The notes beneath the pieces were generated by a model that saw only the letters and a list, made by a program, of their open reading frames with translations, made no database searches and had not been told where the DNA came from. From Luteitalea sp. TBR-22 (GTDB lineage: Bacteria > Acidobacteriota > Vicinamibacteria > Vicinamibacterales > Vicinamibacteraceae), in assembly GCF_016865485.1 (NCBI RefSeq), contig NZ_AP024452.1, forward strand, positions 3,866,501 through 3,930,500: DNA of 64,000 bases, written 5' to 3'. The position numbers and the translations under genes were made by a program. This document shows, one piece after another, positions 1 through 64,000 of this stretch. Numbering within the stretch: the stretch's first letter is position 1; every line of letters begins with the position of its first letter.

Positions 1-38
1 AGGTGGTGCCCCCGTCCCAGTGGTATCCGGCCCCGGCC

Positions 39-60
39 AGGCGCCCCGACGAGGGCGCCT
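39..60 (-). terminator. Hairpin downstream of ino1
   Basis: A perfect 8-bp stem (AGGCGCCC/GGGCGCCT) with a 6-nt loop lies about 35 nt past the stop codon of the minus-strand inositol-phosphate synthase gene. No clear T-run follows on that strand, so termination is inferred from position and stem strength only. Confidence 0.4.
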
Positions 61-95
61 GAGCGGGCGACGGCACGCGGCGTCCGCGGCGCGAC

Positions 96-1388
96 TCAGA
101 CGGCGGCCGCTTCCTCGACGGGCGCGACCTGCCATGCGCGCAGTTGCGCGAACAGGCGCGCCTGCTGCGCGAACAGGTCGTGGTTCACCGCGGCTGCGCC
201 CGCCCCCTGCGGCGCCTTGAGGTAGAACGACAGCCACTCCTGCACGCCCGACGAACCGGCCCGGTGGGCCAGGTCGAGGAACAGCGCGAGGTCGAGCACG
301 ATCGGTGCGGCCAGGATCGAGTCGCGGCACAGGAAGTCGACCTTGATCTGCATCGGGTAGCCGAGCCAGCCGAAGATGTCGAGGTTGTCCCAGCCTTCCT
401 TGTCGTCACCACGCGGCGGGTAGTAGTTGATGCGCACCACGTGGTCGAGACGGCCGTACAGATCCGGGTAGGTCCCGGGCTCGAGGATGCTGTCGAGCAC
501 GCCGAGCTTGGAGACTTCCTTGGACTTGAAGTTCTCGGGGGCATCGAGCACTTCCCCGTCGCGGTTGCCGAGGATGTTCGTCGAGTACCAGCCTCGCAGG
601 CCGAGCATCCGCGCCTTGATGCCCGGCGCGAGGAGCGTCTTCATCCACGTCTGGCCCGTCTTGAAGTCCTTCCCGGCGACGGGGACGCCACGGACCTGCG
701 CGAGCTCGGTCATGCACGGCAGGTCGAGCGTGAGGTTCGGCGCGCCGTTGGCGAAGGGCACGCCCGCCATCAGCGCGGCATACGCGTAGATCTGGCTCGG
801 CGCGATGGCCGGATCGTTGGTCTTCAGCCCCTGCTCGAAGGTCGCGACCGAGGCGTGCACCGGCGCAGGCGCCGACCAGGCTTCCGTCGAGCCGCACCAG
901 ACCATCACCAACCGGTCGCAGCGGTGGCGCACCTTGAAGTCGGCCATGTCGTCCATCAGGGCGTGCGCCTGGTCCCACTTCGAGGCGAGCGGCTTGACGT
1001 TGGGGCCATCCAGCCGGGAGACCCAGCGGCGGTCGAAGACGGCCGGCATCGTCACGATGCGCGCCAGCTCGTCGGCGATCGGGTCGATGTCGGCCGCGGC
1101 GAGCACGCGGGCCGTGCGGGCCGCGTCCAGTGCCGTCGTGGAGATGGGATCCCAGCCCCCGAACACGAGATCGTCGAGCGTGGCGAGAGGCACCGCGTCG
1201 CGCACGAAGCGCCGGTCGGCGGTGTCGGTCGCGGGCAGGTGCGCGAGCTGGCTCAGCGAGCCGATCGGGACGGCGCGCCCCTGGCGCGCGGCGATCACGC
1301 CAGCCATGAACGTCGAGGCCACGGCGCCGAGGCCTGGGGTGAGCACGCCGAGGCGGCCGGTCGGGGGAGTCGGATGGGACGTCGTCAT
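96..1388 (-). CDS. ino1: Inositol-3-phosphate synthase (MIPS family)
   Basis: A 430-aa member of the myo-inositol-phosphate synthase family, which converts glucose 6-phosphate to inositol 3-phosphate with NAD. The N-terminus carries a Rossmann-type stretch (GVLTPGLGAVASTFMAGV). The middle has WCGSTEAW and the conserved GKDFKTGQTWMK and STNILGNRDG segments expected around the active site, and the C-terminus has the family's DSILAAPIVLDLALFLDLA helix. The ATG at 1388 is preferred because the extra nine residues from an upstream ATG at 1415 do not resemble the family. The product probably feeds inositol lipid or compatible-solute synthesis, but no pathway partner is adjacent. It is divergent from a LysR-type gene 70 nt away, a usual arrangement for regulator and target. 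Family assignment is firm; the regulatory link is inference. Confidence 0.88.
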   Translation of the reverse strand: MTTSHPTPPTGRLGVLTPGLGAVASTFMAGVIAARQGRAVPIGSLSQLAHLPATDTADRRFVRDAVPLATLDDLVFGGWDPISTTALDAARTARVLAAADIDPIADELARIVTMPAVFDRRWVSRLDGPNVKPLASKWDQAHALMDDMADFKVRHRCDRLVMVWCGSTEAWSAPAPVHASVATFEQGLKTNDPAIAPSQIYAYAALMAGVPFANGAPNLTLDLPCMTELAQVRGVPVAGKDFKTGQTWMKTLLAPGIKARMLGLRGWYSTNILGNRDGEVLDAPENFKSKEVSKLGVLDSILEPGTYPDLYGRLDHVVRINYYPPRGDDKEGWDNLDIFGWLGYPMQIKVDFLCRDSILAAPIVLDLALFLDLAHRAGSSGVQEWLSFYLKAPQGAGAAAVNHDLFAQQARLFAQLRAWQVAPVEEAAAV

Positions 1389-1446
1389 GCCCACCGACCA
1401 TAAGCAGATATTCACGACATGGCACTTCGGTGAAGCAACGCTGAAC

Positions 1447-1452
1447 TATCAT
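1447..1452 (+). promoter_or_regulatory. Candidate -10 (TATCAT), LysR gene
   Basis: TATCAT ends 6 bases before the ATG at 1459, so a normal 7-nt spacing would start transcription on the A of the start codon. No purine-rich ribosome-binding site separates them. No convincing -35 was seen. Confidence 0.4.
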
Positions 1453-1458
1453 CAAGCG

Positions 1459-2364
1459 ATGCTTCCCGACCTCTCGATTCGCCAGCTCGAGTACCTGGTC
1501 GCCGTCGACGAGACCGCCACGTGGGCACAGGCCGCGGCGACCGTCGGGGTGAGCGCGTCGGCGTTGTCGCAGGGCCTGGCGGAGCTCGAGCGGCGCCTCG
1601 GCGTGCCGCTCTTCGATCGGGAGTCACGCCGGCGGCAGCTGCGACCCGCGGCCGCGCCCGTGCTCGCGCACGCGCGACAGGTGCTCGGCCTCACCGGCGA
1701 CCTGGCGCGCTGGGCCGACCGGGTGCGACGGGGCGTGGCCGGCCGGGTCCGGCTGGGGATGATCGATGCGGCCGCCGTCGTGCACTTCCCCGATCACCTC
1801 CAGGCCTTCCGCGCGGCACATCCGGAGATCGAGTTGCTGCTGCGCGTGGCGCCGTCGGCGACGCTCTTCAAGCTGCTGGCCGCCGGCCACGTAGATCTGG
1901 TGGTCGGCGTGGCGCCGCCGCGGCCGCCGTCCCACTGCACGATGACGGCGGTGCGCACCGAGACCCTGTCGGTCTACGGGCCACCCGGCCGCACCGTGGG
2001 GCGGCCGGCGTCCTGGGGCCCATGGGTGCTCTTCCCCGCCGGTTCGCACACGCGGGCCCTCGTGGTCGCCGAACTGCGCCGCCTCGGCGCGCCACTCGAG
2101 GTCGTCGCCGAGAGCCACCAACCGGAGGTCCTGCGCGAGATGGTCAGGCTGGGCGCCGGATGGACCGTCCTGCCGGCTGCGCAGGCCGAGGACGGGCATC
2201 GCCCGCTGCAGGGGGGACGAGCGCTCGTGACGCGGCAACTGGTGCTGGCCACGCGCGACAGCGCGGCGCCCGACCCCGCCGTGGCGCTGCTCGCCACGCG
2301 GCTGCAACAGGACCGCCCCGGTCGCCCCCGGCGAGGCAGGCCCGGGGTACGCCCGGGAGTGTAG
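1459..2364 (+). CDS. LysR-family transcriptional regulator
   Basis: A 301-aa LysR-type regulator. Residues about 5-65 form the winged helix-turn-helix: IRQLEYLVAVDE, then AQAAATVGVSASALSQGLAELERRLGVPLFDR, the family's recognition region. The remainder matches the periplasmic-binding-like effector domain (GRVRLGMIDAAAVVHFP at its start). The frame is open for hundreds of bases upstream, but the family N-terminus fixes the start at 1459. It is divergent from the inositol-phosphate synthase and followed 14 nt later by a PLP decarboxylase, so either could be its target. The effector is not predictable. The start codon lies directly downstream of a -10-like hexamer, so the mRNA may be leaderless. 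Confidence 0.85.
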   Translation: MLPDLSIRQLEYLVAVDETATWAQAAATVGVSASALSQGLAELERRLGVPLFDRESRRRQLRPAAAPVLAHARQVLGLTGDLARWADRVRRGVAGRVRLGMIDAAAVVHFPDHLQAFRAAHPEIELLLRVAPSATLFKLLAAGHVDLVVGVAPPRPPSHCTMTAVRTETLSVYGPPGRTVGRPASWGPWVLFPAGSHTRALVVAELRRLGAPLEVVAESHQPEVLREMVRLGAGWTVLPAAQAEDGHRPLQGGRALVTRQLVLATRDSAAPDPAVALLATRLQQDRPGRPRRGRPGVRPGV

Positions 2365-2367
2365 ACT
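2362..2367 (+). promoter_or_regulatory. Candidate -10 (TAGACT), decarboxylase gene
   Basis: TAGACT overlaps the LysR stop codon (TAG at 2362-2364) and lies 11 nt before the ATG at 2379. It would give a leader of about 5 nt. Co-transcription with the LysR gene is the alternative. Confidence 0.3.
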
Positions 2368-2378
2368 CGCCGGTTGGG

Positions 2379-4025
2379 ATGAGCACCTCGTACAAGGACC
2401 TCGTCAGCCAGCTCCGATCCGCCTTCCCCGCGCCCGTCTCCGACCGCCTGCACGACGCGTACTTCGTGTTCTCGTGCCTGCGCGCGCTCGACCAGGTGGA
2501 CGCGCTCAAGTCGGCGGCCCCGATGCTGGGGACGCCCGTCACGCTGGACTACGACGCCGCGCGGCGACGGCGGGTCGGCGAGCACCCGATGACCCTCGAG
2601 GCGGTCACGAGCGAGCTCGTGCAGTACCTGTCGGGCATGTTCATCTGGGGGCATCCGCGCGCCCAGATCAACGTCGTGCCGCCGCCCACGATCCCCAGCA
2701 TCATCGGTGGACTGCTGCCCTCGATCTACAACCCGAACCTGGTGAGCGACGAGTCGTCGCGGCAGGTGTCGATCGCGGAGGTCGAGGCCATCGCGATGAC
2801 TGCCGGGCTGGTCGGCTACGACCCGGCGGTCGCCGACGGGGTGTTCACCTTCGGCGGCACGGGCACGCTGATGTACGCCGGCAAGATCGGCCTCGAGAAG
2901 GCGATGCCCGGCGTGCGCGAGTCGGGGCTGCGCGAGCCGGCCGTGCTGGTGTGTTCCGATCGCGCCCACTACGCGAACCTCACCGTGGCCAACTGGCTCG
3001 GGCTCGGCGAGGCGCAGGTCGTGAAGGTGCCCTCGACCGACGACAACGAGATCCGCATCGACGCCTACACGCGGGAGCTCACGTCGCTGGTCGATGCCGG
3101 CGCGCGCATCGCGTGCATCGTCGCCACCATGGGCACGACCGACGCCTTCGGGCTCGACGACCTGGCCGCCATGGTGCGGGTGCGCGACGAGCTCGTGCAG
3201 TCGCGCGGGCTCGACTACGTGCCCCACGTGCACGCCGACGCCGTCATCGGCTGGGCGTGGAGCGTGTTCAACGACTACGACTTCGACGGCAACCCGCTCG
3301 GGTTCCGCCACCGCACCGTGCGTGCGCTGGCCGGCACGGCCCGCCGCATCCGGCACCTCGGCCTGGCCGACTCGCTCGGCGTCGACTACCACAAGACCGG
3401 ATTCACGCCCTACATCTCGAGCGCGGTGCTGGTGAAGGACGGGCGCGACCTCACCCGCCTGGCGCGACGCGAGGAAGACACGCCCTACATCTTCCAGTCG
3501 GGCGAGCGGCACCCGGGCAGGTACACCATCGAGACTTCGCGGGCCGGCAGCGGCCCGCTGGCGGCGCTGGCCAACCTGCGGCTGTTCGGCCGGCAGGGAC
3601 TGCAGGCGCTGCTCGGTCACCTGGTGGCCATGGCGGAGGAACTGCGCGAGCAGCTCGAGGGCCATCCGTCCACCACGGTGCTCAACGGCGACAACTTCGG
3701 GCCGGTGACCCTGTTCCGGGTGTATCCCGACGACGTGGACACGTTCGCGATGCCGGAACAGGAGCGGCGCGACCCGGCGTATCGCGAGCGCTTGCTGGCC
3801 CACAACGCGTACAACCGACGGGTCTTCGAGTTGATTCAGGCCGATGCGCTGCAGGGGGTCGGCGTGGTGATCTCGCTGACCGACTGCTACCGCGAGAGCG
3901 AGTACGGCGAACCCATCGTGGCGCTCAAGTCCTACATCCTGAGCCCGTTCTCCGACGAGGCGCAGGTGCACGCGGTGCTCGACTCGATCGCCAAGGCACG
4001 CCGCGCCATCGCCGCCGGCGCCTGA
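2379..4025 (+). CDS. PLP-dependent group II decarboxylase
   Basis: A 548-aa PLP enzyme of the group II amino-acid decarboxylase family (glutamate, tyrosine, aspartate and aromatic decarboxylases). The predicted PLP lysine is in SLGVDYHKTGFTPYISS, about residue 345. The cofactor-binding aspartate is in VPHVHADAVIGWAW, where most relatives have HVDAA. A typical N-terminal fold with a glycine-rich substrate segment (VFTFGGTGTLMYAGKIGLEKA) precedes it. ATG 2379 follows a GGTTGGG stretch and gives the expected N-terminus, although the frame is open upstream. It sits 14 nt after the LysR gene on the same strand. Substrate cannot be assigned from sequence alone; aspartate or tyrosine decarboxylase are the commonest labels for this branch. 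Confidence 0.82.
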   Translation: MSTSYKDLVSQLRSAFPAPVSDRLHDAYFVFSCLRALDQVDALKSAAPMLGTPVTLDYDAARRRRVGEHPMTLEAVTSELVQYLSGMFIWGHPRAQINVVPPPTIPSIIGGLLPSIYNPNLVSDESSRQVSIAEVEAIAMTAGLVGYDPAVADGVFTFGGTGTLMYAGKIGLEKAMPGVRESGLREPAVLVCSDRAHYANLTVANWLGLGEAQVVKVPSTDDNEIRIDAYTRELTSLVDAGARIACIVATMGTTDAFGLDDLAAMVRVRDELVQSRGLDYVPHVHADAVIGWAWSVFNDYDFDGNPLGFRHRTVRALAGTARRIRHLGLADSLGVDYHKTGFTPYISSAVLVKDGRDLTRLARREEDTPYIFQSGERHPGRYTIETSRAGSGPLAALANLRLFGRQGLQALLGHLVAMAEELREQLEGHPSTTVLNGDNFGPVTLFRVYPDDVDTFAMPEQERRDPAYRERLLAHNAYNRRVFELIQADALQGVGVVISLTDCYRESEYGEPIVALKSYILSPFSDEAQVHAVLDSIAKARRAIAAGA

Positions 4026-4046
4026 ACCTCCGCCACTCGGCGGCGG

Positions 4047-4472
4047 CTACTCGAACTCGAGTCCTTCGTGCGCGAGCACGATGGTCTCGATGGCGACCGC
4101 CCCGTCGATCGTCGAGAGGTGCGGTCCCTCCCATCGGGTGATCCAGGCCTGTCGGAGCGTCCACGCGCCGACGGGATTGCGGTCCTCGTCGAGCAGCACG
4201 ATGCGGACGGTGCGGCGCTGCACCTGGCCGTCGAGGCCGGTCCTGAACCACTGCCACATGTCGCGGTCGGCCGTGAATCCGCGCTTCAGGGTCACGTCGC
4301 CGAACTTCCGCAGGCCGGGGAGCTTGCGGGCGTGGGCCCGGTCACCGCCCTCGCGATAGTCGAACGGCTCGATCTCGGCGGCCAGCCCGGACACCTCCGT
4401 GAAGCCGGCCGGCGTGGCGCCGTCGATCTCGACGAGGAACTTGAAGTTGGCGTAGGGATCCTGTCGGCTCAT
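4047..4472 (-). CDS. Orphan T4-like phage tail tube protein
   Basis: A 141-aa protein of the T4 gp19-like tail-tube family (conserved phage tail region protein), also found as the inner tube subunit of contractile injection systems. Hallmarks are the N-terminal YANFKFLVEIDGATPAGFTEVSGL, then GGDRAHARKLPGLRKFGDVTLKRGF, the central WQWFRTG and the C-terminal LAHEGLEFE. Start MSRQDPYANF at 4472 is the family's usual N-terminus; an in-frame ATG at 4481 is possible. No sheath, baseplate, spike or AAA ATPase gene lies on either side, so it is isolated. It converges on the decarboxylase with 21 nt between stops. It may be a relic, or a tube subunit whose partners are elsewhere in the genome. Confidence 0.85.
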   Translation of the reverse strand: MSRQDPYANFKFLVEIDGATPAGFTEVSGLAAEIEPFDYREGGDRAHARKLPGLRKFGDVTLKRGFTADRDMWQWFRTGLDGQVQRRTVRIVLLDEDRNPVGAWTLRQAWITRWEGPHLSTIDGAVAIETIVLAHEGLEFE

Positions 4473-4569
4473 GCCTGCCATTAACGCGACACGGGCCTCC
4501 GGCGCACACGGGCGGGGGGCAGGCAGGTTCGCCGTGACGCGCCGCCACGACGACGCCTCAGGCATGACG

Positions 4570-4575
4570 TAGAAT
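4570..4575 (+). promoter_or_regulatory. Candidate -10 (TAGAAT), sigma-54 activator gene
   Basis: TAGAAT differs from TATAAT at one base and lies 105 nt before the ATG at 4681. The implied leader contains a CGGCCTC/GAGGCCG inverted repeat. No recognisable -35 was seen. Confidence 0.3.
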
Positions 4576-4680
4576 ACGGCCTCGGTTCCCACCGGGCACG
4601 AGCCGAGAGGCCGACACGGTCAAGACGGCTCGTGATGGCCGCGCCGGGGACGCAAGGACGAACGTCGGAGCTCCTCACAT

Positions 4681-6660
4681 ATGTCGCCGGACACCGCGAG
4701 GGTCGTCTTGGCACCTTCCCGAGAGACGGCCGCGGAACGTGTCGAGTTCGAGACGTTGATCTCGGACATCTCGGCGCGGCTGATCGCCGCGGCGCCGGAG
4801 CGGGTCGAGCCGGCCATCAAGGCCGCGCTCGAAGACGTCCGGACCTTCTTCCAGGCCGACCGCTGCGCCTTCGTGCGGGTCGAGGCTGACCAGACGTTCG
4901 CCAACGTGGCGTACGGCGCGTACGCCGAGGGACTGCCCTCCCTTCCGACCGACCTGAACCTGGTCCAGGCGTTTCCCTGGGCTCGTCACAAGCTCCTCGT
5001 GGAGCGCGTCCCGGCGGTCGTCCGCCGGCTGGCCGATCTCCCGCCCGAGGCGGCAATCGACCGCGCGAGCTGGGACCAGCATTCCCCCATTCGTTCGCAC
5101 CTCGCGGTTCCGATCCCCGGGGAACCGGCGGTACGCCACATCGTGGCGATCCACTGGGCGGCGCGCGAGTGCCAGTTCCCGGACTCGTGCGTGCCGCGCC
5201 TTCGCGTGCTCGGCGAGATGATCGTCAACGCGCTGCGACGCAAGCAGGCCTTCGACGACCTGCGGGCGAGCGAGGAGCGACTTGATCTCGCTGCCGCCTC
5301 CGCCCGATGCGGCCTGTGGGAACTGCACCTCGGCACGGGCGCGATCTGGGTGACGCCACAGACGCGCGAGATCTACGGGCTCGCCGCCGGGACGGCCACC
5401 GATTACGACCTGCTGATGCGCCTCGTTCACGACGCCGATCGCGAGATGGTCGTGGCGGCGATCGACAGGGCCCGGGCCGATCGGAGCGCGTTCGACGAGA
5501 CCTACCGGGTCGTGCGCCCCGACGGGGCGGTGCGCTGGATTCACGTCAGGGGGCGGGCCTGCGAGGGCGACAAGCTGCTCGGGGCGTCGGTGGACGTCAC
5601 CGACCAGGTGACCGCGGCCGAGCAGCTCCGTCAGGCACTCGCCGACCTGCAGCGCCTGCGCGAGAAGGTCGAATCCGAGAACGTGTACCTCCGGGAAGAG
5701 GCGAGGCGTCGTCTCGGTCCTGAACAGGTGATCGGGCGTGGGCCGGCCATCCGCCGAACGCTCGCCCTTGCCGACCAGGTCGCCCACACTGACTCCACCG
5801 TGCTGCTGCTGGGGGAGACCGGCGTCGGCAAGGAGCGGTTCGCGTCGTACATCCACGAGTCCAGTCGGCGCCGCGACCGGGCCATGATCCGGGTCAACTG
5901 CTCCGCCATCCCCGCGCCGCTCATCGAGAGCGAACTGTTCGGACGGGAGAAGGGCGCATACACGGGCGCCCTCGCAAAGCAGATCGGACGCTTCGAGCTC
6001 GCCCACGGGTCGACGCTCTTCCTCGACGAGATCGGCGAGCTCTCCGTCGAGATCCAGGTGAAACTGCTGCGCGTCCTCGAGACCCACAGCATCGAGCGGC
6101 TCGGCAACCCGCGGCCGGTCCCCATCGACGTGCGCATCGTCGCGGCCACCAACCGCGATCTCGCTGCCGCGGTCCATGCCGGACGGTTCCGTGAGGACCT
6201 CTTCTACCGCCTGAACGTCTTCCCCATTACCATCCCGCCGCTTCGCGAGCGACGGGAGGACATCGCCCTGTTCGTCCACGCGTTCGTCGACGAGTTCGGC
6301 ATGGCGATGGGAAAGCGCATCGACGACGTCGATGCCGACAGCATGGACGCGCTGCTGGCCTATGCCTGGCCGGGCAATGTCCGCGAGCTCCGCAACGTCG
6401 TCGAGCGCGCCATGATCATGGCCACGGGGCCGACGCTGCGGATTGACCCGCCGGGCGCGGCCAGCGGCTGGCAGGCCCCGGCCAGCGATGCTCGGGCCGG
6501 GGCACGCGCGCAGCTCCTGCAGGTGCTGCAGGACACCGGCTGGCGCGTCCGCGGACCGCACGGCGCGGCGGCACGGCTCGGGCTGAATCCCTCCACGCTG
6601 GAGTCGCGCATCAAGAGACTCGGGTTGACCCGTCCCGGGACTGGCAAGTCACCGTCCTGA
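4681..6660 (+). CDS. Sigma-54-dependent activator, GAF-PAS-AAA-HTH
   Basis: A 659-aa bacterial enhancer-binding protein. An N-terminal GAF-like sensor covers about residues 20-180 (TFFQADRCAFVRVEADQ) and a PAS domain about 200-305 (RWIHVRGRACEGDKLLGASVDVTD). A coiled-coil linker follows, then a sigma-54 AAA+ domain with Walker A GETGVGKE (about 377-384), the sigma-54-contacting loop as GAYTGA rather than GAFTGA (about 426), and Walker B LFLDEIGEL. A short Fis-type helix-turn-helix ends the protein (AAARLGLNPSTLESRIKRLGL). The architecture resembles FhlA/NorR-type sensors of small-molecule signals. There is no receiver domain, so control is by ligand binding rather than phosphorelay. The target is unknown; no -24/-12 promoter was recognised next to it. 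Confidence 0.88.
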   Translation: MSPDTARVVLAPSRETAAERVEFETLISDISARLIAAAPERVEPAIKAALEDVRTFFQADRCAFVRVEADQTFANVAYGAYAEGLPSLPTDLNLVQAFPWARHKLLVERVPAVVRRLADLPPEAAIDRASWDQHSPIRSHLAVPIPGEPAVRHIVAIHWAARECQFPDSCVPRLRVLGEMIVNALRRKQAFDDLRASEERLDLAAASARCGLWELHLGTGAIWVTPQTREIYGLAAGTATDYDLLMRLVHDADREMVVAAIDRARADRSAFDETYRVVRPDGAVRWIHVRGRACEGDKLLGASVDVTDQVTAAEQLRQALADLQRLREKVESENVYLREEARRRLGPEQVIGRGPAIRRTLALADQVAHTDSTVLLLGETGVGKERFASYIHESSRRRDRAMIRVNCSAIPAPLIESELFGREKGAYTGALAKQIGRFELAHGSTLFLDEIGELSVEIQVKLLRVLETHSIERLGNPRPVPIDVRIVAATNRDLAAAVHAGRFREDLFYRLNVFPITIPPLRERREDIALFVHAFVDEFGMAMGKRIDDVDADSMDALLAYAWPGNVRELRNVVERAMIMATGPTLRIDPPGAASGWQAPASDARAGARAQLLQVLQDTGWRVRGPHGAAARLGLNPSTLESRIKRLGLTRPGTGKSPS

Positions 6661-6702
6661 ACATCCTGTCGGTGCCCCCAAGCCGACGCCCCCAGGACAG
6701 GC

Positions 6703-6723
6703 GCGGGCCGCGCAGCGGCCCGC
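6703..6723 (+). terminator. Hairpin after the sigma-54 activator gene
   Basis: A perfect 9-bp stem (GCGGGCCGC/GCGGCCCGC) with a 3-nt loop lies about 40 nt past the stop codon and is followed by CTTCATTC. The weak T content makes intrinsic termination uncertain. The rest of 6661-6909 holds a small GCGTGG/CCACGC hairpin near 6763 and no convincing gene. Confidence 0.45.
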
Positions 6724-6909
6724 CTTCATTCCCCCTGACGGGGCCACCCGCCCCCGACCCATGCGTGGTTTCCACGCACTTCGTGGATTCCTCGCCCCAG
6801 CCCCTCCGGTCACCAGACCGCTGAGCGCTGCAAGCCCCATCAATTCAACAGGATGTGGCGCTACTGCTGGGCGTCCCGGCGTGGCACGAAGTCCGCAGCT
6901 GAGCCATGC

Positions 6910-7251
6910 ATGGTGCAACTGCTCGTCAGGCTCGTGGCGGCGCCGGGCACGGTGCCCGATGTCGTCGGAGCGCTCCGGGCGGTGATGCGGCCCGCGCAAC
7001 AGGCGCGCGGCTGCAGTTTCGCCGGCGTCTACACGTCGGCGGTCGAAAGCGGACGGCTCCTCTACGTGGAGGAGTGGGACGACGCAAGCGAGTTGTCGCG
7101 GCAGTTCGGGACCGCGCGGTTTCATCGGTTGCTCGAACTGCTGGAGATCGCGGCCGACCCTCCGGACGTGGAATTCAGGATGGTCTCGGAAACCCGCGGA
7201 CTCGAGTACATGTCCGGCCCACCGCCTGGCACGGCACTCGGGCCCGGCTGA
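6910..7251 (+). CDS. Antibiotic biosynthesis monooxygenase-domain protein
   Basis: A 113-aa single-domain protein resembling the dimeric ABM ferredoxin-like fold: MVQLLVRLVAAPG, then GALRAVMRPAQQARGCSFAGVYTS, then LLYVEEWDDASELSRQF and a terminal strand DVEFRMVSETRG. The pattern of strand, helix, EEW and Phe-rich helix is typical of the family, which includes monooxygenases, heme-degrading enzymes and proteins of unknown role. ATG 6910 is chosen over an in-frame ATG at 6853 because the domain begins there. No neighbour suggests a substrate. Confidence 0.7.
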   Translation: MVQLLVRLVAAPGTVPDVVGALRAVMRPAQQARGCSFAGVYTSAVESGRLLYVEEWDDASELSRQFGTARFHRLLELLEIAADPPDVEFRMVSETRGLEYMSGPPPGTALGPG

Positions 7252-7334
7252 CCGACGACCCAAAACGCGGCGCGGCGTCCCGGCAGGAGCCAGCGGCTCG
7301 GTCGGGGCGTGTCTGCGCCCAGAGGTATGGCTCC

Positions 7335-8084
7335 ATGCGCAAGTGTGCAGTACTCGCATCCCTTTTGCTGATCGCCCTGGTCGGCCCCGGTCCGGTGTGG
7401 GCTCAGGCGCCCGCCGATGGCTGGCACGTCACCGTGTCGCCGTACTTCATGGGCGCGGCCATGGACGGGACCACCGCGGTCGCGGGCCAGGAACTCGACG
7501 TCGACGTGCCGTTCTCGAAGATCCTCGACAACCTGCAGTTCGGCGCGATGGGTCTCGTGGTGGCGCGCAAGGGCAACTGGGGGGTGGGCGGCGACGCCAT
7601 CTGGATGGCGCTGGGCGCCAATGGCACCGCCCCCGGCCCGTTGGGCACGACCGGCAGCGCCGACATGAACCAGGGGGCGTTCGCCTTCTACGGGCTCCGG
7701 AGGCTGGCGCCCGGGGCCGACGTCTTCTTCGGTGGCCGCGTCAACACCCTGCAGGCCGCGCTGCGGTTCAACGGGCCAGGGCAGCGCCGTGTCGACGATT
7801 CGAAGACGTGGTTCGACCCCATCGTCGGTCTGCAGCTGCGGACGCCGGACACCGGGAAACGCTGGCATGCGCAGGTGTACTCGGAGATCGGCGGCTTCGG
7901 CGTCGGATCGGACCTCACCTGGCAGGTGTTCCCGACGATCGGCGTGACGCTCACCCGGCGAAGCTCGCTCGAGTTCGGCTATCGCTGGCTGGACATCGAC
8001 TACGCGGCCGGTGAGAACGTGTCGCTCTTCAAGTACGACGTGCTCACGCAGGGCCCGGTCATGGGCGTCGCGTTCAGGTTCTAG
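7335..8084 (+). CDS. Predicted outer-membrane beta-barrel protein
   Basis: A 249-aa exported protein with a classic signal peptide (MRKCAVLASLLLIALVGPGP, cleavage after VWAQA). Alternating hydrophobic segments end in aromatic residues, and the last residues, GPVMGVAFRF, match the terminal phenylalanine signature of outer-membrane barrels. The conserved features WFDPIVGLQLR and LEFGYRWLDIDY are seen in small porin-like hypothetical proteins. It is the first gene of the 7.3-19.5 kb envelope block; the next gene starts 11 nt downstream. No function is recognised beyond barrel topology. Confidence 0.7.
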   Translation: MRKCAVLASLLLIALVGPGPVWAQAPADGWHVTVSPYFMGAAMDGTTAVAGQELDVDVPFSKILDNLQFGAMGLVVARKGNWGVGGDAIWMALGANGTAPGPLGTTGSADMNQGAFAFYGLRRLAPGADVFFGGRVNTLQAALRFNGPGQRRVDDSKTWFDPIVGLQLRTPDTGKRWHAQVYSEIGGFGVGSDLTWQVFPTIGVTLTRRSSLEFGYRWLDIDYAAGENVSLFKYDVLTQGPVMGVAFRF

Positions 8085-8095
8085 GGAGAAGGCGA

Positions 8096-8938
8096 ATGGT
8101 CACGTGTCGTCGGCTCGTCATCGTGGCGACGCTCGTCCTTCCGGCGCTCGGCTGCGGCCGACAAGGGCCCCCCGCGAGCCCTCCGGCGGAGGCTCCGCCG
8201 CCTCCTGTCGAAACCGAACTGGCCCCAGGCTCGCGGCTCGTCGAGCCGCGCGCGGAGGAACTCGTGCGGCGAATGAGCGACCGGCTGTCGCGGGTCACCG
8301 CCCTGGCAATCGAGGCCGACGAGGTGTACGACGAGGTGCCCTCCGACGCGCCCCGTCGGCAGCTCACGAGCGTGCGCCGCGTGGCGATGCGGCGCCCCGA
8401 TCGCCTCGTGGGCGACGCGGCTGGCGACGCGATCAACCGTTCCTTCTGGTATGACGGGCAGACCTTCTCCGCTCTCGACCGCGAACAGAACGTCTGGGCG
8501 AGCGGCGCGGTGCCCCCGACGATCGACCAGGCGCTCGACTGGGTGTTCGACCAGACCGGCACGGCGATCCCGCTGGCCGACTTCCTGTACGCCGACGTCT
8601 ACGACCGGCTGATGGGCAAGGTGCAGCGCGGCGTCTATCTGGGCATCCACGAGGCGGCGGGCGTGCCGTGCCACCACCTGTCGTTCGAGCAGGCCACGAT
8701 CGACTGGCAGCTCTGGATCGATGCCGGCCCGGATCCGCTGCCCCGGAAGCTGGTGATCAGCTACAAGGCCGAGGACGAGGTGCCGCAGTACTCGGTGACG
8801 ATCCGCAAGTGGAACCTCGCGGCGAAGGTGCCCGAGGCGCTCTTCCGGTTCGCGCCACCCGAAGGCGCCAAACGCATCGAGGTCACGGCGCTCACACCCG
8901 CCGGCCCCGCCGCTGGCGGTCAAGGAGGTGCGCGATGA
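8096..8938 (+). CDS. DUF2092-family exported lipoprotein
   Basis: A 280-aa protein matching DUF2092 predicted periplasmic proteins. It opens with a hydrophobic signal ending PALGCG, a slightly irregular lipobox, followed by a Pro/Ala-rich linker. The family's features follow: RRVAMRRPDRL, FWYDGQTFSALDREQNVWA, AIPLADFLYADVY, HHLSFEQATIDWQLWIDAGPD and KLVISYKAEDEVPQYSVTI. DUF2092 proteins resemble LolA/LolB-type lipid-binding folds, so a role in handling hydrophobic cargo is plausible but unproven. An AGGGAGAAGG ribosome-binding site precedes ATG 8096. Its stop overlaps the next start (ATGA), indicating translational coupling to the Tyr-rich protein. Confidence 0.8.
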   Translation: MVTCRRLVIVATLVLPALGCGRQGPPASPPAEAPPPPVETELAPGSRLVEPRAEELVRRMSDRLSRVTALAIEADEVYDEVPSDAPRRQLTSVRRVAMRRPDRLVGDAAGDAINRSFWYDGQTFSALDREQNVWASGAVPPTIDQALDWVFDQTGTAIPLADFLYADVYDRLMGKVQRGVYLGIHEAAGVPCHHLSFEQATIDWQLWIDAGPDPLPRKLVISYKAEDEVPQYSVTIRKWNLAAKVPEALFRFAPPEGAKRIEVTALTPAGPAAGGQGGAR

Positions 8939-10689
8939 CGCGTGCGATCACGGCGCTGACGGTCGCCGTCGCGCTGTTGGTGGTCCAGACCGACGTCCTG
9001 TTGGCCCAGCGCCCGCGCGGGTCGGTGCATGCGACGTCGCGCGGCTCGGTCAGCCGATCCGGGGGCACGGCGTCGTGGGAGAGCCGCGGGGGTCGGGCGC
9101 AGGGTTCGCGGACCGCGACCAGGACCGAGGACGGCTACAACGTCGACAAGACGATCACCAGCGACACCGGTGCGTCGAAGACCGTCAGCCGGGAGATCGA
9201 CACCGACGACCGCAGCGTCGAACGCAACTCCACGGCCACCAACCGGTGGGGCCAGTCCGTGTCGCGGGAACGCGAGGTGGAGAACCAGGGCGGCTACGCG
9301 GAGATCGAAGGCAGCGCCAGGACGAGCACCGGCCGCGAAGCGTCCGCCGACCTGGTGGCCGGACGCACCTGGTACGGCAGGCCCGCGGTCGGGGGGTCGG
9401 TGAACACGAAGTACCACGGCAACTACAACGTCGCCGCGGCGCGCAATCCCTACGGCGGGTACACCAAGGCGGTGGCGGGTCCGTACGGCGGCAAGGTCAC
9501 GACCACGCTACCCTCCGGGTACCGCACGACGACCTATTACGGCCGGCCCTACTACTCGTATGGCGGCGCCTACTACCGCCCGTATACCTACCACGGCGCG
9601 CACTACTACTACCCCGTGCCCGTGCCGTACTACGCGTACTACAGCACTCCGCCGGTCGGCGCGATCATCGTCATGGTCGCCGGGCTGTCGTACCTGATGG
9701 CCAAGGACGGCACCTGCGCGAAGCAGACGACGAGCAGCGAGGGGAAGGTCGTCTACCAGTCCGTGCCGCCCCCGACTGGAGCCATCATCAGGACGCTGCC
9801 CGCCGAACGGGTCCTGGTCACGGTCTCGGGCACGACGTACTACCTGGCGGCCAACGCGTTCTACCGGCGCGTCGTCAGCGGCGGCCAGGAGAGCTTCGTG
9901 ATCGTGACGCCGCCGGCCGGCGTGGTCTTCGTCGCGGCGCTCCCGGCCGACTTCGAGGTCGCGCAGCTGAACACGATGTACTTCGTCGCACAGGGGCAGT
10001 ACTACGTGCCCTACCTGTCTGCCGACGGCAAGGAGCTGTACGTCATGGTGGATCGGCCGCCGCAGCCGCCGGCGCAGGGCGTTGCACCCGCCGCTGCGCC
10101 TGCCGTGGCCGGGACCTCGGGCTCGTCGGCCGACGCCGCCCCGCCGGTGCGCACCGTGGCGGAGACGTTCACGGTGGCCTCGGGCACGCTCCTGGTCGTG
10201 CGACTCGCCACCGACGTCAGCTCCGACACGGCCGCGGTCGGCAACCGTTTCCAGGGCTTCCTCGACCAGGACCTGTTCTCCGGGGGGCGGCTGGTCGCGC
10301 CGGCCGGGGCGAAGGTCTACGGCATCGTCAGCGCGGCCGAGTCGGCCAACAAGATGAAGGGCACTGCATCGCTGGCCGTGACGCTCACCGACATGCAGGT
10401 CGGCGGGAGCATCGTGTCCATCAAGACGGAGGCACTCAGCGTCAAGGGTGGCTCCGGCACGGGGACGCGAAAGCTCGTGGGCGGCGCCCTGATCGGCACG
10501 GCCATCGGCGCCATCGCCGACGGTGGGGAGGGCGCGGCCTGGGGGGCGGCAATCGGCGCCGGGGTCGGTGGCGCGGCGGCCGCCGCGGGGTCGGTGAAGG
10601 CGGCCGTGATCCCCGCACAGACACCGCAGGCCTTCACGCTGGCAGTGCCGTTCCAGGTGGAGATCCTGACGAACGTGGCGGTGCGGTGA
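8935..10689 (+). CDS. Tyr-rich, glycine-zipper envelope protein
   Basis: A 584-aa exported protein that begins with a signal peptide ending VLLAQ. Residues 25-150 are Ser/Thr/Arg/Gly-rich and probably disordered. A tyrosine-rich segment at about 195-235 (GRPYYSYGGAYYRPYTYHG, then YYYPVPVPYYAYY) is followed by a hydrophobic helix. A repeated domain contains TYYLAANAFYRRV and QYYVPYLSADGKELYVMV, resembling DUF6515-like proteins. The C-terminal third has a beta domain (TLLVVRLATDVSSDTAAVGNRF) and then a glycine-zipper stretch (LVGGALIGTAIGAIADGGEG). The last part suggests insertion in the outer membrane. It is coupled to the DUF2092 gene by a 4-nt overlap, so the two products probably act together. 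Biochemical function is unknown. Confidence 0.7.
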   Translation: MTRAITALTVAVALLVVQTDVLLAQRPRGSVHATSRGSVSRSGGTASWESRGGRAQGSRTATRTEDGYNVDKTITSDTGASKTVSREIDTDDRSVERNSTATNRWGQSVSREREVENQGGYAEIEGSARTSTGREASADLVAGRTWYGRPAVGGSVNTKYHGNYNVAAARNPYGGYTKAVAGPYGGKVTTTLPSGYRTTTYYGRPYYSYGGAYYRPYTYHGAHYYYPVPVPYYAYYSTPPVGAIIVMVAGLSYLMAKDGTCAKQTTSSEGKVVYQSVPPPTGAIIRTLPAERVLVTVSGTTYYLAANAFYRRVVSGGQESFVIVTPPAGVVFVAALPADFEVAQLNTMYFVAQGQYYVPYLSADGKELYVMVDRPPQPPAQGVAPAAAPAVAGTSGSSADAAPPVRTVAETFTVASGTLLVVRLATDVSSDTAAVGNRFQGFLDQDLFSGGRLVAPAGAKVYGIVSAAESANKMKGTASLAVTLTDMQVGGSIVSIKTEALSVKGGSGTGTRKLVGGALIGTAIGAIADGGEGAAWGAAIGAGVGGAAAAAGSVKAAVIPAQTPQAFTLAVPFQVEILTNVAVR

Positions 10690-10724
10690 GGCGGGACATG
10701 CAGCCAATCCATGGAGGACGGCCA

Positions 10725-11420
10725 ATGAGGCACTGGGTGCGGGGAATGGTGATGGTCGGACTGGTGCTCGGTGGACTCGCGCAGACCACCGACGCGCAGG
10801 ATCTGAAGGCGAAGCTGGCGGCCGTCAAGCAGGCCGCGGCAGCCAACCAGCAGGAGTTGCGGACGTACACGTGGCTCGAGAAGACGGAGTTGAGCCTCAA
10901 GGGTGAGGTCAAGGCGACCAAGGTCGACTCGTGCCGTTACGGCCCCGATGGCAAGGTGGTGAGGACGCCAGTCGTCACGCCGCCGCCTGCCGAGAAGAAG
11001 CGGGGATTGAGGGGCAGGGTGGTCGCCAAGAAGACCGGGGAGATGAAGGAGGAGTTGCAGGCGACCGCCGCGCTCATCCACGAATACGTCCCGCCCGCGC
11101 CCGACAGGATACAGGTGGTGATGAATGCCGGAACCGCGTCTGTCGGCCAGGCGGGTCCGGAGCGCCTGGCCTTCACCTTCCCCGGATACGCGAAGCAGGG
11201 CGACGCATTGAAGATCACGTTCGACAAGGCGATCACGGCGCTGCAGCAGATCGACGTCACCACCTGGCTGGACAAGCCGGAGGACGTCGTGACGCTGCAC
11301 GTCACGATGCAGGCCCTGCCCGGTGGCCCCAGGTTCCCGGGCACGGTCTTGCTGACCATCGCATCGAGCCAACTGCAGGTGAAGATCACCAAGTCCAACT
11401 ACCAGAAGCTCGCGATGTAG
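10725..11420 (+). CDS. Secreted protein of unknown function
   Basis: A 231-aa protein with a signal peptide (MRHWVRGMVMVGLVLGGLAQ, cleavage near TTDAQ). The mature N-terminus is an Ala/Lys/Gln-rich helix, followed by TYTWLEKTELSLKGEVKATK, a Lys/Arg-rich patch around PPPAEKKRGLRGRVVAKKTG, and a beta-rich C-terminus ending SSQLQVKITKSNYQKL. I do not recognise a named family. ATG 10725 follows GGAGGAC at normal spacing and is preferred to an upstream in-frame ATG at 10698. Position suggests it belongs to the same transcript as the DUF2092 and Tyr-rich genes and acts in the periplasm. Confidence 0.65.
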   Translation: MRHWVRGMVMVGLVLGGLAQTTDAQDLKAKLAAVKQAAAANQQELRTYTWLEKTELSLKGEVKATKVDSCRYGPDGKVVRTPVVTPPPAEKKRGLRGRVVAKKTGEMKEELQATAALIHEYVPPAPDRIQVVMNAGTASVGQAGPERLAFTFPGYAKQGDALKITFDKAITALQQIDVTTWLDKPEDVVTLHVTMQALPGGPRFPGTVLLTIASSQLQVKITKSNYQKLAM

Positions 11421-11465
11421 CCAGGAGCACCGCCACCGGTCCATTCCGCCGAAGCCTCGAGACCG

Positions 11466-12287
11466 ATGTCTTCTGTCCCTGTCGCCTGCCGAAGCGACGC
11501 GCGGAGACGCCAACCGCGAACCATCCGGCTTGCGGTGGCGGTCTGCTGCGTGCTCGCGACCGCCGCGCCCGCGGCCGTCGCGCAGACGAACCTCCAGCTC
11601 TGGGGCAACGTGACCCTCGACTGGGCGAGGAGCGAGCGCCTGGTGTACGAACTCGACTTCGAGCCCAAGGTGCTGCTGGCGGCCCCGGAGGGCGAGCCGG
11701 GCTGGCGCAACCTGGATGTGACGCCGAACGTCGAGTATGCCGCGAAGCGCTGGCTCGATCTGGTGGCCGAGACGACGGTCGGCTTCACCAGGCAGACCGA
11801 CAACGTGGACTCCTTCGAGCTGTCGCCGCGCGTCGGGCTCCGCTTCCACGTCTTCTCCCGCCGCGTGCCGACCACCGGCGGCGTGTTCGGCGTCCGCGAA
11901 CTGCCGCCGACGCGGCGGATCGTGGTGCGCGACCTGGTGCGCTTCGAATCGCGCAACTTCATCTACACGGGCGACACCAGCGAACCGAACTCGTTCACCA
12001 CTCGCTTTCGCAATCGCCTCGAGTTCCTCGTGCCGTTGAACAAGCAGGAAGTGACAAACGATGGCGCTCGGTACCTGCTCGCCGACTGGGAGTGGTTCGT
12101 GCCGCTCGGTCAGCCGGCCGAGCGGTTCGCCAACAAGCAGCGGATCCGGACCGGGCTCGGGTTCCGCCGCAGCTTCTCCTGGCGGCTCGAGCTCCTCTAC
12201 ATGTGGACCCGGTCGCGCGACACGGTGCAGGAGGGGTTCACGACCAACGACAACAGCATCAACGTCCGGCTGAAGCGGGTGTTCTGA
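11466..12287 (+). CDS. DUF2490-family outer-membrane protein
   Basis: A 273-aa protein with a signal peptide cleaved near AAVAQT. It then has QLWGNVTLDWARSERLVYELDFEPK, the WG..T motif that opens DUF2490 proteins, and repeated amphipathic strands. C-terminal FRRSFSWRLELLYMWTRSRD and a final NVRLKRVF, ending in Phe, suit an outer-membrane barrel. Relatives are annotated only as DUF2490. It stands 45 nt after the preceding secreted protein and 58 nt before the DUF3604 gene, all on one strand. Its role is unknown; it may be the barrel component of the block. Confidence 0.72.
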   Translation: MSSVPVACRSDARRRQPRTIRLAVAVCCVLATAAPAAVAQTNLQLWGNVTLDWARSERLVYELDFEPKVLLAAPEGEPGWRNLDVTPNVEYAAKRWLDLVAETTVGFTRQTDNVDSFELSPRVGLRFHVFSRRVPTTGGVFGVRELPPTRRIVVRDLVRFESRNFIYTGDTSEPNSFTTRFRNRLEFLVPLNKQEVTNDGARYLLADWEWFVPLGQPAERFANKQRIRTGLGFRRSFSWRLELLYMWTRSRDTVQEGFTTNDNSINVRLKRVF

Positions 12288-12345
12288 CATGAAGGGTCTA
12301 ATGGCCCAGGCATCCAACCTGCGGCCGGAGAATTGGAGACGTAGC

Positions 12346-14334
12346 ATGAAACGAGTCATCGTCATCGGGATCGCGCTGCTTGCCGTCGCGTGCGGCCAGC
12401 AACAGGCACCGTCGCCGGCTGCGGAGCAGGCGGCCGCCCCGAAGGCCGAACAGCTCGGAGGTCAGCCGACCGGCGCCGGGACCACGCTCAATGCCGACGC
12501 CGGCGAGATCGAGCCCGCCGACCCGGCGAAGTTCCACAAGGAGCCCGGCTACTCCCCCTATGCGGGCCGCCGCTACCCGGAGCGCGCCTACTTCGGCGAC
12601 GAGCACGTCCACACGGCCTGGTCGGTGGATGCCGGGGGCTTCGGCACGACGCTCGGGCCCGAGGAGGCCACTCGCTTCGCGCGCGGTGAGGAAGTGACCG
12701 CGACGAGCGGGCAGCCCGTCAAGCTCGGCACGCCCCTCGACTGGGTGGCGATTACCGACCACTCCGACGGGATGGGCGTGATCACCGAGATCAAGGCGGG
12801 CAACCCGGAGTTGATGAAGGACCCGACGCTCAAGAAGTGGCACGACATGTTCGCGGCGGGGCCGGCCCAGGCAAGGGCGGCCGTCATGGAGCTCATCCAG
12901 GCACAGGCGACCAAGAAGCTGCCGGGCGCGATGACCGATCCCAGGTTCGCGATGTCGCTCTGGACCAGGAACAACGTGATCGCGGAGAAGTACAACGAGC
13001 CCGGACGCTTCACCACCCTGATCGGCTACGAGTGGACGTCCAATGCCGGGGGCGGCGACAACCTGCACCGCAACGTCATCTACCGCGACGGCAAGGCCCG
13101 GGCCGACATGGTGGTGCCCTACACCACGTTCCAGAGCGAGAACCCGGAAGACCTCTGGAAGTGGATGACCGCGTGGGAACAGAAGACGGGCGGCAAGCTG
13201 CTCGCCATCCCGCACAACGGCAACCTCTCGAACGGTCGCATGTTCGCGCTGTCCACCTTCGCGGGCAACCCGATGTCGAAGGAGTACGCCATGGAGCGGC
13301 AGAGGTGGGAGCCGCTGTTCGAAGTCATCCAGATGAAGGGCCAGAGCGAGGCACATCCCTCGATTGCCACCACTGACGAGTTCGTCCAGAACTACGAGTT
13401 GTGGGATCGCGGCAACCTGACGATGACGCCGAAGAAGCCGGGCGACATGAAGTACGAGTACGTGCGCGACGCGCTGAAGAACGGCCTGAAGTTCCAGCGG
13501 GATCTGGGCGCCAATCCGTTCAAGTACGGAAGCGCCGCCGGCACCGACACCCACAACGCGCTGGTCGCCGCCGAAGAGGACAACTTCTTTGCCAAGTTCC
13601 CTGCCTCGGAACCGCGCGCCGACCGCTGGAGCGAGAACGCCGTGAAGATGGGAGACCGGGTCGTCAAGGGCTGGGAGATGACGGCGGCCGGCTACACGGC
13701 CGTCTGGGCCACGGGCAACACGCGCGAGGAGTTGTTCGACGCGATGATGCGGCGCGAGACCTACGGCACGAGCGGGCCGCGGATGACCGTGCGCTTCTTC
13801 GGCGGCTACGACTTCACGAAGGCCGACGTCTCGCGGACGCCCGCGGCCGTCGGATACGACAAGGGCGTGCCGATGGGCGCCGACCTTCCAGCGGCTCCGG
13901 CCGGCAAGGCCCCGACGTTCCTGGTGGCCGCGCTCAAGGATCCGAAGAGTGGCAACCTCGATCGCATCCAGGTCATCAAGGGATGGCTCGACAAGTCTGG
14001 GACGCCGCAGGAGAAGATCTACGACGTGGTCTGGGGCGACGCCGACCGGCGCAAGGTCGTCAACGGCAAGCTGACGCCCGTCGGCAACACCGTGGACGTC
14101 GCGCGCGCCACGTGGACGAACACGATCGGCGACCCCGAGCTGATCACCGTGTGGACCGACCCCGACTTCGATCCGGCCTCGCCCGCGTTCTACTACGTTC
14201 GGGTGCTCGAGATCCCGACGCCGCGGTGGACCGCGTACGACGCGGCCTACTTCAAGATCAAGATGGACCCCAACGTCCCGATGATCACGCAGGAGCGCGC
14301 CATCACGTCTCCGATCTGGTACACCCCGCGATGA
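12346..14334 (+). CDS. DUF3604 putative metallohydrolase, exported
   Basis: A 662-aa DUF3604 protein. The N-terminus is a signal ending LLAVACG, possibly a lipoprotein, followed by an Ala/Pro/Gln-rich linker. The conserved core begins RAYFGDEHVHTAWSVDAGGF; with WVAITDHSDGMG (about residue 138), LLAIPHNGNLSNG (about 288) and GTDTHN (about 400) it gives His/Asp clusters like those of PHP-type metal-dependent phosphoesterases. Metal binding is therefore expected, but no substrate is known for the family. ATG 12346 is preferred over an in-frame ATG at 12289. Its stop overlaps the start of the membrane parvulin (ATGATGA), and the HupE-like genes follow with the same coupling. Confidence 0.85.
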   Translation: MKRVIVIGIALLAVACGQQQAPSPAAEQAAAPKAEQLGGQPTGAGTTLNADAGEIEPADPAKFHKEPGYSPYAGRRYPERAYFGDEHVHTAWSVDAGGFGTTLGPEEATRFARGEEVTATSGQPVKLGTPLDWVAITDHSDGMGVITEIKAGNPELMKDPTLKKWHDMFAAGPAQARAAVMELIQAQATKKLPGAMTDPRFAMSLWTRNNVIAEKYNEPGRFTTLIGYEWTSNAGGGDNLHRNVIYRDGKARADMVVPYTTFQSENPEDLWKWMTAWEQKTGGKLLAIPHNGNLSNGRMFALSTFAGNPMSKEYAMERQRWEPLFEVIQMKGQSEAHPSIATTDEFVQNYELWDRGNLTMTPKKPGDMKYEYVRDALKNGLKFQRDLGANPFKYGSAAGTDTHNALVAAEEDNFFAKFPASEPRADRWSENAVKMGDRVVKGWEMTAAGYTAVWATGNTREELFDAMMRRETYGTSGPRMTVRFFGGYDFTKADVSRTPAAVGYDKGVPMGADLPAAPAGKAPTFLVAALKDPKSGNLDRIQVIKGWLDKSGTPQEKIYDVVWGDADRRKVVNGKLTPVGNTVDVARATWTNTIGDPELITVWTDPDFDPASPAFYYVRVLEIPTPRWTAYDAAYFKIKMDPNVPMITQERAITSPIWYTPR

Positions 14335-15242
14335 TCCACCGCGCCTGGCTCGGGCGCCTGTGGCGGGAACCCCTCGCGCAGTTCCTGGCCATCGGCGCCC
14401 TGCTCTTTCTCGTCTTCTCGTGGCGCGGCGGGCCCTCCGGCTCGTCGCGCATCGTGATCACCCCCGGGCAGCTCGACACGATGGCCGCGACGTTCGAACG
14501 GACGTGGCAGCGGCCACCCAGCGAGCGCGAACTGAAGGGGCTGGTGGACGACTACGTCCGCGAGGAGATTGCGACGCGGGAAGCGATGGCGATGGGGCTG
14601 GATCGCGACGACATCGCGATCCGGCGCCGTCTCCGCCTGAAGTACGAGTTCGTGGCCGCGGAGGCGAGCGACTCGGCGCCGCCGTCCGACGCCGAGCTCG
14701 AGGCGTGGCTCCGGACCCACGCCGACGCGTTCCGGGTGGACGCCGAGATCAGTTTCCGCCAGGTGTTCATCAACGCCGACCGCCGCGGCCCGACGGCCGA
14801 CAAGGACGCACGGGCGATCCTGGCGCAGTTGGCCGCGGCGGGCCCTTCGGCGCCGCTCGACGGCATCGGCGACACCTTCATGCTGCCCCAGGAGATGGAA
14901 CGGGCGTCGCGCACCGACATCGCGCGTCAGTACGGCAGCGGCTTTGCACAGGACCTCGTGAAGGTCGAGCCCGGGCGATGGGCAGGTCCCCTGCAGTCCG
15001 GCCTCGGGATGCACGTGGTCCTGGTCCGCGAACGCCGGGAGGGGCGGCTGCCCGCTCTCGCCGAGGTGCGCGCGCAGGTGGAGCGCGAGTTCCTGGCCGA
15101 CCGGCGCCGTCGCGAACTGGACGCGTTGTACGAACAGCTGTTGTCCCGCTACACGGTGACGATGGACCCGCTGCAGCCGGCAAGCGCGGCCGCGGCGACG
15201 CCCGATGCGGCGCAGGCCCCGGCGCGGGGGAGCGGCAGGTGA
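14331..15242 (+). CDS. Membrane-anchored parvulin (PpiC-type) PPIase
   Basis: A 303-aa protein with one N-terminal membrane segment (FLAIGALLFLVFSW) and a periplasmic body. Residues about 45-120 resemble the SurA/PpiD chaperone helices (LVDDYVREEIATREAMAMGL). A parvulin-like domain follows (EISFRQVFINADRRG, GSGFAQDLVKVEPGRWAGPLQSGLGMHVVLVRE). The substrate cleft is abbreviated compared with classical PpiC, and GLGMHVV replaces the usual G[YW]H. It overlaps the DUF3604 gene by 4 nt and the first HupE-like gene by 1 nt. A dedicated chaperone for one of these envelope partners is a reasonable inference. Confidence 0.8.
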   Translation: MIHRAWLGRLWREPLAQFLAIGALLFLVFSWRGGPSGSSRIVITPGQLDTMAATFERTWQRPPSERELKGLVDDYVREEIATREAMAMGLDRDDIAIRRRLRLKYEFVAAEASDSAPPSDAELEAWLRTHADAFRVDAEISFRQVFINADRRGPTADKDARAILAQLAAAGPSAPLDGIGDTFMLPQEMERASRTDIARQYGSGFAQDLVKVEPGRWAGPLQSGLGMHVVLVRERREGRLPALAEVRAQVEREFLADRRRRELDALYEQLLSRYTVTMDPLQPASAAAATPDAAQAPARGSGR

Positions 15243-16258
15243 TGATGCACCGGCGCGTTGTCGTTGGCCTCCTGTCGATCCTCGCCCTCCTGCTGGTGGC
15301 CGGCGCGACCGTGCGGGCGCACGAACTGCGTCCCGGCTTCCTCGAACTGCGGGAAACGGCGCCCGGCGTGTACAGGCTTCTCTGGAAGAGTCCGGCTGGG
15401 GGCGAGTCGCCAATCCACGTGGTGCCGATCCTGCCGAGGGACTGCCGCCTCATCACAGGCGGCCAGCAGCAGCTGACGCCCGGCGCGCCGGTGGTGCGGG
15501 GGACGCTCGAATGCCCGGGCAGCATCCAGGGCCGGACGATCGAGATCGACGGTCTCGCCTCGACGACGGTCGACGTGCTCGTCCGCGTACACCACGCTGG
15601 CGGCCGGCTGGAAAGCCACGTGCTCAAGCCGATCGATCCCCAGGTCACGCTGGGTGCGGCGACCACGGGTTGGCAGCGGGCGCTCGGCTACCTGCGGCTC
15701 GGCATCGAGCACATCCTGCTCGGCGTCGACCACCTGCTGTTCGTGCTCGGCCTGCTGCTCATCGTCGGGGGCCGGTGGATGCTCTTCAAGACGATCTCGT
15801 CGTTCACGGTGGCCCACAGCATCACGCTCGCGATTGCGACGCTGGGGTATGCCAGCGCGCCGCTGTTGCCGCTCAACGCGGCGATCGCGCTGAGCATCCT
15901 GTTCCTCGGTCCGGAGATCGTGCGCAAGAGGCAGGGCGGGACGAGCCTGACCATCGCGCAGCCCTGGCTCGTCGCGTTCGCCTTCGGCCTGCTGCACGGG
16001 TTCGGCTTCGCCAGCGGCCTGACGACGATGGGGCTGCCACAGGCGGAGATCCCGATGGCCCTCCTGCTGTTCAACGTCGGAGTGGAGATCGGCCAGGTGG
16101 GGTTCGTCGGCCTGATCCTCGCGCTCGAGCGCTCGTTCCGCACGCTGGAGATCCGATGGCCGCGGTTTGCCGAGGCACTTCCCGCCTATGTCGTCGGCTC
16201 GCTCGGCGCCTACTGGACGATTCAACGGACCGTCGTCCTTCTCGGAGCGCTGCGATGA
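15242..16258 (+). CDS. HupE/UreJ-like membrane protein 1
   Basis: A 338-aa member of the HupE/UreJ membrane family. After a signal peptide (cleavage near VRAHE) an extracytoplasmic domain of about 120 residues (ELRPGFLELRETAPGVYRLLW) precedes six or seven membrane segments. The family signature appears as LGIEHILLGVDHLLFVLGLLL, and a second as FGLLHGFGFASGL, each with paired His/Asp residues that could bind metal. Characterised HupE proteins are nickel transporters; the long form with an N-terminal domain has no proven substrate. Start at 15242 overlaps the parvulin stop. No hydrogenase or urease gene is in the window. Confidence 0.85.
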   Translation: MMHRRVVVGLLSILALLLVAGATVRAHELRPGFLELRETAPGVYRLLWKSPAGGESPIHVVPILPRDCRLITGGQQQLTPGAPVVRGTLECPGSIQGRTIEIDGLASTTVDVLVRVHHAGGRLESHVLKPIDPQVTLGAATTGWQRALGYLRLGIEHILLGVDHLLFVLGLLLIVGGRWMLFKTISSFTVAHSITLAIATLGYASAPLLPLNAAIALSILFLGPEIVRKRQGGTSLTIAQPWLVAFAFGLLHGFGFASGLTTMGLPQAEIPMALLLFNVGVEIGQVGFVGLILALERSFRTLEIRWPRFAEALPAYVVGSLGAYWTIQRTVVLLGALR

Positions 16259-16866
16259 GTGCGCGAGATTGGCGGGGCAGCCTCCCCCGTGATGTCCTCA
16301 TCGCGACGGTGTTCGTCCTCGCCGTCGCGAGTACGGCGATGGCGCACCCCCAGCAGGGCCAGGCGCAGGGCTTCCTGACCGGCGTGCGTCACCCGGTCGC
16401 CGGCCTCGATCACGTGCTCGCGATGATCTGTGTCGGGGTGTGGGGCGCGCAGCTCGGGCAACCGGCAATCTGGCTGCTGCCGGTGACGTTTCCGATGGTC
16501 ATGGCGTTGGGCGGCTTCCTCGGCCTGGTCGGCATCCCGCTGCCGGGCGTGGAGGTGGCCGTGTCGCTGTCGGCCGTCCTCCTGGGCGTGATGGTGGCGC
16601 GCGCGGCAAGGCCCCCTCTGGCGGTCGCGGCCGTCCTCGTCGGCGTCTTCGCGATCTTCCACGGCCACGCGCACGGCACGGAGCTCCCGGCCGGCCAGAG
16701 CGGATTGGCGTACAGCATCGGCTTCGTGACGGCGACGGGCTGTCTCCACGGGGTCGGCATCGCCATCGGCGAGGTGAACCGTTGGCCGGCGGGTCGGGTG
16801 CTGCTCCGCGCGGCGGGCGTGGCGGTGGCGCTCGCGGGGGCGGCCCTCACGTGGAGCGCGCTGTGA
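16255..16866 (+). CDS. HupE/UreJ family protein 2
   Basis: A 203-aa compact HupE/UreJ protein, closest of the three to the classic hydrogenase/urease accessory form. It has a signal-like first helix (ending TAMAHPQQG) and then the diagnostic GVRHPVAGLDHVLAMICVGVWGAQLG (HPxxGxDHxLAM). Five further hydrophobic helices follow, and a histidine-rich turn, AIFHGHAHGTELP. The family is associated with nickel or cobalt entry. It overlaps the preceding gene by 4 nt and the following one by 4 nt, so all three HupE-like proteins are made from one coupled message. Confidence 0.87.
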   Translation: MSARDWRGSLPRDVLIATVFVLAVASTAMAHPQQGQAQGFLTGVRHPVAGLDHVLAMICVGVWGAQLGQPAIWLLPVTFPMVMALGGFLGLVGIPLPGVEVAVSLSAVLLGVMVARAARPPLAVAAVLVGVFAIFHGHAHGTELPAGQSGLAYSIGFVTATGCLHGVGIAIGEVNRWPAGRVLLRAAGVAVALAGAALTWSAL

Positions 16867-17483
16867 AGGGCTCCACACCGGTCGCCCGGCGTCTCGCGGT
16901 GTGCGGTCTGGCCACGGTGTGCGGCGTGCTGGTCCCCGGCCGGGCGGAGGCCCACCTGGTCACCACCGGCCTCGGACCGGTCTATGACGGCATCTCCCAT
17001 GTCCTGATGAGCCCCGACGACCTGGTGCCCATCCTGGCGATGTCGTTGCTGGCCGGGCTGAACGGCGTGCGCGCCAGCCGCATGACGCTGTTCTCGTTGA
17101 CCCTCGCCTGGCTGGCAGCAGGTGCGGCAGGGTTCTTCTTCGGCCACACGGTGCTGCCCCTGGCAGTGACCAGCGCCTCCTTCCTGATCGTGGGCGGCTT
17201 GACGGCCGCGGATCGACGGCTGGCTCCAGCGGTCGTGACGGGCTTGGCCGTGGCGGTGGGCCTGCTCCACGGCTGGATGAACGGGGCCGCCATCGCCGAG
17301 ACCGGCCGCTCGGCGCTCGGCCTGGTCGGCATCGCCGCCACGGTGTTCGTCTGCGTCTCGCTGGTGTCGGCGCTCGTGACCGTGCCGCGCGCGGCATGGT
17401 GGCGGATCGCCGTGCGGGTGGCCGGCAGCTGGGTTGCAGCCATCGGGCTGTTGATGATCGGATGGGCGGTGCGTGGGCGGTGA
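16863..17483 (+). CDS. HupE/UreJ family protein 3
   Basis: A 206-aa divergent HupE/UreJ protein using a GTG start that overlaps the previous stop. A signal-like helix (ending GRAEAHL) is followed by GLGPVYDGISHVLMSPDDLVPILAMSLLAG. There the family's H...DH pair is S-H and D-D, and LLHGWMNGAA holds the second histidine. Six hydrophobic helices are predicted. The changed metal-site residues suggest a different substrate or a structural role within a complex with the other two. It ends the coupled DUF3604-parvulin-HupE run; the next gene starts after a 102-nt gap with nothing recognisable in it. Confidence 0.8.
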   Translation: MKGSTPVARRLAVCGLATVCGVLVPGRAEAHLVTTGLGPVYDGISHVLMSPDDLVPILAMSLLAGLNGVRASRMTLFSLTLAWLAAGAAGFFFGHTVLPLAVTSASFLIVGGLTAADRRLAPAVVTGLAVAVGLLHGWMNGAAIAETGRSALGLVGIAATVFVCVSLVSALVTVPRAAWWRIAVRVAGSWVAAIGLLMIGWAVRGR

Positions 17484-17585
17484 CCGACGTCGCCAAGGCT
17501 TCTCACGAGTGGGGCTGGCGGCCACACGGCTCCGGCTCCAGACACGCGGCGCGTCGCGAATACGTGCGTAGCACGAACGAGGTGA

Positions 17586-18452
17586 ATGACAGTGGAACGC
17601 AATCGACGTCCGGCACATGCCGCGACACTGCCCCGCGCGCTCGCTGCCACGGCGCTGCTCTTGATGCTGCCGTACGGCGTTGCCGCCCAGACTGGCGGGC
17701 AGGCTGCGGCGCCGCCCGCGACCGCGGCGCCGAGCGCCAGCGACCTGGCCAAGCAGACCCAGAACCCGATTGCCAGCCTGATCAGCGTCCCGATCCAGGG
17801 GAACTGGGACATGGGCGTCGGCGATCGCGGCGCGACGGGAACACTCGTGAACGTGCAGCCGGTGATGCCCTTCGCGATCAGCAAGAGCACGAACGTGATT
17901 CTCCGCGTGATCATGCCGTTGCTGTCGCAGCCCCTGGAATCGGGCGGTCCTCGCCTCAACGGCATGGGTGACGTCGTGCTCAGCACGTTCTTCTCCCCAT
18001 CGGCGCCGAGCCGCGTGATCTGGGGCGTCGGCCCGGTCATGTTGCTGCCCACCGCCACCAATGGCGCGCTCGGCAGCGAGAAGTTCGGGATCGGCCCGAC
18101 CGCCGTGGCGCTGGTGCAGCCCGGCAACTGGACGATCGGCATGCTGGCCAACCAGATCTGGTCGACCAGTGGCGCCGCCGATCGGAGTGACATCAACACG
18201 ACGTACCTGCAGCCCTTCGTGAACTACAACCTGGGCAACGGCGTCGCGGTGGGGGTCAGCGCGGAGGCGACGGCCAACTGGAAAGCCGACGGCGACACGT
18301 GGAGCTCACCGCTGTTGTTCAGCCTGAGCAAGGTGACGTTGCTCGGCAAGCGGCCGGTGAATTTCAGCATGGCCGCCGGTCCCACGTTCGGTCCTGACGC
18401 CGGGCCGGACTGGCGATTCCGGTTCGCCGCGGTCCTGCTGTTCCCGCGGTGA
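17586..18452 (+). CDS. Outer-membrane transporter-like barrel protein
   Basis: A 288-aa protein of the group often labelled neuromedin U or phenol-pathway-like transporter. A signal peptide (cleavage near YGVAAQT) is followed by NPIASLISVPIQGNWDMGVG, the recurring first strand of this family, then VNVQPVMPFAISKSTNVILRVIMPL and PSRVIWGVGPVMLLPTATN. It ends RFRFAAVLLFPR, with a near-terminal Phe typical of barrel proteins. GGTG lies just before ATG 17586. It probably forms an outer-membrane channel serving the upstream inner-membrane proteins, but no substrate is known. Confidence 0.78.
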   Translation: MTVERNRRPAHAATLPRALAATALLLMLPYGVAAQTGGQAAAPPATAAPSASDLAKQTQNPIASLISVPIQGNWDMGVGDRGATGTLVNVQPVMPFAISKSTNVILRVIMPLLSQPLESGGPRLNGMGDVVLSTFFSPSAPSRVIWGVGPVMLLPTATNGALGSEKFGIGPTAVALVQPGNWTIGMLANQIWSTSGAADRSDINTTYLQPFVNYNLGNGVAVGVSAEATANWKADGDTWSSPLLFSLSKVTLLGKRPVNFSMAAGPTFGPDAGPDWRFRFAAVLLFPR

Positions 18453-18513
18453 CACGCCAGCGGCGAGGCCAGCAAGCGCAGATCCCATCTTCCTGTCACG
18501 GGGAGGTGCAGCG

Positions 18514-19527
18514 ATGTCGGTCAGCACGTACGTCAGAACGGCGCCGGCGATGAGAAGCGGCGCCTGCGCGCTGCTCGGCCTCCTGCTCTGCACGCCCTCG
18601 GCGCGGGCCCAGGATCTCGATCCGAGAGCCTATGCGAGGGCGCCCGTCGACGCGACGTTCCTCGTCACCGGCTTCTCCGTGTCGCACGGCGGTGTCGTGT
18701 CGGATGCATCGCTGCCCCTCACCGACATCGACGCGACGGTCGTGACGCCGTCGGTCGGCGTCGCTCGCTCGTTCGGCCTGTTCGGCCAGACCGCCCAGGC
18801 GTTCGTCGCCCTGCCCTACTCCTGGGCGCGAGTCTCGGGAAACCTGGCGGGAGAGGCGCGGCAGACCACGCGCAGCGGCCTCTCCGACATGCGCTTCAGG
18901 CTGTCGGTCCTGCTGCGTGGCGCCCCGGCCGCCTCGATGCAGCAGATCGCGACGGCGCCGCGACGAACGATCCTCGGGGCGAGCGTGACCGTCGTCGCGC
19001 CGACGGGCCAGTTCTTCCCCGAGAAGTTGATCAACCTCGGCACCAACCGCTGGACGGTCAAGCCGGAGTTCGCGGTGTCGCAGCCGTTGGGCAAGCGATG
19101 GCTGCTCGACACCTACGCCGCGCTCTGGATGTTCACGGCCAACGAGTCGTTCTATCCGGGCACGTCGGTGCGGACCCAGTCGCCCATCGCCGCATTCCAG
19201 GCGCACATCAGCTACAGCGTCCGTCCGTTGACGTGGGCGGCCTTCGACGCCACGTACTACGTGGGCGGCCGGACGACGATTCAGGGGGTCACCAACGATG
19301 ATCGCCAGTCCAACTCGCGAATCGGCGCCACCCTGGCGCTGCCGGTCGGACGACGGCACTCGGTGAAACTGGCCGTGAGCCGTGGCGCGATCATCCGCTA
19401 CGGGGCCGACTTCAGCACGATCTCGCTGGGGTGGCAGACGGCCTGGGCGCCGATGCCGAAACCGACCAGGTCGGCCACCGGCGTCTCGCACGGTGCCGGG
19501 AACGACACGCGATGGACCGTGAGATGA
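18514..19527 (+). CDS. Outer-membrane transporter-like barrel protein 2
   Basis: A 337-aa exported protein with a signal peptide ending SARAQD and a strong GGGAGGTG site before ATG 18514. Repeated strands include VVTPSVGVARSFGLFGQTAQAFVALPYSW, ILGASVTVVAPTGQFFPEKLINLGTNRWTVKPE and GADFSTISLGWQTAW. This matches the MetA-pathway (phenol degradation) transporter-like barrel family. The C-terminus runs about 25 residues beyond the last strand as a charged tail. It closes the envelope block. The function label is structural only; actual transport of aromatics is not implied. Confidence 0.75.
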   Translation: MSVSTYVRTAPAMRSGACALLGLLLCTPSARAQDLDPRAYARAPVDATFLVTGFSVSHGGVVSDASLPLTDIDATVVTPSVGVARSFGLFGQTAQAFVALPYSWARVSGNLAGEARQTTRSGLSDMRFRLSVLLRGAPAASMQQIATAPRRTILGASVTVVAPTGQFFPEKLINLGTNRWTVKPEFAVSQPLGKRWLLDTYAALWMFTANESFYPGTSVRTQSPIAAFQAHISYSVRPLTWAAFDATYYVGGRTTIQGVTNDDRQSNSRIGATLALPVGRRHSVKLAVSRGAIIRYGADFSTISLGWQTAWAPMPKPTRSATGVSHGAGNDTRWTVR

Positions 19528-19637
19528 ACGCGCTGACGCATGCCGCCCTGCGACGGACGCACGATGCCACTGCCCTGGGCAGGACACGGCGAGATGTCGC
19601 GCCCTGCGGAACCGTGTGGATGATGCCCTGAAGGTGT

Positions 19638-19711
<74 letters not shown>

Positions 19712-19750
19712 AGCCTGAGGTGGGAGCGCTCGTTCAGGTGAGGCGGAGAT

Positions 19751-19825
19751 TGGAGCGGGAAACGGGATTCGAACCCGCGACTTCGACCTTGGCAAGGTCG
19801 CACTCTACCACTGAGTTATTCCCGC
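19751..19825 (-). tRNA. tRNA-Gly (GCC)
   Basis: The minus-strand cloverleaf has acceptor GCGGGAA/TTCCCGC, discriminator U and an encoded CCA. The anticodon arm CGACC-TTGCCAA-GGTCG gives anticodon GCC, and the T arm is GCGGG-TTCGAAT-CCCGT. It lies 39 nt upstream of tRNA-Cys in the same orientation, so the two are probably co-transcribed. Confidence 0.95.
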
Positions 19826-19930
19826 TCATGCCGAGCGACTGCGACCACGAAGTGTAGCACATGGGGCAGCATCTGGCGCAACCCCCGGACCGCACTTTTT
19901 TGCGCCCCACCTCGACGCCTCCCGCCCCCG

Positions 19931-20248
19931 TCAGCGGGCCAGCTTCAGGCCGGCGACGCCGAGCAGGATGAGGCCCAGGCTCGCCAGGCGGAGCGGGGTC
20001 CGCGGCTCCCCCAGCAGCAGCATGCCCAGCAGGGCCGTCCCCGCCGCGCCGATGCCCGTCCACACCGCGTAGGCGGTCCCGATCGGCAGCGAACGCGCGG
20101 CCACGGCGAGACAGTACATGCTCGCGGCCAGCAGCGCGAGCGTCGCCAGCGACGGCCCCGGACGCGTCCAGCCATCGGTGTACTTCAGCCCGATCGCCCA
20201 GGCGATCTCGAACGACCCGGCGATGAGCAGCCAGCCCCAGGGAGTCAT
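19931..20248 (-). CDS. SMR-family exporter (Gdx/SugE type)
   Basis: A 105-aa four-helix small multidrug resistance protein. Glu in the first helix ([23 protein letters not shown]) is the coupling carboxylate. The [25 protein letters not shown] signature fits the Gdx/SugE branch, which exports guanidinium, rather than broad EmrE drug exporters. It would act as an antiparallel dimer in the inner membrane with proton exchange. It appears monocistronic. No guanidine riboswitch is recognisable upstream; instead the heptamer array at 20269-20402 begins 21 nt before the gene. Confidence 0.85.
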
Positions 20249-20268
20249 GCGGGGAGTATCACATCAAC

Positions 20269-20402
20269 GGGAGTCGGGAGTCGGGAGTCGGGAGTCGGGA
20301 GTCGGGAGTCGGGAATCGGGAGTCGGGAGTCGGGAGTCGGGAATCGGGCACCGGTCGGCGGGCACCGGGCACCGGGGCTCGGGACACCGGGCGCCGGGCA
20401 TC
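20269..20402. repeat. Heptanucleotide array, GGGAGTC then GGGCACC
   Basis: Sixteen consecutive 7-nt units run without a register slip from 20269 to 20380: GGGAGTC x6, GGGAATC, GGGAGTC x3, GGGAATC, GGGCACC, GGTCGGC, GGGCACC x2, GGGGCTC. One 8-nt unit and two more heptamers (GGGCGCC, GGGCATC) follow. The unit changes but keeps the pattern GG....C. It fills most of the space between the SMR gene and yraN and is not a credible coding sequence. Confidence 0.95.
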
Positions 20403-20438
20403 CACATCGCAGGGGCGGTGAACCTTCCGAAGGCCGTT

Positions 20439-20468
20439 CGAATGACGAAGGCCGCCAGGTGCCATCAC
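20439..20468. repeat. Thirty-nt repeat, copy A
   Basis: The segment starting CGAATGACGAAGGCCGC and containing GGTGCCA recurs with few changes at 21036-21067. This copy runs into the yraN stop codon and includes a CAGGTG/CACCTG hairpin, so a role at mRNA 3' ends is possible. Confidence 0.65.
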
Positions 20469-20866
20469 CTGACGGCGTCGAAGGCGTTGCGGAAGACCTC
20501 CGCGCTCGGGTCGCCCTCGGGCGGCCAGTGCACGACGACGACGTCGAAGCGGCAGGGGACGGGGCCGAGGCGGGAGCGCGCGAGGAAGGCCTCGGCGACG
20601 CGCGTCAGCGTGCGCTGCTTGCGCCAGGTGATGGCCGCAGCTCCCCCACCGAACGTCTCGTCGCGCCGGGTCTTCACCTCGACGAACACCAGCGTGTCCT
20701 CGTCGCGGGCGATCAGGTCGATTTCGCCGAAGGGCGTGCGGAACCGCGAGGCCAGGATGGCGTAGCCGCGACGCCGCAGGGCCGCGCTCGCCACGGCCTC
20801 GCCGTCGACGCCGAGGGCCTGACGGGGATCAGGAGTGGAGGCCGGGCACGCCTGCGCGCGAAACAT
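20465..20866 (-). CDS. yraN: YraN (UPF0102) nuclease-fold protein
   Basis: A 133-aa UPF0102/YraN protein with the restriction-endonuclease-like fold. Motifs are G-E-x-VA...LRRRGYAILASRFRTPFGEIDLIARDEDTLVFVEVKTRRDETFGGG, with the GEIDLI, VFVEVK and TR catalytic-like residues all present. The 3' end has WRKQRTLTRVAEAFL and RFDVVVV. YraN proteins are thought to act on DNA or recombination intermediates, but their role is not settled. The gene stands alone on the minus strand; the preceding minus-strand gene is 200 nt upstream beyond a hairpin. Confidence 0.87.
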   Translation of the reverse strand: MFRAQACPASTPDPRQALGVDGEAVASAALRRRGYAILASRFRTPFGEIDLIARDEDTLVFVEVKTRRDETFGGGAAAITWRKQRTLTRVAEAFLARSRLGPVPCRFDVVVVHWPPEGDPSAEVFRNAFDAVR

Positions 20867-20946
20867 GCCCAGGATGAAGCAAGAGTTCTACCAGCGCGGA
20901 CGCGCCGCGCCAGCACGCGGGCTGACGCGAGGCGTCCAAGGTGGTA

Positions 20947-20991
20947 GCACTTCCTGCGAAGTCCGCTGGCGCCAGGCGAGGCAGGAAGTGC
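20947..20991. other. Nested inverted repeat between yraN and the isomerase
   Basis: A perfect 11-bp stem (GCACTTCCTGC/GCAGGAAGTGC) encloses a second palindrome, CTGGCGCCAG. It lies about 75 nt downstream of the isomerase stop on the minus strand and 80 nt upstream of yraN. It could be a terminator or a repetitive palindrome; no T-run supports termination. Confidence 0.6.
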
Positions 20992-21035
20992 CATGTCACC
21001 GATGACGGCCGGCCCGACTGCCCGCCCCCGACGGC

Positions 21036-21067
21036 CGAATGACGAAGGCCGCTCGGTGCCACCGCCC
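21036..21067. repeat. Thirty-nt repeat, copy B
   Basis: Second copy of the CGAATGACGAAGGCCGC...GGTGCCA element, again directly beside a minus-strand stop codon (the isomerase gene). Confidence 0.65.
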
Positions 21068-21999
21068 TACGCGTTCGGCGTCACCAGCTTCGGCGACACG
21101 ATCCCTTCCATGTGCCGGAACATGCCGCGGAAGTACTTCAGCACGCGGACGCCGTCGGTGGTCGTCTCACCGAGCTCGGCAAAGCAGTAGCCCTCGAACT
21201 TCATCTCCTGCAGGTTGTTGATGAGCCGCTGCCAGGGGTAGTCCTCGACGTACAGGTCGCGCATGTGCACCTGGCCGATGCGCGACTTGAGCAGGGCGAA
21301 GTTCTTGTCGAAGCCGCCGTCCATCAGGTCGGTCGGGTTCGAGTTCCAGCAGATCCAGAACGCCGGGTGCCGGTCGGCGTAGGTGAGCATCTTCACGATG
21401 CGCGGGACGCGCTGCGTCTCGGCGCCATGCACCTCGAGTTGAATCCGGACACCGGCCTCCGACGCGGCCTGCGCGCACTCGCGGATCGACCGCCCGATCT
21501 GTTCGAGGGTCTTCTCCTCAGGCACGTCCTTCGGCAGGCCGTTGGGCCGCACCTTCACGCTCGGGCAGCCGAGGTCCTTGGCCAGCTGCACCCACTGCTT
21601 GGTTTCCTCGATGTTCTTGCGGACGACGGCCGGGTCGGGCGAGTGGTACTCGCACGTGGTGCCGAGGCCGGCGATCTTGATCCCCGATCCCTCGAACTGC
21701 TTGCGCACCTCGGCGCGCTGCGCGGCCGACAGCGTGATCTCCACGCCGTGTGCGTGCGTCGTGCGCAGCTCGACGCCGTCGAGCCCGGCGGCCGTGAAGT
21801 TCTTGATGATCGTCGGGACGTCCCAGTCCTTGGCGACGTTGTAGGTCACGGCGCCGAGCTTGAGTACGTGGCGTCCACCGCCGGGGGCCGCCTGCGCCTC
21901 GGCGCGAGCAGGAACGAGGGCCGCGGCCGCGGGGGCGACGAGGCCTGCGGCGAGGAAGGCACGGCGCGACGGGGCGCCGCCGGATCGGGTGTCGGTCAT
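21067..21999 (-). CDS. Tat-exported sugar isomerase/epimerase (TIM barrel)
   Basis: A 310-aa AP-endonuclease-2-like TIM-barrel protein of the sugar phosphate isomerase/epimerase group. The N-terminus has a twin-arginine signal (SRRAFLAAGLVAPAAAALVP). The barrel carries LDGVELRTTHAHGVEITL, KIAGLGTTCEYHSPDP, VRIQLEVHGAETQ, WICWNSNPTDL and IGQVHMRDLYVEDYPW, with the Glu and His metal ligands of the family. It would act in the periplasm on an unknown sugar or sugar acid, perhaps alongside the exported Gfo/Idh/MocA oxidoreductases at 58.8-62.6 kb. ATG 21999 is chosen because the signal peptide begins there. A TAGGAT hexamer lies 8 nt upstream. Confidence 0.82.
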   Translation of the reverse strand: MTDTRSGGAPSRRAFLAAGLVAPAAAALVPARAEAQAAPGGGRHVLKLGAVTYNVAKDWDVPTIIKNFTAAGLDGVELRTTHAHGVEITLSAAQRAEVRKQFEGSGIKIAGLGTTCEYHSPDPAVVRKNIEETKQWVQLAKDLGCPSVKVRPNGLPKDVPEEKTLEQIGRSIRECAQAASEAGVRIQLEVHGAETQRVPRIVKMLTYADRHPAFWICWNSNPTDLMDGGFDKNFALLKSRIGQVHMRDLYVEDYPWQRLINNLQEMKFEGYCFAELGETTTDGVRVLKYFRGMFRHMEGIVSPKLVTPNA

Positions 22000-22006
22000 G
22001 CGGCGG

Positions 22007-22012
22007 ATCCTA
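22007..22012 (-). promoter_or_regulatory. Candidate -10 (TAGGAT), isomerase gene
   Basis: On the minus strand TAGGAT ends 7 bases before the ATG at 21999, so transcription would begin at or next to the start codon. It shares the 46-nt divergent spacer with the PQQ dehydrogenase promoter. Confidence 0.4.
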
Positions 22013-22025
22013 CCGGATCGTGCAG

Positions 22026-22031
22026 TACACT
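22026..22031 (+). promoter_or_regulatory. Candidate -10 (TACACT), PQQ dehydrogenase gene
   Basis: TACACT lies 14 bases before the ATG at 22046 in the short divergent spacer. The leader would be about 7 nt and lacks a ribosome-binding site. Confidence 0.35.
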
Positions 22032-22045
22032 GCGACCTCATCGCG

Positions 22046-24238
22046 ATGTCACGCCGACTGCCCGTGCTGGTCACCTCCCTGCTGGTCGTCCTGGCCTGCG
22101 GTCACCTCCTCTCGCAACCGCGCGTGGCGCGCGTCGACTGGGCGGCCCACGGCGGATCGGCCGCGCACACGCAGCACTCGCCGGCCGACCTCATCACGCC
22201 GGCCAACGTGTCGCGTCTGAAGGTAGCCTGGACCTATCGCACCGGCGACGCCCGCCCGGACAACCGGTCGCAGATCCAGTGCAACCCCATCGTGATCGAC
22301 GGCGTGCTCTACGCGACCTCGGCGCAGTTGAAGGTGTTCGCGCTCGATGCCGCGACCGGCGCGCAGAAGTGGCTGTTCGATCCGGTGGGCGCGGCCGGCG
22401 GCACCTCGAGCGGCCTCGGCGTGAGTCGCGGCGTCACCTACTGGGCCGAGGGGGACGACCGCCGGATCTTCTCCTCGGCCGGTCCGTACCTGTACGCGCT
22501 CGACGCCGCCACCGGCCAGCCGATCCCGACGTTCGGCCAGGACGGCCGCATCGACCTGCGGCAGGGGCTCGACGCCGACACGTCGGGGCTGTCCGTGCTG
22601 TCGAACAGCCCCGGCAGCATCTACAAGGACGTCATCATCGTCCCGACGCGACTCTCGGAGGGACCTGGCCCGGCCGCGCCGGGACACATCCGCGCCTTCG
22701 ACGTGCGCACCGGGGCCCGCCGCTGGATCTTCCACACCATCCCCCGCCCCGGCACACCAGGCCACGAGACGTGGCCGGCCGACGCGTGGCAGCGCATCGG
22801 CGCGGCCAACAACTGGGCCGGGATGGCCGTGGACCAGGCACGCGGGCTCGTGTTCGTGCCCACCGGGTCGGCGGCGTTCGACTTCTGGGGCGGCAACCGC
22901 CTCGGCAACAACCTGTTCGCCAACTCGCTGCTGGCGCTGAGAGCCGACACCGGCGAGCGCGTGTGGCACTTCCAGTTCGTGCACCACGACCTGTGGGATC
23001 GCGACCTGCCGACCGCACCGGTGCTCGGCACGGTCACCAAGGACGGCCGGACGGTCGACGTGGTGATGCAGGCCACCAAGACCGGTGAGCTCTTCGTGTT
23101 CGAGCGCGAGAACGGGACGCCGCTCTGGCCGATCGAGGAGGTGCCGGTGCCGCCGAGCACGCTCAAGGGCGAGCAGGCCGCGCCGACGCAACCGCGCTCG
23201 ACCTTGCCGCCGATCTCGCGGCAGGAGTTCTCCGAGGCGGCGATCACCACCCGCACGCCCGAGGCGCGGGCGTTCGTCGAGCGTCAGCTCGTCGGTGCAA
23301 GGCCGTACCACAAGTGGCAGCCGCCCAGCGAGGAAGGCACCATCATCTTCCCGGGCTTCGACGGCGGCGCCGAGTGGGGCGGGCAGGCGTTCGATCCGGC
23401 CACCGGCACCTTCTTCGTCAACGGCAACAACATGGCGTGGATCACCCACATGCTGCCGATCGACCGCTCGAAGGAGACCACGCACGTCGCGCGCGGGCGG
23501 CGGGCCTACCAGGTCAACTGCCTGCAGTGCCACGGGCCCGAACGCAAGGGCGACGCCACCCGCGCGATTCCTTCGATCGTCGACCTCGACAAGCGCCTGA
23601 CGCGCGAACAGGTGGCCGACGTGGTCGCCTACGGACGCGGCCAGATGCCGATCTTCTCGTGGCTGCCCGAGGACGTCCGCAACGACATCGTGTCGTACCT
23701 GTTCAACGACACGCCGAAGCCCGGAGAGGCCACCCGCGACGAAGGGCTGCCGGAGATTCCGTACATCTTCAGCGGCTACACGCGCCTGCTCGACGACAAG
23801 GGCTTCCCCGGGATCACCCCGCCGTGGGGGACGCTGACCGCCATCGACGTCGGCAAGGGCACGATCAAGTGGCAGGTCACGCTCGGGGATCGCCCCGAGG
23901 CCCGCGGCCCCAAGGACCCGCCCACCGGCACGGAGAACTACGGCGGCCCGGCGATCACCGCAGGCGGCGTGCTGTTCATCGGCGCGACCAACGACGAGAA
24001 GTTCCGCGCCTTCGACATGACGACGGGCCGCAAGCTGTGGGAGGTGGCGCTCCCGGCCGGCGGCTACGCCACGCCGGCCACCTACGTGGTCAACGGCCGG
24101 CAGTACGTCGTGATCGCCGCCGGTGGCGGGAAGATGGGCACCAGGTCGGGCGACACCTACGTCGCGTATGCACTGCCCACCGCTGCGGCGACGCCGAGCC
24201 GCCCGCGGCCGCGTCCGAGACCGGCGCCCGCGCACTGA
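22046..24238 (+). CDS. PQQ-dependent dehydrogenase with cytochrome c domain
   Basis: A 730-aa quinoprotein dehydrogenase. A hydrophobic export signal is followed by eight-blade-type PQQ propeller repeats (SRLKVAWTYRTGD, VFALDAATGAQKWLFDP, LYALDAATGQPIPTFG, GTIKWQVTLGD, AFDMTTGRKLWEVALPAGGYATPATY). A cytochrome c domain is inserted late in the propeller: VNCLQCHG at about residues 491-497 binds heme through CxxCH, with a downstream Met (GRGQMPIF) as the likely second ligand. This insertion is typical of the glucose/alcohol-type quinoproteins of soil bacteria. It would oxidise a sugar or alcohol in the periplasm and pass electrons to the chain. It is followed 15 nt later by a membrane acyltransferase-like gene. 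Confidence 0.88.
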   Translation: MSRRLPVLVTSLLVVLACGHLLSQPRVARVDWAAHGGSAAHTQHSPADLITPANVSRLKVAWTYRTGDARPDNRSQIQCNPIVIDGVLYATSAQLKVFALDAATGAQKWLFDPVGAAGGTSSGLGVSRGVTYWAEGDDRRIFSSAGPYLYALDAATGQPIPTFGQDGRIDLRQGLDADTSGLSVLSNSPGSIYKDVIIVPTRLSEGPGPAAPGHIRAFDVRTGARRWIFHTIPRPGTPGHETWPADAWQRIGAANNWAGMAVDQARGLVFVPTGSAAFDFWGGNRLGNNLFANSLLALRADTGERVWHFQFVHHDLWDRDLPTAPVLGTVTKDGRTVDVVMQATKTGELFVFERENGTPLWPIEEVPVPPSTLKGEQAAPTQPRSTLPPISRQEFSEAAITTRTPEARAFVERQLVGARPYHKWQPPSEEGTIIFPGFDGGAEWGGQAFDPATGTFFVNGNNMAWITHMLPIDRSKETTHVARGRRAYQVNCLQCHGPERKGDATRAIPSIVDLDKRLTREQVADVVAYGRGQMPIFSWLPEDVRNDIVSYLFNDTPKPGEATRDEGLPEIPYIFSGYTRLLDDKGFPGITPPWGTLTAIDVGKGTIKWQVTLGDRPEARGPKDPPTGTENYGGPAITAGGVLFIGATNDEKFRAFDMTTGRKLWEVALPAGGYATPATYVVNGRQYVVIAAGGGKMGTRSGDTYVAYALPTAAATPSRPRPRPRPAPAH

Positions 24239-24253
24239 CCGGGAGAGATCGCG

Positions 24254-25486
24254 ATGAACGCCAACACCGTCCCGCGCCCCGCCACGTCCGTCGCCACGCC
24301 GACGCGCCTCCGCGCGCTCGACGTGTTCCGCGGCGTGACCATCTTCGCGATGATGCTGGTCAACAAGCAGGGCGCCCACGATGGCGGCTACGCGCCGCTG
24401 CAACACGTGCCCTGGCACGGCGCGACGCCCACCGACTGGATCTTCCCGTTCTTCCTGTTCATGGTCGGCGTGGCGCTGCCCTTCTCCATCGCGCGACGAC
24501 GGCAACAGGGCGCGACCAACGCCGAGCTGATGAGGCATGCGGTGTCGCGGGCAGCCATCCTGTTCGTGCTGGGCATCTTCGACAAGAACTTCCCCTTCCT
24601 CACGCAGACGCTCGACACGTTCCGCATCCCGGGCGTGCTGCAGCGCATCGCGTTCTGCTACCTCGCGGGCACCGCGCTCGTGCTCTACACCTCGCGGCGC
24701 ACGCAGGCGCTCGTGGCCTCGTCGCTGCTGGTCGGCTACTGGGGGCTGCTCGCCTTCGTGCCGGTACCCGGCCTGGGTGTGGTGCCGATGACGCGCGAGT
24801 TCGCGTCGCAGAACTGGGGCGCGTGGCTCGACCAACTGACGATGGGACGTCACCTCGGCTACGGTGGCCACACCTGGGACGCCAACGGCCTCCTCTCGTC
24901 GCTGCCCTCCATCGTCACGCTGCAGGCCGGGATCGTGGCCGCATGGGCGCTCGAGGGCGGCCTGACGAGGGCAGCCCTGTCGCGGCTCGTGTGGCTCGGC
25001 GTCGCCGGCGTGGCGGCCGGCTGGGTGTGGGGTGGGTTCCAGCCGCTGATCGGCCTGGCCATCCTGGGCGAGCCGTCGGTGCAGGGCGCATGGGTCTTCC
25101 CGATCAACAAGATGATCTGGACGAGCAGCTACGTGCTCTACACCGCGGGCCTGGCGTGGCTGTCGCTGGCCGCCTGCCTGTGGGTGCTCGACAGGCGTCC
25201 CACCCCGGAGGCGCCGGCCTGGGCGCGGCCGTTCGTCTACCTCGGTACCAATGCGATCACCGCCTACCTGGTGTCGGGCGTCGCCTCCAAGCTCCTGCAC
25301 CTGTGGAAGGTCGCCGGCGCCGACGGCACCAGCATGTCGGCCTGGGACTGGGCGCAGCACCACGTGTTCGCCCCGCTCATCCCGAGCGTGCCGCTCGCGT
25401 CGCTCGTGCACTCGATCGCCTTCGCGCTGATCTGGGTGGCGATGTGCGCGTGGATGTACCGCCGGCGGATCTTCGTCAAGCTCTGA
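24254..25486 (+). CDS. HGSNAT-like (DUF5009) membrane acyltransferase
   Basis: A 410-aa integral membrane protein with about ten helices. It matches the heparan-alpha-glucosaminide N-acetyltransferase-like/DUF5009 family: RLRALDVFRGVTIFAMMLVNKQG, then HGATPTDWIFPFFLFMVGVALPFS (WHG.TP.D..FP.F.F..G), RIPGVLQRIAFCYLAG, PINKMIWTSSYVLYTAGLAWL and YLGTNAITAYLVSG. The human relative moves an acetyl group across a membrane onto sugar amines; bacterial members are thought to acylate cell-surface glycans. GGGAGA precedes ATG 24254. Probably co-transcribed with the PQQ dehydrogenase. The actual substrate is unknown. Confidence 0.83.
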   Translation: MNANTVPRPATSVATPTRLRALDVFRGVTIFAMMLVNKQGAHDGGYAPLQHVPWHGATPTDWIFPFFLFMVGVALPFSIARRRQQGATNAELMRHAVSRAAILFVLGIFDKNFPFLTQTLDTFRIPGVLQRIAFCYLAGTALVLYTSRRTQALVASSLLVGYWGLLAFVPVPGLGVVPMTREFASQNWGAWLDQLTMGRHLGYGGHTWDANGLLSSLPSIVTLQAGIVAAWALEGGLTRAALSRLVWLGVAGVAAGWVWGGFQPLIGLAILGEPSVQGAWVFPINKMIWTSSYVLYTAGLAWLSLAACLWVLDRRPTPEAPAWARPFVYLGTNAITAYLVSGVASKLLHLWKVAGADGTSMSAWDWAQHHVFAPLIPSVPLASLVHSIAFALIWVAMCAWMYRRRIFVKL

Positions 25487-25598
25487 ACCGTCCCTCGCCG
25501 TCCCCTGCTGGCGGTCGCGCGGCAATCCCCCGCCGATTCGCGCTCGTCCGACGCGCGCCATACGGGATTCACCTAGCGGCGCCCGCCGTCCCCCGATG

Positions 25599-25616
25599 GG
25601 CCTGCCGCGGCAGGCC
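25599..25616. terminator. Palindrome after the acyltransferase-like gene
   Basis: An 18-nt perfect palindrome (GGCCTGCCGCGGCAGGCC) sits about 110 nt downstream of the stop. The rest of 25487-25715 shows nothing recognisable. Terminator function is a guess. Confidence 0.25.
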
Positions 25617-25715
25617 GCCGATGATGGCCCGCGCACGGGAATTCTCCGTCGCACGCCGCGTGGGAGGGCCACCCGCGCGGCGCCTCGCAGGCCCGCACAC
25701 AAGGATGGTCAGGGC

Positions 25716-26429
25716 ATGACACTCACAGGACCGCGCATGAGCACGCCACTCGTAGCCTCTGTCCTCGCGCTCGGGCTCACCTGCGCCCCGCCGGCGCGGG
25801 CAGCCGTGATCTACGAGCACCTGCCAGAGGCCAACTCGAGGTTCATCTCGCATCACAATGCCTGGGGTCCGGTCCTGGCCGACGACTTCGACCCGGCGCG
25901 CTCCGGCAAGGTTCTCGAGGCCGAGTGGTGGGGATCGATGGCCACCTCGCCCCTCTGGGAGCTGACGCTGCACCGCGGACACCTGTCGGGCGGGCCCGGG
26001 AGCAGCGGCGAGCCCATCCCCGACCCGGCGTTCTTCGTGAAGACCTTCGTCAACGCCACCGGTGAGGATCCCGACGGCGACGGCGTCTACTACTACCGCA
26101 CCAGCCTGCCCGGGACCTTTGCCGTCAACGCCGGGCCGCGTCCGTTCGGGTCGGAGTACTGGTTCAGCATCGCCAACGCCGACGACGAATGGACCTGGGC
26201 GATGGCAGGGGCCGGCCCGACGGTCGGCGACGAGCACTGGTACGCCGTACAGTCGACGGCCTCGCCGCTGCCGGTGTGCGAGGGAGGGCCGCACTGCGGT
26301 CCGTGGACGCCGCTGGCCGGCCATGACTTCGCCTACAGGCTGTCGGTGCCCGAGCCGTCGATGCTGACCCTGGGGGGCCTGAGCCTGATCCTCTCCGGCC
26401 TGAAGCTGCGGCGGCGCACGCGGCGCTGA
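25716..26429 (+). CDS. PEP-CTERM-anchored secreted protein
   Basis: A 237-aa secreted protein carrying the PEP-CTERM sorting tail: VPEPS, a hydrophobic helix (MLTLGGLSLILSGL) and a basic end (KLRRRTRR). Such tails are cut by an exosortase and anchor proteins at the surface, often in exopolysaccharide-producing bacteria; the exosortase is not in this window. The body is a single beta-rich domain (VLADDFDPARSGKVLEAEWWGSM) without an assignable activity. Start may be ATG 25716, with AAGGA upstream, or ATG 25737, which begins closer to the signal peptide. It is monocistronic and followed by a strong bidirectional hairpin. Confidence 0.82.
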   Translation: MTLTGPRMSTPLVASVLALGLTCAPPARAAVIYEHLPEANSRFISHHNAWGPVLADDFDPARSGKVLEAEWWGSMATSPLWELTLHRGHLSGGPGSSGEPIPDPAFFVKTFVNATGEDPDGDGVYYYRTSLPGTFAVNAGPRPFGSEYWFSIANADDEWTWAMAGAGPTVGDEHWYAVQSTASPLPVCEGGPHCGPWTPLAGHDFAYRLSVPEPSMLTLGGLSLILSGLKLRRRTRR

Positions 26430-26437
26430 TCGGGATG

Positions 26438-26467
26438 CACCGGAGGCGACGGCGATCGCCTCCGGTG
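26438..26467. terminator. Bidirectional hairpin between convergent genes
   Basis: A perfect 12-bp stem (CACCGGAGGCGA/TCGCCTCCGGTG) with a 6-nt loop lies midway between the PEP-CTERM stop at 26429 and the NHL-protein stop at 26487. Position and stem strength suit a shared terminator. Confidence 0.6.
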
Positions 26468-26486
26468 GTGTGACCGCGCCACGCCG

Positions 26487-27512
26487 TCAGCGGGCGACGA
26501 GTTCGAACTTGCGCGGGTAGCTGCGGTTGGAGTTCCACTGCGCGACGTAGAGCGCCCCGGCCTTGTCGACGTAGACGTCGTGCGGGTGGTTGAACGTCGC
26601 GTTGAAGGGCACCAGGGGCTTCAGCGTGCCGTTCTCGTACACCGGTGCCTCGCCGCCGACCGCCGACACGACCTTGTCGTCGCGATCCAGGATCAGGATC
26701 ATCGCGTTGAGGCTGGCAATCGCGATGTGACCGTCGGCCATCGCCGCGATGTTGCTCGGCTGGGAGCCGGGCACGGGCACGGTGCGCAGCAGCTGCCCCC
26801 TGGGCGAGAACCACTTCAGCAGCGCATTGGCGCGATCGCACACCAGCAGCTCCGGCGTGCCGCGCCGGGTGTCGAGCCAGATGGCGTGCGGCTGCTTCAG
26901 GTTCTCGGGAGCCGTGCCCGCCCCACCGAACGTCTCGACGTACTTCCAGTCCGGGTCGAAGTGGTGGATGTAGTGCGAGCCGTACCCGTCGCTGATGTAG
27001 AAGTCGCCGTCGGGCATCACCGCCACATTGGTGGCGTGGTACTTGGTGAGGTCGGGATACTTCGCCGCGAGCGCATCCGGATTGAGGCGCTTCACCTCGC
27101 GCCCGTCGGGCGTCAACAGCGAGATCACCGACATCTGGTGATCGGTCACCCACAGCAGTTCGTCGCCGCGCCTGTCCACCTGGAACTCCAGGGCGTGGGC
27201 GGCCGGGAAGCGGTCCTCGCGCTTGGCGACGAAGGTGCCGTCCTTGCGGTAGGTGATGATGTTGTTCCGCTTGTCGTTGGTGAGCAGGACGATCTCGCCC
27301 GCGCGGTTCTCGGTGATCGCGTGGCAGTCCTCGACGGGGACCTTCGCGCGGTCGAGCCGCCCCCAGCCGACGACCTCCCGATAGCGGAAGCGCCCCTGCC
27401 CGAGGATCTCGGGCCCCGGGGCGGCAGCCGAAGCCGTGGCGGACGTGCCGAGGGCGGCGACGCCCGCCGTGATGGCGCCCGCGGCGCCCTTCATCATCGT
27501 GCGGCGGTTCAT
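26487..27512 (-). CDS. Tat-exported NHL-repeat beta-propeller
   Basis: A 341-aa exported six-bladed propeller of the NHL/SMP-30-like kind. The start is MNRRTMMKGAAGAITAG, a twin-arginine signal. Blades are visible as NRAGEIVLLTNDKRNNIITYRKDG, FYISDGYGSHYIHHFDPDWKYVETFG, PHAIWLDTRRGTPELLVCDRANALLKWFSPRG and HPHDVYVDKAGALYVAQW. Similar proteins are annotated as 6-bladed beta-propeller or peptidyl-glycine-lyase-like, but the zinc and catalytic residues of the latter cannot be confirmed here. It probably binds or cleaves a small ligand in the periplasm. It is divergent from the EAL gene over a 156-nt spacer. Confidence 0.78.
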   Translation of the reverse strand: MNRRTMMKGAAGAITAGVAALGTSATASAAAPGPEILGQGRFRYREVVGWGRLDRAKVPVEDCHAITENRAGEIVLLTNDKRNNIITYRKDGTFVAKREDRFPAAHALEFQVDRRGDELLWVTDHQMSVISLLTPDGREVKRLNPDALAAKYPDLTKYHATNVAVMPDGDFYISDGYGSHYIHHFDPDWKYVETFGGAGTAPENLKQPHAIWLDTRRGTPELLVCDRANALLKWFSPRGQLLRTVPVPGSQPSNIAAMADGHIAIASLNAMILILDRDDKVVSAVGGEAPVYENGTLKPLVPFNATFNHPHDVYVDKAGALYVAQWNSNRSYPRKFELVAR

Positions 27513-27545
27513 GCGCAGGACGGTTCTCCGGTTCGAGGAGCGGCC

Positions 27546-27551
27546 ATTATG
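27546..27551 (-). promoter_or_regulatory. Candidate -10 (CATAAT), NHL gene
   Basis: CATAAT on the minus strand lies 33 bases before the ATG at 27512. The leader would contain GGAGAACCG as a ribosome-binding site. Confidence 0.4.
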
Positions 27552-27668
27552 GATCACGTGGCCGCCGGCCGGACCGGGCCGCCCGGCGCGACTCGGCGAG
27601 GGGGGCGCATCCTGCGTCCGCGCGGGGCCGGTCCCGCCCCTCAAGAACGTCAGCGGCCTGACGATTCC

Positions 27669-28763
27669 ATGCCAATGGAGTGTGTCCGCTGCAGCGTCGT
27701 GCCCCCGTCCCTCCCTGCCGCCCCGTCGAGCATCCTGGCCTTCACGGCCGTGCCGCACATCGGCAGCGCCATCCGCAAGCTCGCCCTCGATGCCGGCCTC
27801 ACGGTCGATGTCCAGCCACATGGGCTGATCGCGCTCACCGTCCCGGATGACGCCTGGCGCCCGTTCCTCGCGGCGGTCGAGGCATCCACGTCGGTCACGG
27901 AACGACAGTCGGTGCGCTTCGCGGTCGCCGATCCGTCGGTCACCGATGCGATGGCCGTCGCGCAGCTCGTGTTCAGCGCCCGCACCGCCGAAGAGTGGTG
28001 CGCCGGCGCGACCTCGCAATGGGTGCGTGACGCCATCGTCGAGTCGCGGCTCTTCTCGCAGTACCAGCCCATCGTCGACGTCCGCACCGGTCAGCCCTAC
28101 GGCTTCGAGTCGCTCCTGCGAGCCAGGCTCGAGGACGGCACGGTGGTGACCGCGCGCAGCATCATCGACGGCGCGCGTCGACTCGACCTCCTCTTCCAGC
28201 TCGATCAGCACGCCCGCCTGTGCGCGGTGCGCGGGGCGGTGAACGGCCTCGGCACGCGCCGTCTCTTCGTCAACTTCCTGCCCACCGTGATCTACAACCC
28301 GGAGCACTGCCTGGCGACGACCATGGCGGCGCTGAAGCAGAGCGGGTTGCGGCCCGATCAGGTCGTGTTCGAGGTCGTCGAGAGCGAGCAGATCGTCGAC
28401 CGTGCCCACCTCGTGCGCATCCTCGACTACTACCGCGGTCACGGCTTCGGGGTGGCGCTCGACGATGTGGGCGCCGGCTACTCGTCGCTGAACCTCTTGT
28501 CGGAACTGAAGCCCGACCTGGTGAAGCTCGACATGGAGTTGGTGCAGGCCGCCCCCGGGGACGCCCTGCGCACCGGCATCCTCGAGGCGTTCGTGCAGTT
28601 CACGGAGCGGTTCGGGATCGGCCTCATCGCCGAGGGCGTCGAGGACGCCGAGACCGTCGAACGCCTGCGCGCGTGCGGGATCACGCTGATGCAGGGCTAC
28701 CACTTCGGTCGGCCGGGGGAACTCGCCCCCCAGGCTCGCGACGCGGCCGCCTCGGCCGCCTGA
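27669..28763 (+). CDS. EAL-domain protein (c-di-GMP phosphodiesterase)
   Basis: A 364-aa cytosolic protein with a C-terminal EAL domain (about residues 120-355). Catalytic residues look complete although several motifs are shifted: FESLLRAR replaces the literal EAL, FVNFLP supplies the Asn, FEVVESE the Glu, LDDVGAGYSSL the DD pair (DDFG is usual), LVKLD the Lys, GLIAEGVED the late Glu, and QGYHFGRP the Gln. It is therefore probably an active c-di-GMP hydrolase. The first 120 residues form no domain I recognise; they open with CVRC, a possible metal site, and no GGDEF domain is present. The start may be ATG 27669 or 27675. It sits alone between divergent and convergent neighbours. Confidence 0.82.
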   Translation: MPMECVRCSVVPPSLPAAPSSILAFTAVPHIGSAIRKLALDAGLTVDVQPHGLIALTVPDDAWRPFLAAVEASTSVTERQSVRFAVADPSVTDAMAVAQLVFSARTAEEWCAGATSQWVRDAIVESRLFSQYQPIVDVRTGQPYGFESLLRARLEDGTVVTARSIIDGARRLDLLFQLDQHARLCAVRGAVNGLGTRRLFVNFLPTVIYNPEHCLATTMAALKQSGLRPDQVVFEVVESEQIVDRAHLVRILDYYRGHGFGVALDDVGAGYSSLNLLSELKPDLVKLDMELVQAAPGDALRTGILEAFVQFTERFGIGLIAEGVEDAETVERLRACGITLMQGYHFGRPGELAPQARDAAASAA

Positions 28764-28820
28764 CGCACTCGCGGCGCCGCCGGCCAGGCCTCGCGGCCAC
28801 GGGCGCCGGGTTCGGGGGCC

Positions 28821-30160
28821 TCAGCCGCCGGCGACGGCGCCGATCGACGCGTCGAGGATGTCGAGCGCCACCTGCGCCTGCGCGCGGGTCAGCACGAGGG
28901 GCGGCGACAGGCGCAAGGTGTTGCGGCCAGCGCCGAGGATCAGCAGCCCGCGGGCGAACGCCTCGTCGACGATCCGATCGCGCTCGGCCGTCGCGCGTGC
29001 CTTGGTCGCCCGGTCGGTGACCAGCTCGATGCCGATCATCAGCCCCTTGCCACGCACGTCGCCGATGAGCGCGTGCTTCTGCTGCAGGGCACGCAGGCCG
29101 TCGAGCAGGAACGCGCCGACGTCGGCCGCGTTGGCGATGAGCTGATCCTGCAGCAGCCGGATCGTCGCCAGCGCGGCGGCGCACGACACGGGGTTGCCAC
29201 CGAACGTGCTCGCATGGGCCCCCGGCGTCCACTCCATCACGCCGGCCCTCGCGGTCGCAACGCCGAGCGGCAGTCCCGACGCGATCCCCTTGGCCATCGT
29301 GATGATGTCGGGCTGCACGCCGAAGTGCTCGATCGCGAACATCTTCCCGGTCCGGCCCATGCCGGCCTGCACTTCATCGACGATCAGCAGGATGCCGTGG
29401 CGCTCGGTGAGCGCCCGGAGCCGCTGGTGGAACTGCGGCGGCGGCACGATGTAGCCGCCCTCGCCCTGGATCGGCTCGACCACGAGTCCGGCCACTTCGT
29501 CGGGCGACACCAGGTGCACGAGCACCTTGTCCTCGAGGTACTCGAGGCACTCGGCCTGGCAGGTGTCGGGGGTCAGGCGCACCGGGCACCGGTAGCAGTC
29601 GGCGTAGGGCGCGTGGAACACGCCGGGAGCGGTGGTGGCGCCGAATCCCCTGCGCTGCACGCTCTTGCTCGCGGTCAGCGACAGCGCGCCCATGGTGCGG
29701 CCGTGGAACGAGCCGATGAACGCGATGAGGAACGGGCGCTTCGTGCGGTAGCGCGCCAGCTTGATGGCCGCCTCGTTGGCCTCCGCGCCCGAGTTGCCGA
29801 AGAACGACCGGCTCGGCCCCGGCATCGGCACGGCGTCGGCCAGGACCTCCGCCAGCCGCACCTGCGGCTCGTAGTAGAAGTCGGTGCCCGACATGTGGAG
29901 GTAGCGCTGCGACTGCTCCACGATCGCCGCCACGACCTCCGGGTGGGAGTGCCCCGTCGAGTTGACGGCGATGCCGGCCGCCAGGTCGAGGAACACGTTG
30001 CCGTCCACGTCCTCGACCATCGCGCCCTCGCCGCGCGCGATCACGAACGGATAGCCGCGCGTGTACGAGGGCGACACCACCTGGCTGTCGCGGGCGATGA
30101 TCGCCTGCGCGTTGGGGCCTGGCAGGGGCGTCCTGAAGGTCGGGACCTGGGGCAGCGTGC

Positions 30161-30164
<4 letters not shown>
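28821..30164 (-). CDS. Class III aminotransferase (GabT/ArgD-like)
   Basis: A 447-aa PLP-dependent class III aminotransferase. Key segments are DLAAGIAVNSTGHSHPEVVAAI, FFGNSGAEANEAAIKLAR, FIGSFHGRTMGALSLT, LVVEPIQGEGGYIVPP, LLIVDEVQAGMGRTGKMFAIEHF with the PLP Asp, and ITMAKGIASGLPLG with the Schiff-base Lys. A Cys-containing loop (DCYRCPVRLTPDTC) is typical of the acetylornithine/4-aminobutyrate-type group found in archaea and soil bacteria. Substrate could be GABA, ornithine or a related omega-amine. Its start overlaps the cysS stop by 4 nt, so it is translated from the same mRNA as cysteinyl-tRNA synthetase. Confidence 0.85.
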
Positions 30165-31576
<1,412 letters not shown>

Positions 31577-31714
31577 GGAGCACTCGAGGCCCGGACCCGT
31601 CGATGGCCCGGCGAACCGGGATCGCGCCGCGCGGCGCACGGCACACACGTCCCGGACTGGATTCTGGCGATGACACCGCGCGCCCGGCTCGCCGGCCCGC
31701 CCGGTGGCGACAGG

Positions 31715-32089
31715 TCAGGCGCAGCGACAGGAGATCCGACAGCGCACCTCGCTGCCGGCCACGTCGCATGCCACGTCGACGCCGTCCGTCGCCGTGAGCG
31801 CCGGCGCGACGGGCGTCCCGGTCGCCGTCCAGCGCAGGTCGCCCAGCAGCCGATCGCCGTCCCGATCGAAGGTCATCGCCACGTCGCCGGCCAGGTCGGC
31901 CCGGTGCGCGGTGACCCAGGCGACCACCTGCTGCACGGCCGCCGTGAAGGGCTGCGCACGCTCGGGCGCGCCGGCAATCGCCCCCACGCGGCCCACCAGC
32001 GCCTGCAGCGCCTCGGCCAACCGGCCATCGGGGGCGTACGTCACGGCCAGCGGCAAGGCAGCGGCGCCGTCCTCGTGGGGTTCTGTCAT
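31715..32089 (-). CDS. Small hypothetical protein between ribF and cysS
   Basis: A 124-aa reading frame occupying the ribF-cysS gap in the direction of the operon, 12 nt after the ribF stop. It has LPLAVTYAPDGRLAEALQALVGRVG, a helix (FTAAVQQVVAWVTAHRADL) and two strands (VAMTFDRDGDRLLGDLRW). This loosely resembles the start of an anti-sigma HATPase domain but lacks its N and G boxes. It ends with a short Cys-rich tail (CDVAGSEVRCRISCRCA). Position supports a real gene, but family and function are unknown, and the frame could be chance in such GC-rich DNA. Confidence 0.5.
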   Translation of the reverse strand: MTEPHEDGAAALPLAVTYAPDGRLAEALQALVGRVGAIAGAPERAQPFTAAVQQVVAWVTAHRADLAGDVAMTFDRDGDRLLGDLRWTATGTPVAPALTATDGVDVACDVAGSEVRCRISCRCA

Positions 32090-32101
32090 ACGTGAGCGAT
32101 T

Positions 32102-33076
32102 CTATAGCGAAAAGCGCTCGAAGACGGACCGGGCGGCCGCGACGTCGTCGCCGATCTGTCGCACCAGCGCCTCCACCCCGGGGAAGGCCTGCTCCCCCCT
32201 CAGGCGTTGCACGAACGCGAGCCGCACGCGGGCGCCATACAGGTCCGGGTTGACGTCGAGCAGGTGCGTCTCGACGCTGACCTGCCCCTGCGCCTCGAAG
32301 GTCGGGCGGACGCCGATGTTGGTCACCGCGGCGTGGATCCGGTCGTCGACGGTGAGGGTCGTCGCGTACACGCCGTGCGGCGGCAGCAGTTCGTTCTCGG
32401 TCGCGAGGTTGGCCGTCGGGAACCCGATCTGCCGCCCCCGCGCCGCGCCGGGCACGACGGTGCCGTCGATGAAGTAGTGATGCCCGAGCAGCGCCCCGGC
32501 CTCGTCGACCTTGCCCTCGGTGATCAGGCGGCGGACGCGCGTGCTGCTGACCACGAAGTCCTTGTAGCGGACCGGATCGATCTTCTCGGCACGGAAGCCG
32601 TAGAGCTGCCCCAGGTCACGCAGCAGCGAGAAGTTGCCGGTGCGATCGCGGCCGAAGAGGAAATTGCCGCCGACCCAGACCTCCGACACCCCGAGCCAGT
32701 CCACCAGCACACGGCGGACGAAGGTGTCCGGGTCCAGCCGCGACAGCTCGTGGTCGAAGCGCACCAGCGCCACCCCCTCGATGCCGGCCCGCGCCAGGGC
32801 CTCGATGCGCTGCGGCGTGGTCATCAGCAGCGGCGGGGCCTTGTCGGGCCGGAGCACCCGCGGCGGGTGCGGGTCGAAGGTCATCACCAGCGGGGTGCCG
32901 TGCCGCTCGCGCGCCTGCCGGGTGACCCGATCGAGAATCTTCTGGTGACCACGGTGGAGGCCGTCGAAATTGCCGAGCGCGACGACCGGATACGGCCACC
33001 GCCCCGGACGAGGCGCGTCCTCGGGGAACCGGATGACCTCCACGCGGAGGCGCGTGCCGTGTCGTACGTCCGTCAT
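32102..33076 (-). CDS. ribF: Riboflavin kinase / FAD synthetase
   Basis: A 324-aa bifunctional enzyme making FMN and then FAD from riboflavin. The FAD-synthetase half has VVALGNFDGLHRGHQKIL (nucleotidyltransferase GxFDGxHxGH motif), VMTFDPHPPRVLRP and GGNFLFGRDRTGN, with VSSTRVRRLI completing the site. The kinase half has GRQIGFPTANLA, the PTAN magnesium/ATP motif, then GVYATTL, NIGVRPTF and ETHLLD. Length is typical. It overlaps the upstream metallo-hydrolase by 4 nt and so belongs to the DUF1844-MBL-ribF transcript. Confidence 0.95.
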   Translation of the reverse strand: MTDVRHGTRLRVEVIRFPEDAPRPGRWPYPVVALGNFDGLHRGHQKILDRVTRQARERHGTPLVMTFDPHPPRVLRPDKAPPLLMTTPQRIEALARAGIEGVALVRFDHELSRLDPDTFVRRVLVDWLGVSEVWVGGNFLFGRDRTGNFSLLRDLGQLYGFRAEKIDPVRYKDFVVSSTRVRRLITEGKVDEAGALLGHHYFIDGTVVPGAARGRQIGFPTANLATENELLPPHGVYATTLTVDDRIHAAVTNIGVRPTFEAQGQVSVETHLLDVNPDLYGARVRLAFVQRLRGEQAFPGVEALVRQIGDDVAAARSVFERFSL

Positions 33077-33867
33077 GCTGACGCCGCGGGAAGGGTCACG
33101 GGCAGGGTCACCGACAGGCCATCATACGCCAGCGCCATGCCCGCGGGCAGGCGCGCGTTGGTCGCCGCATGGCCGAGGTCGTGGCACATGTGCGTGAACA
33201 GCGTCTGCCGGGCGCCGATGCGCCGCGCCGCCTCGATCGCCTCCGGCAGCGAGAAGTGCGTCGGGTGCGCCCGCTCCCGCAGCGCGCCGATCACCAGCAC
33301 CTCGAGCCCCTCGAGCAGGGCCCACGAGGTGTCGGGCACGTGGCTGCAATCGGTGAGGTAGGCGAAACCGCCGACGCGGTACCCGAGGATCGTCCGGCGG
33401 CCGTGGAGAATCGGCACCGGCACCCATTCGGTGCCGCCGACCATGAAGGGCGCCGACACGACTTCCGGCACCAACCGCGGCACGCCACCGCCGAGCTCGG
33501 ACGGGGAACTGAACGCGTACGCGAAGATCCGCCTCAATTCGGCGATGGTGTGCGCGTCGCCGTGCACGGTCATCATGCCGCCGCCCCGCAGCGCGATGAA
33601 GCGGCGCAGCTCGTCGAGGCCGAAGATGTGATCGGCGTGACTGTGCGTGTAGACGACCGCGTCCACGCGGGTCAGGTCCCACGCCAGCGCCTGGCTGCGC
33701 AGGTCCGGTGTCGTGTCCACCAGCACCCGCGTCCCGTCGTCCTGCGTCACGACGATGGAGGCGCGGAACCGCTTGTCGGCCGGGTCGGGCGATCGGCAGA
33801 CCTCGCAGCCGCACCCGATCATCGGGATGCCCTGCGACGTCCCCGTCCCGAGAAAGGTGACCTGCAC
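33073..33867 (-). CDS. PhnP-like MBL-fold metallo-hydrolase
   Basis: A 264-aa metallo-beta-lactamase-fold hydrolase resembling PhnP and related phosphodiesterases. It begins with a GTG start (MQVTFLGTGTSQGIPMIGCGCEVCRS), whose Cys cluster can bind a structural metal. It continues with VLVDTTPDLRSQAL and YTHSHADHIFGLDELRRF (HxHxDH metal motif), then YLTDCSHVP and ALRERAHPTHFSLPEA. Substrate may be a cyclic phosphate or other phosphodiester; genomes annotate it only as MBL fold. It starts 1 nt after the DUF1844 stop and overlaps ribF. Confidence 0.88.
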   Translation of the reverse strand: MQVTFLGTGTSQGIPMIGCGCEVCRSPDPADKRFRASIVVTQDDGTRVLVDTTPDLRSQALAWDLTRVDAVVYTHSHADHIFGLDELRRFIALRGGGMMTVHGDAHTIAELRRIFAYAFSSPSELGGGVPRLVPEVVSAPFMVGGTEWVPVPILHGRRTILGYRVGGFAYLTDCSHVPDTSWALLEGLEVLVIGALRERAHPTHFSLPEAIEAARRIGARQTLFTHMCHDLGHAATNARLPAGMALAYDGLSVTLPVTLPAASA

Positions 33868-33868
33868 G

Positions 33869-34156
33869 TTACGGCGTGACGATGCGGGAGGGCCCCTTCT
33901 TGGTGGCCTCCACGTACTTCATGCGGAGCTCGTAGAGCGCGCCCTCGAGCAGCCGACGCTCGTCGTCTGTCAGGTTGCCGCGCGTCTTCTCCTCGAGCAT
34001 GGTCAGGACGTCGATGGCGTGGCCGGCCGACGTGAGGTTCACGGCCTTCATCCCGGTCATCGGGTCGGGCTGGTCGCCGAGGTAGACCGACGCCGCCAGC
34101 ACCAGCCCCGAGATGTAGCTCACGAACGTCAGGGACGGGTCCGTCGGCTGGGTCAT
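33869..34156 (-). CDS. DUF1844 protein
   Basis: A 95-aa DUF1844 protein: LTFVSYISGLVLAASVYLGDQPDP, then NLTSAGHAIDVLTMLEEKTRGNLTDDERRLLEGALYELRMKYVE, the family core of two helices. Such proteins are frequent in Acidobacteriota and Deltaproteobacteria and of unknown function. Its ATG lies 7 nt downstream of a TAGCAT hexamer within a palindrome shared with mazG, so the mRNA probably starts at the ATG. Confidence 0.88.
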   Translation of the reverse strand: MTQPTDPSLTFVSYISGLVLAASVYLGDQPDPMTGMKAVNLTSAGHAIDVLTMLEEKTRGNLTDDERRLLEGALYELRMKYVEATKKGPSRIVTP

Positions 34157-34162
34157 TTCCGG

Positions 34163-34172
34163 ATGCTAGCAT
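34163..34172. promoter_or_regulatory. Palindromic -10, divergent DUF1844 / mazG
   Basis: ATGCTAGCAT reads TAGCAT on both strands. The minus-strand hexamer ends 7 nt before the DUF1844 ATG (34156) and the plus-strand one 8 nt before the mazG TTG (34180). The whole intergenic spacer is only 23 nt. Confidence 0.6.
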
Positions 34173-34179
34173 ACGGCCC

Positions 34180-35076
34180 TTGACGCCTTCGCCTCCTCCC
34201 GGAGCCGGCGCGGCCTTCGCGCGGCTCGTCGAAATCATGGCCCGCCTGCGCGGGCCCGACGGCTGCCCGTGGGACCGCGAACAGACGCTGCGCAGCCTCG
34301 CGCGCTACGTGCTCGAGGAGGCCGCCGAGGTGGTCGACGCCATCGAGCGGGAGGACGCCGACGGCCTGCGCGAGGAGGTCGGCGACCTGCTGTTCGAGGG
34401 CGTGTTCCTGGCGCAGGTCAGCCAGGACACCGGCGGCTTCGACGTCGAGGCGGCGCTCGAGACGGTGTGCGCCAAGTTGATCCGCCGGCACCCGCACGTG
34501 TTTCCTTCGACTCGTCCTGCGGAGTCGCCAGCGACTCCGCAGGACCCGCTCAGGACGAGCGCCTCACTCACGCCCGGGCAGGTGGTCACCCAGTGGGACG
34601 ACATCAAGGCGCAGGAGAAGGCCGAGCGCGGGCATGCGCCGGCACACCTGCTCGACGGCATCCCCCTGGCCGAACCGGCCCTCGCACGGGCGCGGACCAT
34701 CTGCAGCCGCGTGGCGAAGGTCGGCTTCGACTGGCCGAACGCCGAGGCGGTCCTCGACAAGCTCGATGAGGAGACGCGCGAGGTCCGCGCCGCGATGGCC
34801 TCGGGCGATCGCGACGCCGTGGAGGACGAGATCGGCGACATGCTGTTCGTGATCGCCAACCTCGCCCGCAAGCTCGACGTCGACGCCGAGACTGCCCTGC
34901 GCCGCGCCAACCTCAAGTTCAGCCGCCGCTTCCGGGAGGTGGAGACACGCCTCGCGGAGGCGGGCCTGTCGCTCGCACAGGCGACGCTGGACCAGATGGA
35001 GGCCGAATGGCAGGCCACCAAGCGTGCCGAGGCGGCCCGGGGCCCAGGCTCCCCTCCCCCTTCGCCATCGTCCTGA
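34180..35076 (+). CDS. mazG: Nucleoside triphosphate pyrophosphohydrolase MazG
   Basis: A 298-aa two-domain MazG, which hydrolyses (d)NTPs to monophosphates and affects the stringent response and nucleotide quality. Domain 1 has LRGPDGCPWDREQTLRSLARYVLEEAAEVVDAI and LREEVGDLLFEGVFLAQ; domain 2 has FDWPNAEAVLDKLDEETREV and AVEDEIGDMLFVIANLARKL. Both carry EExxE and ExxD metal ligands. The start is TTG 34180, the first possible codon in frame and close behind a -10 palindrome. The linker after RRHPHVF is unusually long because a palindromic element is inserted in frame at about 34505-34560. The last 158 nt overlap comEC on the other strand. Confidence 0.9.
   Translation: MTPSPPPGAGAAFARLVEIMARLRGPDGCPWDREQTLRSLARYVLEEAAEVVDAIEREDADGLREEVGDLLFEGVFLAQVSQDTGGFDVEAALETVCAKLIRRHPHVFPSTRPAESPATPQDPLRTSASLTPGQVVTQWDDIKAQEKAERGHAPAHLLDGIPLAEPALARARTICSRVAKVGFDWPNAEAVLDKLDEETREVRAAMASGDRDAVEDEIGDMLFVIANLARKLDVDAETALRRANLKFSRRFREVETRLAEAGLSLAQATLDQMEAEWQATKRAEAARGPGSPPPSPSS
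34514..34545. repeat. Palindromic element inserted in mazG
   Basis: A perfect 15-bp inverted repeat (GTCCTGCGGAGTCGC and its complement) with a 2-nt loop. It is embraced by an outer CTCGTCCTG/CAGGACGAG pair (34511-34519, 34551-34559). It keeps the mazG frame and encodes a Pro/Ser/Thr-rich linker. It resembles repetitive extragenic or coding palindromes. Confidence 0.85.
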
Positions 35077-37600
35077 CCAGCAGCACGCGGCCGTTGGTGG
35101 CCAGTTGGATGGCGCCGGCCTCGTCGGTGCGCAGCAGCGGGATGCCGGCTTCGCCCAGACGACGCAGGACCGAGCGCGCCGGGTGGCCGAACCGGTTGCC
35201 ACGGCCAGCCGAGGCAATCGCGAGCGATGGCCGAAGCGATGCAAGCAAAGCCGCTCCGGTCGAGGACGCGCTGCCGTGGTGGCCCAGCCGGAGCACCGTG
35301 ATGGGCGCGCGGGCCACCGATTCTCGCCAGCGGTCCTCCGCCGCCAGCCCGGCATCGCCCGGCAGCAGCACGCCGACGTCGCCGTAGCGCACCCACAGCA
35401 CCACCGAGTCGTCGTTGCGGACGCGCCGCCGCTCCCAGTCCGGACGCTCCGGGTGCAGGACCCGCACGTGCACGGGGCCGTCGCCGATCACCTCTCCGGC
35501 CGCCAGCGCGCGCTCCCGGGCGCCGACCCTTGATGCCGACGCCGACACCGCCGCGACCCGTGCGTCGCCTGTGACCGGCACCCCGACCCACGACTCGCGC
35601 GGCCGGAACACCTCCATGACGGCAGGCATCCCGGCGGCGTGGTCGGGATGCGCGTGCGTGACGATCACGCGGTCGATCCGCCGATGTCCGAGAGCCCACA
35701 GGGCGGGGACCGTGACGCGCTCGCCGATGTCGAACGACTCGCTCACGCTGCCGCCCGCATCGACCAGCCACGTGCGGCCCGACGGAAACCGGATGGCCGT
35801 GGCCTCGCCCTGACCGACGTCGAGCGCGGTGATCACCAGCCACGGCTCCTGCGGCCACGCCGCCCGCTGCCAGCCTGCCGCCGATGCCCACGTCCACGGT
35901 CGCGGCGCGCTCCGCTCCGGCCCGCCCGACACCATCACGGCCACCGTGAGGGCGAGCGTGGCCGTACACGCGATCGCGGCCGCGGTCCTCGCTCGTGATC
36001 GGGCGCGCGAAAGAACAACCGGGGTCTGCTGCGGCAACCGCCGCCCCCGCAGTGCGAGGCACACCCCGGCGACGGCCGCGTAGTGGGCGACGATCACGAG
36101 GACGTGCGGCGGCGGGACACGCCGGACGAGCCACGGCGCGAAGAGCAGCACGTCGCCGCTTCGCAGCAACAGCCGCACGCCCATCGTCGCGACGCTGCCG
36201 GCCAGGTCAGCGGCCGACGCGCTCACCCATGACGCGGGCAGCACGGCCAGGCCCGCCACCTGCACCCCAGCCATCGCGGGAATGGCCACGAGGTTGGCCA
36301 GCAGGCCTGCTCCCGTGACAATCCCGAACCACCGCGCCGAGACCGGCAGCAGGACGAGTTCGACCGCACACGTCGCCGCGATCATCGTCACCATCGCGAC
36401 CATGAGCCGGGAGGCAGCCGCGCCCACCTTGCCAGGCTGGCCGCCCGTGGCAGCGGCCAGGGCCGGCCAGCAGGACGCGAAGCCGACCAGCGCCAGCGCG
36501 GCACCGAACGACAGCAGCGCGCCAGCGTCGTGCCACGCCAGCGGCGACAGCGCGAGATGGACCGCGGCCGCGACGGCGAGCGCCTGGCTGGCGCTGGTGC
36601 GCACGTCCCACCAGCGGGCCGCCAGGACCACCACGGCCACCAGCACCGCCCGCACCACGGAGGCACCGCCATCCACGACGCTGGCGAAGGCGAACAGTCC
36701 TGCCGCCAGCCACGTCGACGCCGCCCGTGCCCCGGCGCCGGCGACCCGTGGCACCCACACCAGGAGCCCCAGCCAGATGCCGACGTTGCCACCCGAGATC
36801 GCCACCACGTGGTACACGCCGGCGTGCTGCAGGCGCCGCACCTGTTCGGGCGGCAGCGCGCGCCGATCCCCGATCAGGATGGCGGTGACCACCGCCGACG
36901 CCTCCGCGTCGCCAACGTGGCGCGCCACCTGCGTACGGACGTGCCGCCGCACCAGCGCCGCCCACTCCTCCCACCACGGCCCGGACTGCATGGACACGAG
37001 GGCCGCGCTGCGGATCGTGCCGAACAGGCGCAGGCCCTGCCGCGCCAGGTCGCGCTCCGCGTCGGGCCGCCCGAAGTTGCGATACGGGAGCGGACGACGC
37101 AACGACGCGACCGGCGCCTCGAGGAGGCGCCCCCGCGTCCACGCCGCGAGGTGACCGTGCGCCGCCTCGCCGGCGACGGTGACCCGCACGCCGATCGAGG
37201 CCGGCCTCCACGCCCCGTCCCACTGCACGCCGCGCACCTCCAGATCGAAGGCCACGCCACCCGCGGGTGTGAGCCACGCGTCGCGACGGAGCACGCCGCG
37301 CACCCGCACGGGATCGCCCCCGCCGGTCCGCGCCTCCATCTCGCGCACGTCGGGCCCCGAAGGCGTCCAGGCACTCACGTCGGCGTGCCCGGCCCGCGCC
37401 GCGCCCAGCAGCATCGCGCCGATCACCGCCACGCCGAGCGCCAGCGAGCGCGGGCCTCGCCACCCGGCTCGACACGCCAGCAGCACGAGCCACGCGCCGG
37501 CCAGCGCAAGGCGCACGGCCCCCTCGGTGGTGCTGACTGCGAGAGGGCCGAGCACGGTTCCGGCGACAAAGGCGACGACGAGGCAGATGCCGGCAGGCAC
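34919..37600 (-). CDS. comEC: ComEC/Rec2 DNA-uptake channel protein
   Basis: An 893-aa ComEC/Rec2 protein forming the inner-membrane channel for DNA uptake. The N-terminal DUF4131/OB region (PVRVRGVLRRDAWLTPAGG) leads to the competence domain with GDRRALPPEQVRRLQHAGVYHVVAISGGNVGIW, followed by about ten helices. The C-terminal MBL-like nuclease domain has ITALDVGQGEATAIRFP, VTHAHPDHAAGMPAV (HxHxDH), NDDSVVLWVRYGDVGVLLPGD and LGHHGSASS. Start is GTG 37600. The final residues, a low-complexity Gly/Pro tail, are read antisense to mazG through a 158-nt convergent overlap. With pilT at 62.9 kb it suggests a natural-transformation machine. Confidence 0.92.
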   Translation of the reverse strand: MPAGICLVVAFVAGTVLGPLAVSTTEGAVRLALAGAWLVLLACRAGWRGPRSLALGVAVIGAMLLGAARAGHADVSAWTPSGPDVREMEARTGGGDPVRVRGVLRRDAWLTPAGGVAFDLEVRGVQWDGAWRPASIGVRVTVAGEAAHGHLAAWTRGRLLEAPVASLRRPLPYRNFGRPDAERDLARQGLRLFGTIRSAALVSMQSGPWWEEWAALVRRHVRTQVARHVGDAEASAVVTAILIGDRRALPPEQVRRLQHAGVYHVVAISGGNVGIWLGLLVWVPRVAGAGARAASTWLAAGLFAFASVVDGGASVVRAVLVAVVVLAARWWDVRTSASQALAVAAAVHLALSPLAWHDAGALLSFGAALALVGFASCWPALAAATGGQPGKVGAAASRLMVAMVTMIAATCAVELVLLPVSARWFGIVTGAGLLANLVAIPAMAGVQVAGLAVLPASWVSASAADLAGSVATMGVRLLLRSGDVLLFAPWLVRRVPPPHVLVIVAHYAAVAGVCLALRGRRLPQQTPVVLSRARSRARTAAAIACTATLALTVAVMVSGGPERSAPRPWTWASAAGWQRAAWPQEPWLVITALDVGQGEATAIRFPSGRTWLVDAGGSVSESFDIGERVTVPALWALGHRRIDRVIVTHAHPDHAAGMPAVMEVFRPRESWVGVPVTGDARVAAVSASASRVGARERALAAGEVIGDGPVHVRVLHPERPDWERRRVRNDDSVVLWVRYGDVGVLLPGDAGLAAEDRWRESVARAPITVLRLGHHGSASSTGAALLASLRPSLAIASAGRGNRFGHPARSVLRRLGEAGIPLLRTDEAGAIQLATNGRVLLVRTMAKGEGSLGPGPPRHAWWPAIRPPSGPASPVRATGPPPRGVSPPPGSGG

Positions 37601-37813
37601 GCCCCGTCAGGGCGCAAGGCCCGTGCCGCGGCGGAGACGCCCCGACCCGGCGCATTCCTGTGGGCGCCTGCGGGTGCGTCGCAGGAACTGCCACGGCGAG
37701 GGCACGGCGACATGTCGAGATCTGCCCCCGCTGCGGCGGACCGCATCGACCGGCGCGACGCCCACTTCCTCACTTCGCGCGCCCCCGCCCGCACCTCCGC
37801 GCCCGGCCAATCG

Positions 37814-37862
37814 CGATCCCGATCCGCGATCCCCCGATCCCCGCTCCCCGATACTCAATCCC
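37814..37862. repeat. Heptanucleotide array, CGATCCC type
   Basis: Seven units in exact 7-nt register: CGATCCC, GATCCGC, GATCCCC, CGATCCC, CGCTCCC, CGATACT, CAATCCC. Read on the minus strand the unit is GGGATCG-like, so it shares the GGG-led form of the 20269 array. Confidence 0.8.
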
Positions 37863-37872
37863 CCCCCAAACA

Positions 37873-37905
37873 GCACGAGGCGCCCCGTGCGGAGGCGCCT
37901 CGTGC
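37873..37905 (-). terminator. carB terminator hairpin
   Basis: A perfect 12-bp stem (GCACGAGGCGCC/GGCGCCTCGTGC) with a 9-nt loop lies 42 nt beyond the carB stop on the minus strand. It is followed there by TGTTTGGGG, a weak T-run. Confidence 0.6.
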
Positions 37906-37946
37906 GTAAGTGTCGGCCGTGGGTGTCGGGCGCTGCCGACGCGACG

Positions 37947-41198
<3,252 letters not shown>

Positions 41199-42341
41199 CT
41201 AGGCGCGCGCCTCCATGGCGTCGAGGAACTCGCGGAACAGGTAGTCGGCGTCGTGGGGCCCCGGCGCCGCCTCGGGGTGGTACTGCACGCAGAAGATGGG
41301 CCGCGTCCTGTGCTTGAGCCCCTCCACCGTGTGGTCGTACAGGTTCACGTGCGTCACCTCGACATCGGCCGGGATGCTCTCCGGGTCGACCGCGAAGCCG
41401 TGGTTCTGCGAGGTGATCTCCACCGCGCCCGACGCCACGTGCTTGACCGGATGGTTGGTGCCGCGGTGGCCGAACTTCAGCTTGAACGTGCGGGCGCCGA
41501 GCGCCTGCGCGAGCACCTGGTGGCCGAGGCAGATCCCGAACACGGGCACGTCGGCGGCCGCGAGGGCCTTCGCGTTGTCGACCACGTACGGGAGCGCCGC
41601 CGGGTCGCCGGGGCCGTTGCTGAAGAACACGCCGTCAGGGGCGTCCTTGAGCAGCTCGCCCGCCGGCGTCGTCGCCGGGTACACGCGCACGTCGATGCCG
41701 TGCTCGGCGAAGCGACGCAGGATGTTGTACTTCATGCCGAGGTCGTAGGCGGCCACCTTGAGGCGACGGCCCGCACGCCGCTGCGGCTCGAGGATCAGGT
41801 CGCGCGCGACGGTGGCGCCAGGCTCCTCGGTCGGCTTCCAGTCGAACGGCGCGGCACACGTGACGTCCTTGACCAGGTCGAGCCCGGCCATCTGGCGGGC
41901 GCTCCGCGCCTTCTCCACCAGATCCTCGCCCCGCACCCCTGCCCCGGTCGCGATCACCCCGCGCATCACGCCCGACGAGCGCAGCACCCGCGTGAGCGCT
42001 CGCGTGTCGATGTCGGAGATCGCGACGATGTCGTGGCGCGTCAGGTACTCCTTCAGCGTCGACTCGGAGCGCCAGTTGCTCGCCACGCGCGACTCCTCGC
42101 GCATCACGAAGCCGGCCACCTGCGGCGCGCGCGACTCCATGTCCTCGGGGGACACGCCGTAGTTGCCGATGAGGGGGGCCGTCATCGTGACGATCTGACC
42201 GGCGTACGAGGGATCGGTGAGGACCTCCTGATAGCCGGTCAGGCTCGTGTTGAAGACGACTTCGCCACTGGTCTCCCCCGTGGCGCCGGCGGCCACGCCT
42301 TCGAAGACCTGGCCATTCTCGAGTGCGAGTAGCGCTTTCAT
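41199..42341 (-). CDS. carA: Carbamoyl-phosphate synthase, small subunit
   Basis: A 380-aa glutaminase subunit. The N-terminal domain has LENGQVFEGVAAGATGETSGEVVFNTSLTGYQEVLTDPSYAGQIV. The C-terminal GATase has GVFFSNGPGDPAAL and VFGICLGHQVLAQALG, with the nucleophilic Cys at about residue 269. KLKFGHRGTNHPV, SQNHGFAVD and the catalytic His/Glu in VQYHPEAAPGPHDADYLF follow. ATG 42341 overlaps the stop of the PEGA pseudokinase (ATGA), and carB follows without a gap, so all three are co-translated. No attenuator or PyrR-type leader was seen before carA itself. Confidence 0.97.
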   Translation of the reverse strand: MKALLALENGQVFEGVAAGATGETSGEVVFNTSLTGYQEVLTDPSYAGQIVTMTAPLIGNYGVSPEDMESRAPQVAGFVMREESRVASNWRSESTLKEYLTRHDIVAISDIDTRALTRVLRSSGVMRGVIATGAGVRGEDLVEKARSARQMAGLDLVKDVTCAAPFDWKPTEEPGATVARDLILEPQRRAGRRLKVAAYDLGMKYNILRRFAEHGIDVRVYPATTPAGELLKDAPDGVFFSNGPGDPAALPYVVDNAKALAAADVPVFGICLGHQVLAQALGARTFKLKFGHRGTNHPVKHVASGAVEITSQNHGFAVDPESIPADVEVTHVNLYDHTVEGLKHRTRPIFCVQYHPEAAPGPHDADYLFREFLDAMEARA

Positions 42342-44437
42342 TCCTGTTCCTGCTGCAACGTGGCCTGTACCCGGACGCGGGTGCCGCCGATGACGGCCAC
42401 CCGCCCCTCCCAGGGCTTGAATCCCGGCGCCTCCACGCGAACCGTGTGCGCCCCCTGCGTGAGCCCGGGCACTGCCGCGGGCGTGCTGCCGTAGTACTGG
42501 CCGTCGATCGTCAGCCGCGCCTGCGTCGGCGTCGACACGACGAAGATGCCACCCGTGCGCGGCGCCTCGGGGTCGGGGCTGGTCGCGGGCGCTCGGGCCG
42601 GCGGCACCGCCCCGGTGCCTTGCGCCGTCGACGAGGTGGGGGCCGGCGCGGGCGGGGTGGCGGGCCGCGACGGCGCGGCCCCCGAACCGGCCGGCGGCGC
42701 GGCCGATGCCGCCTGGCGCACGAGATCGACCGAGAGCGAGGCCACGGGTTGGCCGACGGCCAGCACGACCTGGCGCTCGACGGGCTCGAACCCCGGGCGC
42801 GTGATCGAGACGGTGTAGGGTCCGAGCGGCAGGTCGCGCAGCACCACGGGGGTCTCGCCCCGGAGTTCCCCGTTGACCCTGACTTCTCCCGAAGGAGACG
42901 ACCGGATCAGCACGCGGCCGGTCGCCACCGCAGGCGCCGCGGCCGGCGGGGCGGCGCTCGGTGGCGGAAGTGCGGTTGCCGGCCGGGCCGGACGCGCCGC
43001 CTCGGTCCGGGGCGAGTCCCCACGGGGCATCACCGGCGCCTGCGGCACCGTCGGCGGGCGCGACGCGGCCGGCGGGGTCACGGCCCCGGCCCGTGGGTCA
43101 GGCGCAGGGCGCGGCGATGGCGCCGCCTCATCCGGCGGGGGCGCCGTAGCCGTCGTGGGGGCGGTCGTTGGCGGCGCCTGCAGGCTGCGCCACGTGCCAT
43201 AGCCGGCGGCGACCACCGCGAGCACCACCGCAAGCAGCAGCCAGACGCGTCGCGACGGCGCGTCGGCCGGTTCCGGGGTCCAGGCCGGCAGGGTGGCATC
43301 GCTGGTGTCGTGGTCGTCGAGCCGCCACGTCGGCGCGGCGGCGTTGGGCGGCTCCTCGGCGGGCCCTGCGGAAGACCTGAGGACGAGCGGGTCCTGATCC
43401 TGCGCCTCGGCGGGCACGTCGGCCACCAGCCACTCCTGCTCGGGCTCCTCCTCGGCGGTCGGGACCACCTCGGCGCCCGCAGGCTCCTCGACGGCAGCCA
43501 GCGCGGTGTCCTCTTCCTCCGGGAACAGCGACAGGGCCACGCCCTCCGGGTCCTCGATGGGCTGGACCGCGATGTCGCGGGAGGAATCCACGGCCGGCGT
43601 GGCGAGGATCACGCCTTCCCGGGCGAACCGCGAGAGCGCACCGGCCTCTGCCGGCGCCTGGTCGCCGGCCAGCGCCAGCAGCCAGGCCTCGACGGAGGCG
43701 AATCGCTGGTCGGGATCGGGGTGCAGCGCACGCACGAAGACGTCGTGGAGGCGCGCGTCCTCGGTGGGCGTCTCGGCCAGGGTCCACCGATCGAAGGCGG
43801 GGATCGTCCCGGCGATGAGGCGACGGCCCGACAGGGCGTCGAGAGCCAGCATGGCCAGCGAGTACTGGTCGGCGCGCGCGTCCCAGGGGCGGCCCGACGC
43901 GCGCTCCGGCGCGGTGAAGGGGACGCGAACCGGGGCCTGCATGTCGAGGGACTCGAGGACCGGCGCCACCCCGACGCCGGTCAGCATGCCGCCCTCGTCG
44001 GTGATCAGGACGTCGCGCGGATGGATGGCGCCGTGCCAGACGCCCGCGTCGTGCGCTGCCTGCATGCCGGCGGTGATGGCGCGCAGCCACGGCAAGGTCG
44101 CCTCGAGGCTCTGGCGGCCGCCGCGCAGGCGTCCCTCGACGGTCGGCGCCGTCACGACCGGCGAGGTCAGGTAGACGCCCTCGGGGCTGAGCCCCACCTC
44201 GGTCAGGGGCAGGAGCGCCGGATGTTGCGGCAGCGCCAGCCGGACCCGTTCGAGGTGCTCGGCCAGTTGCGGACCGTCGCCGGCGATCTCGGTGATCAGC
44301 TTGAGGACCTGCAGGCGTCCGCGTTCGTCCTCCACGAGCAGCCGCGGCCCCAGCGTCCCGGACGCGAGGACACGCCGGACGCGGAACGGTCCGACCTCCT
44401 CAGGCGGCTGGAACAGGGACGAGGGGTCGTGGGTCAG
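42338..44437 (-). CDS. Ser/Thr pseudokinase with two PEGA domains
   Basis: About 699 aa: a kinase-fold N-terminus, an acidic linker, one membrane helix (RRVWLLLAVVLAVVAAGYGTW), a Pro/Ala-rich spacer and two PEGA domains (VLIRSSPSGEVRVNGELRGETPVVLRDL; FVVSTPTQARLTIDGQYYGSTPAAVPGL). The kinase part looks dead: the glycine loop is LASGTLGPRL, the HRDLKPEN loop is HGAIHPRDVLI, and DFG is replaced by TGVG. VLKLI keeps a lysine. The first ATG/GTG/TTG in frame is GTG 44335, but the kinase fold begins earlier. A CTG at 44437 with AGGAGAG 8 nt upstream gives LTHDPSSLFQPPEEVGPF and is my preferred start. It overlaps carA by 4 nt. Confidence 0.75.
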   Translation of the reverse strand: MTHDPSSLFQPPEEVGPFRVRRVLASGTLGPRLLVEDERGRLQVLKLITEIAGDGPQLAEHLERVRLALPQHPALLPLTEVGLSPEGVYLTSPVVTAPTVEGRLRGGRQSLEATLPWLRAITAGMQAAHDAGVWHGAIHPRDVLITDEGGMLTGVGVAPVLESLDMQAPVRVPFTAPERASGRPWDARADQYSLAMLALDALSGRRLIAGTIPAFDRWTLAETPTEDARLHDVFVRALHPDPDQRFASVEAWLLALAGDQAPAEAGALSRFAREGVILATPAVDSSRDIAVQPIEDPEGVALSLFPEEEDTALAAVEEPAGAEVVPTAEEEPEQEWLVADVPAEAQDQDPLVLRSSAGPAEEPPNAAAPTWRLDDHDTSDATLPAWTPEPADAPSRRVWLLLAVVLAVVAAGYGTWRSLQAPPTTAPTTATAPPPDEAAPSPRPAPDPRAGAVTPPAASRPPTVPQAPVMPRGDSPRTEAARPARPATALPPPSAAPPAAAPAVATGRVLIRSSPSGEVRVNGELRGETPVVLRDLPLGPYTVSITRPGFEPVERQVVLAVGQPVASLSVDLVRQAASAAPPAGSGAAPSRPATPPAPAPTSSTAQGTGAVPPARAPATSPDPEAPRTGGIFVVSTPTQARLTIDGQYYGSTPAAVPGLTQGAHTVRVEAPGFKPWEGRVAVIGGTRVRVQATLQQEQE

Positions 44438-44484
44438 GGCAGGGACTCTCCTGCGCGAGGGCTCGCGCGGGCAGACAAGGCTGC

Positions 44485-44490
44485 ATTATA
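44485..44490 (-). promoter_or_regulatory. -10 (TATAAT), pseudokinase-carAB operon
   Basis: A perfect TATAAT on the minus strand, 47 nt upstream of the proposed CTG start, rare in such GC-rich DNA. TATAAT followed by AGGAGAG and a CTG supports transcription of the full-length frame. No good -35 is seen. Confidence 0.5.
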
Positions 44491-44523
44491 GCAAGGGGCG
44501 AGGGCCACCGACCCGGCCGTGCC

Positions 44524-44552
44524 TTGACACCCGTGTGGCCCTTTGCGACAGT
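44524..44552 (+). promoter_or_regulatory. Candidate promoter of bshC
   Basis: TTGACA at 44524-44529 is a perfect -35, with 17 nt to GACAGT, a poor -10. The GTG start at 44562 is 9 nt further. Confidence 0.35.
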
Positions 44553-44561
44553 GGACCTCCT

Positions 44562-46208
44562 GTGCTCCCAGACTCGACCACGCAGGCCGCTCAGCCTCAG
44601 GGCATCGACCTGCGACAGTGGTCGGGTTCGCGCCTGAGCCTCGACTACACCTACCGTCACGAACCGCTCGCCCGCTTCTACGCCGGCGACCCGGCCGACC
44701 CCGAGGCCTGGCGGGTCGCGATCGCCCGCGCGCAAGCGCATCCCCGTGAGCGGGACCGCATGGTCGCCGTGCTCGAGCGGCAGTTGGAGCAGCGCCGGGC
44801 GCCCGATCAGGCACGCGCCGCGGCGCGCAAGTTGGCCGACCCTCGCGCGGTCGCCATCGTGACCGGCCAGCAGGCGGGCCTGTTCGGCGGTCCGCTCTAC
44901 ACCCTGATGAAGGGACTCACGGCCGCGCGCCTGGCCGCCGACATCGAGGCGACGTACGGCGTGCCCTGCGTGACGGTCTTCTGGAACCACGCCGAGGACC
45001 ACGACTGGGAAGAAGTCGCCTCGGCCTGGGTGCTCGACGCCGAGCTGCAGGTGCACAAGCTGACGGTCGGCGGCATCGAGGGCGACGGGCACGTCCCGGT
45101 CGGACAGGTGCACCTCACCGAGGACATCACGCGCGTCCTCGACGAGCTCGAGACGCTGCTGCCCCGCACCGAGTTCACCGACGAGACGATCGCGCAGCTG
45201 CGACAGTGTTACCAGCCCGGCACGGGCATGGCCGACGCGTTCGGGCACCTGCTCGACCTCCTGCTCGGTCCGCTGGGCGTCATCGTCTTCGACGGCAGCG
45301 ATCCGGCGGCCAAGCCGCTGGCCAGCGCCATCTTCCAGCGCGTGCTGGCTCACCCTGGGCACACCCGGCAACTGGCCACCGACGCCGGACAGGCCCTCAT
45401 CGCCGCCGGCTATCACGCCCAGGTCCTCGCACAACCGGACGGGACCGCCCTGTTCTCCATGGCGGACGGCCGGATTCCCATCAAGTACCGCGACGGCCAG
45501 TTCTTCGTCGGCGACACGGCGGTCGACGCCGACGCGCTGCGACAGGACGCAGCCGCCCATCCCGAGCGCTTCAGCCCCAACGTGCTGCTGCGCGCCGTCG
45601 TGCAGGACACCTTGCTGCCGACCATCGCCTACGTGGCGGGGCCCTCGGAACTGGCCTACCTCGGGCAACTGAAGGACGTCTACGCCTTCCACGAGACGCC
45701 GATGCCGCTCATCGTGCCGCGCGCGACGGGCACGGTGCTCGATTCGGCGGCCCAGCGCTTCCTGGCGCGGACCTCGCTCGAGCTGAAGTCCCTGCAGGCG
45801 CAGGACGAGCACGTGTTGAACCAGTGGCTCGAGGCGCAGTTGCCGCCGTCGCTGGAGCAGGCCCTGCAGGATCTGGCGCGTGCCATCGACGAACGCATCG
45901 CGGTCCTCGCCGCGGAGGTGCCGGCGCTCGACCCGACGCTCGAAGGCGCGGTGAAGTCGTCGCAGGGGCGCCTCAGCCACGAAGTCCGGGCGCTGCACAC
46001 CAAGGTCATCACGGCGGCCAAGCGTCGCCACGACACGCTGCGGCGCCAGTTCGCGCATGCGCAGCACCTCGCGTTCCCCGGCGGGCACCCGCAGGAACGT
46101 GTGGTCTGCCTGGCCTGGTTCATGAACCGGTTCGGCCCGGCGCTCGTGCCCCGGTTGTACGAGTGCCTGCCCACCGAGGGCGGCAAGCATTGGCTCCTCC
46201 AGCTCTGA
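44562..46208 (+). CDS. bshC: Bacillithiol synthase BshC (cysteine-adding)
   Basis: A 548-aa BshC, the last enzyme of bacillithiol synthesis, which adds cysteine to GlcN-malate. Family segments are SLDYTYRHEPLARFYAGDP, AVAIVTGQQAGLFGGPLYTLMKGLTAARLA, VPCVTVFWNHAEDHDWEEVAS (the HAEDHD motif), YVAGPSELAYLGQLKDVY and CLAWFMNRFGPALVPRLYE near the C-terminus. The chosen GTG at 44562 gives a normal N-terminus (VLPDSTTQ); the frame is open upstream but runs antisense to the pseudokinase. bshA and bshB are not in this window. The penicillin-binding protein gene begins inside its last 19 nt. Confidence 0.9.
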   Translation: MLPDSTTQAAQPQGIDLRQWSGSRLSLDYTYRHEPLARFYAGDPADPEAWRVAIARAQAHPRERDRMVAVLERQLEQRRAPDQARAAARKLADPRAVAIVTGQQAGLFGGPLYTLMKGLTAARLAADIEATYGVPCVTVFWNHAEDHDWEEVASAWVLDAELQVHKLTVGGIEGDGHVPVGQVHLTEDITRVLDELETLLPRTEFTDETIAQLRQCYQPGTGMADAFGHLLDLLLGPLGVIVFDGSDPAAKPLASAIFQRVLAHPGHTRQLATDAGQALIAAGYHAQVLAQPDGTALFSMADGRIPIKYRDGQFFVGDTAVDADALRQDAAAHPERFSPNVLLRAVVQDTLLPTIAYVAGPSELAYLGQLKDVYAFHETPMPLIVPRATGTVLDSAAQRFLARTSLELKSLQAQDEHVLNQWLEAQLPPSLEQALQDLARAIDERIAVLAAEVPALDPTLEGAVKSSQGRLSHEVRALHTKVITAAKRRHDTLRRQFAHAQHLAFPGGHPQERVVCLAWFMNRFGPALVPRLYECLPTEGGKHWLLQL

Positions 46209-48577
46209 CGCGGAGGCGCCGACGGCGGCGCTGGCCCCGCATCCTCCTCGCGGTCCTGCTCGGCCCGTTGCTGGTCCTGGCCGGCACCTTCGTCTACCTG
46301 TACCGCAGCGTCGCCGTCGAGGTGGACGCGCGCCTCTCGGGCCTGCACGATCGCGTCGCCCCGCGCGTCTATGCACGGCCCTTCGTGCTCCGCCGTGGCC
46401 AGGCCCTCACGGCGCAGGAACTCGACGACCGCCTCGACGACCTCGGCTACACCCGGAAGGCGCGGGCCGACGAGCCGGGCGAGTTCGATATCTCGGGCGC
46501 CGAGGTGCGGCTGGTGCCGCGCGGCGGCACGGCGGAGGGCCAGCTGGTGCGCGTGACGCTCGCGCCCGACGCCTCGGGCAAGGCGAGCCACGTCGGCGCG
46601 CTGGTGCTCGCGCGGGCCGGCGAGGCGGAGGCCGTGGAGCTCGAGGCGCCGCTGCTGACGGCAGTGGCCCCGGGCGGCCGTGGACGACAACGCCAGCTCC
46701 CGCTCGCGCAGTTGCCCAGGTCGGTGGTGCAGGCGGTGCTGGCCATCGAGGACCGGCGCTTCTACTCGCACCCCGGCGTCGACGTCATCCGCACCCTCGG
46801 GGCCATCGTCACCAACCTGCGCGGCGACAAGCCGTACCTGGTCGGCGGCAGCACGCTCACGCAGCAACTGGTCAAGAACTCGTTCCTGACGCCGGAGAAG
46901 ACCTACACCCGCAAGCTTCGCGAGCAGGTGATGTCGCTGGTGCTGGAGCGTCGGCTCACCAAGGACGAGATTCTCGAGCTCTACCTCAACGACGTGTACC
47001 TCGGCCAGCGCGGCTCGTTCTCGGTGCACGGCATGGCCGAGGGCGCGCACCTCTACTTCGGCAAGGACGTGAGCAACGTCACGCTGGCCGAGGCCGCCAT
47101 GCTGGCCGGGATCATCCAGTCGCCGGCCGCCTACTCGCCGACGCGCCACCCGGAGCGGGCGCGCGAGCGCCGCGACGTGGTGCTGCGCGCGATGGCCGAG
47201 GCCGGCTACGTGTCGCGCGCCGAAGCCGAGACGGCGATCGGGACGCCGCTGGTCACCGCCGCCGGCACGGTCGATGCCGAGGCGCCGTACTTCGTCGACC
47301 ACGTGGCGCAGTTGATCGGCGAGCTCGTCGAGCTCCGCGCCTCGGCCACCCGCATCGAGGTACACACCACGCTCGACCTGCACCTGCAACGCCTCGCGCA
47401 GGACGTGGTGGCCACGGGCGTGGCCGACATCGAGGCGCGCTTTGCCAGGAAGGGCAAGTCGCGCGGCCCCCTGCAGGCCGCGCTCGTGGCGGTGGACCCG
47501 CGGACCGGCGAGATCCTGGCAATGGTGGGCGGTCGCTCCTACCAGCGATCGCAGTACAACCGCGCCACCACCGCCAAGCGGCAGCCCGGGTCGACCTTCA
47601 AGCCGTTCGTGTTCCTCGCCGCCTACGACATGGCCCTGCGCGAGGGCCGCACCGACCTCACGCCGGCCACCGTGCTGTCCGACGAGCCGGCGACGTTCCT
47701 GGTGAACGGCCAGGAGTGGGCGCCGCACAACTACGACGGCACCAACGACGGGCTCATCACGGCCCGCCGCGCCCTGGCCCGCTCGCGCAACCTGGCGACG
47801 ATCCAGATGGCGGAGTTGACCGGCTACCAGACGATTGCCTCGCTCTGGCGGAGCATCAAGCCCGGATTCACGGCGCGCGCCTATCCGTCGATCGCCCTCG
47901 GCGTGTTCGAAGCGACCCCGCTCGACATGGCCGAGGCCTACACGATCTTCCCGAACCTCGGGGAAGTGCGTCCCCTCAAGGCGATCGCGCGCCTCGAGGT
48001 GGACGGCGCGACGATACCAACGCCGGAAACGGCGCGGCCGCGGCACGTCGCGCAGCCGGCGCCGACCTTCCTGGTCACCAACATGATGCGCAGCGTCCTG
48101 AACGAGGGCACCGGGGCAGCCGCCCGCGCCGCCGGCTTCGCGCTCGACGCGGCCGGCAAGAGCGGCACGACCAACGACCTGCGCGACGCCTGGTTCGTCG
48201 GCTTCACACCCGAACTGCTGACGGTGGTCTGGGTGGGCCTCGACGACAACACGCCCGTCGGCCTGAGCGGCTCTCAGGCCGCGCTGCCCATCTGGACGGC
48301 CTTCATGAAGCGGGCGCTGGCCGGCCACCCGAATCGACCGTTCGCGGTCCCGGACGGCGTGACCTTCGTCGAGATCGACAAGGACACCGGCGGTCGCGCC
48401 GGCCCGTTCTGCGACAAGCCGTACAACGAGGCGTTCCTGGTGGGGACCGAGCCGCAGACCCTCTGCTACACGCACCTGGGCGTGCCGGGGGGCAGCCTCA
48501 CGGGTCCCCAACTCCTCCAGGTGCCGGCCACCGCGCCCGTCCCGTCGTCACAGCCACAGGCGTCCCCAGTCCCGTGA
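46190..48577 (+). CDS. PBP1B-like peptidoglycan synthase with UB2H domain
   Basis: A 795-aa class A penicillin-binding protein. After a basic N-terminus (TRRRRRRRWPR) and one membrane helix comes a UB2H-like domain (RVYARPFVLRRGQALTAQELDDRLDDLGYTRK), which resembles E. coli PBP1B. The GT51 transglycosylase has EDRRFYSHPGVD (about residue 187), GGSTLTQQLVKNSFL and RRLTKDEILELYLNDVYLGQ. The transpeptidase has STFKPF (about 467), SRN and AGKSGTTND (KSG). It makes and cross-links septal or lateral wall peptidoglycan. The start is TTG 46190, overlapping bshC by 19 nt, after GAGGGCGG. The last 25 residues are a Pro/Ser-rich tail. Confidence 0.9.
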   Translation: MAPPALTRRRRRRRWPRILLAVLLGPLLVLAGTFVYLYRSVAVEVDARLSGLHDRVAPRVYARPFVLRRGQALTAQELDDRLDDLGYTRKARADEPGEFDISGAEVRLVPRGGTAEGQLVRVTLAPDASGKASHVGALVLARAGEAEAVELEAPLLTAVAPGGRGRQRQLPLAQLPRSVVQAVLAIEDRRFYSHPGVDVIRTLGAIVTNLRGDKPYLVGGSTLTQQLVKNSFLTPEKTYTRKLREQVMSLVLERRLTKDEILELYLNDVYLGQRGSFSVHGMAEGAHLYFGKDVSNVTLAEAAMLAGIIQSPAAYSPTRHPERARERRDVVLRAMAEAGYVSRAEAETAIGTPLVTAAGTVDAEAPYFVDHVAQLIGELVELRASATRIEVHTTLDLHLQRLAQDVVATGVADIEARFARKGKSRGPLQAALVAVDPRTGEILAMVGGRSYQRSQYNRATTAKRQPGSTFKPFVFLAAYDMALREGRTDLTPATVLSDEPATFLVNGQEWAPHNYDGTNDGLITARRALARSRNLATIQMAELTGYQTIASLWRSIKPGFTARAYPSIALGVFEATPLDMAEAYTIFPNLGEVRPLKAIARLEVDGATIPTPETARPRHVAQPAPTFLVTNMMRSVLNEGTGAAARAAGFALDAAGKSGTTNDLRDAWFVGFTPELLTVVWVGLDDNTPVGLSGSQAALPIWTAFMKRALAGHPNRPFAVPDGVTFVEIDKDTGGRAGPFCDKPYNEAFLVGTEPQTLCYTHLGVPGGSLTGPQLLQVPATAPVPSSQPQASPVP

Positions 48578-48596
48578 TGCCCCCAGGGGCACGGCG

Positions 48597-48631
48597 GGTG
48601 CCCGACGCCCGGTGCCCGGTTCCCGGTTCCC
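48597..48631. repeat. Heptanucleotide array, GGTGCCC/GGTTCCC type
   Basis: Five in-register 7-nt units: GGTGCCC, GACGCCC, GGTGCCC, GGTTCCC x2. GGTGCCC is the complement of GGGCACC in the 20269 array. The array stops one base before TATACT, so it occupies the -35 region of the next gene. Confidence 0.85.
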
Positions 48632-48632
48632 G

Positions 48633-48638
48633 TATACT
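48633..48638 (+). promoter_or_regulatory. -10 (TATACT), parvulin lipoprotein gene
   Basis: TATACT lies just after the heptamer array and 30 nt before the TTG start. The leader has CCGAGG as a ribosome-binding site. Confidence 0.45.
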
Positions 48639-48668
48639 GTTGCGTCTGTCTTTCCCCGAGGTTGCCCT

Positions 48669-49742
48669 TTGAAGTACGTCGTTCCCGTCCTCCTCGCCCT
48701 CTCGATGGGCGTCGCCTGCAATCGCACCGAATCCAAGGCCGCCGCCAACCAGGCGCCGGCGGACGCCGCCGCCCAGCCGGCCGCCGCACCCGGTGCACCT
48801 GCGGGCCAGCCCGGCCAGCCGGGCCAACCCGGGCAGCCCGCGGCGCCGCCGGTCAAGCCGGTTCCCGCGCAACTGCCCACGGTCGTCGCCCGCGTCAACG
48901 GCGCCGACATCCCGGCGGCCGACCTCGAGAAGGCCGTCCGCAACCTCGAGGCCAACGCCGGACAGCAGGTGCCCGCCGAGCGCCGGAGCGAGATCTACCG
49001 CGGCATCCTCGACCAGCTCGTCGAGATGCGGTTGCTCGAGCAGGAGGCGGCGGCGCGCAACATCAAGGCGACCGATGCCGAGATCAACGCCGGCATCGAC
49101 CAGATGAAGAAGCAGGCGCCCAACGCCGAGGCGTTCGCCAAGGCCCTGGCGTCGCGCAAGATGACCGAGGCCGACCTGCGCGCCGAGGCCCGGCAGCGTC
49201 TCGCGGTCGACAAGCTGCTCACCGCCGAGGTCGAGCCCAAGGCCGCGGTGACCGAGGCCGACATCGCCGACTTCTACAAGAAGAACCCGCAGTTCTTCAT
49301 GCAGCCGGAGTCGGTCCGCGCCAGCCACATCCTGCTGAAGGCGGACACGCCCGAGGCCAAGGCCGCGGCCAAGACCAAGGCCGAGGATCTGCTGCGCCAG
49401 ATCAAGGGCGGCGCCGACTTCGCGGCCCTCGCCAAGCAGCACTCCAACGACGGCAGCGCGGCCAACGGCGGCGACCTGGGCTTCTTCCCGCGCGGCCAGA
49501 TGGTCAAGCCGTTCGAGGACGCCGCGTTCGCCCTCAAGGCCGGTGAGGTGAGCGGCGTGGTGGAGTCGGAGTTCGGCTACCACATCATCAAGTCCGCCGA
49601 GCACCGTCCGGCCCGCACGGTGCCCCTGGCCGAGGTCAGCGATCGCATCGCGCAGGCCCTGCGTCAGCAGAAGCAGCAGCAGCTCGCACAGGAGTTCGTG
49701 CAGCAGCTCAAGGCCAAGGCCAAGGTCGACGTCCTGATGTGA
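48669..49742 (+). CDS. Secreted parvulin-type PPIase (PrsA/SurA-like)
   Basis: A 357-aa exported peptidyl-prolyl isomerase and chaperone. The signal (MKYVVPVLLALSMGVAC) suggests a lipoprotein, with an atypical lipobox. A low-complexity Ala/Pro/Gln segment with GQPGQPGQPGQP repeats follows. SurA-like helices (LPTVVARVNGADIPAADLEKAV, LVEMRLLEQEAAARNI) precede the parvulin domain at about 215-310 (SVRASHILLKAD, FAALAKQHSNDGSAANGGDLGFFPRGQMVKPFEDAAFALKAGEVSGVV, GYHIIK), in which all family residues are present. The start is TTG 48669; a longer in-frame version would read through the heptamer array and is rejected. Its stop overlaps the start of the XdhC-like gene. Confidence 0.87.
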   Translation: MKYVVPVLLALSMGVACNRTESKAAANQAPADAAAQPAAAPGAPAGQPGQPGQPGQPAAPPVKPVPAQLPTVVARVNGADIPAADLEKAVRNLEANAGQQVPAERRSEIYRGILDQLVEMRLLEQEAAARNIKATDAEINAGIDQMKKQAPNAEAFAKALASRKMTEADLRAEARQRLAVDKLLTAEVEPKAAVTEADIADFYKKNPQFFMQPESVRASHILLKADTPEAKAAAKTKAEDLLRQIKGGADFAALAKQHSNDGSAANGGDLGFFPRGQMVKPFEDAAFALKAGEVSGVVESEFGYHIIKSAEHRPARTVPLAEVSDRIAQALRQQKQQQLAQEFVQQLKAKAKVDVLM

Positions 49743-50596
49743 TGACCAGCCTGTTCGGGGCCATCGACCTGGCCCTCGCGCGCGGCGAGGCGGTGGCCCT
49801 GGTCACCATCGTCCGGGCGCAGGGCTCGACGCCGCAGCGCGTCGGCGCCCGCATGCTCGTCCACGAGGACGGCCGCACGCTGGGCACGATCGGCGGCGGG
49901 TGCTACGAACAGGACGCGTTGGGCAAGGCCCGGCTGGCCCTCCAGACCGGGCGTCCGACCCTCGCCCACTACGACCTCAACGACGACTTCGCCGAGGAGC
50001 AGGGGCTCATCTGCGGAGGCCAGATGGACGTGTTCATCGACCCGATCGCCCCGACGCCCCGGGTGTGCATCATCGGGGCGGGTCATGTCGGCTACCACAC
50101 GGCCCACCTGGCCGCCAACGTCGGCTTCCGCGTGGTGGTCGTCGACGATCGGGCCTCGTTTGCCGACCCGGCGCGCTTCCCCACCGCCGAGCGCGTGGAT
50201 GTCGCCGACATACCCGCCTGGCTGCGGACCGCCGACATCGGCCCCCGCGATTACCTGGTGATCGTCACGCGCGGGCACCGCGAGGACCTCGACGCCCTGC
50301 GCGCCGCGCTCGACCGCGACACTGCGTACGTCGGACTGATCGGCAGCCGCGCCAAGATCGCTCGCCTCTGCGCCCGGCTCGCGGAGGACGGCGACGACGC
50401 GTCGCGCATGGCGCGGGTGCATGCGCCCATCGGGCTCGACCTCGGCGCCGTGTCGCCCGAGGAGATCGCGGTCAGCATCGTCGCCGAGCTGATCGCGCAT
50501 CGTCGCGGACGGCTGCAGCCGCGCACGTCGGCCGACGAGGCCGACCAGGCACGCGCCGCCAGGCCGATGCAGTGGCGCCCGCCCGCCATCCGGTGA
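49742..50596 (+). CDS. xdhC: XdhC/CoxI family protein
   Basis: A 284-aa XdhC-type protein that binds molybdenum cofactor and supports its sulfuration and insertion in xanthine-dehydrogenase-like enzymes. The N-terminal XdhC/CoxI domain has VALVTIVRAQGSTPQRVGARMLVHEDGRTLGTIGGGCYE and GLICGGQMDVFIDPI. The Rossmann half has PRVCIIGAGHVGYHTAHLAANVGFRVVVVDDR, VTRGHREDLDALRAAL and YVGLIGSRAKI, ending VHAPIGLDLGAVSPEEIAVSIVAELIA. ATG 49742 overlaps the previous stop in TGATG. No molybdoenzyme is in the window, though purine-like substrates could link it to the downstream amidohydrolase. Confidence 0.88.
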   Translation: MTSLFGAIDLALARGEAVALVTIVRAQGSTPQRVGARMLVHEDGRTLGTIGGGCYEQDALGKARLALQTGRPTLAHYDLNDDFAEEQGLICGGQMDVFIDPIAPTPRVCIIGAGHVGYHTAHLAANVGFRVVVVDDRASFADPARFPTAERVDVADIPAWLRTADIGPRDYLVIVTRGHREDLDALRAALDRDTAYVGLIGSRAKIARLCARLAEDGDDASRMARVHAPIGLDLGAVSPEEIAVSIVAELIAHRRGRLQPRTSADEADQARAARPMQWRPPAIR

Positions 50597-50612
50597 CGGC
50601 AACCGGGGACAG

Positions 50613-50689
50613 CAGGCTGCAGGCCGTCGGCTGTGGGCTGCCGGCGGTAGGCTGTAGTCCGTAGGCTGCAGGCTGTAGGCTGTAGGCTG
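50613..50689. repeat. Heptanucleotide array, TAGGCTG type
   Basis: Eleven units in strict 7-nt register: CAGGCTG, CAGGCCG, TCGGCTG, TGGGCTG, CCGGCGG, TAGGCTG, TAGTCCG, TAGGCTG, CAGGCTG, TAGGCTG x2. The array ends one base before the ATG of the next gene, so it occupies its entire ribosome-binding region. It fills most of the 94-nt gap after the xdhC-like gene. Confidence 0.92.
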
Positions 50690-50690
50690 T

Positions 50691-51884
50691 ATGCCTGCTT
50701 TCGGCCGCGCGTTCCTCTCCGAGTTCCCGCTCGACCCGTCGATCACCTACCTCAATCACGGCACCGTCGGCGTCACGCCGTCGCGCGTGCTGGCCGCGCA
50801 GCAGGCCATCCGCGACGAGATCGAGCGACAGCCCAGCCGGTTCCTGTTGCGTGAGCTGCACGCACCGGCCACCTCGGTCGGCTGCCCGCGGGAGGAGACA
50901 CCGCGCCTGCGCGTCGCGGCCGGCCAGGTCGGCGCCTTCCTGGGCGCGCAGGCCGACGACCTCGTGTTCGTCGACAACATCACGACCGGCGCCAACGCCG
51001 TGTTGCGGTCCTTCCCCTTCGAGCCCGGCGACGAGCTGCTCATCACGGACCTGGGATACGGCGGCATCGCGGCGGTGGCGCGCTTCGCCACCCGGGAGAA
51101 GGGCGCCCACGTCACGACGGCGACCATGCCCTGGCCGTTCACGCCCGAGGGCATCGCCGACGCGATCGTCGAGGCGGCAGGACCGCGCACGCGACTGGCC
51201 GTGGTCGACCACATCGCGGCCGACAGTGCCCTCGTGCTGCCCGTCGCCGACATCGTCGCGCGCCTGCACGACAAGGGCGTGGCCGTCATGGTCGACGGCG
51301 CCCACGCGCCCGGCGCCATCGCCGTGGACATCGCCGCCATCGGCGCCGACTGGTACGTGGCCAACCTGCACAAGTGGATGTGGGTGCCGCGCAGCAGCGG
51401 CATCCTGTGGGCGGCTCCCGAGCGTCAGGCGTCGTTGCACCCGGCAGTCATCTCCTGGGGGCTCGACCTCGGATTCACCACGACCTTCGACCTGCCGGGC
51501 ACGCGCGACCCGTCGGCGCACCTGGCCGCACCGGCCGCGATCGCCCTGTTCGAGGAGTTGGGCACCGAGGCGGTGCGCGCGTACAACCACGACCTGGCAT
51601 GGCAGGCGGCGCACCACGTGTCGGAACGCTGGGGCACGGCGTTCACCACGCCCGAGTCGATGATCGGCACGATGGCCACCGTGACGCTGCCTGCCTCGCT
51701 CGGCACGACGCGCGACGACGCGCTGCGGCTCCGGGATGCGCTGCTCCTCGAGGACGGCATCGAGATCCCGGTGCACGCCTATCGCGGCCAGTTGCGGGCC
51801 CGCATCTCGGCACAGGTCTACAACGACATGGACGACATGGAGCGGCTCGCCGACGCGATTCTGAAGCGCGCCGCCGTGCGCTGA
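50691..51884 (+). CDS. Class V aminotransferase (isopenicillin-N-epimerase-like)
   Basis: A 397-aa PLP enzyme of the class V/NifS-like fold, closest in pattern to isopenicillin N epimerase-type proteins: ITYLNHGTVGVTPSRVLAAQQ, DDLVFVDNITTGANAVLRSF, VDHIAADSALVLPV, VAVMVDGAHAPGAIAVDI (PLP Asp) and WYVANLHKWMWVPRSSGILW with the Schiff-base Lys at about residue 228. No cysteine-desulfurase Cys loop is seen. Its ATG follows the heptamer array with no Shine-Dalgarno; the repeat itself (GGCTG) is the only purine-rich sequence there. Reaction unknown: epimerase, lyase or aminotransferase. An amidohydrolase gene follows 20 nt later. Confidence 0.8.
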   Translation: MPAFGRAFLSEFPLDPSITYLNHGTVGVTPSRVLAAQQAIRDEIERQPSRFLLRELHAPATSVGCPREETPRLRVAAGQVGAFLGAQADDLVFVDNITTGANAVLRSFPFEPGDELLITDLGYGGIAAVARFATREKGAHVTTATMPWPFTPEGIADAIVEAAGPRTRLAVVDHIAADSALVLPVADIVARLHDKGVAVMVDGAHAPGAIAVDIAAIGADWYVANLHKWMWVPRSSGILWAAPERQASLHPAVISWGLDLGFTTTFDLPGTRDPSAHLAAPAAIALFEELGTEAVRAYNHDLAWQAAHHVSERWGTAFTTPESMIGTMATVTLPASLGTTRDDALRLRDALLLEDGIEIPVHAYRGQLRARISAQVYNDMDDMERLADAILKRAAVR

Positions 51885-51904
51885 CGGCCGTCGTCATTCC
51901 CCTC

Positions 51905-53224
51905 ATGTCCTCACTCGTCCTGCGGGGCGCCACGGTCCTCACGATGAACGACACCCTCGACGTGATCGAGGGGCCGGTCGTCGTGCGCGACGGGCTGATC
52001 ACGCAGGTCGGAGGCGCCGAACCGCCCGGCGTGCCGACCATTGACGTCTCGGGCTGCCTCCTGCTGCCCGGTTTCGTGCAGACGCATGTCCACCTGTGCC
52101 AGACGCTGTTCCGGGGGGCGGCCGACGACCTCGCCCTTCTGGCGTGGTTGCGGCAGCGCGTGTGGCCGATGGAGGCGGCGCACGACGAGGCCTCGCTACG
52201 CGTGAGCACCAGCCTGGCCGTCCACGAGCTGCTGCGGACCGGCACCACGAGCGTGCTGACGATGGAGACCGTGCACGACACGCACGCCGTCCTCGAGACG
52301 CTGGCAGCCAGCGGCCTGCGAGCCACGGTGGGCAAGTGCCTCATGGACCGTGACGATGCCGCGCCGGCTCGCCTCAAGCAGCCGGTGTCGTTGGCCATCG
52401 ACGAGGCGCTGCGCCTCCGCGCCGCCTTCGATGGCGCCGCCGGTGGGCGCATCCGGGTGGCGCTGGCGCCGCGCTTCGCGGTCTCCTGCACGCGCGAGTT
52501 GCTCGAGGCGACGGCCGCCGTGTCGGACGCGCACCGGATGATCGTGCACACGCACGCCTCCGAGCAGCGCGACGAGATCGCCGTGGTGCGTGCCATCGCC
52601 GGCATGGGCAACCTGGCCTACCTCGCGGACACGGGCCTGGCGACGCCGCGCCTGTGCGCGGCGCACTGCGTGTGGGTCGACGAGCAGGAGCAGGCGCTGC
52701 TGGCCGAGCGCGACGTCAAGGTGATGCACTGCCCCGGGAGCAACCTGAAGCTCGGGTCGGGGCTGGCGCCGGTCACGGAGATGCGGGCGCGGGGCATCAC
52801 CGTGTCGCTGGGCGCCGACGGCGCGGCCTGCAACAACCGGCTGGACATGTTCGACGAGATGCGCCTGGCCGCGACGCTGCAGGCGGTACGGCTGGGGCCC
52901 GGGGCGTTGCCGGCCCGCGACGTCGTCTGGATGGCGACCCGCGCCGGCGCGGCCACGCTCGGACTCGAGGAGGAGATCGGGCAGGTGGCCGCCGGCTTCC
53001 GCGCCGACCTGGTGGCGGTCGACGTGAGCGGCCCGCTCGTGGCGCCGTCGGCCGACCCGTACTCGACCCTCGTTTACGCCAGTCGGGGCAGCGACGTGCG
53101 CCTGACGATGGTCGACGGCGAGGTGCTGGTGCGGGAGGGGATCCACCAGCGGATCGACCCGCAGGCCCTGGCCCACGACGCCCGCATCGAGGCCAGCCGC
53201 CTGTTCGCCCGGGCCGGCCTGTGA
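51905..53224 (+). CDS. Amidohydrolase / deaminase (ATZ/TRZ-like)
   Basis: A 439-aa metal-dependent amidohydrolase of the ATZ/TRZ-like branch that includes SAH/MTA deaminase, 5'-deoxyadenosine deaminase and guanine deaminase. LLPGFVQTHVHLCQTLFRGAADDLALLAWLRQRVWPME carries the HxH metal site. MIVHTHASEQRDE and LCAAHCVWVDEQE supply further His ligands, and VMHCPGSNLKLGSGLAPVTEMRARGITVSLGADGAACNN supplies the final Asp. These motifs are near those of 5'-deoxyadenosine deaminase. It would act on a purine-like or aminotriazine-like ring in the cytosol. The upstream XdhC-like gene hints at purine catabolism, but that is weak. Confidence 0.85.
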   Translation: MSSLVLRGATVLTMNDTLDVIEGPVVVRDGLITQVGGAEPPGVPTIDVSGCLLLPGFVQTHVHLCQTLFRGAADDLALLAWLRQRVWPMEAAHDEASLRVSTSLAVHELLRTGTTSVLTMETVHDTHAVLETLAASGLRATVGKCLMDRDDAAPARLKQPVSLAIDEALRLRAAFDGAAGGRIRVALAPRFAVSCTRELLEATAAVSDAHRMIVHTHASEQRDEIAVVRAIAGMGNLAYLADTGLATPRLCAAHCVWVDEQEQALLAERDVKVMHCPGSNLKLGSGLAPVTEMRARGITVSLGADGAACNNRLDMFDEMRLAATLQAVRLGPGALPARDVVWMATRAGAATLGLEEEIGQVAAGFRADLVAVDVSGPLVAPSADPYSTLVYASRGSDVRLTMVDGEVLVREGIHQRIDPQALAHDARIEASRLFARAGL

Positions 53225-53245
53225 GGCGCGGCCCGACCTCTCGGC

Positions 53246-53251
53246 TATAAT
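53246..53251 (+). promoter_or_regulatory. -10 (TATAAT), hrcA operon
   Basis: A perfect TATAAT lies 42 nt before the proposed hrcA ATG. Transcription would start near 53258, just before the CIRCE element, so HrcA bound there would block elongation or initiation. Confidence 0.6.
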
Positions 53252-53261
53252 CAGGGGCGAG

Positions 53262-53288
53262 TTGGCACTCTCTCCCCACGACTGCTAA
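53262..53288 (+). promoter_or_regulatory. CIRCE operator (HrcA-binding site)
   Basis: TTGGCACTC, nine bases, GACTGCTAA. The consensus is TTAGCACTC-N9-GAGTGCTAA, so each arm has one mismatch. The right arm's last A is the A of the hrcA ATG, an unusually close overlap. Confidence 0.88.
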
Positions 53289-54382
53289 TGGCGAACTCGA
53301 ACTCCTCTCGATCGAGCGCGCTGCCGGCGGATGTGCCGGAGCGCTACCAGCGCCTCCTGGCGACCCTCGTCCGTGCGTACATCGAGCACGGCGAGCCCGT
53401 GTCGTCGCTGTGGCTGGCCCGCGAAAGCGGCCTCGACGTCTCGTCGGCCACCGTGCGCAACGTGCTGGGCCGGCTCGAGGAACTCGGCTTCGTGCGCCAG
53501 CCGCACACCTCGGCCGGTCGCATCCCCACCGATCAGGGCTATCGGTTCTACGTCGACCTGCTGTTGCACAGCCGACGCCCGTCGCGGGCGGTCAGCGAGC
53601 TCGAGGGCCGGTTGCGCAAGGCCGGCGGGATGGGCGAGTTGCTGGAGAACGTCTCGCAGGAGCTCTCGCGCGCCTCCCACCACATGGGCTTCGCCATCAC
53701 GCCGGGCCAGCAGGAGGCGACGCTCAAGCACGTCGACCTTGTCGCCCTCGACGCGCGGCGCGTGCTGGTCGTGGTGGTGTCGGGCTCGGGGCACGTGACC
53801 CACAAGGTGGTGGAACTGCCCGACCCGGCCCAGCCCTCCGAGCTCACCCAGGCGGCCAACTACCTGAACGCCGAGTTCGCCGGCCTGCCCGTCGCCGAGG
53901 TGCGCGAGCGCATCCTCGAGCGGCTGCAGGAGGAACGCGCGCTGTACGACCGGTTGCTGGCCCGCGCCCTGCGGCTCGCCTCCGAGACCCTCGGCGAGGT
54001 CGCCACCGGCACCCAGGTCTTCATCCACGGCACCTCCTCGCTGCTCGAGGCGGCCGGCAATGACGATGTGCGAGTGCCGTTGGCGACCCTGCGGGCGCTG
54101 CTCGCGATGATGGAGGAGAAGCACCGGCTCGTGCAGATCCTCGGCGAATACCTCGACGGGCCGGGGCTCACGGTGGTCATCGGCACCGAGCACACCGAGC
54201 CCGGCCTGCAGAATCTGAGCCTCGTCGCGTCGACCTATTCCGACAGCGGGCGCCAGGGCATGATCGGCGTGATCGGCCCGACCCGCATGCGGTACTCCCG
54301 GTCCATCGCCGCCGTCGACAGCGCCTCGCGCGCCGTCACGCGCGTGTTGATCGGCGACACGACGGGCGGAGACCCCTCATGA
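53288..54382 (+). CDS. hrcA: Heat-inducible transcription repressor HrcA
   Basis: A 364-aa HrcA repressor that binds CIRCE and is helped to fold by GroE. The winged-helix N-terminus reads PERYQRLLATLVRAYIEHGEPVSSLWLARESGLDVSSATVRNVLGRLEELGFVRQPHTSAGRIPTDQGYRFYVD, diagnostic for the family. The GAF-like body has HMGFAITPGQQ, GSGHVTHKVVELP and VVIGTEHTEPGLQNLSLVASTYSDSGRQGMIGVIGPTRMRY. ATG 53288 overlaps the CIRCE element and has no Shine-Dalgarno; GTG 53333 (GCGG upstream) is an alternative that begins exactly at the conserved domain. grpE overlaps its stop by 4 nt. Confidence 0.93.
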   Translation: MANSNSSRSSALPADVPERYQRLLATLVRAYIEHGEPVSSLWLARESGLDVSSATVRNVLGRLEELGFVRQPHTSAGRIPTDQGYRFYVDLLLHSRRPSRAVSELEGRLRKAGGMGELLENVSQELSRASHHMGFAITPGQQEATLKHVDLVALDARRVLVVVVSGSGHVTHKVVELPDPAQPSELTQAANYLNAEFAGLPVAEVRERILERLQEERALYDRLLARALRLASETLGEVATGTQVFIHGTSSLLEAAGNDDVRVPLATLRALLAMMEEKHRLVQILGEYLDGPGLTVVIGTEHTEPGLQNLSLVASTYSDSGRQGMIGVIGPTRMRYSRSIAAVDSASRAVTRVLIGDTTGGDPS

Positions 54383-54906
54383 ACGACACGCACGTGCATC
54401 CCGCGGCCGAGGCCGCTCCCGACGACGCCGCCCAGGCGGGGGACGCGACCGAGCTCGACGTGCTCCGCAAGGAGCGCGACGAGGCGGCCGACCGCCTGCT
54501 CCGCCTGCAGGCCGAGTTCGACAACTACCGCAAGCGCCAGGATCGCGAGCGCCGTGAACTCGGCGACCACTTCGCGTCCGAGCTCCTCGGCGAGTTCCTG
54601 CCGGTGCTCGACGACGTGGAGCGCGCGCTGGCGGCAGCCACGGCCTCCAGCGAACCCGTCCTGGCAAGCCACCGGCAGGGCCTGGAACTGATCCACAAGC
54701 AGTTCCTCGAGTTGCTGAAGCGCCGGCAGGTGGTGCCCATCGAGGCGGTCGGCGCCGACTTCGACCCGAACGTCCACCAGGCGGTCGGCCAGGAGGTCAG
54801 TGCCACGCATCGCGAGGGTGAGGTGATCGAGGATCTGCGCCGCGGGTACCGCCTCGGCGACCGCCTCCTGCGGCCGTCGATGGTGAAGGTGGCCACGCGT
54901 GGCTAA
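54379..54906 (+). CDS. grpE: Nucleotide exchange factor GrpE
   Basis: A 175-aa GrpE, the DnaK nucleotide-exchange factor. An acidic Ala/Asp-rich N-terminus is followed by the long coiled-coil helix (LDVLRKERDEAADRLLRLQAEFDNYRKRQDRE). The rest is the four-helix and beta domain: LLGEFLPVLDDVERALAAA, HRQGLELIHKQFLELLKRRQVVPIEAVGADFDPNVHQAVGQE and LRRGYRLGDRLLRPSMVKVA. ATG overlaps the hrcA stop and the gene ends inside dnaJ. dnaK, usually next in this operon, is absent from the window. Confidence 0.95.
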   Translation: MNDTHVHPAAEAAPDDAAQAGDATELDVLRKERDEAADRLLRLQAEFDNYRKRQDRERRELGDHFASELLGEFLPVLDDVERALAAATASSEPVLASHRQGLELIHKQFLELLKRRQVVPIEAVGADFDPNVHQAVGQEVSATHREGEVIEDLRRGYRLGDRLLRPSMVKVATRG

Positions 54907-56047
54907 GCGGGACTACTACGAGGTCCTCGGCGTCGAGCGCACCGCGACCGAAAAGGAGCTCAAGAGCGCCTACCGCAAGCTCGCGCTGCAGTACCACCCC
55001 GACCGCAACCCGGGCGACCACACGGCCGAGGAGAAGTTCAAGGAGGCCGCCGAGGCCTTCGCCGTGCTCGGCGACAAGGAGAAGCGGGCGGCGTACGACC
55101 GGTTCGGGCACGCCGGCGTCGGGGGCGCGGGCGGCCCGCAGTTCGACCCGAGCACCTTCGCCGACTTCGGCGACCTGTTCGGCGGACTCGGCGACGTGTT
55201 CGGGTTCGGTGACCTGTTCGGCGGCGGCGGTCGTCGTCGCGGTGGGCCGCGGCGCGGCTCCGATCTGCGTTACGACCTCGAGATCACCTTCGAGCAGGCG
55301 GCGCGCGGCCACGAGATGCAGCTGCAGATCCCGCGCGAGGAGACGTGTGAGACCTGCAAGGGATCGGGCGCGGCGGCGGGCACCTCGCCCGAGACCTGCA
55401 GCCAGTGCAGCGGCTCGGGCCAGTTGCGCTACCAGCAGGGCTTCTTCACCGTGGCGCGGCCGTGCGGCACCTGCCGCGGCACCGGCCGGGTGATCGCGTC
55501 GCCGTGCGGCACCTGCCGCGGCGCGGGTCGCGTCACCCGCGAGCGCAAGCTCACGGTGCGCATCCCGGCTGGCGTGGCCACGGGGCAGCGCATGCGCCTG
55601 AGCGGCGAGGGCGAGCACGGCACGGGCGGCGGCCCGCAGGGCGACCTGTACGTCGTGTTCCACGTGGCCGAGCACCCGTTCTTCCACCGCGAGGGCGACG
55701 ACCTGCACTGCGAGGTGCCGGTGCAGTTCACGACGCTGGCGCTCGGCGGCACCGTGCACGTGCCGACGCTCGACGGCTCGCACCCACTCGAGATCCCCGA
55801 GGGCACGCAGCCGGGCACGAGCCTGCGCGTCAGGGGCAAGGGCATGCCCAACGTCTCGGGCCGCGGCCACGGCGACCTGCACGTGATCGTCGGCGTGCAC
55901 GTGCCCAAGAAGCCGTCGCGCGAGGTGCGCGAGGCGCTCGAGGCCCTGCGCGCCGTGCTGCCCACCGACACCGGCGATGCCGCCGCGCGCGATCGCGGGC
56001 AGGAGGACAAGCCGTTCTTCGAGCGCGTCAAGGACATGTTCGGCTGA
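54899..56047 (+). CDS. dnaJ: Chaperone DnaJ
   Basis: A 382-aa class A DnaJ using a GTG start inside the grpE stop region. The J domain (KRDYYEVLGVERTATEKELKSAYRKLALQYHPDRNPGD) holds the HPD motif, and a Gly/Phe-rich segment follows (FGDLFGGLGDVFGFGDLFGGGG). Four zinc-finger repeats are complete: CETCKGSG, CSQCSGSG, CGTCRGTG and CGTCRGAG. The C-terminal client-binding barrels include RIPAGVATGQRMRLSGEGEHG and IPEGTQPGTSLRVRGKGMPN. It hands unfolded clients to DnaK. prmA follows after 3 nt. Confidence 0.96.
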   Translation: MAKRDYYEVLGVERTATEKELKSAYRKLALQYHPDRNPGDHTAEEKFKEAAEAFAVLGDKEKRAAYDRFGHAGVGGAGGPQFDPSTFADFGDLFGGLGDVFGFGDLFGGGGRRRGGPRRGSDLRYDLEITFEQAARGHEMQLQIPREETCETCKGSGAAAGTSPETCSQCSGSGQLRYQQGFFTVARPCGTCRGTGRVIASPCGTCRGAGRVTRERKLTVRIPAGVATGQRMRLSGEGEHGTGGGPQGDLYVVFHVAEHPFFHREGDDLHCEVPVQFTTLALGGTVHVPTLDGSHPLEIPEGTQPGTSLRVRGKGMPNVSGRGHGDLHVIVGVHVPKKPSREVREALEALRAVLPTDTGDAAARDRGQEDKPFFERVKDMFG

Positions 56048-56050
56048 GTC

Positions 56051-56920
56051 ATGTCCACCAGAACCTGGCCGGTGCTCCGGCTCGCATTCGCCGCCCCGCT
56101 CGACGAGGCGCGGCAGCAGCAGTTGTGGCTCGACGTCGACGACTGCGGCGCCTCGGCGCTCGACGAGGACGGTGACGTGGTGTCGCTGCACTTCACTGCG
56201 GCAGCGGATCGCGACGCGGCGCTCGACCTGCTCGCCACCCGTGGGTGGCTGGCGCAGGCCGCCATCACCACCGAGGACGTGCCCGACGAGGGCTGGGCTG
56301 CCCGCTCGCAGGCCAACCTGCCCGCCGTGCGCGTCGGCCGCGTCGTCGTGGCGCCGCCGTGGGACCTGCCGTCGCCTGACGCCCTCGGCGACGCCCTGCT
56401 GATCGAGATCGAGCCATCCACCGGCTTCGGCACGGGGCATCACCAGTCGACGCGGCTGTGCCTGCGCGCCCTGCAGGCGCTCGACCTGGCCGGCCGGCGC
56501 GTGCTCGACGTCGGCACCGGCTCGGGCGTGCTGGCCGTGGCCGCATGGAAGCTGGGCGCGGCCGAGGCGGTCGGCGTCGACAACGATCCCGACGCGGTCG
56601 AGGCTGCCGAGGACACCCTGCGTCGCAACGCCGTGCCGGCGGGCGCCGTGCGAGTCGAGGTGCGCGGGCTCGACGACCCTGCCCTGCTGCCAGCCGACGT
56701 CGTGTGCGCCAACCTCACCGGCACCCTCCTGCGCCAGCAGGGAGCGCGCGTGCAGCGCCTGGTGGCGCCCGGCGGCCGCGCCGTGCTGAGCGGCTTCACC
56801 GAGGACGAGGCCCGCTGGGTGCGCGAGGCCTTCGACGACTGCGACGTCGAGGCCACCCACGAAGAAGAGTTCTGGATCGCTTACGTCATGCGCCGCCGCA
56901 GCGCCGCGTCCCAGGCGTAG
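56051..56920 (+). CDS. prmA: Ribosomal protein L11 methyltransferase
   Basis: A 289-aa PrmA that trimethylates ribosomal protein L11. The N-terminal substrate-recognition domain is shortened but recognisable. The SAM domain carries EIEPSTGFGTGHHQSTRLCLRAL, VLDVGTGSGVLAVAAWKLGAAEAVGVDNDPDAVEAAEDTLRRNAV and the NLTG catalytic-type motif (VVCANLTGTLL; NI[LT]A is usual). It ends with ATHEEEFWIAYVM. prmA next to dnaJ is a common arrangement. Its last 40 nt overlap rsmE on the opposite strand. Confidence 0.9.
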   Translation: MSTRTWPVLRLAFAAPLDEARQQQLWLDVDDCGASALDEDGDVVSLHFTAAADRDAALDLLATRGWLAQAAITTEDVPDEGWAARSQANLPAVRVGRVVVAPPWDLPSPDALGDALLIEIEPSTGFGTGHHQSTRLCLRALQALDLAGRRVLDVGTGSGVLAVAAWKLGAAEAVGVDNDPDAVEAAEDTLRRNAVPAGAVRVEVRGLDDPALLPADVVCANLTGTLLRQQGARVQRLVAPGGRAVLSGFTEDEARWVREAFDDCDVEATHEEEFWIAYVMRRRSAASQA

Positions 56921-57630
56921 CGGATCACCGAGAGCGCCGCCAGCGCCACGTGCTCGGCCCGCAGCGTCACCGGCATCATCGTCCAGGGACGCCATCCCGC
57001 CGCACGGGCGGCGTCGACTTCCTCGTTCGTCCACCCGCCCTCGGGCCCGATCGCCAGCGCCGTTGCCTGCGGCGGGCTCGGCACCTCGCCGCCGTGGTCG
57101 CCCGACACGGCGGGCTCGGCGAGCCAGAGCCTCGTGGGCACGTTCGTCAGCGCCGTGCCGACCGCGTCGGCCAGCTCGCACGGCGCCGCGATCGTCGGCA
57201 GCACGGCGCGGCCGCACTGCTTGGCCGCGGCGACGGCGACCCGCTGCCAGCGCTCGTGGGCGGCAACGGCGGCCCGTGCCGGGACGTTGGTGCGCGCGCT
57301 CACGACCGGCAGGATCGCCGTGGCCCCGAGCACCGTCGCGTCGCGGACGACCGCGTCCATGGCGTCGCCCTTGAGCAGCGCCTGCACGATGACGATCGGG
57401 GCGGGCGGCTCCGGGGCGGCCGCGCGGGCCCCCTGCACGGCGAGCACGCTTCCCCCGGGTGCGACGCGCTCGACGCGCGCCGCATGCAGGGCGCCGCGGC
57501 CGTCGAACACCTCCACCGCGTCGCCCTCGCGCAACCGCAGCACGCGCGCGAGGTGCAGGCTCTCGCCGGGTGGCAGCACCACCGTCGGTGCGTCGTGGGT
57601 CAGGTCCGGCGCGAAGAAGCGATGAGGCAC
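56881..57630 (-). CDS. rsmE: 16S rRNA m3U1498 methyltransferase RsmE
   Basis: A 249-aa SPOUT-class RsmE. The N-terminal PUA-like domain (GTG start, MPHRFFAPDLTHDAPTVVLPPGESLHLARVLRLREGDAVEVFDGRG) precedes the knotted domain with IVIVQALLKGDAMDAVVRDATVLGATAILPVVSART, RWQRVAVAAAKQCGRAVLPTI and ALAIGPEGGWTNEEVDAARAAGW, then LTLRAEHVALAAL (here VTLRAEHVALAAL). These hold the SAM-binding knot. Unlike most genomes, where it follows prmA, it converges on prmA with a 40-nt overlap. Confidence 0.92.
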   Translation of the reverse strand: MPHRFFAPDLTHDAPTVVLPPGESLHLARVLRLREGDAVEVFDGRGALHAARVERVAPGGSVLAVQGARAAAPEPPAPIVIVQALLKGDAMDAVVRDATVLGATAILPVVSARTNVPARAAVAAHERWQRVAVAAAKQCGRAVLPTIAAPCELADAVGTALTNVPTRLWLAEPAVSGDHGGEVPSPPQATALAIGPEGGWTNEEVDAARAAGWRPWTMMPVTLRAEHVALAALSVIRYAWDAALRRRMT

Positions 57631-57695
57631 GGCGTCGTGAAAGGCTGAGGGCCCCCGTCCGCCGAAGCGGCGACGCCGAGAGCCGGGAGGACTTG

Positions 57696-57721
57696 CCCGC
57701 CGAAGCCTTGGCGAAGGCGGG
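57696..57721. repeat. Inverted repeat upstream of the kinase gene
   Basis: CCCGCC and GGCGGG flank GAAGCCTTGGCGAA, forming a short palindromic element that ends one base before the TATACT of the next gene. It resembles dispersed REP-type elements; only one copy is evident here. Confidence 0.5.
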
Positions 57722-57727
57722 TATACT
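57722..57727 (+). promoter_or_regulatory. -10 (TATACT), Ser/Thr kinase gene
   Basis: TATACT lies 11 nt before the ATG at 57739, giving a leader of about 5 nt without a ribosome-binding site. Confidence 0.45.
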
Positions 57728-57738
57728 CAGGCCCCGGC

Positions 57739-58734
57739 ATGCTCTTCAAGGGCCAGACCCTCGGCAAGTATCGCATCCTGTCACCACTGGGAAGCGGCGG
57801 GTTTGGCACCGTCTACCTCGCGCGCGACACCTGGCTGGACAAGCAGGTGGCCATCAAGGTGCCCCACCGGCAGGGCCTCGACTTCTCCGAGCTGCTCCGC
57901 GAGCCGCGCCTGCTGGCCAGCGTCAACCACCCCAACATCGTCGCGATCACGACGGCCGACAAGCAGGACGACGTCTTCTTCATCGTGATGGAGTACGTCG
58001 CCGGCGAGACGCTGGAGAGCGTACTGGAGCGTGAAGGTGCGCTCGACCTGCCGCGGGCGCTCGACTACACCGTGCAGATCGGCAATGCCGTCGACCACGC
58101 GCACAAGCAGGGCGTGATCCATCGCGACCTGCGGCCGGCCAACGTGCTGGTCTCCGAGAACGGGATGCTCAAGGTGGCCGACTTCGGCACCTCGCGCTTT
58201 CTGGAGATCGCCGCGCACGGCACGACGGTGATCGGCAGCCCGGCGTTCATGGCGCCCGAGCAGTTCCAGGGCAAGGCCGTGTTCGCGTCGGACCTGTACT
58301 CGGTGGGCATCACGATGTACCAGATGCTCACCGGCGAGTTGCCGTACGACCCGCCGCCGCCCTCGGCGCTGCACAAGCTGCTCACCGGTGAACTGGTGAC
58401 GCCGCCGCGATCGCGCAATCCCGCGATCCCGCGCCGCCTGAACGACATCATCATGAAGTGCCTGGCGCCGCAGGTGGCCGACCGGTACACGCGTGCCGCG
58501 GACCTGCTCGACGACCTGCTCGCCGCCAAGCCGGTCATCCTGGGCACGCCGGGACCGCGCGCCATCGCCGACCTCGGCCTCGACGACGCGGGGCGACCGG
58601 CGCGGACGGCCGCCCCTCCCCTGCCACGTGCGGTGAAGTACCAGGACCGCGAAGCCGCCCGTAACTGCTGGCACTGCCGGCGGCCGCTGCACAACCTCGC
58701 GACCCGGTGCCCCTTCTGCGGGGAACAGCAGTAA
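57739..58734 (+). CDS. Ser/Thr protein kinase with C-terminal zinc ribbon
   Basis: A 331-aa Hanks-type kinase. Kinase motifs are LGSGGFGTVYLARD (glycine loop), VAIKVP (ATP Lys), EYVAGETLESVL, VIHRDLRPANVLV (HRD with Arg replacing the usual Lys), KVADFGTSRF (DFG), and GSPAFMAPEQF with SDLYSVGITMYQMLTGELPYD. The catalytic residues are otherwise intact, so it is probably active. The C-terminus adds CWHCRRPLHNLATRCPFCG, a four-Cys zinc ribbon, in place of the transmembrane and sensor domains normal in such kinases. It is therefore a soluble kinase; its target is unknown. Its stop codon lies in the arm of an AT-rich inverted repeat. Confidence 0.9.
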   Translation: MLFKGQTLGKYRILSPLGSGGFGTVYLARDTWLDKQVAIKVPHRQGLDFSELLREPRLLASVNHPNIVAITTADKQDDVFFIVMEYVAGETLESVLEREGALDLPRALDYTVQIGNAVDHAHKQGVIHRDLRPANVLVSENGMLKVADFGTSRFLEIAAHGTTVIGSPAFMAPEQFQGKAVFASDLYSVGITMYQMLTGELPYDPPPPSALHKLLTGELVTPPRSRNPAIPRRLNDIIMKCLAPQVADRYTRAADLLDDLLAAKPVILGTPGPRAIADLGLDDAGRPARTAAPPLPRAVKYQDREAARNCWHCRRPLHNLATRCPFCGEQQ

Positions 58735-58849
58735 TTTGAAATTGGAAAATTTGAAATTCACGTGGGGCGCGGCTTCGCCGTCGCCCCTCGCGACGCCACG
58801 CGCGGCACGGCCGACAGGCCGGCCGCCGATCAATTTCAAATTTCAAATT
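58733..58849. repeat. AT-rich inverted repeat between convergent stops
   Basis: A left arm of AATTTGAAATT copies (58733-58758) and a right arm of AATTTCAAATTTCAAATT (58832-58849) enclose about 75 nt of GC-rich sequence with its own hairpin (GGGGCG/CGCCCC). The arms contribute the TAA stop codons of both flanking genes. It may act as a bidirectional terminator or be a miniature mobile-type element. Confidence 0.65.
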
Positions 58850-59900
58850 AACGGGGCACCTCGGACAGCTTCACCACGGCCCCGCCGCGCGCCTTGCTGA
58901 TGTCGGCCGCCTCCATGAACGCCAGTGTCTCCACCGTTTCCTCCGGCGAGACGGGCGGCTTGCCCGTGCGGAAGAACTCCATGACGCGCACCAGCAGGCC
59001 GTAGTAGCCGGCCCGCCGCTTCGTGCCGTCGGGCAGGGGCATCTCGGAGGTGCCGGTCACCACGTCCTTCTCGCCGAACACGGTGTGGCCGTACGTGCCG
59101 TACTTGCCGCCGCGCACGCCGCGCACGGTGCCGACACGTCCGTCGGCCCAGGTGCCGGTCACGACGTCGGCGGTCGCGGTGCTCGTGCGGCTCACCGACA
59201 CGCAGCCCGGCCCCATCAGCTGGTAGAGGGTCTCCACCGCGTGCACCCCGTACCAGAACAGGTCGGGGTGGTGCGGCTCGAGCGTCGCCGGCCCCCAGGT
59301 CGAGGCGCCCAGGACGGCGCCGACCCGCGCGGTGTCCTGCAGCATCAGCACGTCCTCGACGTACCGACGCGAGGAGGCGCTGAACACCGGCACGTTCCCG
59401 GCCTTCGCGAGGCGCACGATCTCGGCCGCGTCCTTCGTGCTCGCCGCCATCGGCTTGTCGATGAACAGCGGCTTGCGGGCGGCAATCACCGGGCGGGCCT
59501 GCGCCAGGTGCGGCCGCGCGTCCACGCTCTCGACCATCACCACGTCGACCTTCGGGAGCAACGCCTCGATCGACCCGACGATCTCCACCTTCCACTTGTC
59601 GCGCAGGTCGGCGGTGAACTTGTCGACGCGCGTGGCGCTCGCCTCGACGTCGGGGCTGCCGCCCTTGAACGCCGCCACGACCCGTGCGCCAGGGATGTGG
59701 TCGGGGTTGGCCGGGTCGTTGAGGATCGAGGTGAACGCCGTCACATGCGACGTGTCGAGGCCGATCATGCCGACGCGAAGCGGCGTGCCGGTGGCGACCT
59801 GCGTCGCACCGGCGGCCGACAGACTGGTGCGCCAGACGGGGGTGGTGGCCGCGGCGGCGCCCGCGAGGAGCCCGCCAATCAATTCACGTCGTGTCTGCAT
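58848..59900 (-). CDS. Tat-exported Gfo/Idh/MocA oxidoreductase 1
   Basis: A 350-aa NAD(P)-dependent oxidoreductase-like protein. The twin-arginine-type signal ([18 protein letters not shown]) is followed by a Rossmann fold starting [16 protein letters not shown], a variant of the GxGxxG loop. The EKP-like motif is IDKPMAAS, and a Gfo/Idh/MocA C-terminal domain has [21 protein letters not shown]. The nucleotide loop is degenerate, so cofactor use is uncertain. It is the third gene in a minus-strand run with two further family members; the heptamer arrays at 59913-60024 separate it from the second. Confidence 0.82.
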
Positions 59901-59912
59901 CGAGAAAGCTCA

Positions 59913-59961
<49 letters not shown>

Positions 59962-59996
59962 TGGGGCCAGGGTCAGGTCCAGAGGGCGCGCGGTCC

Positions 59997-60024
59997 GGTG
60001 CCCGGTGCCCGGAACCCGGTGCCC
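59997..60024. repeat. Heptanucleotide array, GGTGCCC type
   Basis: Four in-register units (GGTGCCC x2, GGAACCC, GGTGCCC) end 3 nt from the stop codon of oxidoreductase 2. The unit is the one seen at 48597 and, as its complement, in the 20269 array. Confidence 0.85.
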
Positions 60025-60026
60025 GC

Positions 60027-61418
60027 CTAGGTGAAGATGTACGGATACCGCTGCGGGCGCGACAGCCACCCGTTCGCTTCGTCGTCGTCGTGGAAACGCT
60101 CGCGCCGGGGATCCCACTTCAGCGTGCGGCCGGCGCGCATGGCCATGTGGTGCAGCAGGCAGGCAGTGCAGGAGCGGTGCCCCACCTCGACCGGGGCGAT
60201 CGGTTGCTGCCGCGTCCGGATGGCCTCCAGCCAGTTGCCGTGCTGGTCACGGCTGTCGATCAGGTGGACCTCGTCGGGGCCGATCACCGAGGTCAGGATC
60301 TTCCTGTCGCTCGCATCGAGCGCCTTGGGATTGCCGCGCCACGCGTCCGGTGCCGTGCCGCTCAGGCCGCCGCCGACACGATTGACGAAAATCCAGCCGT
60401 CGGTCCCGATGAACTTGACGCCATTGGTGATCGAGTCGCTCACCGACATCTGCACGCCGTTGGCGTACCGCGCCTCGGTGCGGAAGGGACCATGCACATC
60501 CCACACGCCGGACTTCGGGAACTCCGCCTTGCCCCAGATCTCGACGGGGCCGGTGTACTCGGCGTCCATGCCCCAGTGCGCCGTGTCGATGTGATGCGCG
60601 CCCCAGCCGGTGATCATCCCGGCGCCGAACTGCTCGCACCGGAGCCAGCCCGGACGTTCGTAGCCGACCTGCGGGTGCACGCGCTTCTCGACGTACGGCA
60701 CGTCGGGCGTCGAGCCGAGCCACATGTCGTAGTTGAAGTGCGCGGGCGGCGGCGTCGCCGGTTCGTCCTGGCCGGCCGGGTCGGCCGCCAGCCCCACTTC
60801 GACGCGCGTCAACCTGCCGATGCGTCCGTTGCGCACGAGTTCGCACGCGTAGCGATGCTGCGGCAGCGAGCGGTTCTGGCTGCCGAGCTGCAGGATCCGA
60901 CCGGTCCGCTGCACGGCGTACGAGAGCGCCCGCCCCTCGGCGATCGTCAGCGAGGCCGGCTTCTGCAGGTACACGTCCTTGCCGGCCTCGACCGCGGCGA
61001 TCGCCAGCGGCGCGTGCCAGTGGTCCGGCGTGCTGATCAGCACCGCGTCGATGTCCTTGTTCAGGAGCAGCTCGCGGTAGTCGTCGTACATCCTCACGCC
61101 GTCGTACGACGAGCCCGACTGCTTCGCGTAGAAGTCGTTCACGAAGCGCTTGCCGTCCTCGAGGCGACGCCGGTCGAGGTCGCACACGGCCATGATCCGG
61201 GCCGAGTCGAAGGCCAGCGTGTCGGGCATGTCGTGGTCGCGCGAGATGCGCCCCACGCCGATCGCGGCGACGTTGATCCGGTTGCTCGGCGAGGTCTTGC
61301 CGAACACCGTGGAGGGAACCAAAGCGGGCGCGACGACGCCGAGGAGGGGCGACGCCGCCGCGCCCATCCCGGCTGACGCCAGGAAAGAGCGACGGGTGAC
61401 GGAACCGTTGCGCGACAT
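60027..61418 (-). CDS. Tat-exported Gfo/Idh/MocA oxidoreductase 2
   Basis: A 463-aa oxidoreductase with a clear twin-arginine signal (VTRRSFLASAGMGAAASPLL). The Rossmann domain starts INVAAIGVGRISRDHDMPDTLAF; the central catalytic-type segment is VLISTPDHWHAPLAIAAVEAGKDVYLQKPASLTIAEGRAL (the EKP motif read as QKP). GMITGWGAHHIDTAHWGM carries the His pair of the family. Such proteins act in the periplasm or cytosol on sugars, for example glycosidic oxidation-elimination. RBS GGAAGG precedes ATG 61418. It is 20 nt after oxidoreductase 3. Confidence 0.87.
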   Translation of the reverse strand: MSRNGSVTRRSFLASAGMGAAASPLLGVVAPALVPSTVFGKTSPSNRINVAAIGVGRISRDHDMPDTLAFDSARIMAVCDLDRRRLEDGKRFVNDFYAKQSGSSYDGVRMYDDYRELLLNKDIDAVLISTPDHWHAPLAIAAVEAGKDVYLQKPASLTIAEGRALSYAVQRTGRILQLGSQNRSLPQHRYACELVRNGRIGRLTRVEVGLAADPAGQDEPATPPPAHFNYDMWLGSTPDVPYVEKRVHPQVGYERPGWLRCEQFGAGMITGWGAHHIDTAHWGMDAEYTGPVEIWGKAEFPKSGVWDVHGPFRTEARYANGVQMSVSDSITNGVKFIGTDGWIFVNRVGGGLSGTAPDAWRGNPKALDASDRKILTSVIGPDEVHLIDSRDQHGNWLEAIRTRQQPIAPVEVGHRSCTACLLHHMAMRAGRTLKWDPRRERFHDDDEANGWLSRPQRYPYIFT

Positions 61419-61438
61419 GCGACCTTCCGTGAACGGGA

Positions 61439-62596
61439 CTACTTGCCGAGCACCGGGCTGGTGGCCCGTGCCTGCGCCTCGAGCACCAGCTGCGCCGCAA
61501 GGAACGCGTGGGCCTGCGGCATGGCCGTCTCGGTCCGGTTGACGATGTCGTCGAGGAGGCGCGCGCCATACGGCAAGGGCGTGTCTCTGGCCTCGATGTA
61601 GCGCGTCTCCTTCTGGTCGACGAGGAACAGGTGGCTGCCACCCGGCCGCCCGGCGAGGTCGACGTTCGGGCGGACCTCGATGTAGCCGTCGGTGCCCATC
61701 ACCGTGAGGCGCGAGTCGCCGAACGACTCCACGCCGCCCGGCGTGAACCAGTCGACCCGGAAATAGCCAGACCCGGCATCGCTGCGCAGCATGGCGTCGC
61801 CGAAGTCCTGGAAGCGCGGGCGGTCGGGATGGTGCAGGTTGCCCACCTGCGCGGCGACCACCTCGGCGCGCTTCGCGCGCGTGAATGCCAGGAAATAGTC
61901 GGTCTGGTGCGTGCCGAGATCGGTGATCACGCCACCGAACTGCTCGGGATTCCAGAACCACTCGGGGCGGTTGGCGCCGAGCCGGTGCGGCCCGAGCCCC
62001 ATCGTGTGGAGGACCGTGCCGATCGCCCCCGCGTGCACGAGTTCGACGGCCCGCTGGGTGGCGGGGCTCTCGAGCCGGCCGCCGTAGAGGATCGAGTAGA
62101 TCCGCTTCGTCTCGGCCTGCACCCGCCGCACCTCGGCCAGTTGCGCCAGCGTCGTCACGCCGGGCTTGTCGACCATGAAGTCCTTGCCGGCCTTCATCAC
62201 CCGGATGCCGAGGGGCGCGCGCTCGTTCGGGATGGCCGCGCTGACGACGAGCTGGATGCGTCGGTCGTCGAGAATCTCCTGCTCGCTGCGTGCCACGGTG
62301 GCCTGCGGGAACCGCTTGGTGAACGCCGCCAGCAGGTCGGGCTCCCTGGCGTACACGGCGACCAGTTCGCCCCCGTGCTTCAGGACCGTCTCGACCTGGC
62401 TGTACACGTGCCCGTGATTCAGGCCGATGGCGGCGAACCGGACGGGCGGGCGGGCTCCCGAGGAGGGCTGCGGCGCGGCCAGCGTCTCGCTGCGAAGGCG
62501 GCGGCCGCCCCGCGCCGGTTCGAAGGCGCCGGCGGGCAGCATGGCCATCGCCGCTCCGGAGGTGGACAGGGTATTGATGAAGGTGCGTCGGTTCAC
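61439..62596 (-). CDS. Tat-exported Gfo/Idh/MocA oxidoreductase 3
   Basis: A 385-aa family member. The GTG start with GAGGAG upstream begins MNRRTFINTLSTSGAAMAMLP, a twin-arginine-type signal. The fold starts VRFAAIGLNHGHVYSQVETVL. The second motif is IRVMKAGKDFMVDKPGVTTLAQL (DKP replaces EKP), and the C-terminal domain has GGVITDLGTHQTDYFLAFTRA. As in oxidoreductase 1, the glycine loop is altered, so it may use its cofactor differently or act as a binding protein. It is the first gene of the run and likely shares substrates with the other two. Confidence 0.83.
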   Translation of the reverse strand: MNRRTFINTLSTSGAAMAMLPAGAFEPARGGRRLRSETLAAPQPSSGARPPVRFAAIGLNHGHVYSQVETVLKHGGELVAVYAREPDLLAAFTKRFPQATVARSEQEILDDRRIQLVVSAAIPNERAPLGIRVMKAGKDFMVDKPGVTTLAQLAEVRRVQAETKRIYSILYGGRLESPATQRAVELVHAGAIGTVLHTMGLGPHRLGANRPEWFWNPEQFGGVITDLGTHQTDYFLAFTRAKRAEVVAAQVGNLHHPDRPRFQDFGDAMLRSDAGSGYFRVDWFTPGGVESFGDSRLTVMGTDGYIEVRPNVDLAGRPGGSHLFLVDQKETRYIEARDTPLPYGARLLDDIVNRTETAMPQAHAFLAAQLVLEAQARATSPVLGK

Positions 62597-62691
62597 GGAC
62601 TCCTCGGGCCTCCTGGCGCGTCGGCCGGCCGCGGGCCGGCCCGACAGGCTGTCGTGTGCCGCCTAGCCTATGCGATCTCGCCTCGCCTGAT

Positions 62692-62711
62692 CACGGGCAA
62701 CGGAGCCCGTG
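62692..62711. other. Short hairpin upstream of pilT
   Basis: CACGGGC/GCCCGTG with a 6-nt loop lies in the 272-nt divergent spacer between oxidoreductase 3 and pilT. The rest of 62597-62840 holds a GC-rich GCCGGCC palindrome and no credible gene. Confidence 0.35.
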
Positions 62712-62840
62712 GTGGCCCGGTCGGCACCCGTCGTCGAGAGGCGCCGATCGGCACGTCGTGAGACAAACGCGCCGCTGCGGGAAGGCCGGCGGGCACGGGC
62801 GGGCCGAGGCGCCGGCCATCGCCGTTCATGCGCGCTGCCC

Positions 62841-62858
62841 CCCTGCCGATTGGCAGGG
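62841..62858 (+). promoter_or_regulatory. Hairpin covering the pilT Shine-Dalgarno
   Basis: CCCTGCC/GGCAGGG with a GATT loop has its right arm merging into GGGAGGG, the ribosome-binding site of pilT. Folding of the leader would partly mask it. Confidence 0.55.
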
Positions 62859-62868
62859 AGGGCCAGTC

Positions 62869-64000
62869 ATGCACCTCAACGACCTCCTCACCCACGCCGT
62901 CCGCAGTGGCGCGTCCGACATCCACATCAAGGTGGGCAGCTACCCGATGATGCGGGTCGACGGCGTGCTGATGGTCGCCAACGAGACCCGTCGCCTCGAG
63001 CGCGACGACACCGAGACGATGGCCGCCACGGTGCTCAACGTCGAGCAGCGCAAGTACTTCGTCGCGCACCAGGAAATCGACGCGGCCTACAGCATCGCCG
63101 GCCTCGGCCGCTTCCGCTGCAACGTCTTCACGCAGCGCGGCACCATCTCGCTGGTCATCCGGGTCATCTCGACGAAGGTCCCGACCGTCGACGCGCTGGA
63201 GCTGCCCGACGTGCTCAAGCGGATCGCCGAGGAGGAACGCGGCCTCGTGCTGGTGACCGGCACCACCGGCTCGGGCAAGAGCACGACGCTCGCGGCGATG
63301 ATCGACCACATCAACGAGCGGCGCTCCTCGCACATCGTCACCGTCGAGGATCCGATCGAGTACCTGCACCGCGACCGCAAGTCGATCGTCAACCAGCGCG
63401 AGATCAACGTCGACACCAAGTCGTTCGCCCACGCGCTCCGCTCGGCCCTGCGCCAGGACCCCGACGTCATCCTGGTGGGCGAGATGCGCGACCTCGAGAC
63501 GGTCGAGACCGCGCTGCTCGCGGCCGAGACCGGGCACCTTGTCTTCTCGACGCTGCACACGCTGGACGCCCCCGAGAGCATCAACCGCATCGTGGCGGTC
63601 TTCCCGCCGCACCAGCAGCGCCAGGTGCGCCTGCAGCTGGCCAGCGTGCTCAAGGCGGTCGTCTCGCAGCGCCTGCTGCCCCGCGCCGCCGGCGCCGGGC
63701 GCGTGGCGGCCGTCGAGGTGATGATCAGCACCCCGTTCATCCGCGACTGCGTCGCCGACAAGGACAAGACGCACCTGATTCACGGCGCGATCGCCGCCGG
63801 CACGTCGCAGTACGGGATGCAGACGTTCGACCAGCACCTGTTCCTGATGTACACGCGCGGCATCATCAGCTACGACGACGCGATGCGGTACGCGTCCAAC
63901 AAGGACGAGTTCAAGCTGAAGGTGCAGGGCATCTCCACGACCACCGACATGGCGCGCGACGAGATGCTGCACGCCTCGCTCGGCCGTCCCGGCGGCTCGC
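62869..64000 (+). CDS. pilT: Type IV pilus retraction ATPase PilT (3' truncated)
   Basis: At least 377 codons, open at the window edge. It is a PilT/PilU-type hexameric ATPase that drives pilus retraction, needed for twitching and for pulling in DNA. The PAS-like N-terminus reads LLTHAVRSGASDIHIKVGSYPMMRVDG. Walker A is GTTGSGKST, the Asp box is VTVEDPIEYLH, and the second motif is ALRQDPDVILVGEMRDLETVETALLAAETGHLVFSTLHTLDA (Walker B and His box). It is already longer than typical PilT (about 345 aa) and nearer PilU (about 380). A strong GGGAGGG site precedes ATG 62869. With comEC it suggests natural transformation. Confidence 0.94.
   Translation, partial: MHLNDLLTHAVRSGASDIHIKVGSYPMMRVDGVLMVANETRRLERDDTETMAATVLNVEQRKYFVAHQEIDAAYSIAGLGRFRCNVFTQRGTISLVIRVISTKVPTVDALELPDVLKRIAEEERGLVLVTGTTGSGKSTTLAAMIDHINERRSSHIVTVEDPIEYLHRDRKSIVNQREINVDTKSFAHALRSALRQDPDVILVGEMRDLETVETALLAAETGHLVFSTLHTLDAPESINRIVAVFPPHQQRQVRLQLASVLKAVVSQRLLPRAAGAGRVAAVEVMISTPFIRDCVADKDKTHLIHGAIAAGTSQYGMQTFDQHLFLMYTRGIISYDDAMRYASNKDEFKLKVQGISTTTDMARDEMLHASLGRPGGS

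Follow-up and report, generated by a model that had tools for sequence, protein, structure and literature searches.

In cyanobacteria, heptanucleotide repeats carry the name short tandemly repeated repetitive (STRR) sequences. The closest described arrays are those of GGGAATC in Xanthomonas and GGGGAYT in Nostoc, which are intergenic, lie on both strands and partly form convergent pairs (Rehm et al., 2015, PMC4692102). According to that report, the arrays lie almost exclusively nearer the open reading frame (ORF) on their 5′ side, whatever the direction of that ORF, and, on the coding strand, are overrepresented at distances of up to 50 bp from stop codons; for G-rich units, an outward direction rule is therefore already published. 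The same paper, which also mentions the heptamers of Calothrix, describes a quadruplex formed in vitro by (GGGAATC)3GGG with a T1/2 of 50.4 °C in K+, and in the account given there its authors did not identify a regulatory role for GGGNATC repeats. The question of why heptamers are the dominant repeats in some bacteria was raised in 2007 (cited in PMC4679880 and PMC4692102). As relayed by these two papers, the long simple sequence repeats of Mrazek et al. (2007) resemble the present ones in being dominated by heptamers, for which slippage was proposed, and 7 nt is attributed to the same work as a polymerase contact length; long repeat runs are further stated to be more frequent in genomes above 4 Mb with a G+C content above 60% (PMC4692102). 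The TAACTGA direct repeats of marine Beggiatoaceae are likewise numerous intergenic heptamers (169 sets), but consist of a single unit, related heptamers being rarely or never repeated, and are described as lying in particular directly upstream of start codons (PMC4679880). The constant-length, variable-sequence repeats of Bacillus are similar in combining one length with several families, but that length is reported as 52 or 20–21 nt rather than 7 (Subirana and Messeguer, 2021, PMC8161180). For Acidobacteria, no description of heptamer repeats was found in a literature search that covered mainly papers available without subscription. In the searchable text of one survey the term "Acidobacteria" appears only once, in a figure legend (PMC4060949), and in that of a short tandem repeat survey across the tree of life, which reports no average enrichment in bacteria, neither heptanucleotides nor Acidobacteria could be found by term search (PMC12699852).

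The array considered here belongs to Luteitalea sp. TBR-22, an acidobacterium from duckweed whose chromosome is a single contig of 6,468,984 bp (PMC8852301). It lies in a window of 64,000 nucleotides, to which the coordinates in Table 1 refer. Read in steps of seven, positions 20269–20380 hold 16 heptamers in register: GGGAGTC six times, GGGAATC, GGGAGTC three times and GGGAATC, followed by GGGCACC, GGTCGGC, GGGCACC twice and GGGGCTC. From 20381 (GGGACACC) the register shifts by one base, and a degenerate tail continues to about 20400. Tandem Repeats Finder (TRF) reports 11.6 copies of CGGGAGT at 20268–20348 (95% matches) and 7.9 looser copies of CGGGCAC at 20345–20400 (68% matches). When period 7 is scored at +1 for a match and −2 for a mismatch, the array reaches 69; a 1.044-Mb sample of the genome, simulated three times with an order-3 Markov model, scored at most 15. 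Direct reading, the score and TRF thus confirm the preliminary description, which had reported 16 heptamers in perfect register with a unit that changes partway; its statement that every unit up to 20380 starts with GG and ends with C holds for all 16. The drift of the unit that it described is seen as a change, and is better rendered as a GGGAGTC block with two GGGAATC units and then a looser GGGCACC block.

Table 1. Heptamer arrays of the window and the genes that flank the focal array (window coordinates)
Feature	Position	Strand	Basis
Small multidrug resistance (SMR, sugE-like) gene	19931..20248	-	Pfam PF00893, E 3.9e-26
Focal array: in-register period-7 array, GGGAGTC/GGGAATC block then GGGCACC-type block	20268..20376	+ (G-rich strand)	Score 69
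Degenerate tail of focal array; one extra base at 20381-20388 breaks the register	20377..20400	+	Sequence, TRF
yraN-family (UPF0102) gene	20465..20866	-	Pfam PF02021, E 9.6e-28
Period-7 array, CGATCCC type, weak	37814..37863		TRF, 7.1 copies, 73% matches; under score thresholds
Period-7 array, GCCCGGT type	48600..48632		TRF and period-7 score
Period-7 array, GTAGGCT type	50612..50691		TRF and period-7 score
Period-7 array, GGCTTAC	59914..59952		TRF and period-7 score
Period-7 array, CCGGTGC, in the same gap as 59914..59952	59995..60025		TRF and one further scan

The focal array lies outside any called gene, in a 216-bp gap upstream of the SMR gene, whose start codon is 19 bases away; on the other side, 88 bases lie between the in-register array and the stop codon of the yraN-family gene, or 64 when counted from where the tail ends. 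Relative to the SMR gene, the G-rich strand is the antisense one and runs outward. For a comparison with phase-variation (contingency) repeats, which switch expression through their copy number from within the coding frame or promoter of a surface or adaptive gene, the relevant observations are this place outside called genes and upstream of the SMR gene. The array had been described as not coding, which is very likely right, but a plus-strand ORF at 20118–20765 stays open across it; this ORF is antisense to two recognisable genes and was passed over by the codon-based gene caller. Genes for tRNA-Cys and tRNA-Gly lie beside the SMR gene, at 19638–19825, and the gene order common to TBR-22 and a related complete genome, G001, which we take to be L. 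pratensis, starts at the SMR gene, just past these tRNA genes. The SMR gene was matched in three of four other genomes of the genus, and a yraN-family gene adjoins it at the three orthologous loci. The gap between them holds GGGTATC, GGGTGCC and GGGTACC units in G001, with a score of 9 that is below the array threshold, and two GGGCACC units plus three of ATTCGTC in G002; that of G004 (61 bp) holds no array.

Four features support assignment of the focal array to the GGGNATC class of Xanthomonas and Nostoc. That class is defined by at least two tandem units, at least one of them GGGAATC and the others GGGANTN; the array has eleven consecutive GGGARTC units, two of them GGGAATC, its GGGCACC part not fitting GGGANTN. 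It carries four or more uninterrupted GGG tracts, and hence is capable of forming a quadruplex (G4) by the rule used for the class; it is intergenic and, at its 19 bases from the SMR start codon, within 50 bp of the ORF on its 5′ side; and its unit is dispersed over both strands of the genome, GGGARTC in three tandem copies giving 198 forward and 219 reverse overlapping matches in TBR-22, against none for the reversed-letter control. A preference for four units is a further trait of the class; the detection threshold used for TBR-22 covers the longer arrays. The reversed-letter control (CTRAGGG in three copies) gave 34 matches in G102, an 8.4-Mb genome of the same phylum that probably has a heptamer family of its own. 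More generally, the arrays of TBR-22 share with those of Rehm et al. (2015) the GGGAATC/GGGANTN units, their heterogeneity, the intergenic location on both strands, the nearness to the 5′-side ORF, the excess at stop codons and some convergent pairs, and differ in that GGGAGTC predominates. Like STRR sequences they are built of heptanucleotides, in a different lineage, and the earlier comparison with cyanobacterial repeats was apt, though such repeats are known well beyond cyanobacteria.

Period 7 dominates the tandem repeats of this genome. Forty evenly spaced 20-kb stretches of TBR-22 (800 kb), searched with an array threshold of score 12 or more, contained 100 period-7 arrays, whereas each other period from 1 to 30 gave between 0 and 16; the next were periods 14 (16 arrays), 21 (15) and 9 and 12 (12 each), and periods 5, 8, 10, 11 and 13 gave 2, 0, 1, 1 and 1. 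An order-3 Markov control contained no period-7 array. The preliminary description had counted a period 7 no commoner than other periods as evidence against it, and this comparison in the genome sample came out the opposite way. The density in the 1.044-Mb set, 126 per Mb, extrapolates to about 800 arrays genome-wide, of which the focal array is one. A 400-kb sample of G001 held 70 period-7 arrays against 0–16 of every other period (16 of period 14, 14 of period 8).

These arrays lie almost entirely between genes. With genes called by a simple codon-based script (0.80 genes per kb, 89% coding; the published count for TBR-22 is 5,364 in 6.47 Mb, PMC8852301), the intergenic share of period-7 arrays was 100 of 105 in 864 kb of TBR-22 and, for a 500-kb sample of G001, 90 of 93; arrays within called genes do exist, numbering 5 of the 105 in TBR-22. 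Arrays of periods 6, 9 and 12 were intergenic in 0/10, 0/14 and 0/12 cases in TBR-22 and in 0/5, 3/7 and 0/4 in G001, and those of period 15 in 4/12 and 0/5, respectively. Among TBR-22 gaps, arrays occupied 18 of 64 convergent, 47 of 237 co-directional and 12 of 94 divergent ones; the corresponding figures for G001 were 15/51, 46/163 and 6/51. The idea that intergenic DNA consists generally of decayed arrays was discarded, the lag-7 signal being gone once arrays were masked (z 0.01 in TBR-22, −0.21 in G001).

The units are drawn from a restricted set. After removal of two overlapping stretches (L035 and L077), as in all statistics on units, direction, stop proximity and inverted partners, the 132 arrays in 1.044 Mb of TBR-22 fell into 40 unit classes, the ten commonest making up 70%, where random heptamers from gaps would give about 113; in G001, 128 arrays fell into 52 classes (ten commonest 56%; random, about 115). 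Families in TBR-22 include GGGARTC, GGGCACC, GGCTCAN, GAAATTT, GGCAGTC, GACGTTT and GAACGCC. Compound arrays, in which the unit changes in register, number 19 of 132 in TBR-22 and 28 of 128 in G001, and among arrays of at least six units they make up 16/41 and 24/47. The in-register change of the focal array is thus a common trait in TBR-22; GGGAGTC and GGGCACC each form separate arrays elsewhere, and stand side by side at chromosome position 1487951.

It is possible to read the focal array as a selected G-quadruplex element on the strand antisense to the SMR gene, tuning its expression or ending transcripts. The run of eleven GGGARTC units, the quadruplex that the related (GGGAATC)3GGG forms in vitro, and a predicted fold of the G strand (−60.9 kcal/mol with quadruplexes allowed, including one quadruplex, against −29.9 for the C strand, both under RNA parameters) are consistent with this, as is the recurrence of the GGG...C spacing in the orthologous gaps of G001 (GGGTATC type) and G002 (two GGGCACC). 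However, by the rule of four GGG tracts only 45 of 132 arrays in TBR-22 and 31 of 128 in G001 are G4-capable, and among the incapable remainder (87/132 and 97/128) the families free of G-tracts keep the same location and direction. In addition, the orthologous gap of G004 lacks an array, and a regulatory role was not reported by the authors of the in vitro work (PMC4692102). A selected element of this kind is accordingly a reading that we regard as unlikely; a G-quadruplex may form on this strand, though as a mere by-product.

The direction of the arrays bears on the same point. Each array was labelled by its unit as read outward from the nearest gene, and pairs of arrays of the same family were scored as agreeing or disagreeing. 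In TBR-22, 719 of 944 pairs agreed and 225 disagreed (random flips: mean 472, maximum 555 in 1000 trials), and in G001 516 of 781 agreed and 265 disagreed (random flips: mean 391, maximum 444), so that outward direction is a tendency, weaker in G001. Orientation by gene sense, as would be expected at the RNA level, was rejected as a general rule (483 to 461 in TBR-22, 432 to 349 in G001); for arrays within 15 nt of a gene, agreement by gene sense does predominate (212 to 108 and 139 to 90), yet less strongly than agreement by the outward rule (265 to 55 and 182 to 47). The family orientation labels of one test were picked after the data had been seen, and the claim rests on the label-free tests and on fresh loci: at 20 further loci taken from GGGAGTC matches, 13 GGGARTC arrays pointed outward and 4 inward, 3 inside called genes being left uncounted. 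The focal array obeys the rule. What is new relative to Rehm et al. (2015) is that the published rules of position and direction hold for units without G-tracts too, period, location and direction being kept by GGCTCAN, GACGTTT, TGATGCC, GAACGCC and others. Since these three properties are common to families without G-tracts, quadruplex formation is unlikely to be their cause, and the TBR-22 genome thereby separates the dominance of heptamers from the quadruplex reading of the best-studied case.

Arrays also crowd stop codons. An array edge that faces a stop codon is no more than 5 nt away from it in 36 of 136 cases in TBR-22 and 44 of 137 in G001, where random placement in the same gaps would give a proportion of about 0.10; for edges that face a start codon the figures are 7 of 100 (0.068 expected) and 7 of 103 (0.050 expected). 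That the arrays supply the stop codon themselves is insufficient as a cause, as arrays without a sense stop triplet crowd stops too (23/88 against 7.1 expected in TBR-22, 17/82 against 7.0 in G001). Nor does the stop codon appear to be part of a first unit, the array period predicting the stop in 2 of 51 cases (p = 0.41, TBR-22) and 6 of 45 (p = 0.09, G001), and enrichment of TAG stops at arrays was not significant (p = 0.06 and 0.35). Between the two species, 28 pairs of orthologous genes have an array no more than 20 nt from the stop in at least one member, one of the 28 involving a gene truncated at the block's end. The proteins of 14 pairs can be aligned on both sides up to their last residue, and in 7 both species carry an array there, with differing units.

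These patterns allow a scenario in which gaps in this lineage lose their content again and again and are filled anew after breaks, 3′ ends being extended by heptamers from a limited, species-specific set of units with a fixed, telomere-like polarity and then joined, the focal array being one such product. Repeats reading away from both flanking genes would follow from 3′-end addition and joining; the direction rule is indeed symmetrical for start and stop sides (pairs across the two sides agree 327 to 91 in TBR-22, 214 to 130 in G001), arrays stand flush with stop codons, the same gaps are reused with different units from a limited vocabulary, and a Ku search of seven genomes of the family gave a match in every one. 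However, no reverse transcriptase (RVT_1) match was found in TBR-22 or G001, Ku was unmatched in G009, which has GGGARTC matches, and the failure of the period to predict the stop codon leaves annealing at the stop unsupported. We therefore hold this scenario, for the lineage as for the focal array, to be very improbable.

A further alternative would derive the arrays from the arms of palindromic elements resembling MITEs or REPs, spread by transposition, with solitary arrays as their remnants. The AATTTGA family lies at both ends of a repeated palindrome, the GGCTCA family flanks a recurring AGAGCA...TGCTCT centre, 10 of 27 same-gap pairs in TBR-22 match at 6/7 or better when one array is inverted, a level reached by about 5.5% of pairs from different gaps, and TBR-22 has two Y1 transposase matches. 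Against this, an inverted partner in the gap accompanies GGGARTC in only 2 of 16 cases in TBR-22 and 1 of 9 in G001, and CCGGGYA in 1 of 12 and 1 of 17; same-gap pairs in G001 match better inverted in 16 cases and better direct in 21; and the outward rule survives removal of arrays with inverted partners and of the AT-rich element (343 of 461 with 118 against in TBR-22, 363 of 559 with 196 against in G001, p = 0.0005 each). For the focal array itself, the best inverted match to its right, before the yraN-family gene, scores 4 (GGGAGTC) or 7 (GGGCACC) against a cut of 9, and a palindromic element with inverted ends in this gap was rejected. Taken over all arrays, such an origin seems to us rather improbable.

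Palindromic elements were observed in their own right. At window positions 58733–58849, an element of about 110–130 bp has inverted AT-rich heptamer ends (AATTTGA ... AATTTCA), which stand out in a genome of 71% GC, around a GC-rich core; more copies of it occur in the sampled stretches, where 18 arrays of the AATTTGA family were listed or counted. Elements of the form (GGCTCAN)n-AGAGCA...TGCTCT-(NTGAGCC)n were seen in stretches L035, L054 and L055 and in the block of TBR-22 used for the synteny comparison, often beginning a few bases past a stop codon, and possibly represent a mobile or terminator-like family.

That comparison set a 264-kb block of TBR-22 against 300 kb of G001 (175 reciprocal best hits, median protein identity 83%). 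Orthologous gaps measuring 40 bp or more in each species numbered 72: 11 had arrays in both, 8 in TBR-22 only, 14 in G001 only and 39 in neither. Corrected for gap length, the expectation for shared gaps is 6.2 (p = 0.004; Fisher p = 0.015). The focal gap, with its subthreshold array in G001, is outside these 11. The shared gaps never contained an identical unit (0 of 11), and in 2 of 11 the units were alike at 6 of 7 bases against 7.3% of random pairs, a figure that is flattered if anything, as shared gaps were given their best unit pair and the background consisted of single random pairs. Beside the system of Rehm et al. (2015), then, TBR-22 and G001 share gaps and not units; related and alike in gene order, the two genomes make unit turnover measurable through the different units found in the same gaps.

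Beyond this pair, GGGARTC in three tandem copies is present in 10 of 60 genomes, TBR-22 included, and in 14 of 297 genomes of the phylum, TBR-22 and G001 included, some of them from other families. Six period-7 arrays were found in 120 kb of G002 and six in 60 kb of G005; 60-kb samples of G004 and G006 contained none, though both genomes have GGGARTC matches elsewhere. A sample of the order (20 stretches from 19 genomes, 336 kb) held 18 period-7 arrays with other units, whereas period 14 accounted for 8 arrays and periods 8 and 21 for 7 each. In searches for Ku, Y1 transposase and RVT_1 (20 genomes each), no candidate tracked array richness. Short tandem repeats are error-prone in assembly, and an artefact of assembly or sequencing could in principle have made the copy number or the unit change of the focal array. 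This is extremely unlikely, given that the TBR-22 assembly combines MiSeq 2 × 300, mate-pair and Nanopore reads (PMC8852301; deposited as DRA011791 and DRA013041), that an array of 109–133 bp fits one 300-base read, and that arrays of this kind are present in further genomes at the level of genus, order and phylum.

The explanation we favour, and consider probable if well short of certain, is that slippage proceeds seven bases at a time, units mutate locally and are amplified again, and the resulting arrays are tolerated between genes. In this model, both the origin and the turnover of arrays would lie in replication slippage (or template switching), for which 7 nt would be the preferred step in the lineage. 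Were one unit to acquire a point mutation and then be copied in further 7-nt steps, a block of the new unit would result, which may account for the change from GGGAGTC to GGGCACC; the preliminary remark that slippage of one unit alone leaves the consensus unchanged is true, but mutation of a unit and its re-amplification would change it. Selection would purge arrays from coding sequence, and for that reason they would persist in gaps and flush with stop codons. The focal array would then be expected to have no dedicated function at its locus, being one heptanucleotide array among many, akin to the G-rich GGGNATC repeats of Xanthomonas and Nostoc. We infer this mechanism from the pattern of the arrays, with one genome per species compared. 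Plain slippage does not predict the direction rule or the limited vocabulary of units (40 classes against about 113). Further, a 7-nt polymerase contact should be general in bacteria, yet array-rich genomes look scattered, as the 14 of 297 and the empty samples of G004 and G006 suggest. The few arrays that lie inside called genes also count against the model.

Other repeats accompany the heptamers in G001. Octamers form a second constant length there (stretches L063–L082), for example CATTCCGG at L064 7999–8034, the 14 period-8 arrays in 400 kb of G001 comparing with none in the 800-kb sample of TBR-22. In addition, gaps of G001 (stretches L064 and L087) contain, after their heptamer arrays, REP-like hairpins, for example GTAGCCGTCGACCTTGGTCGACGG and GTAGGGCCGGCTCTCCGAGCCCGGCCC.
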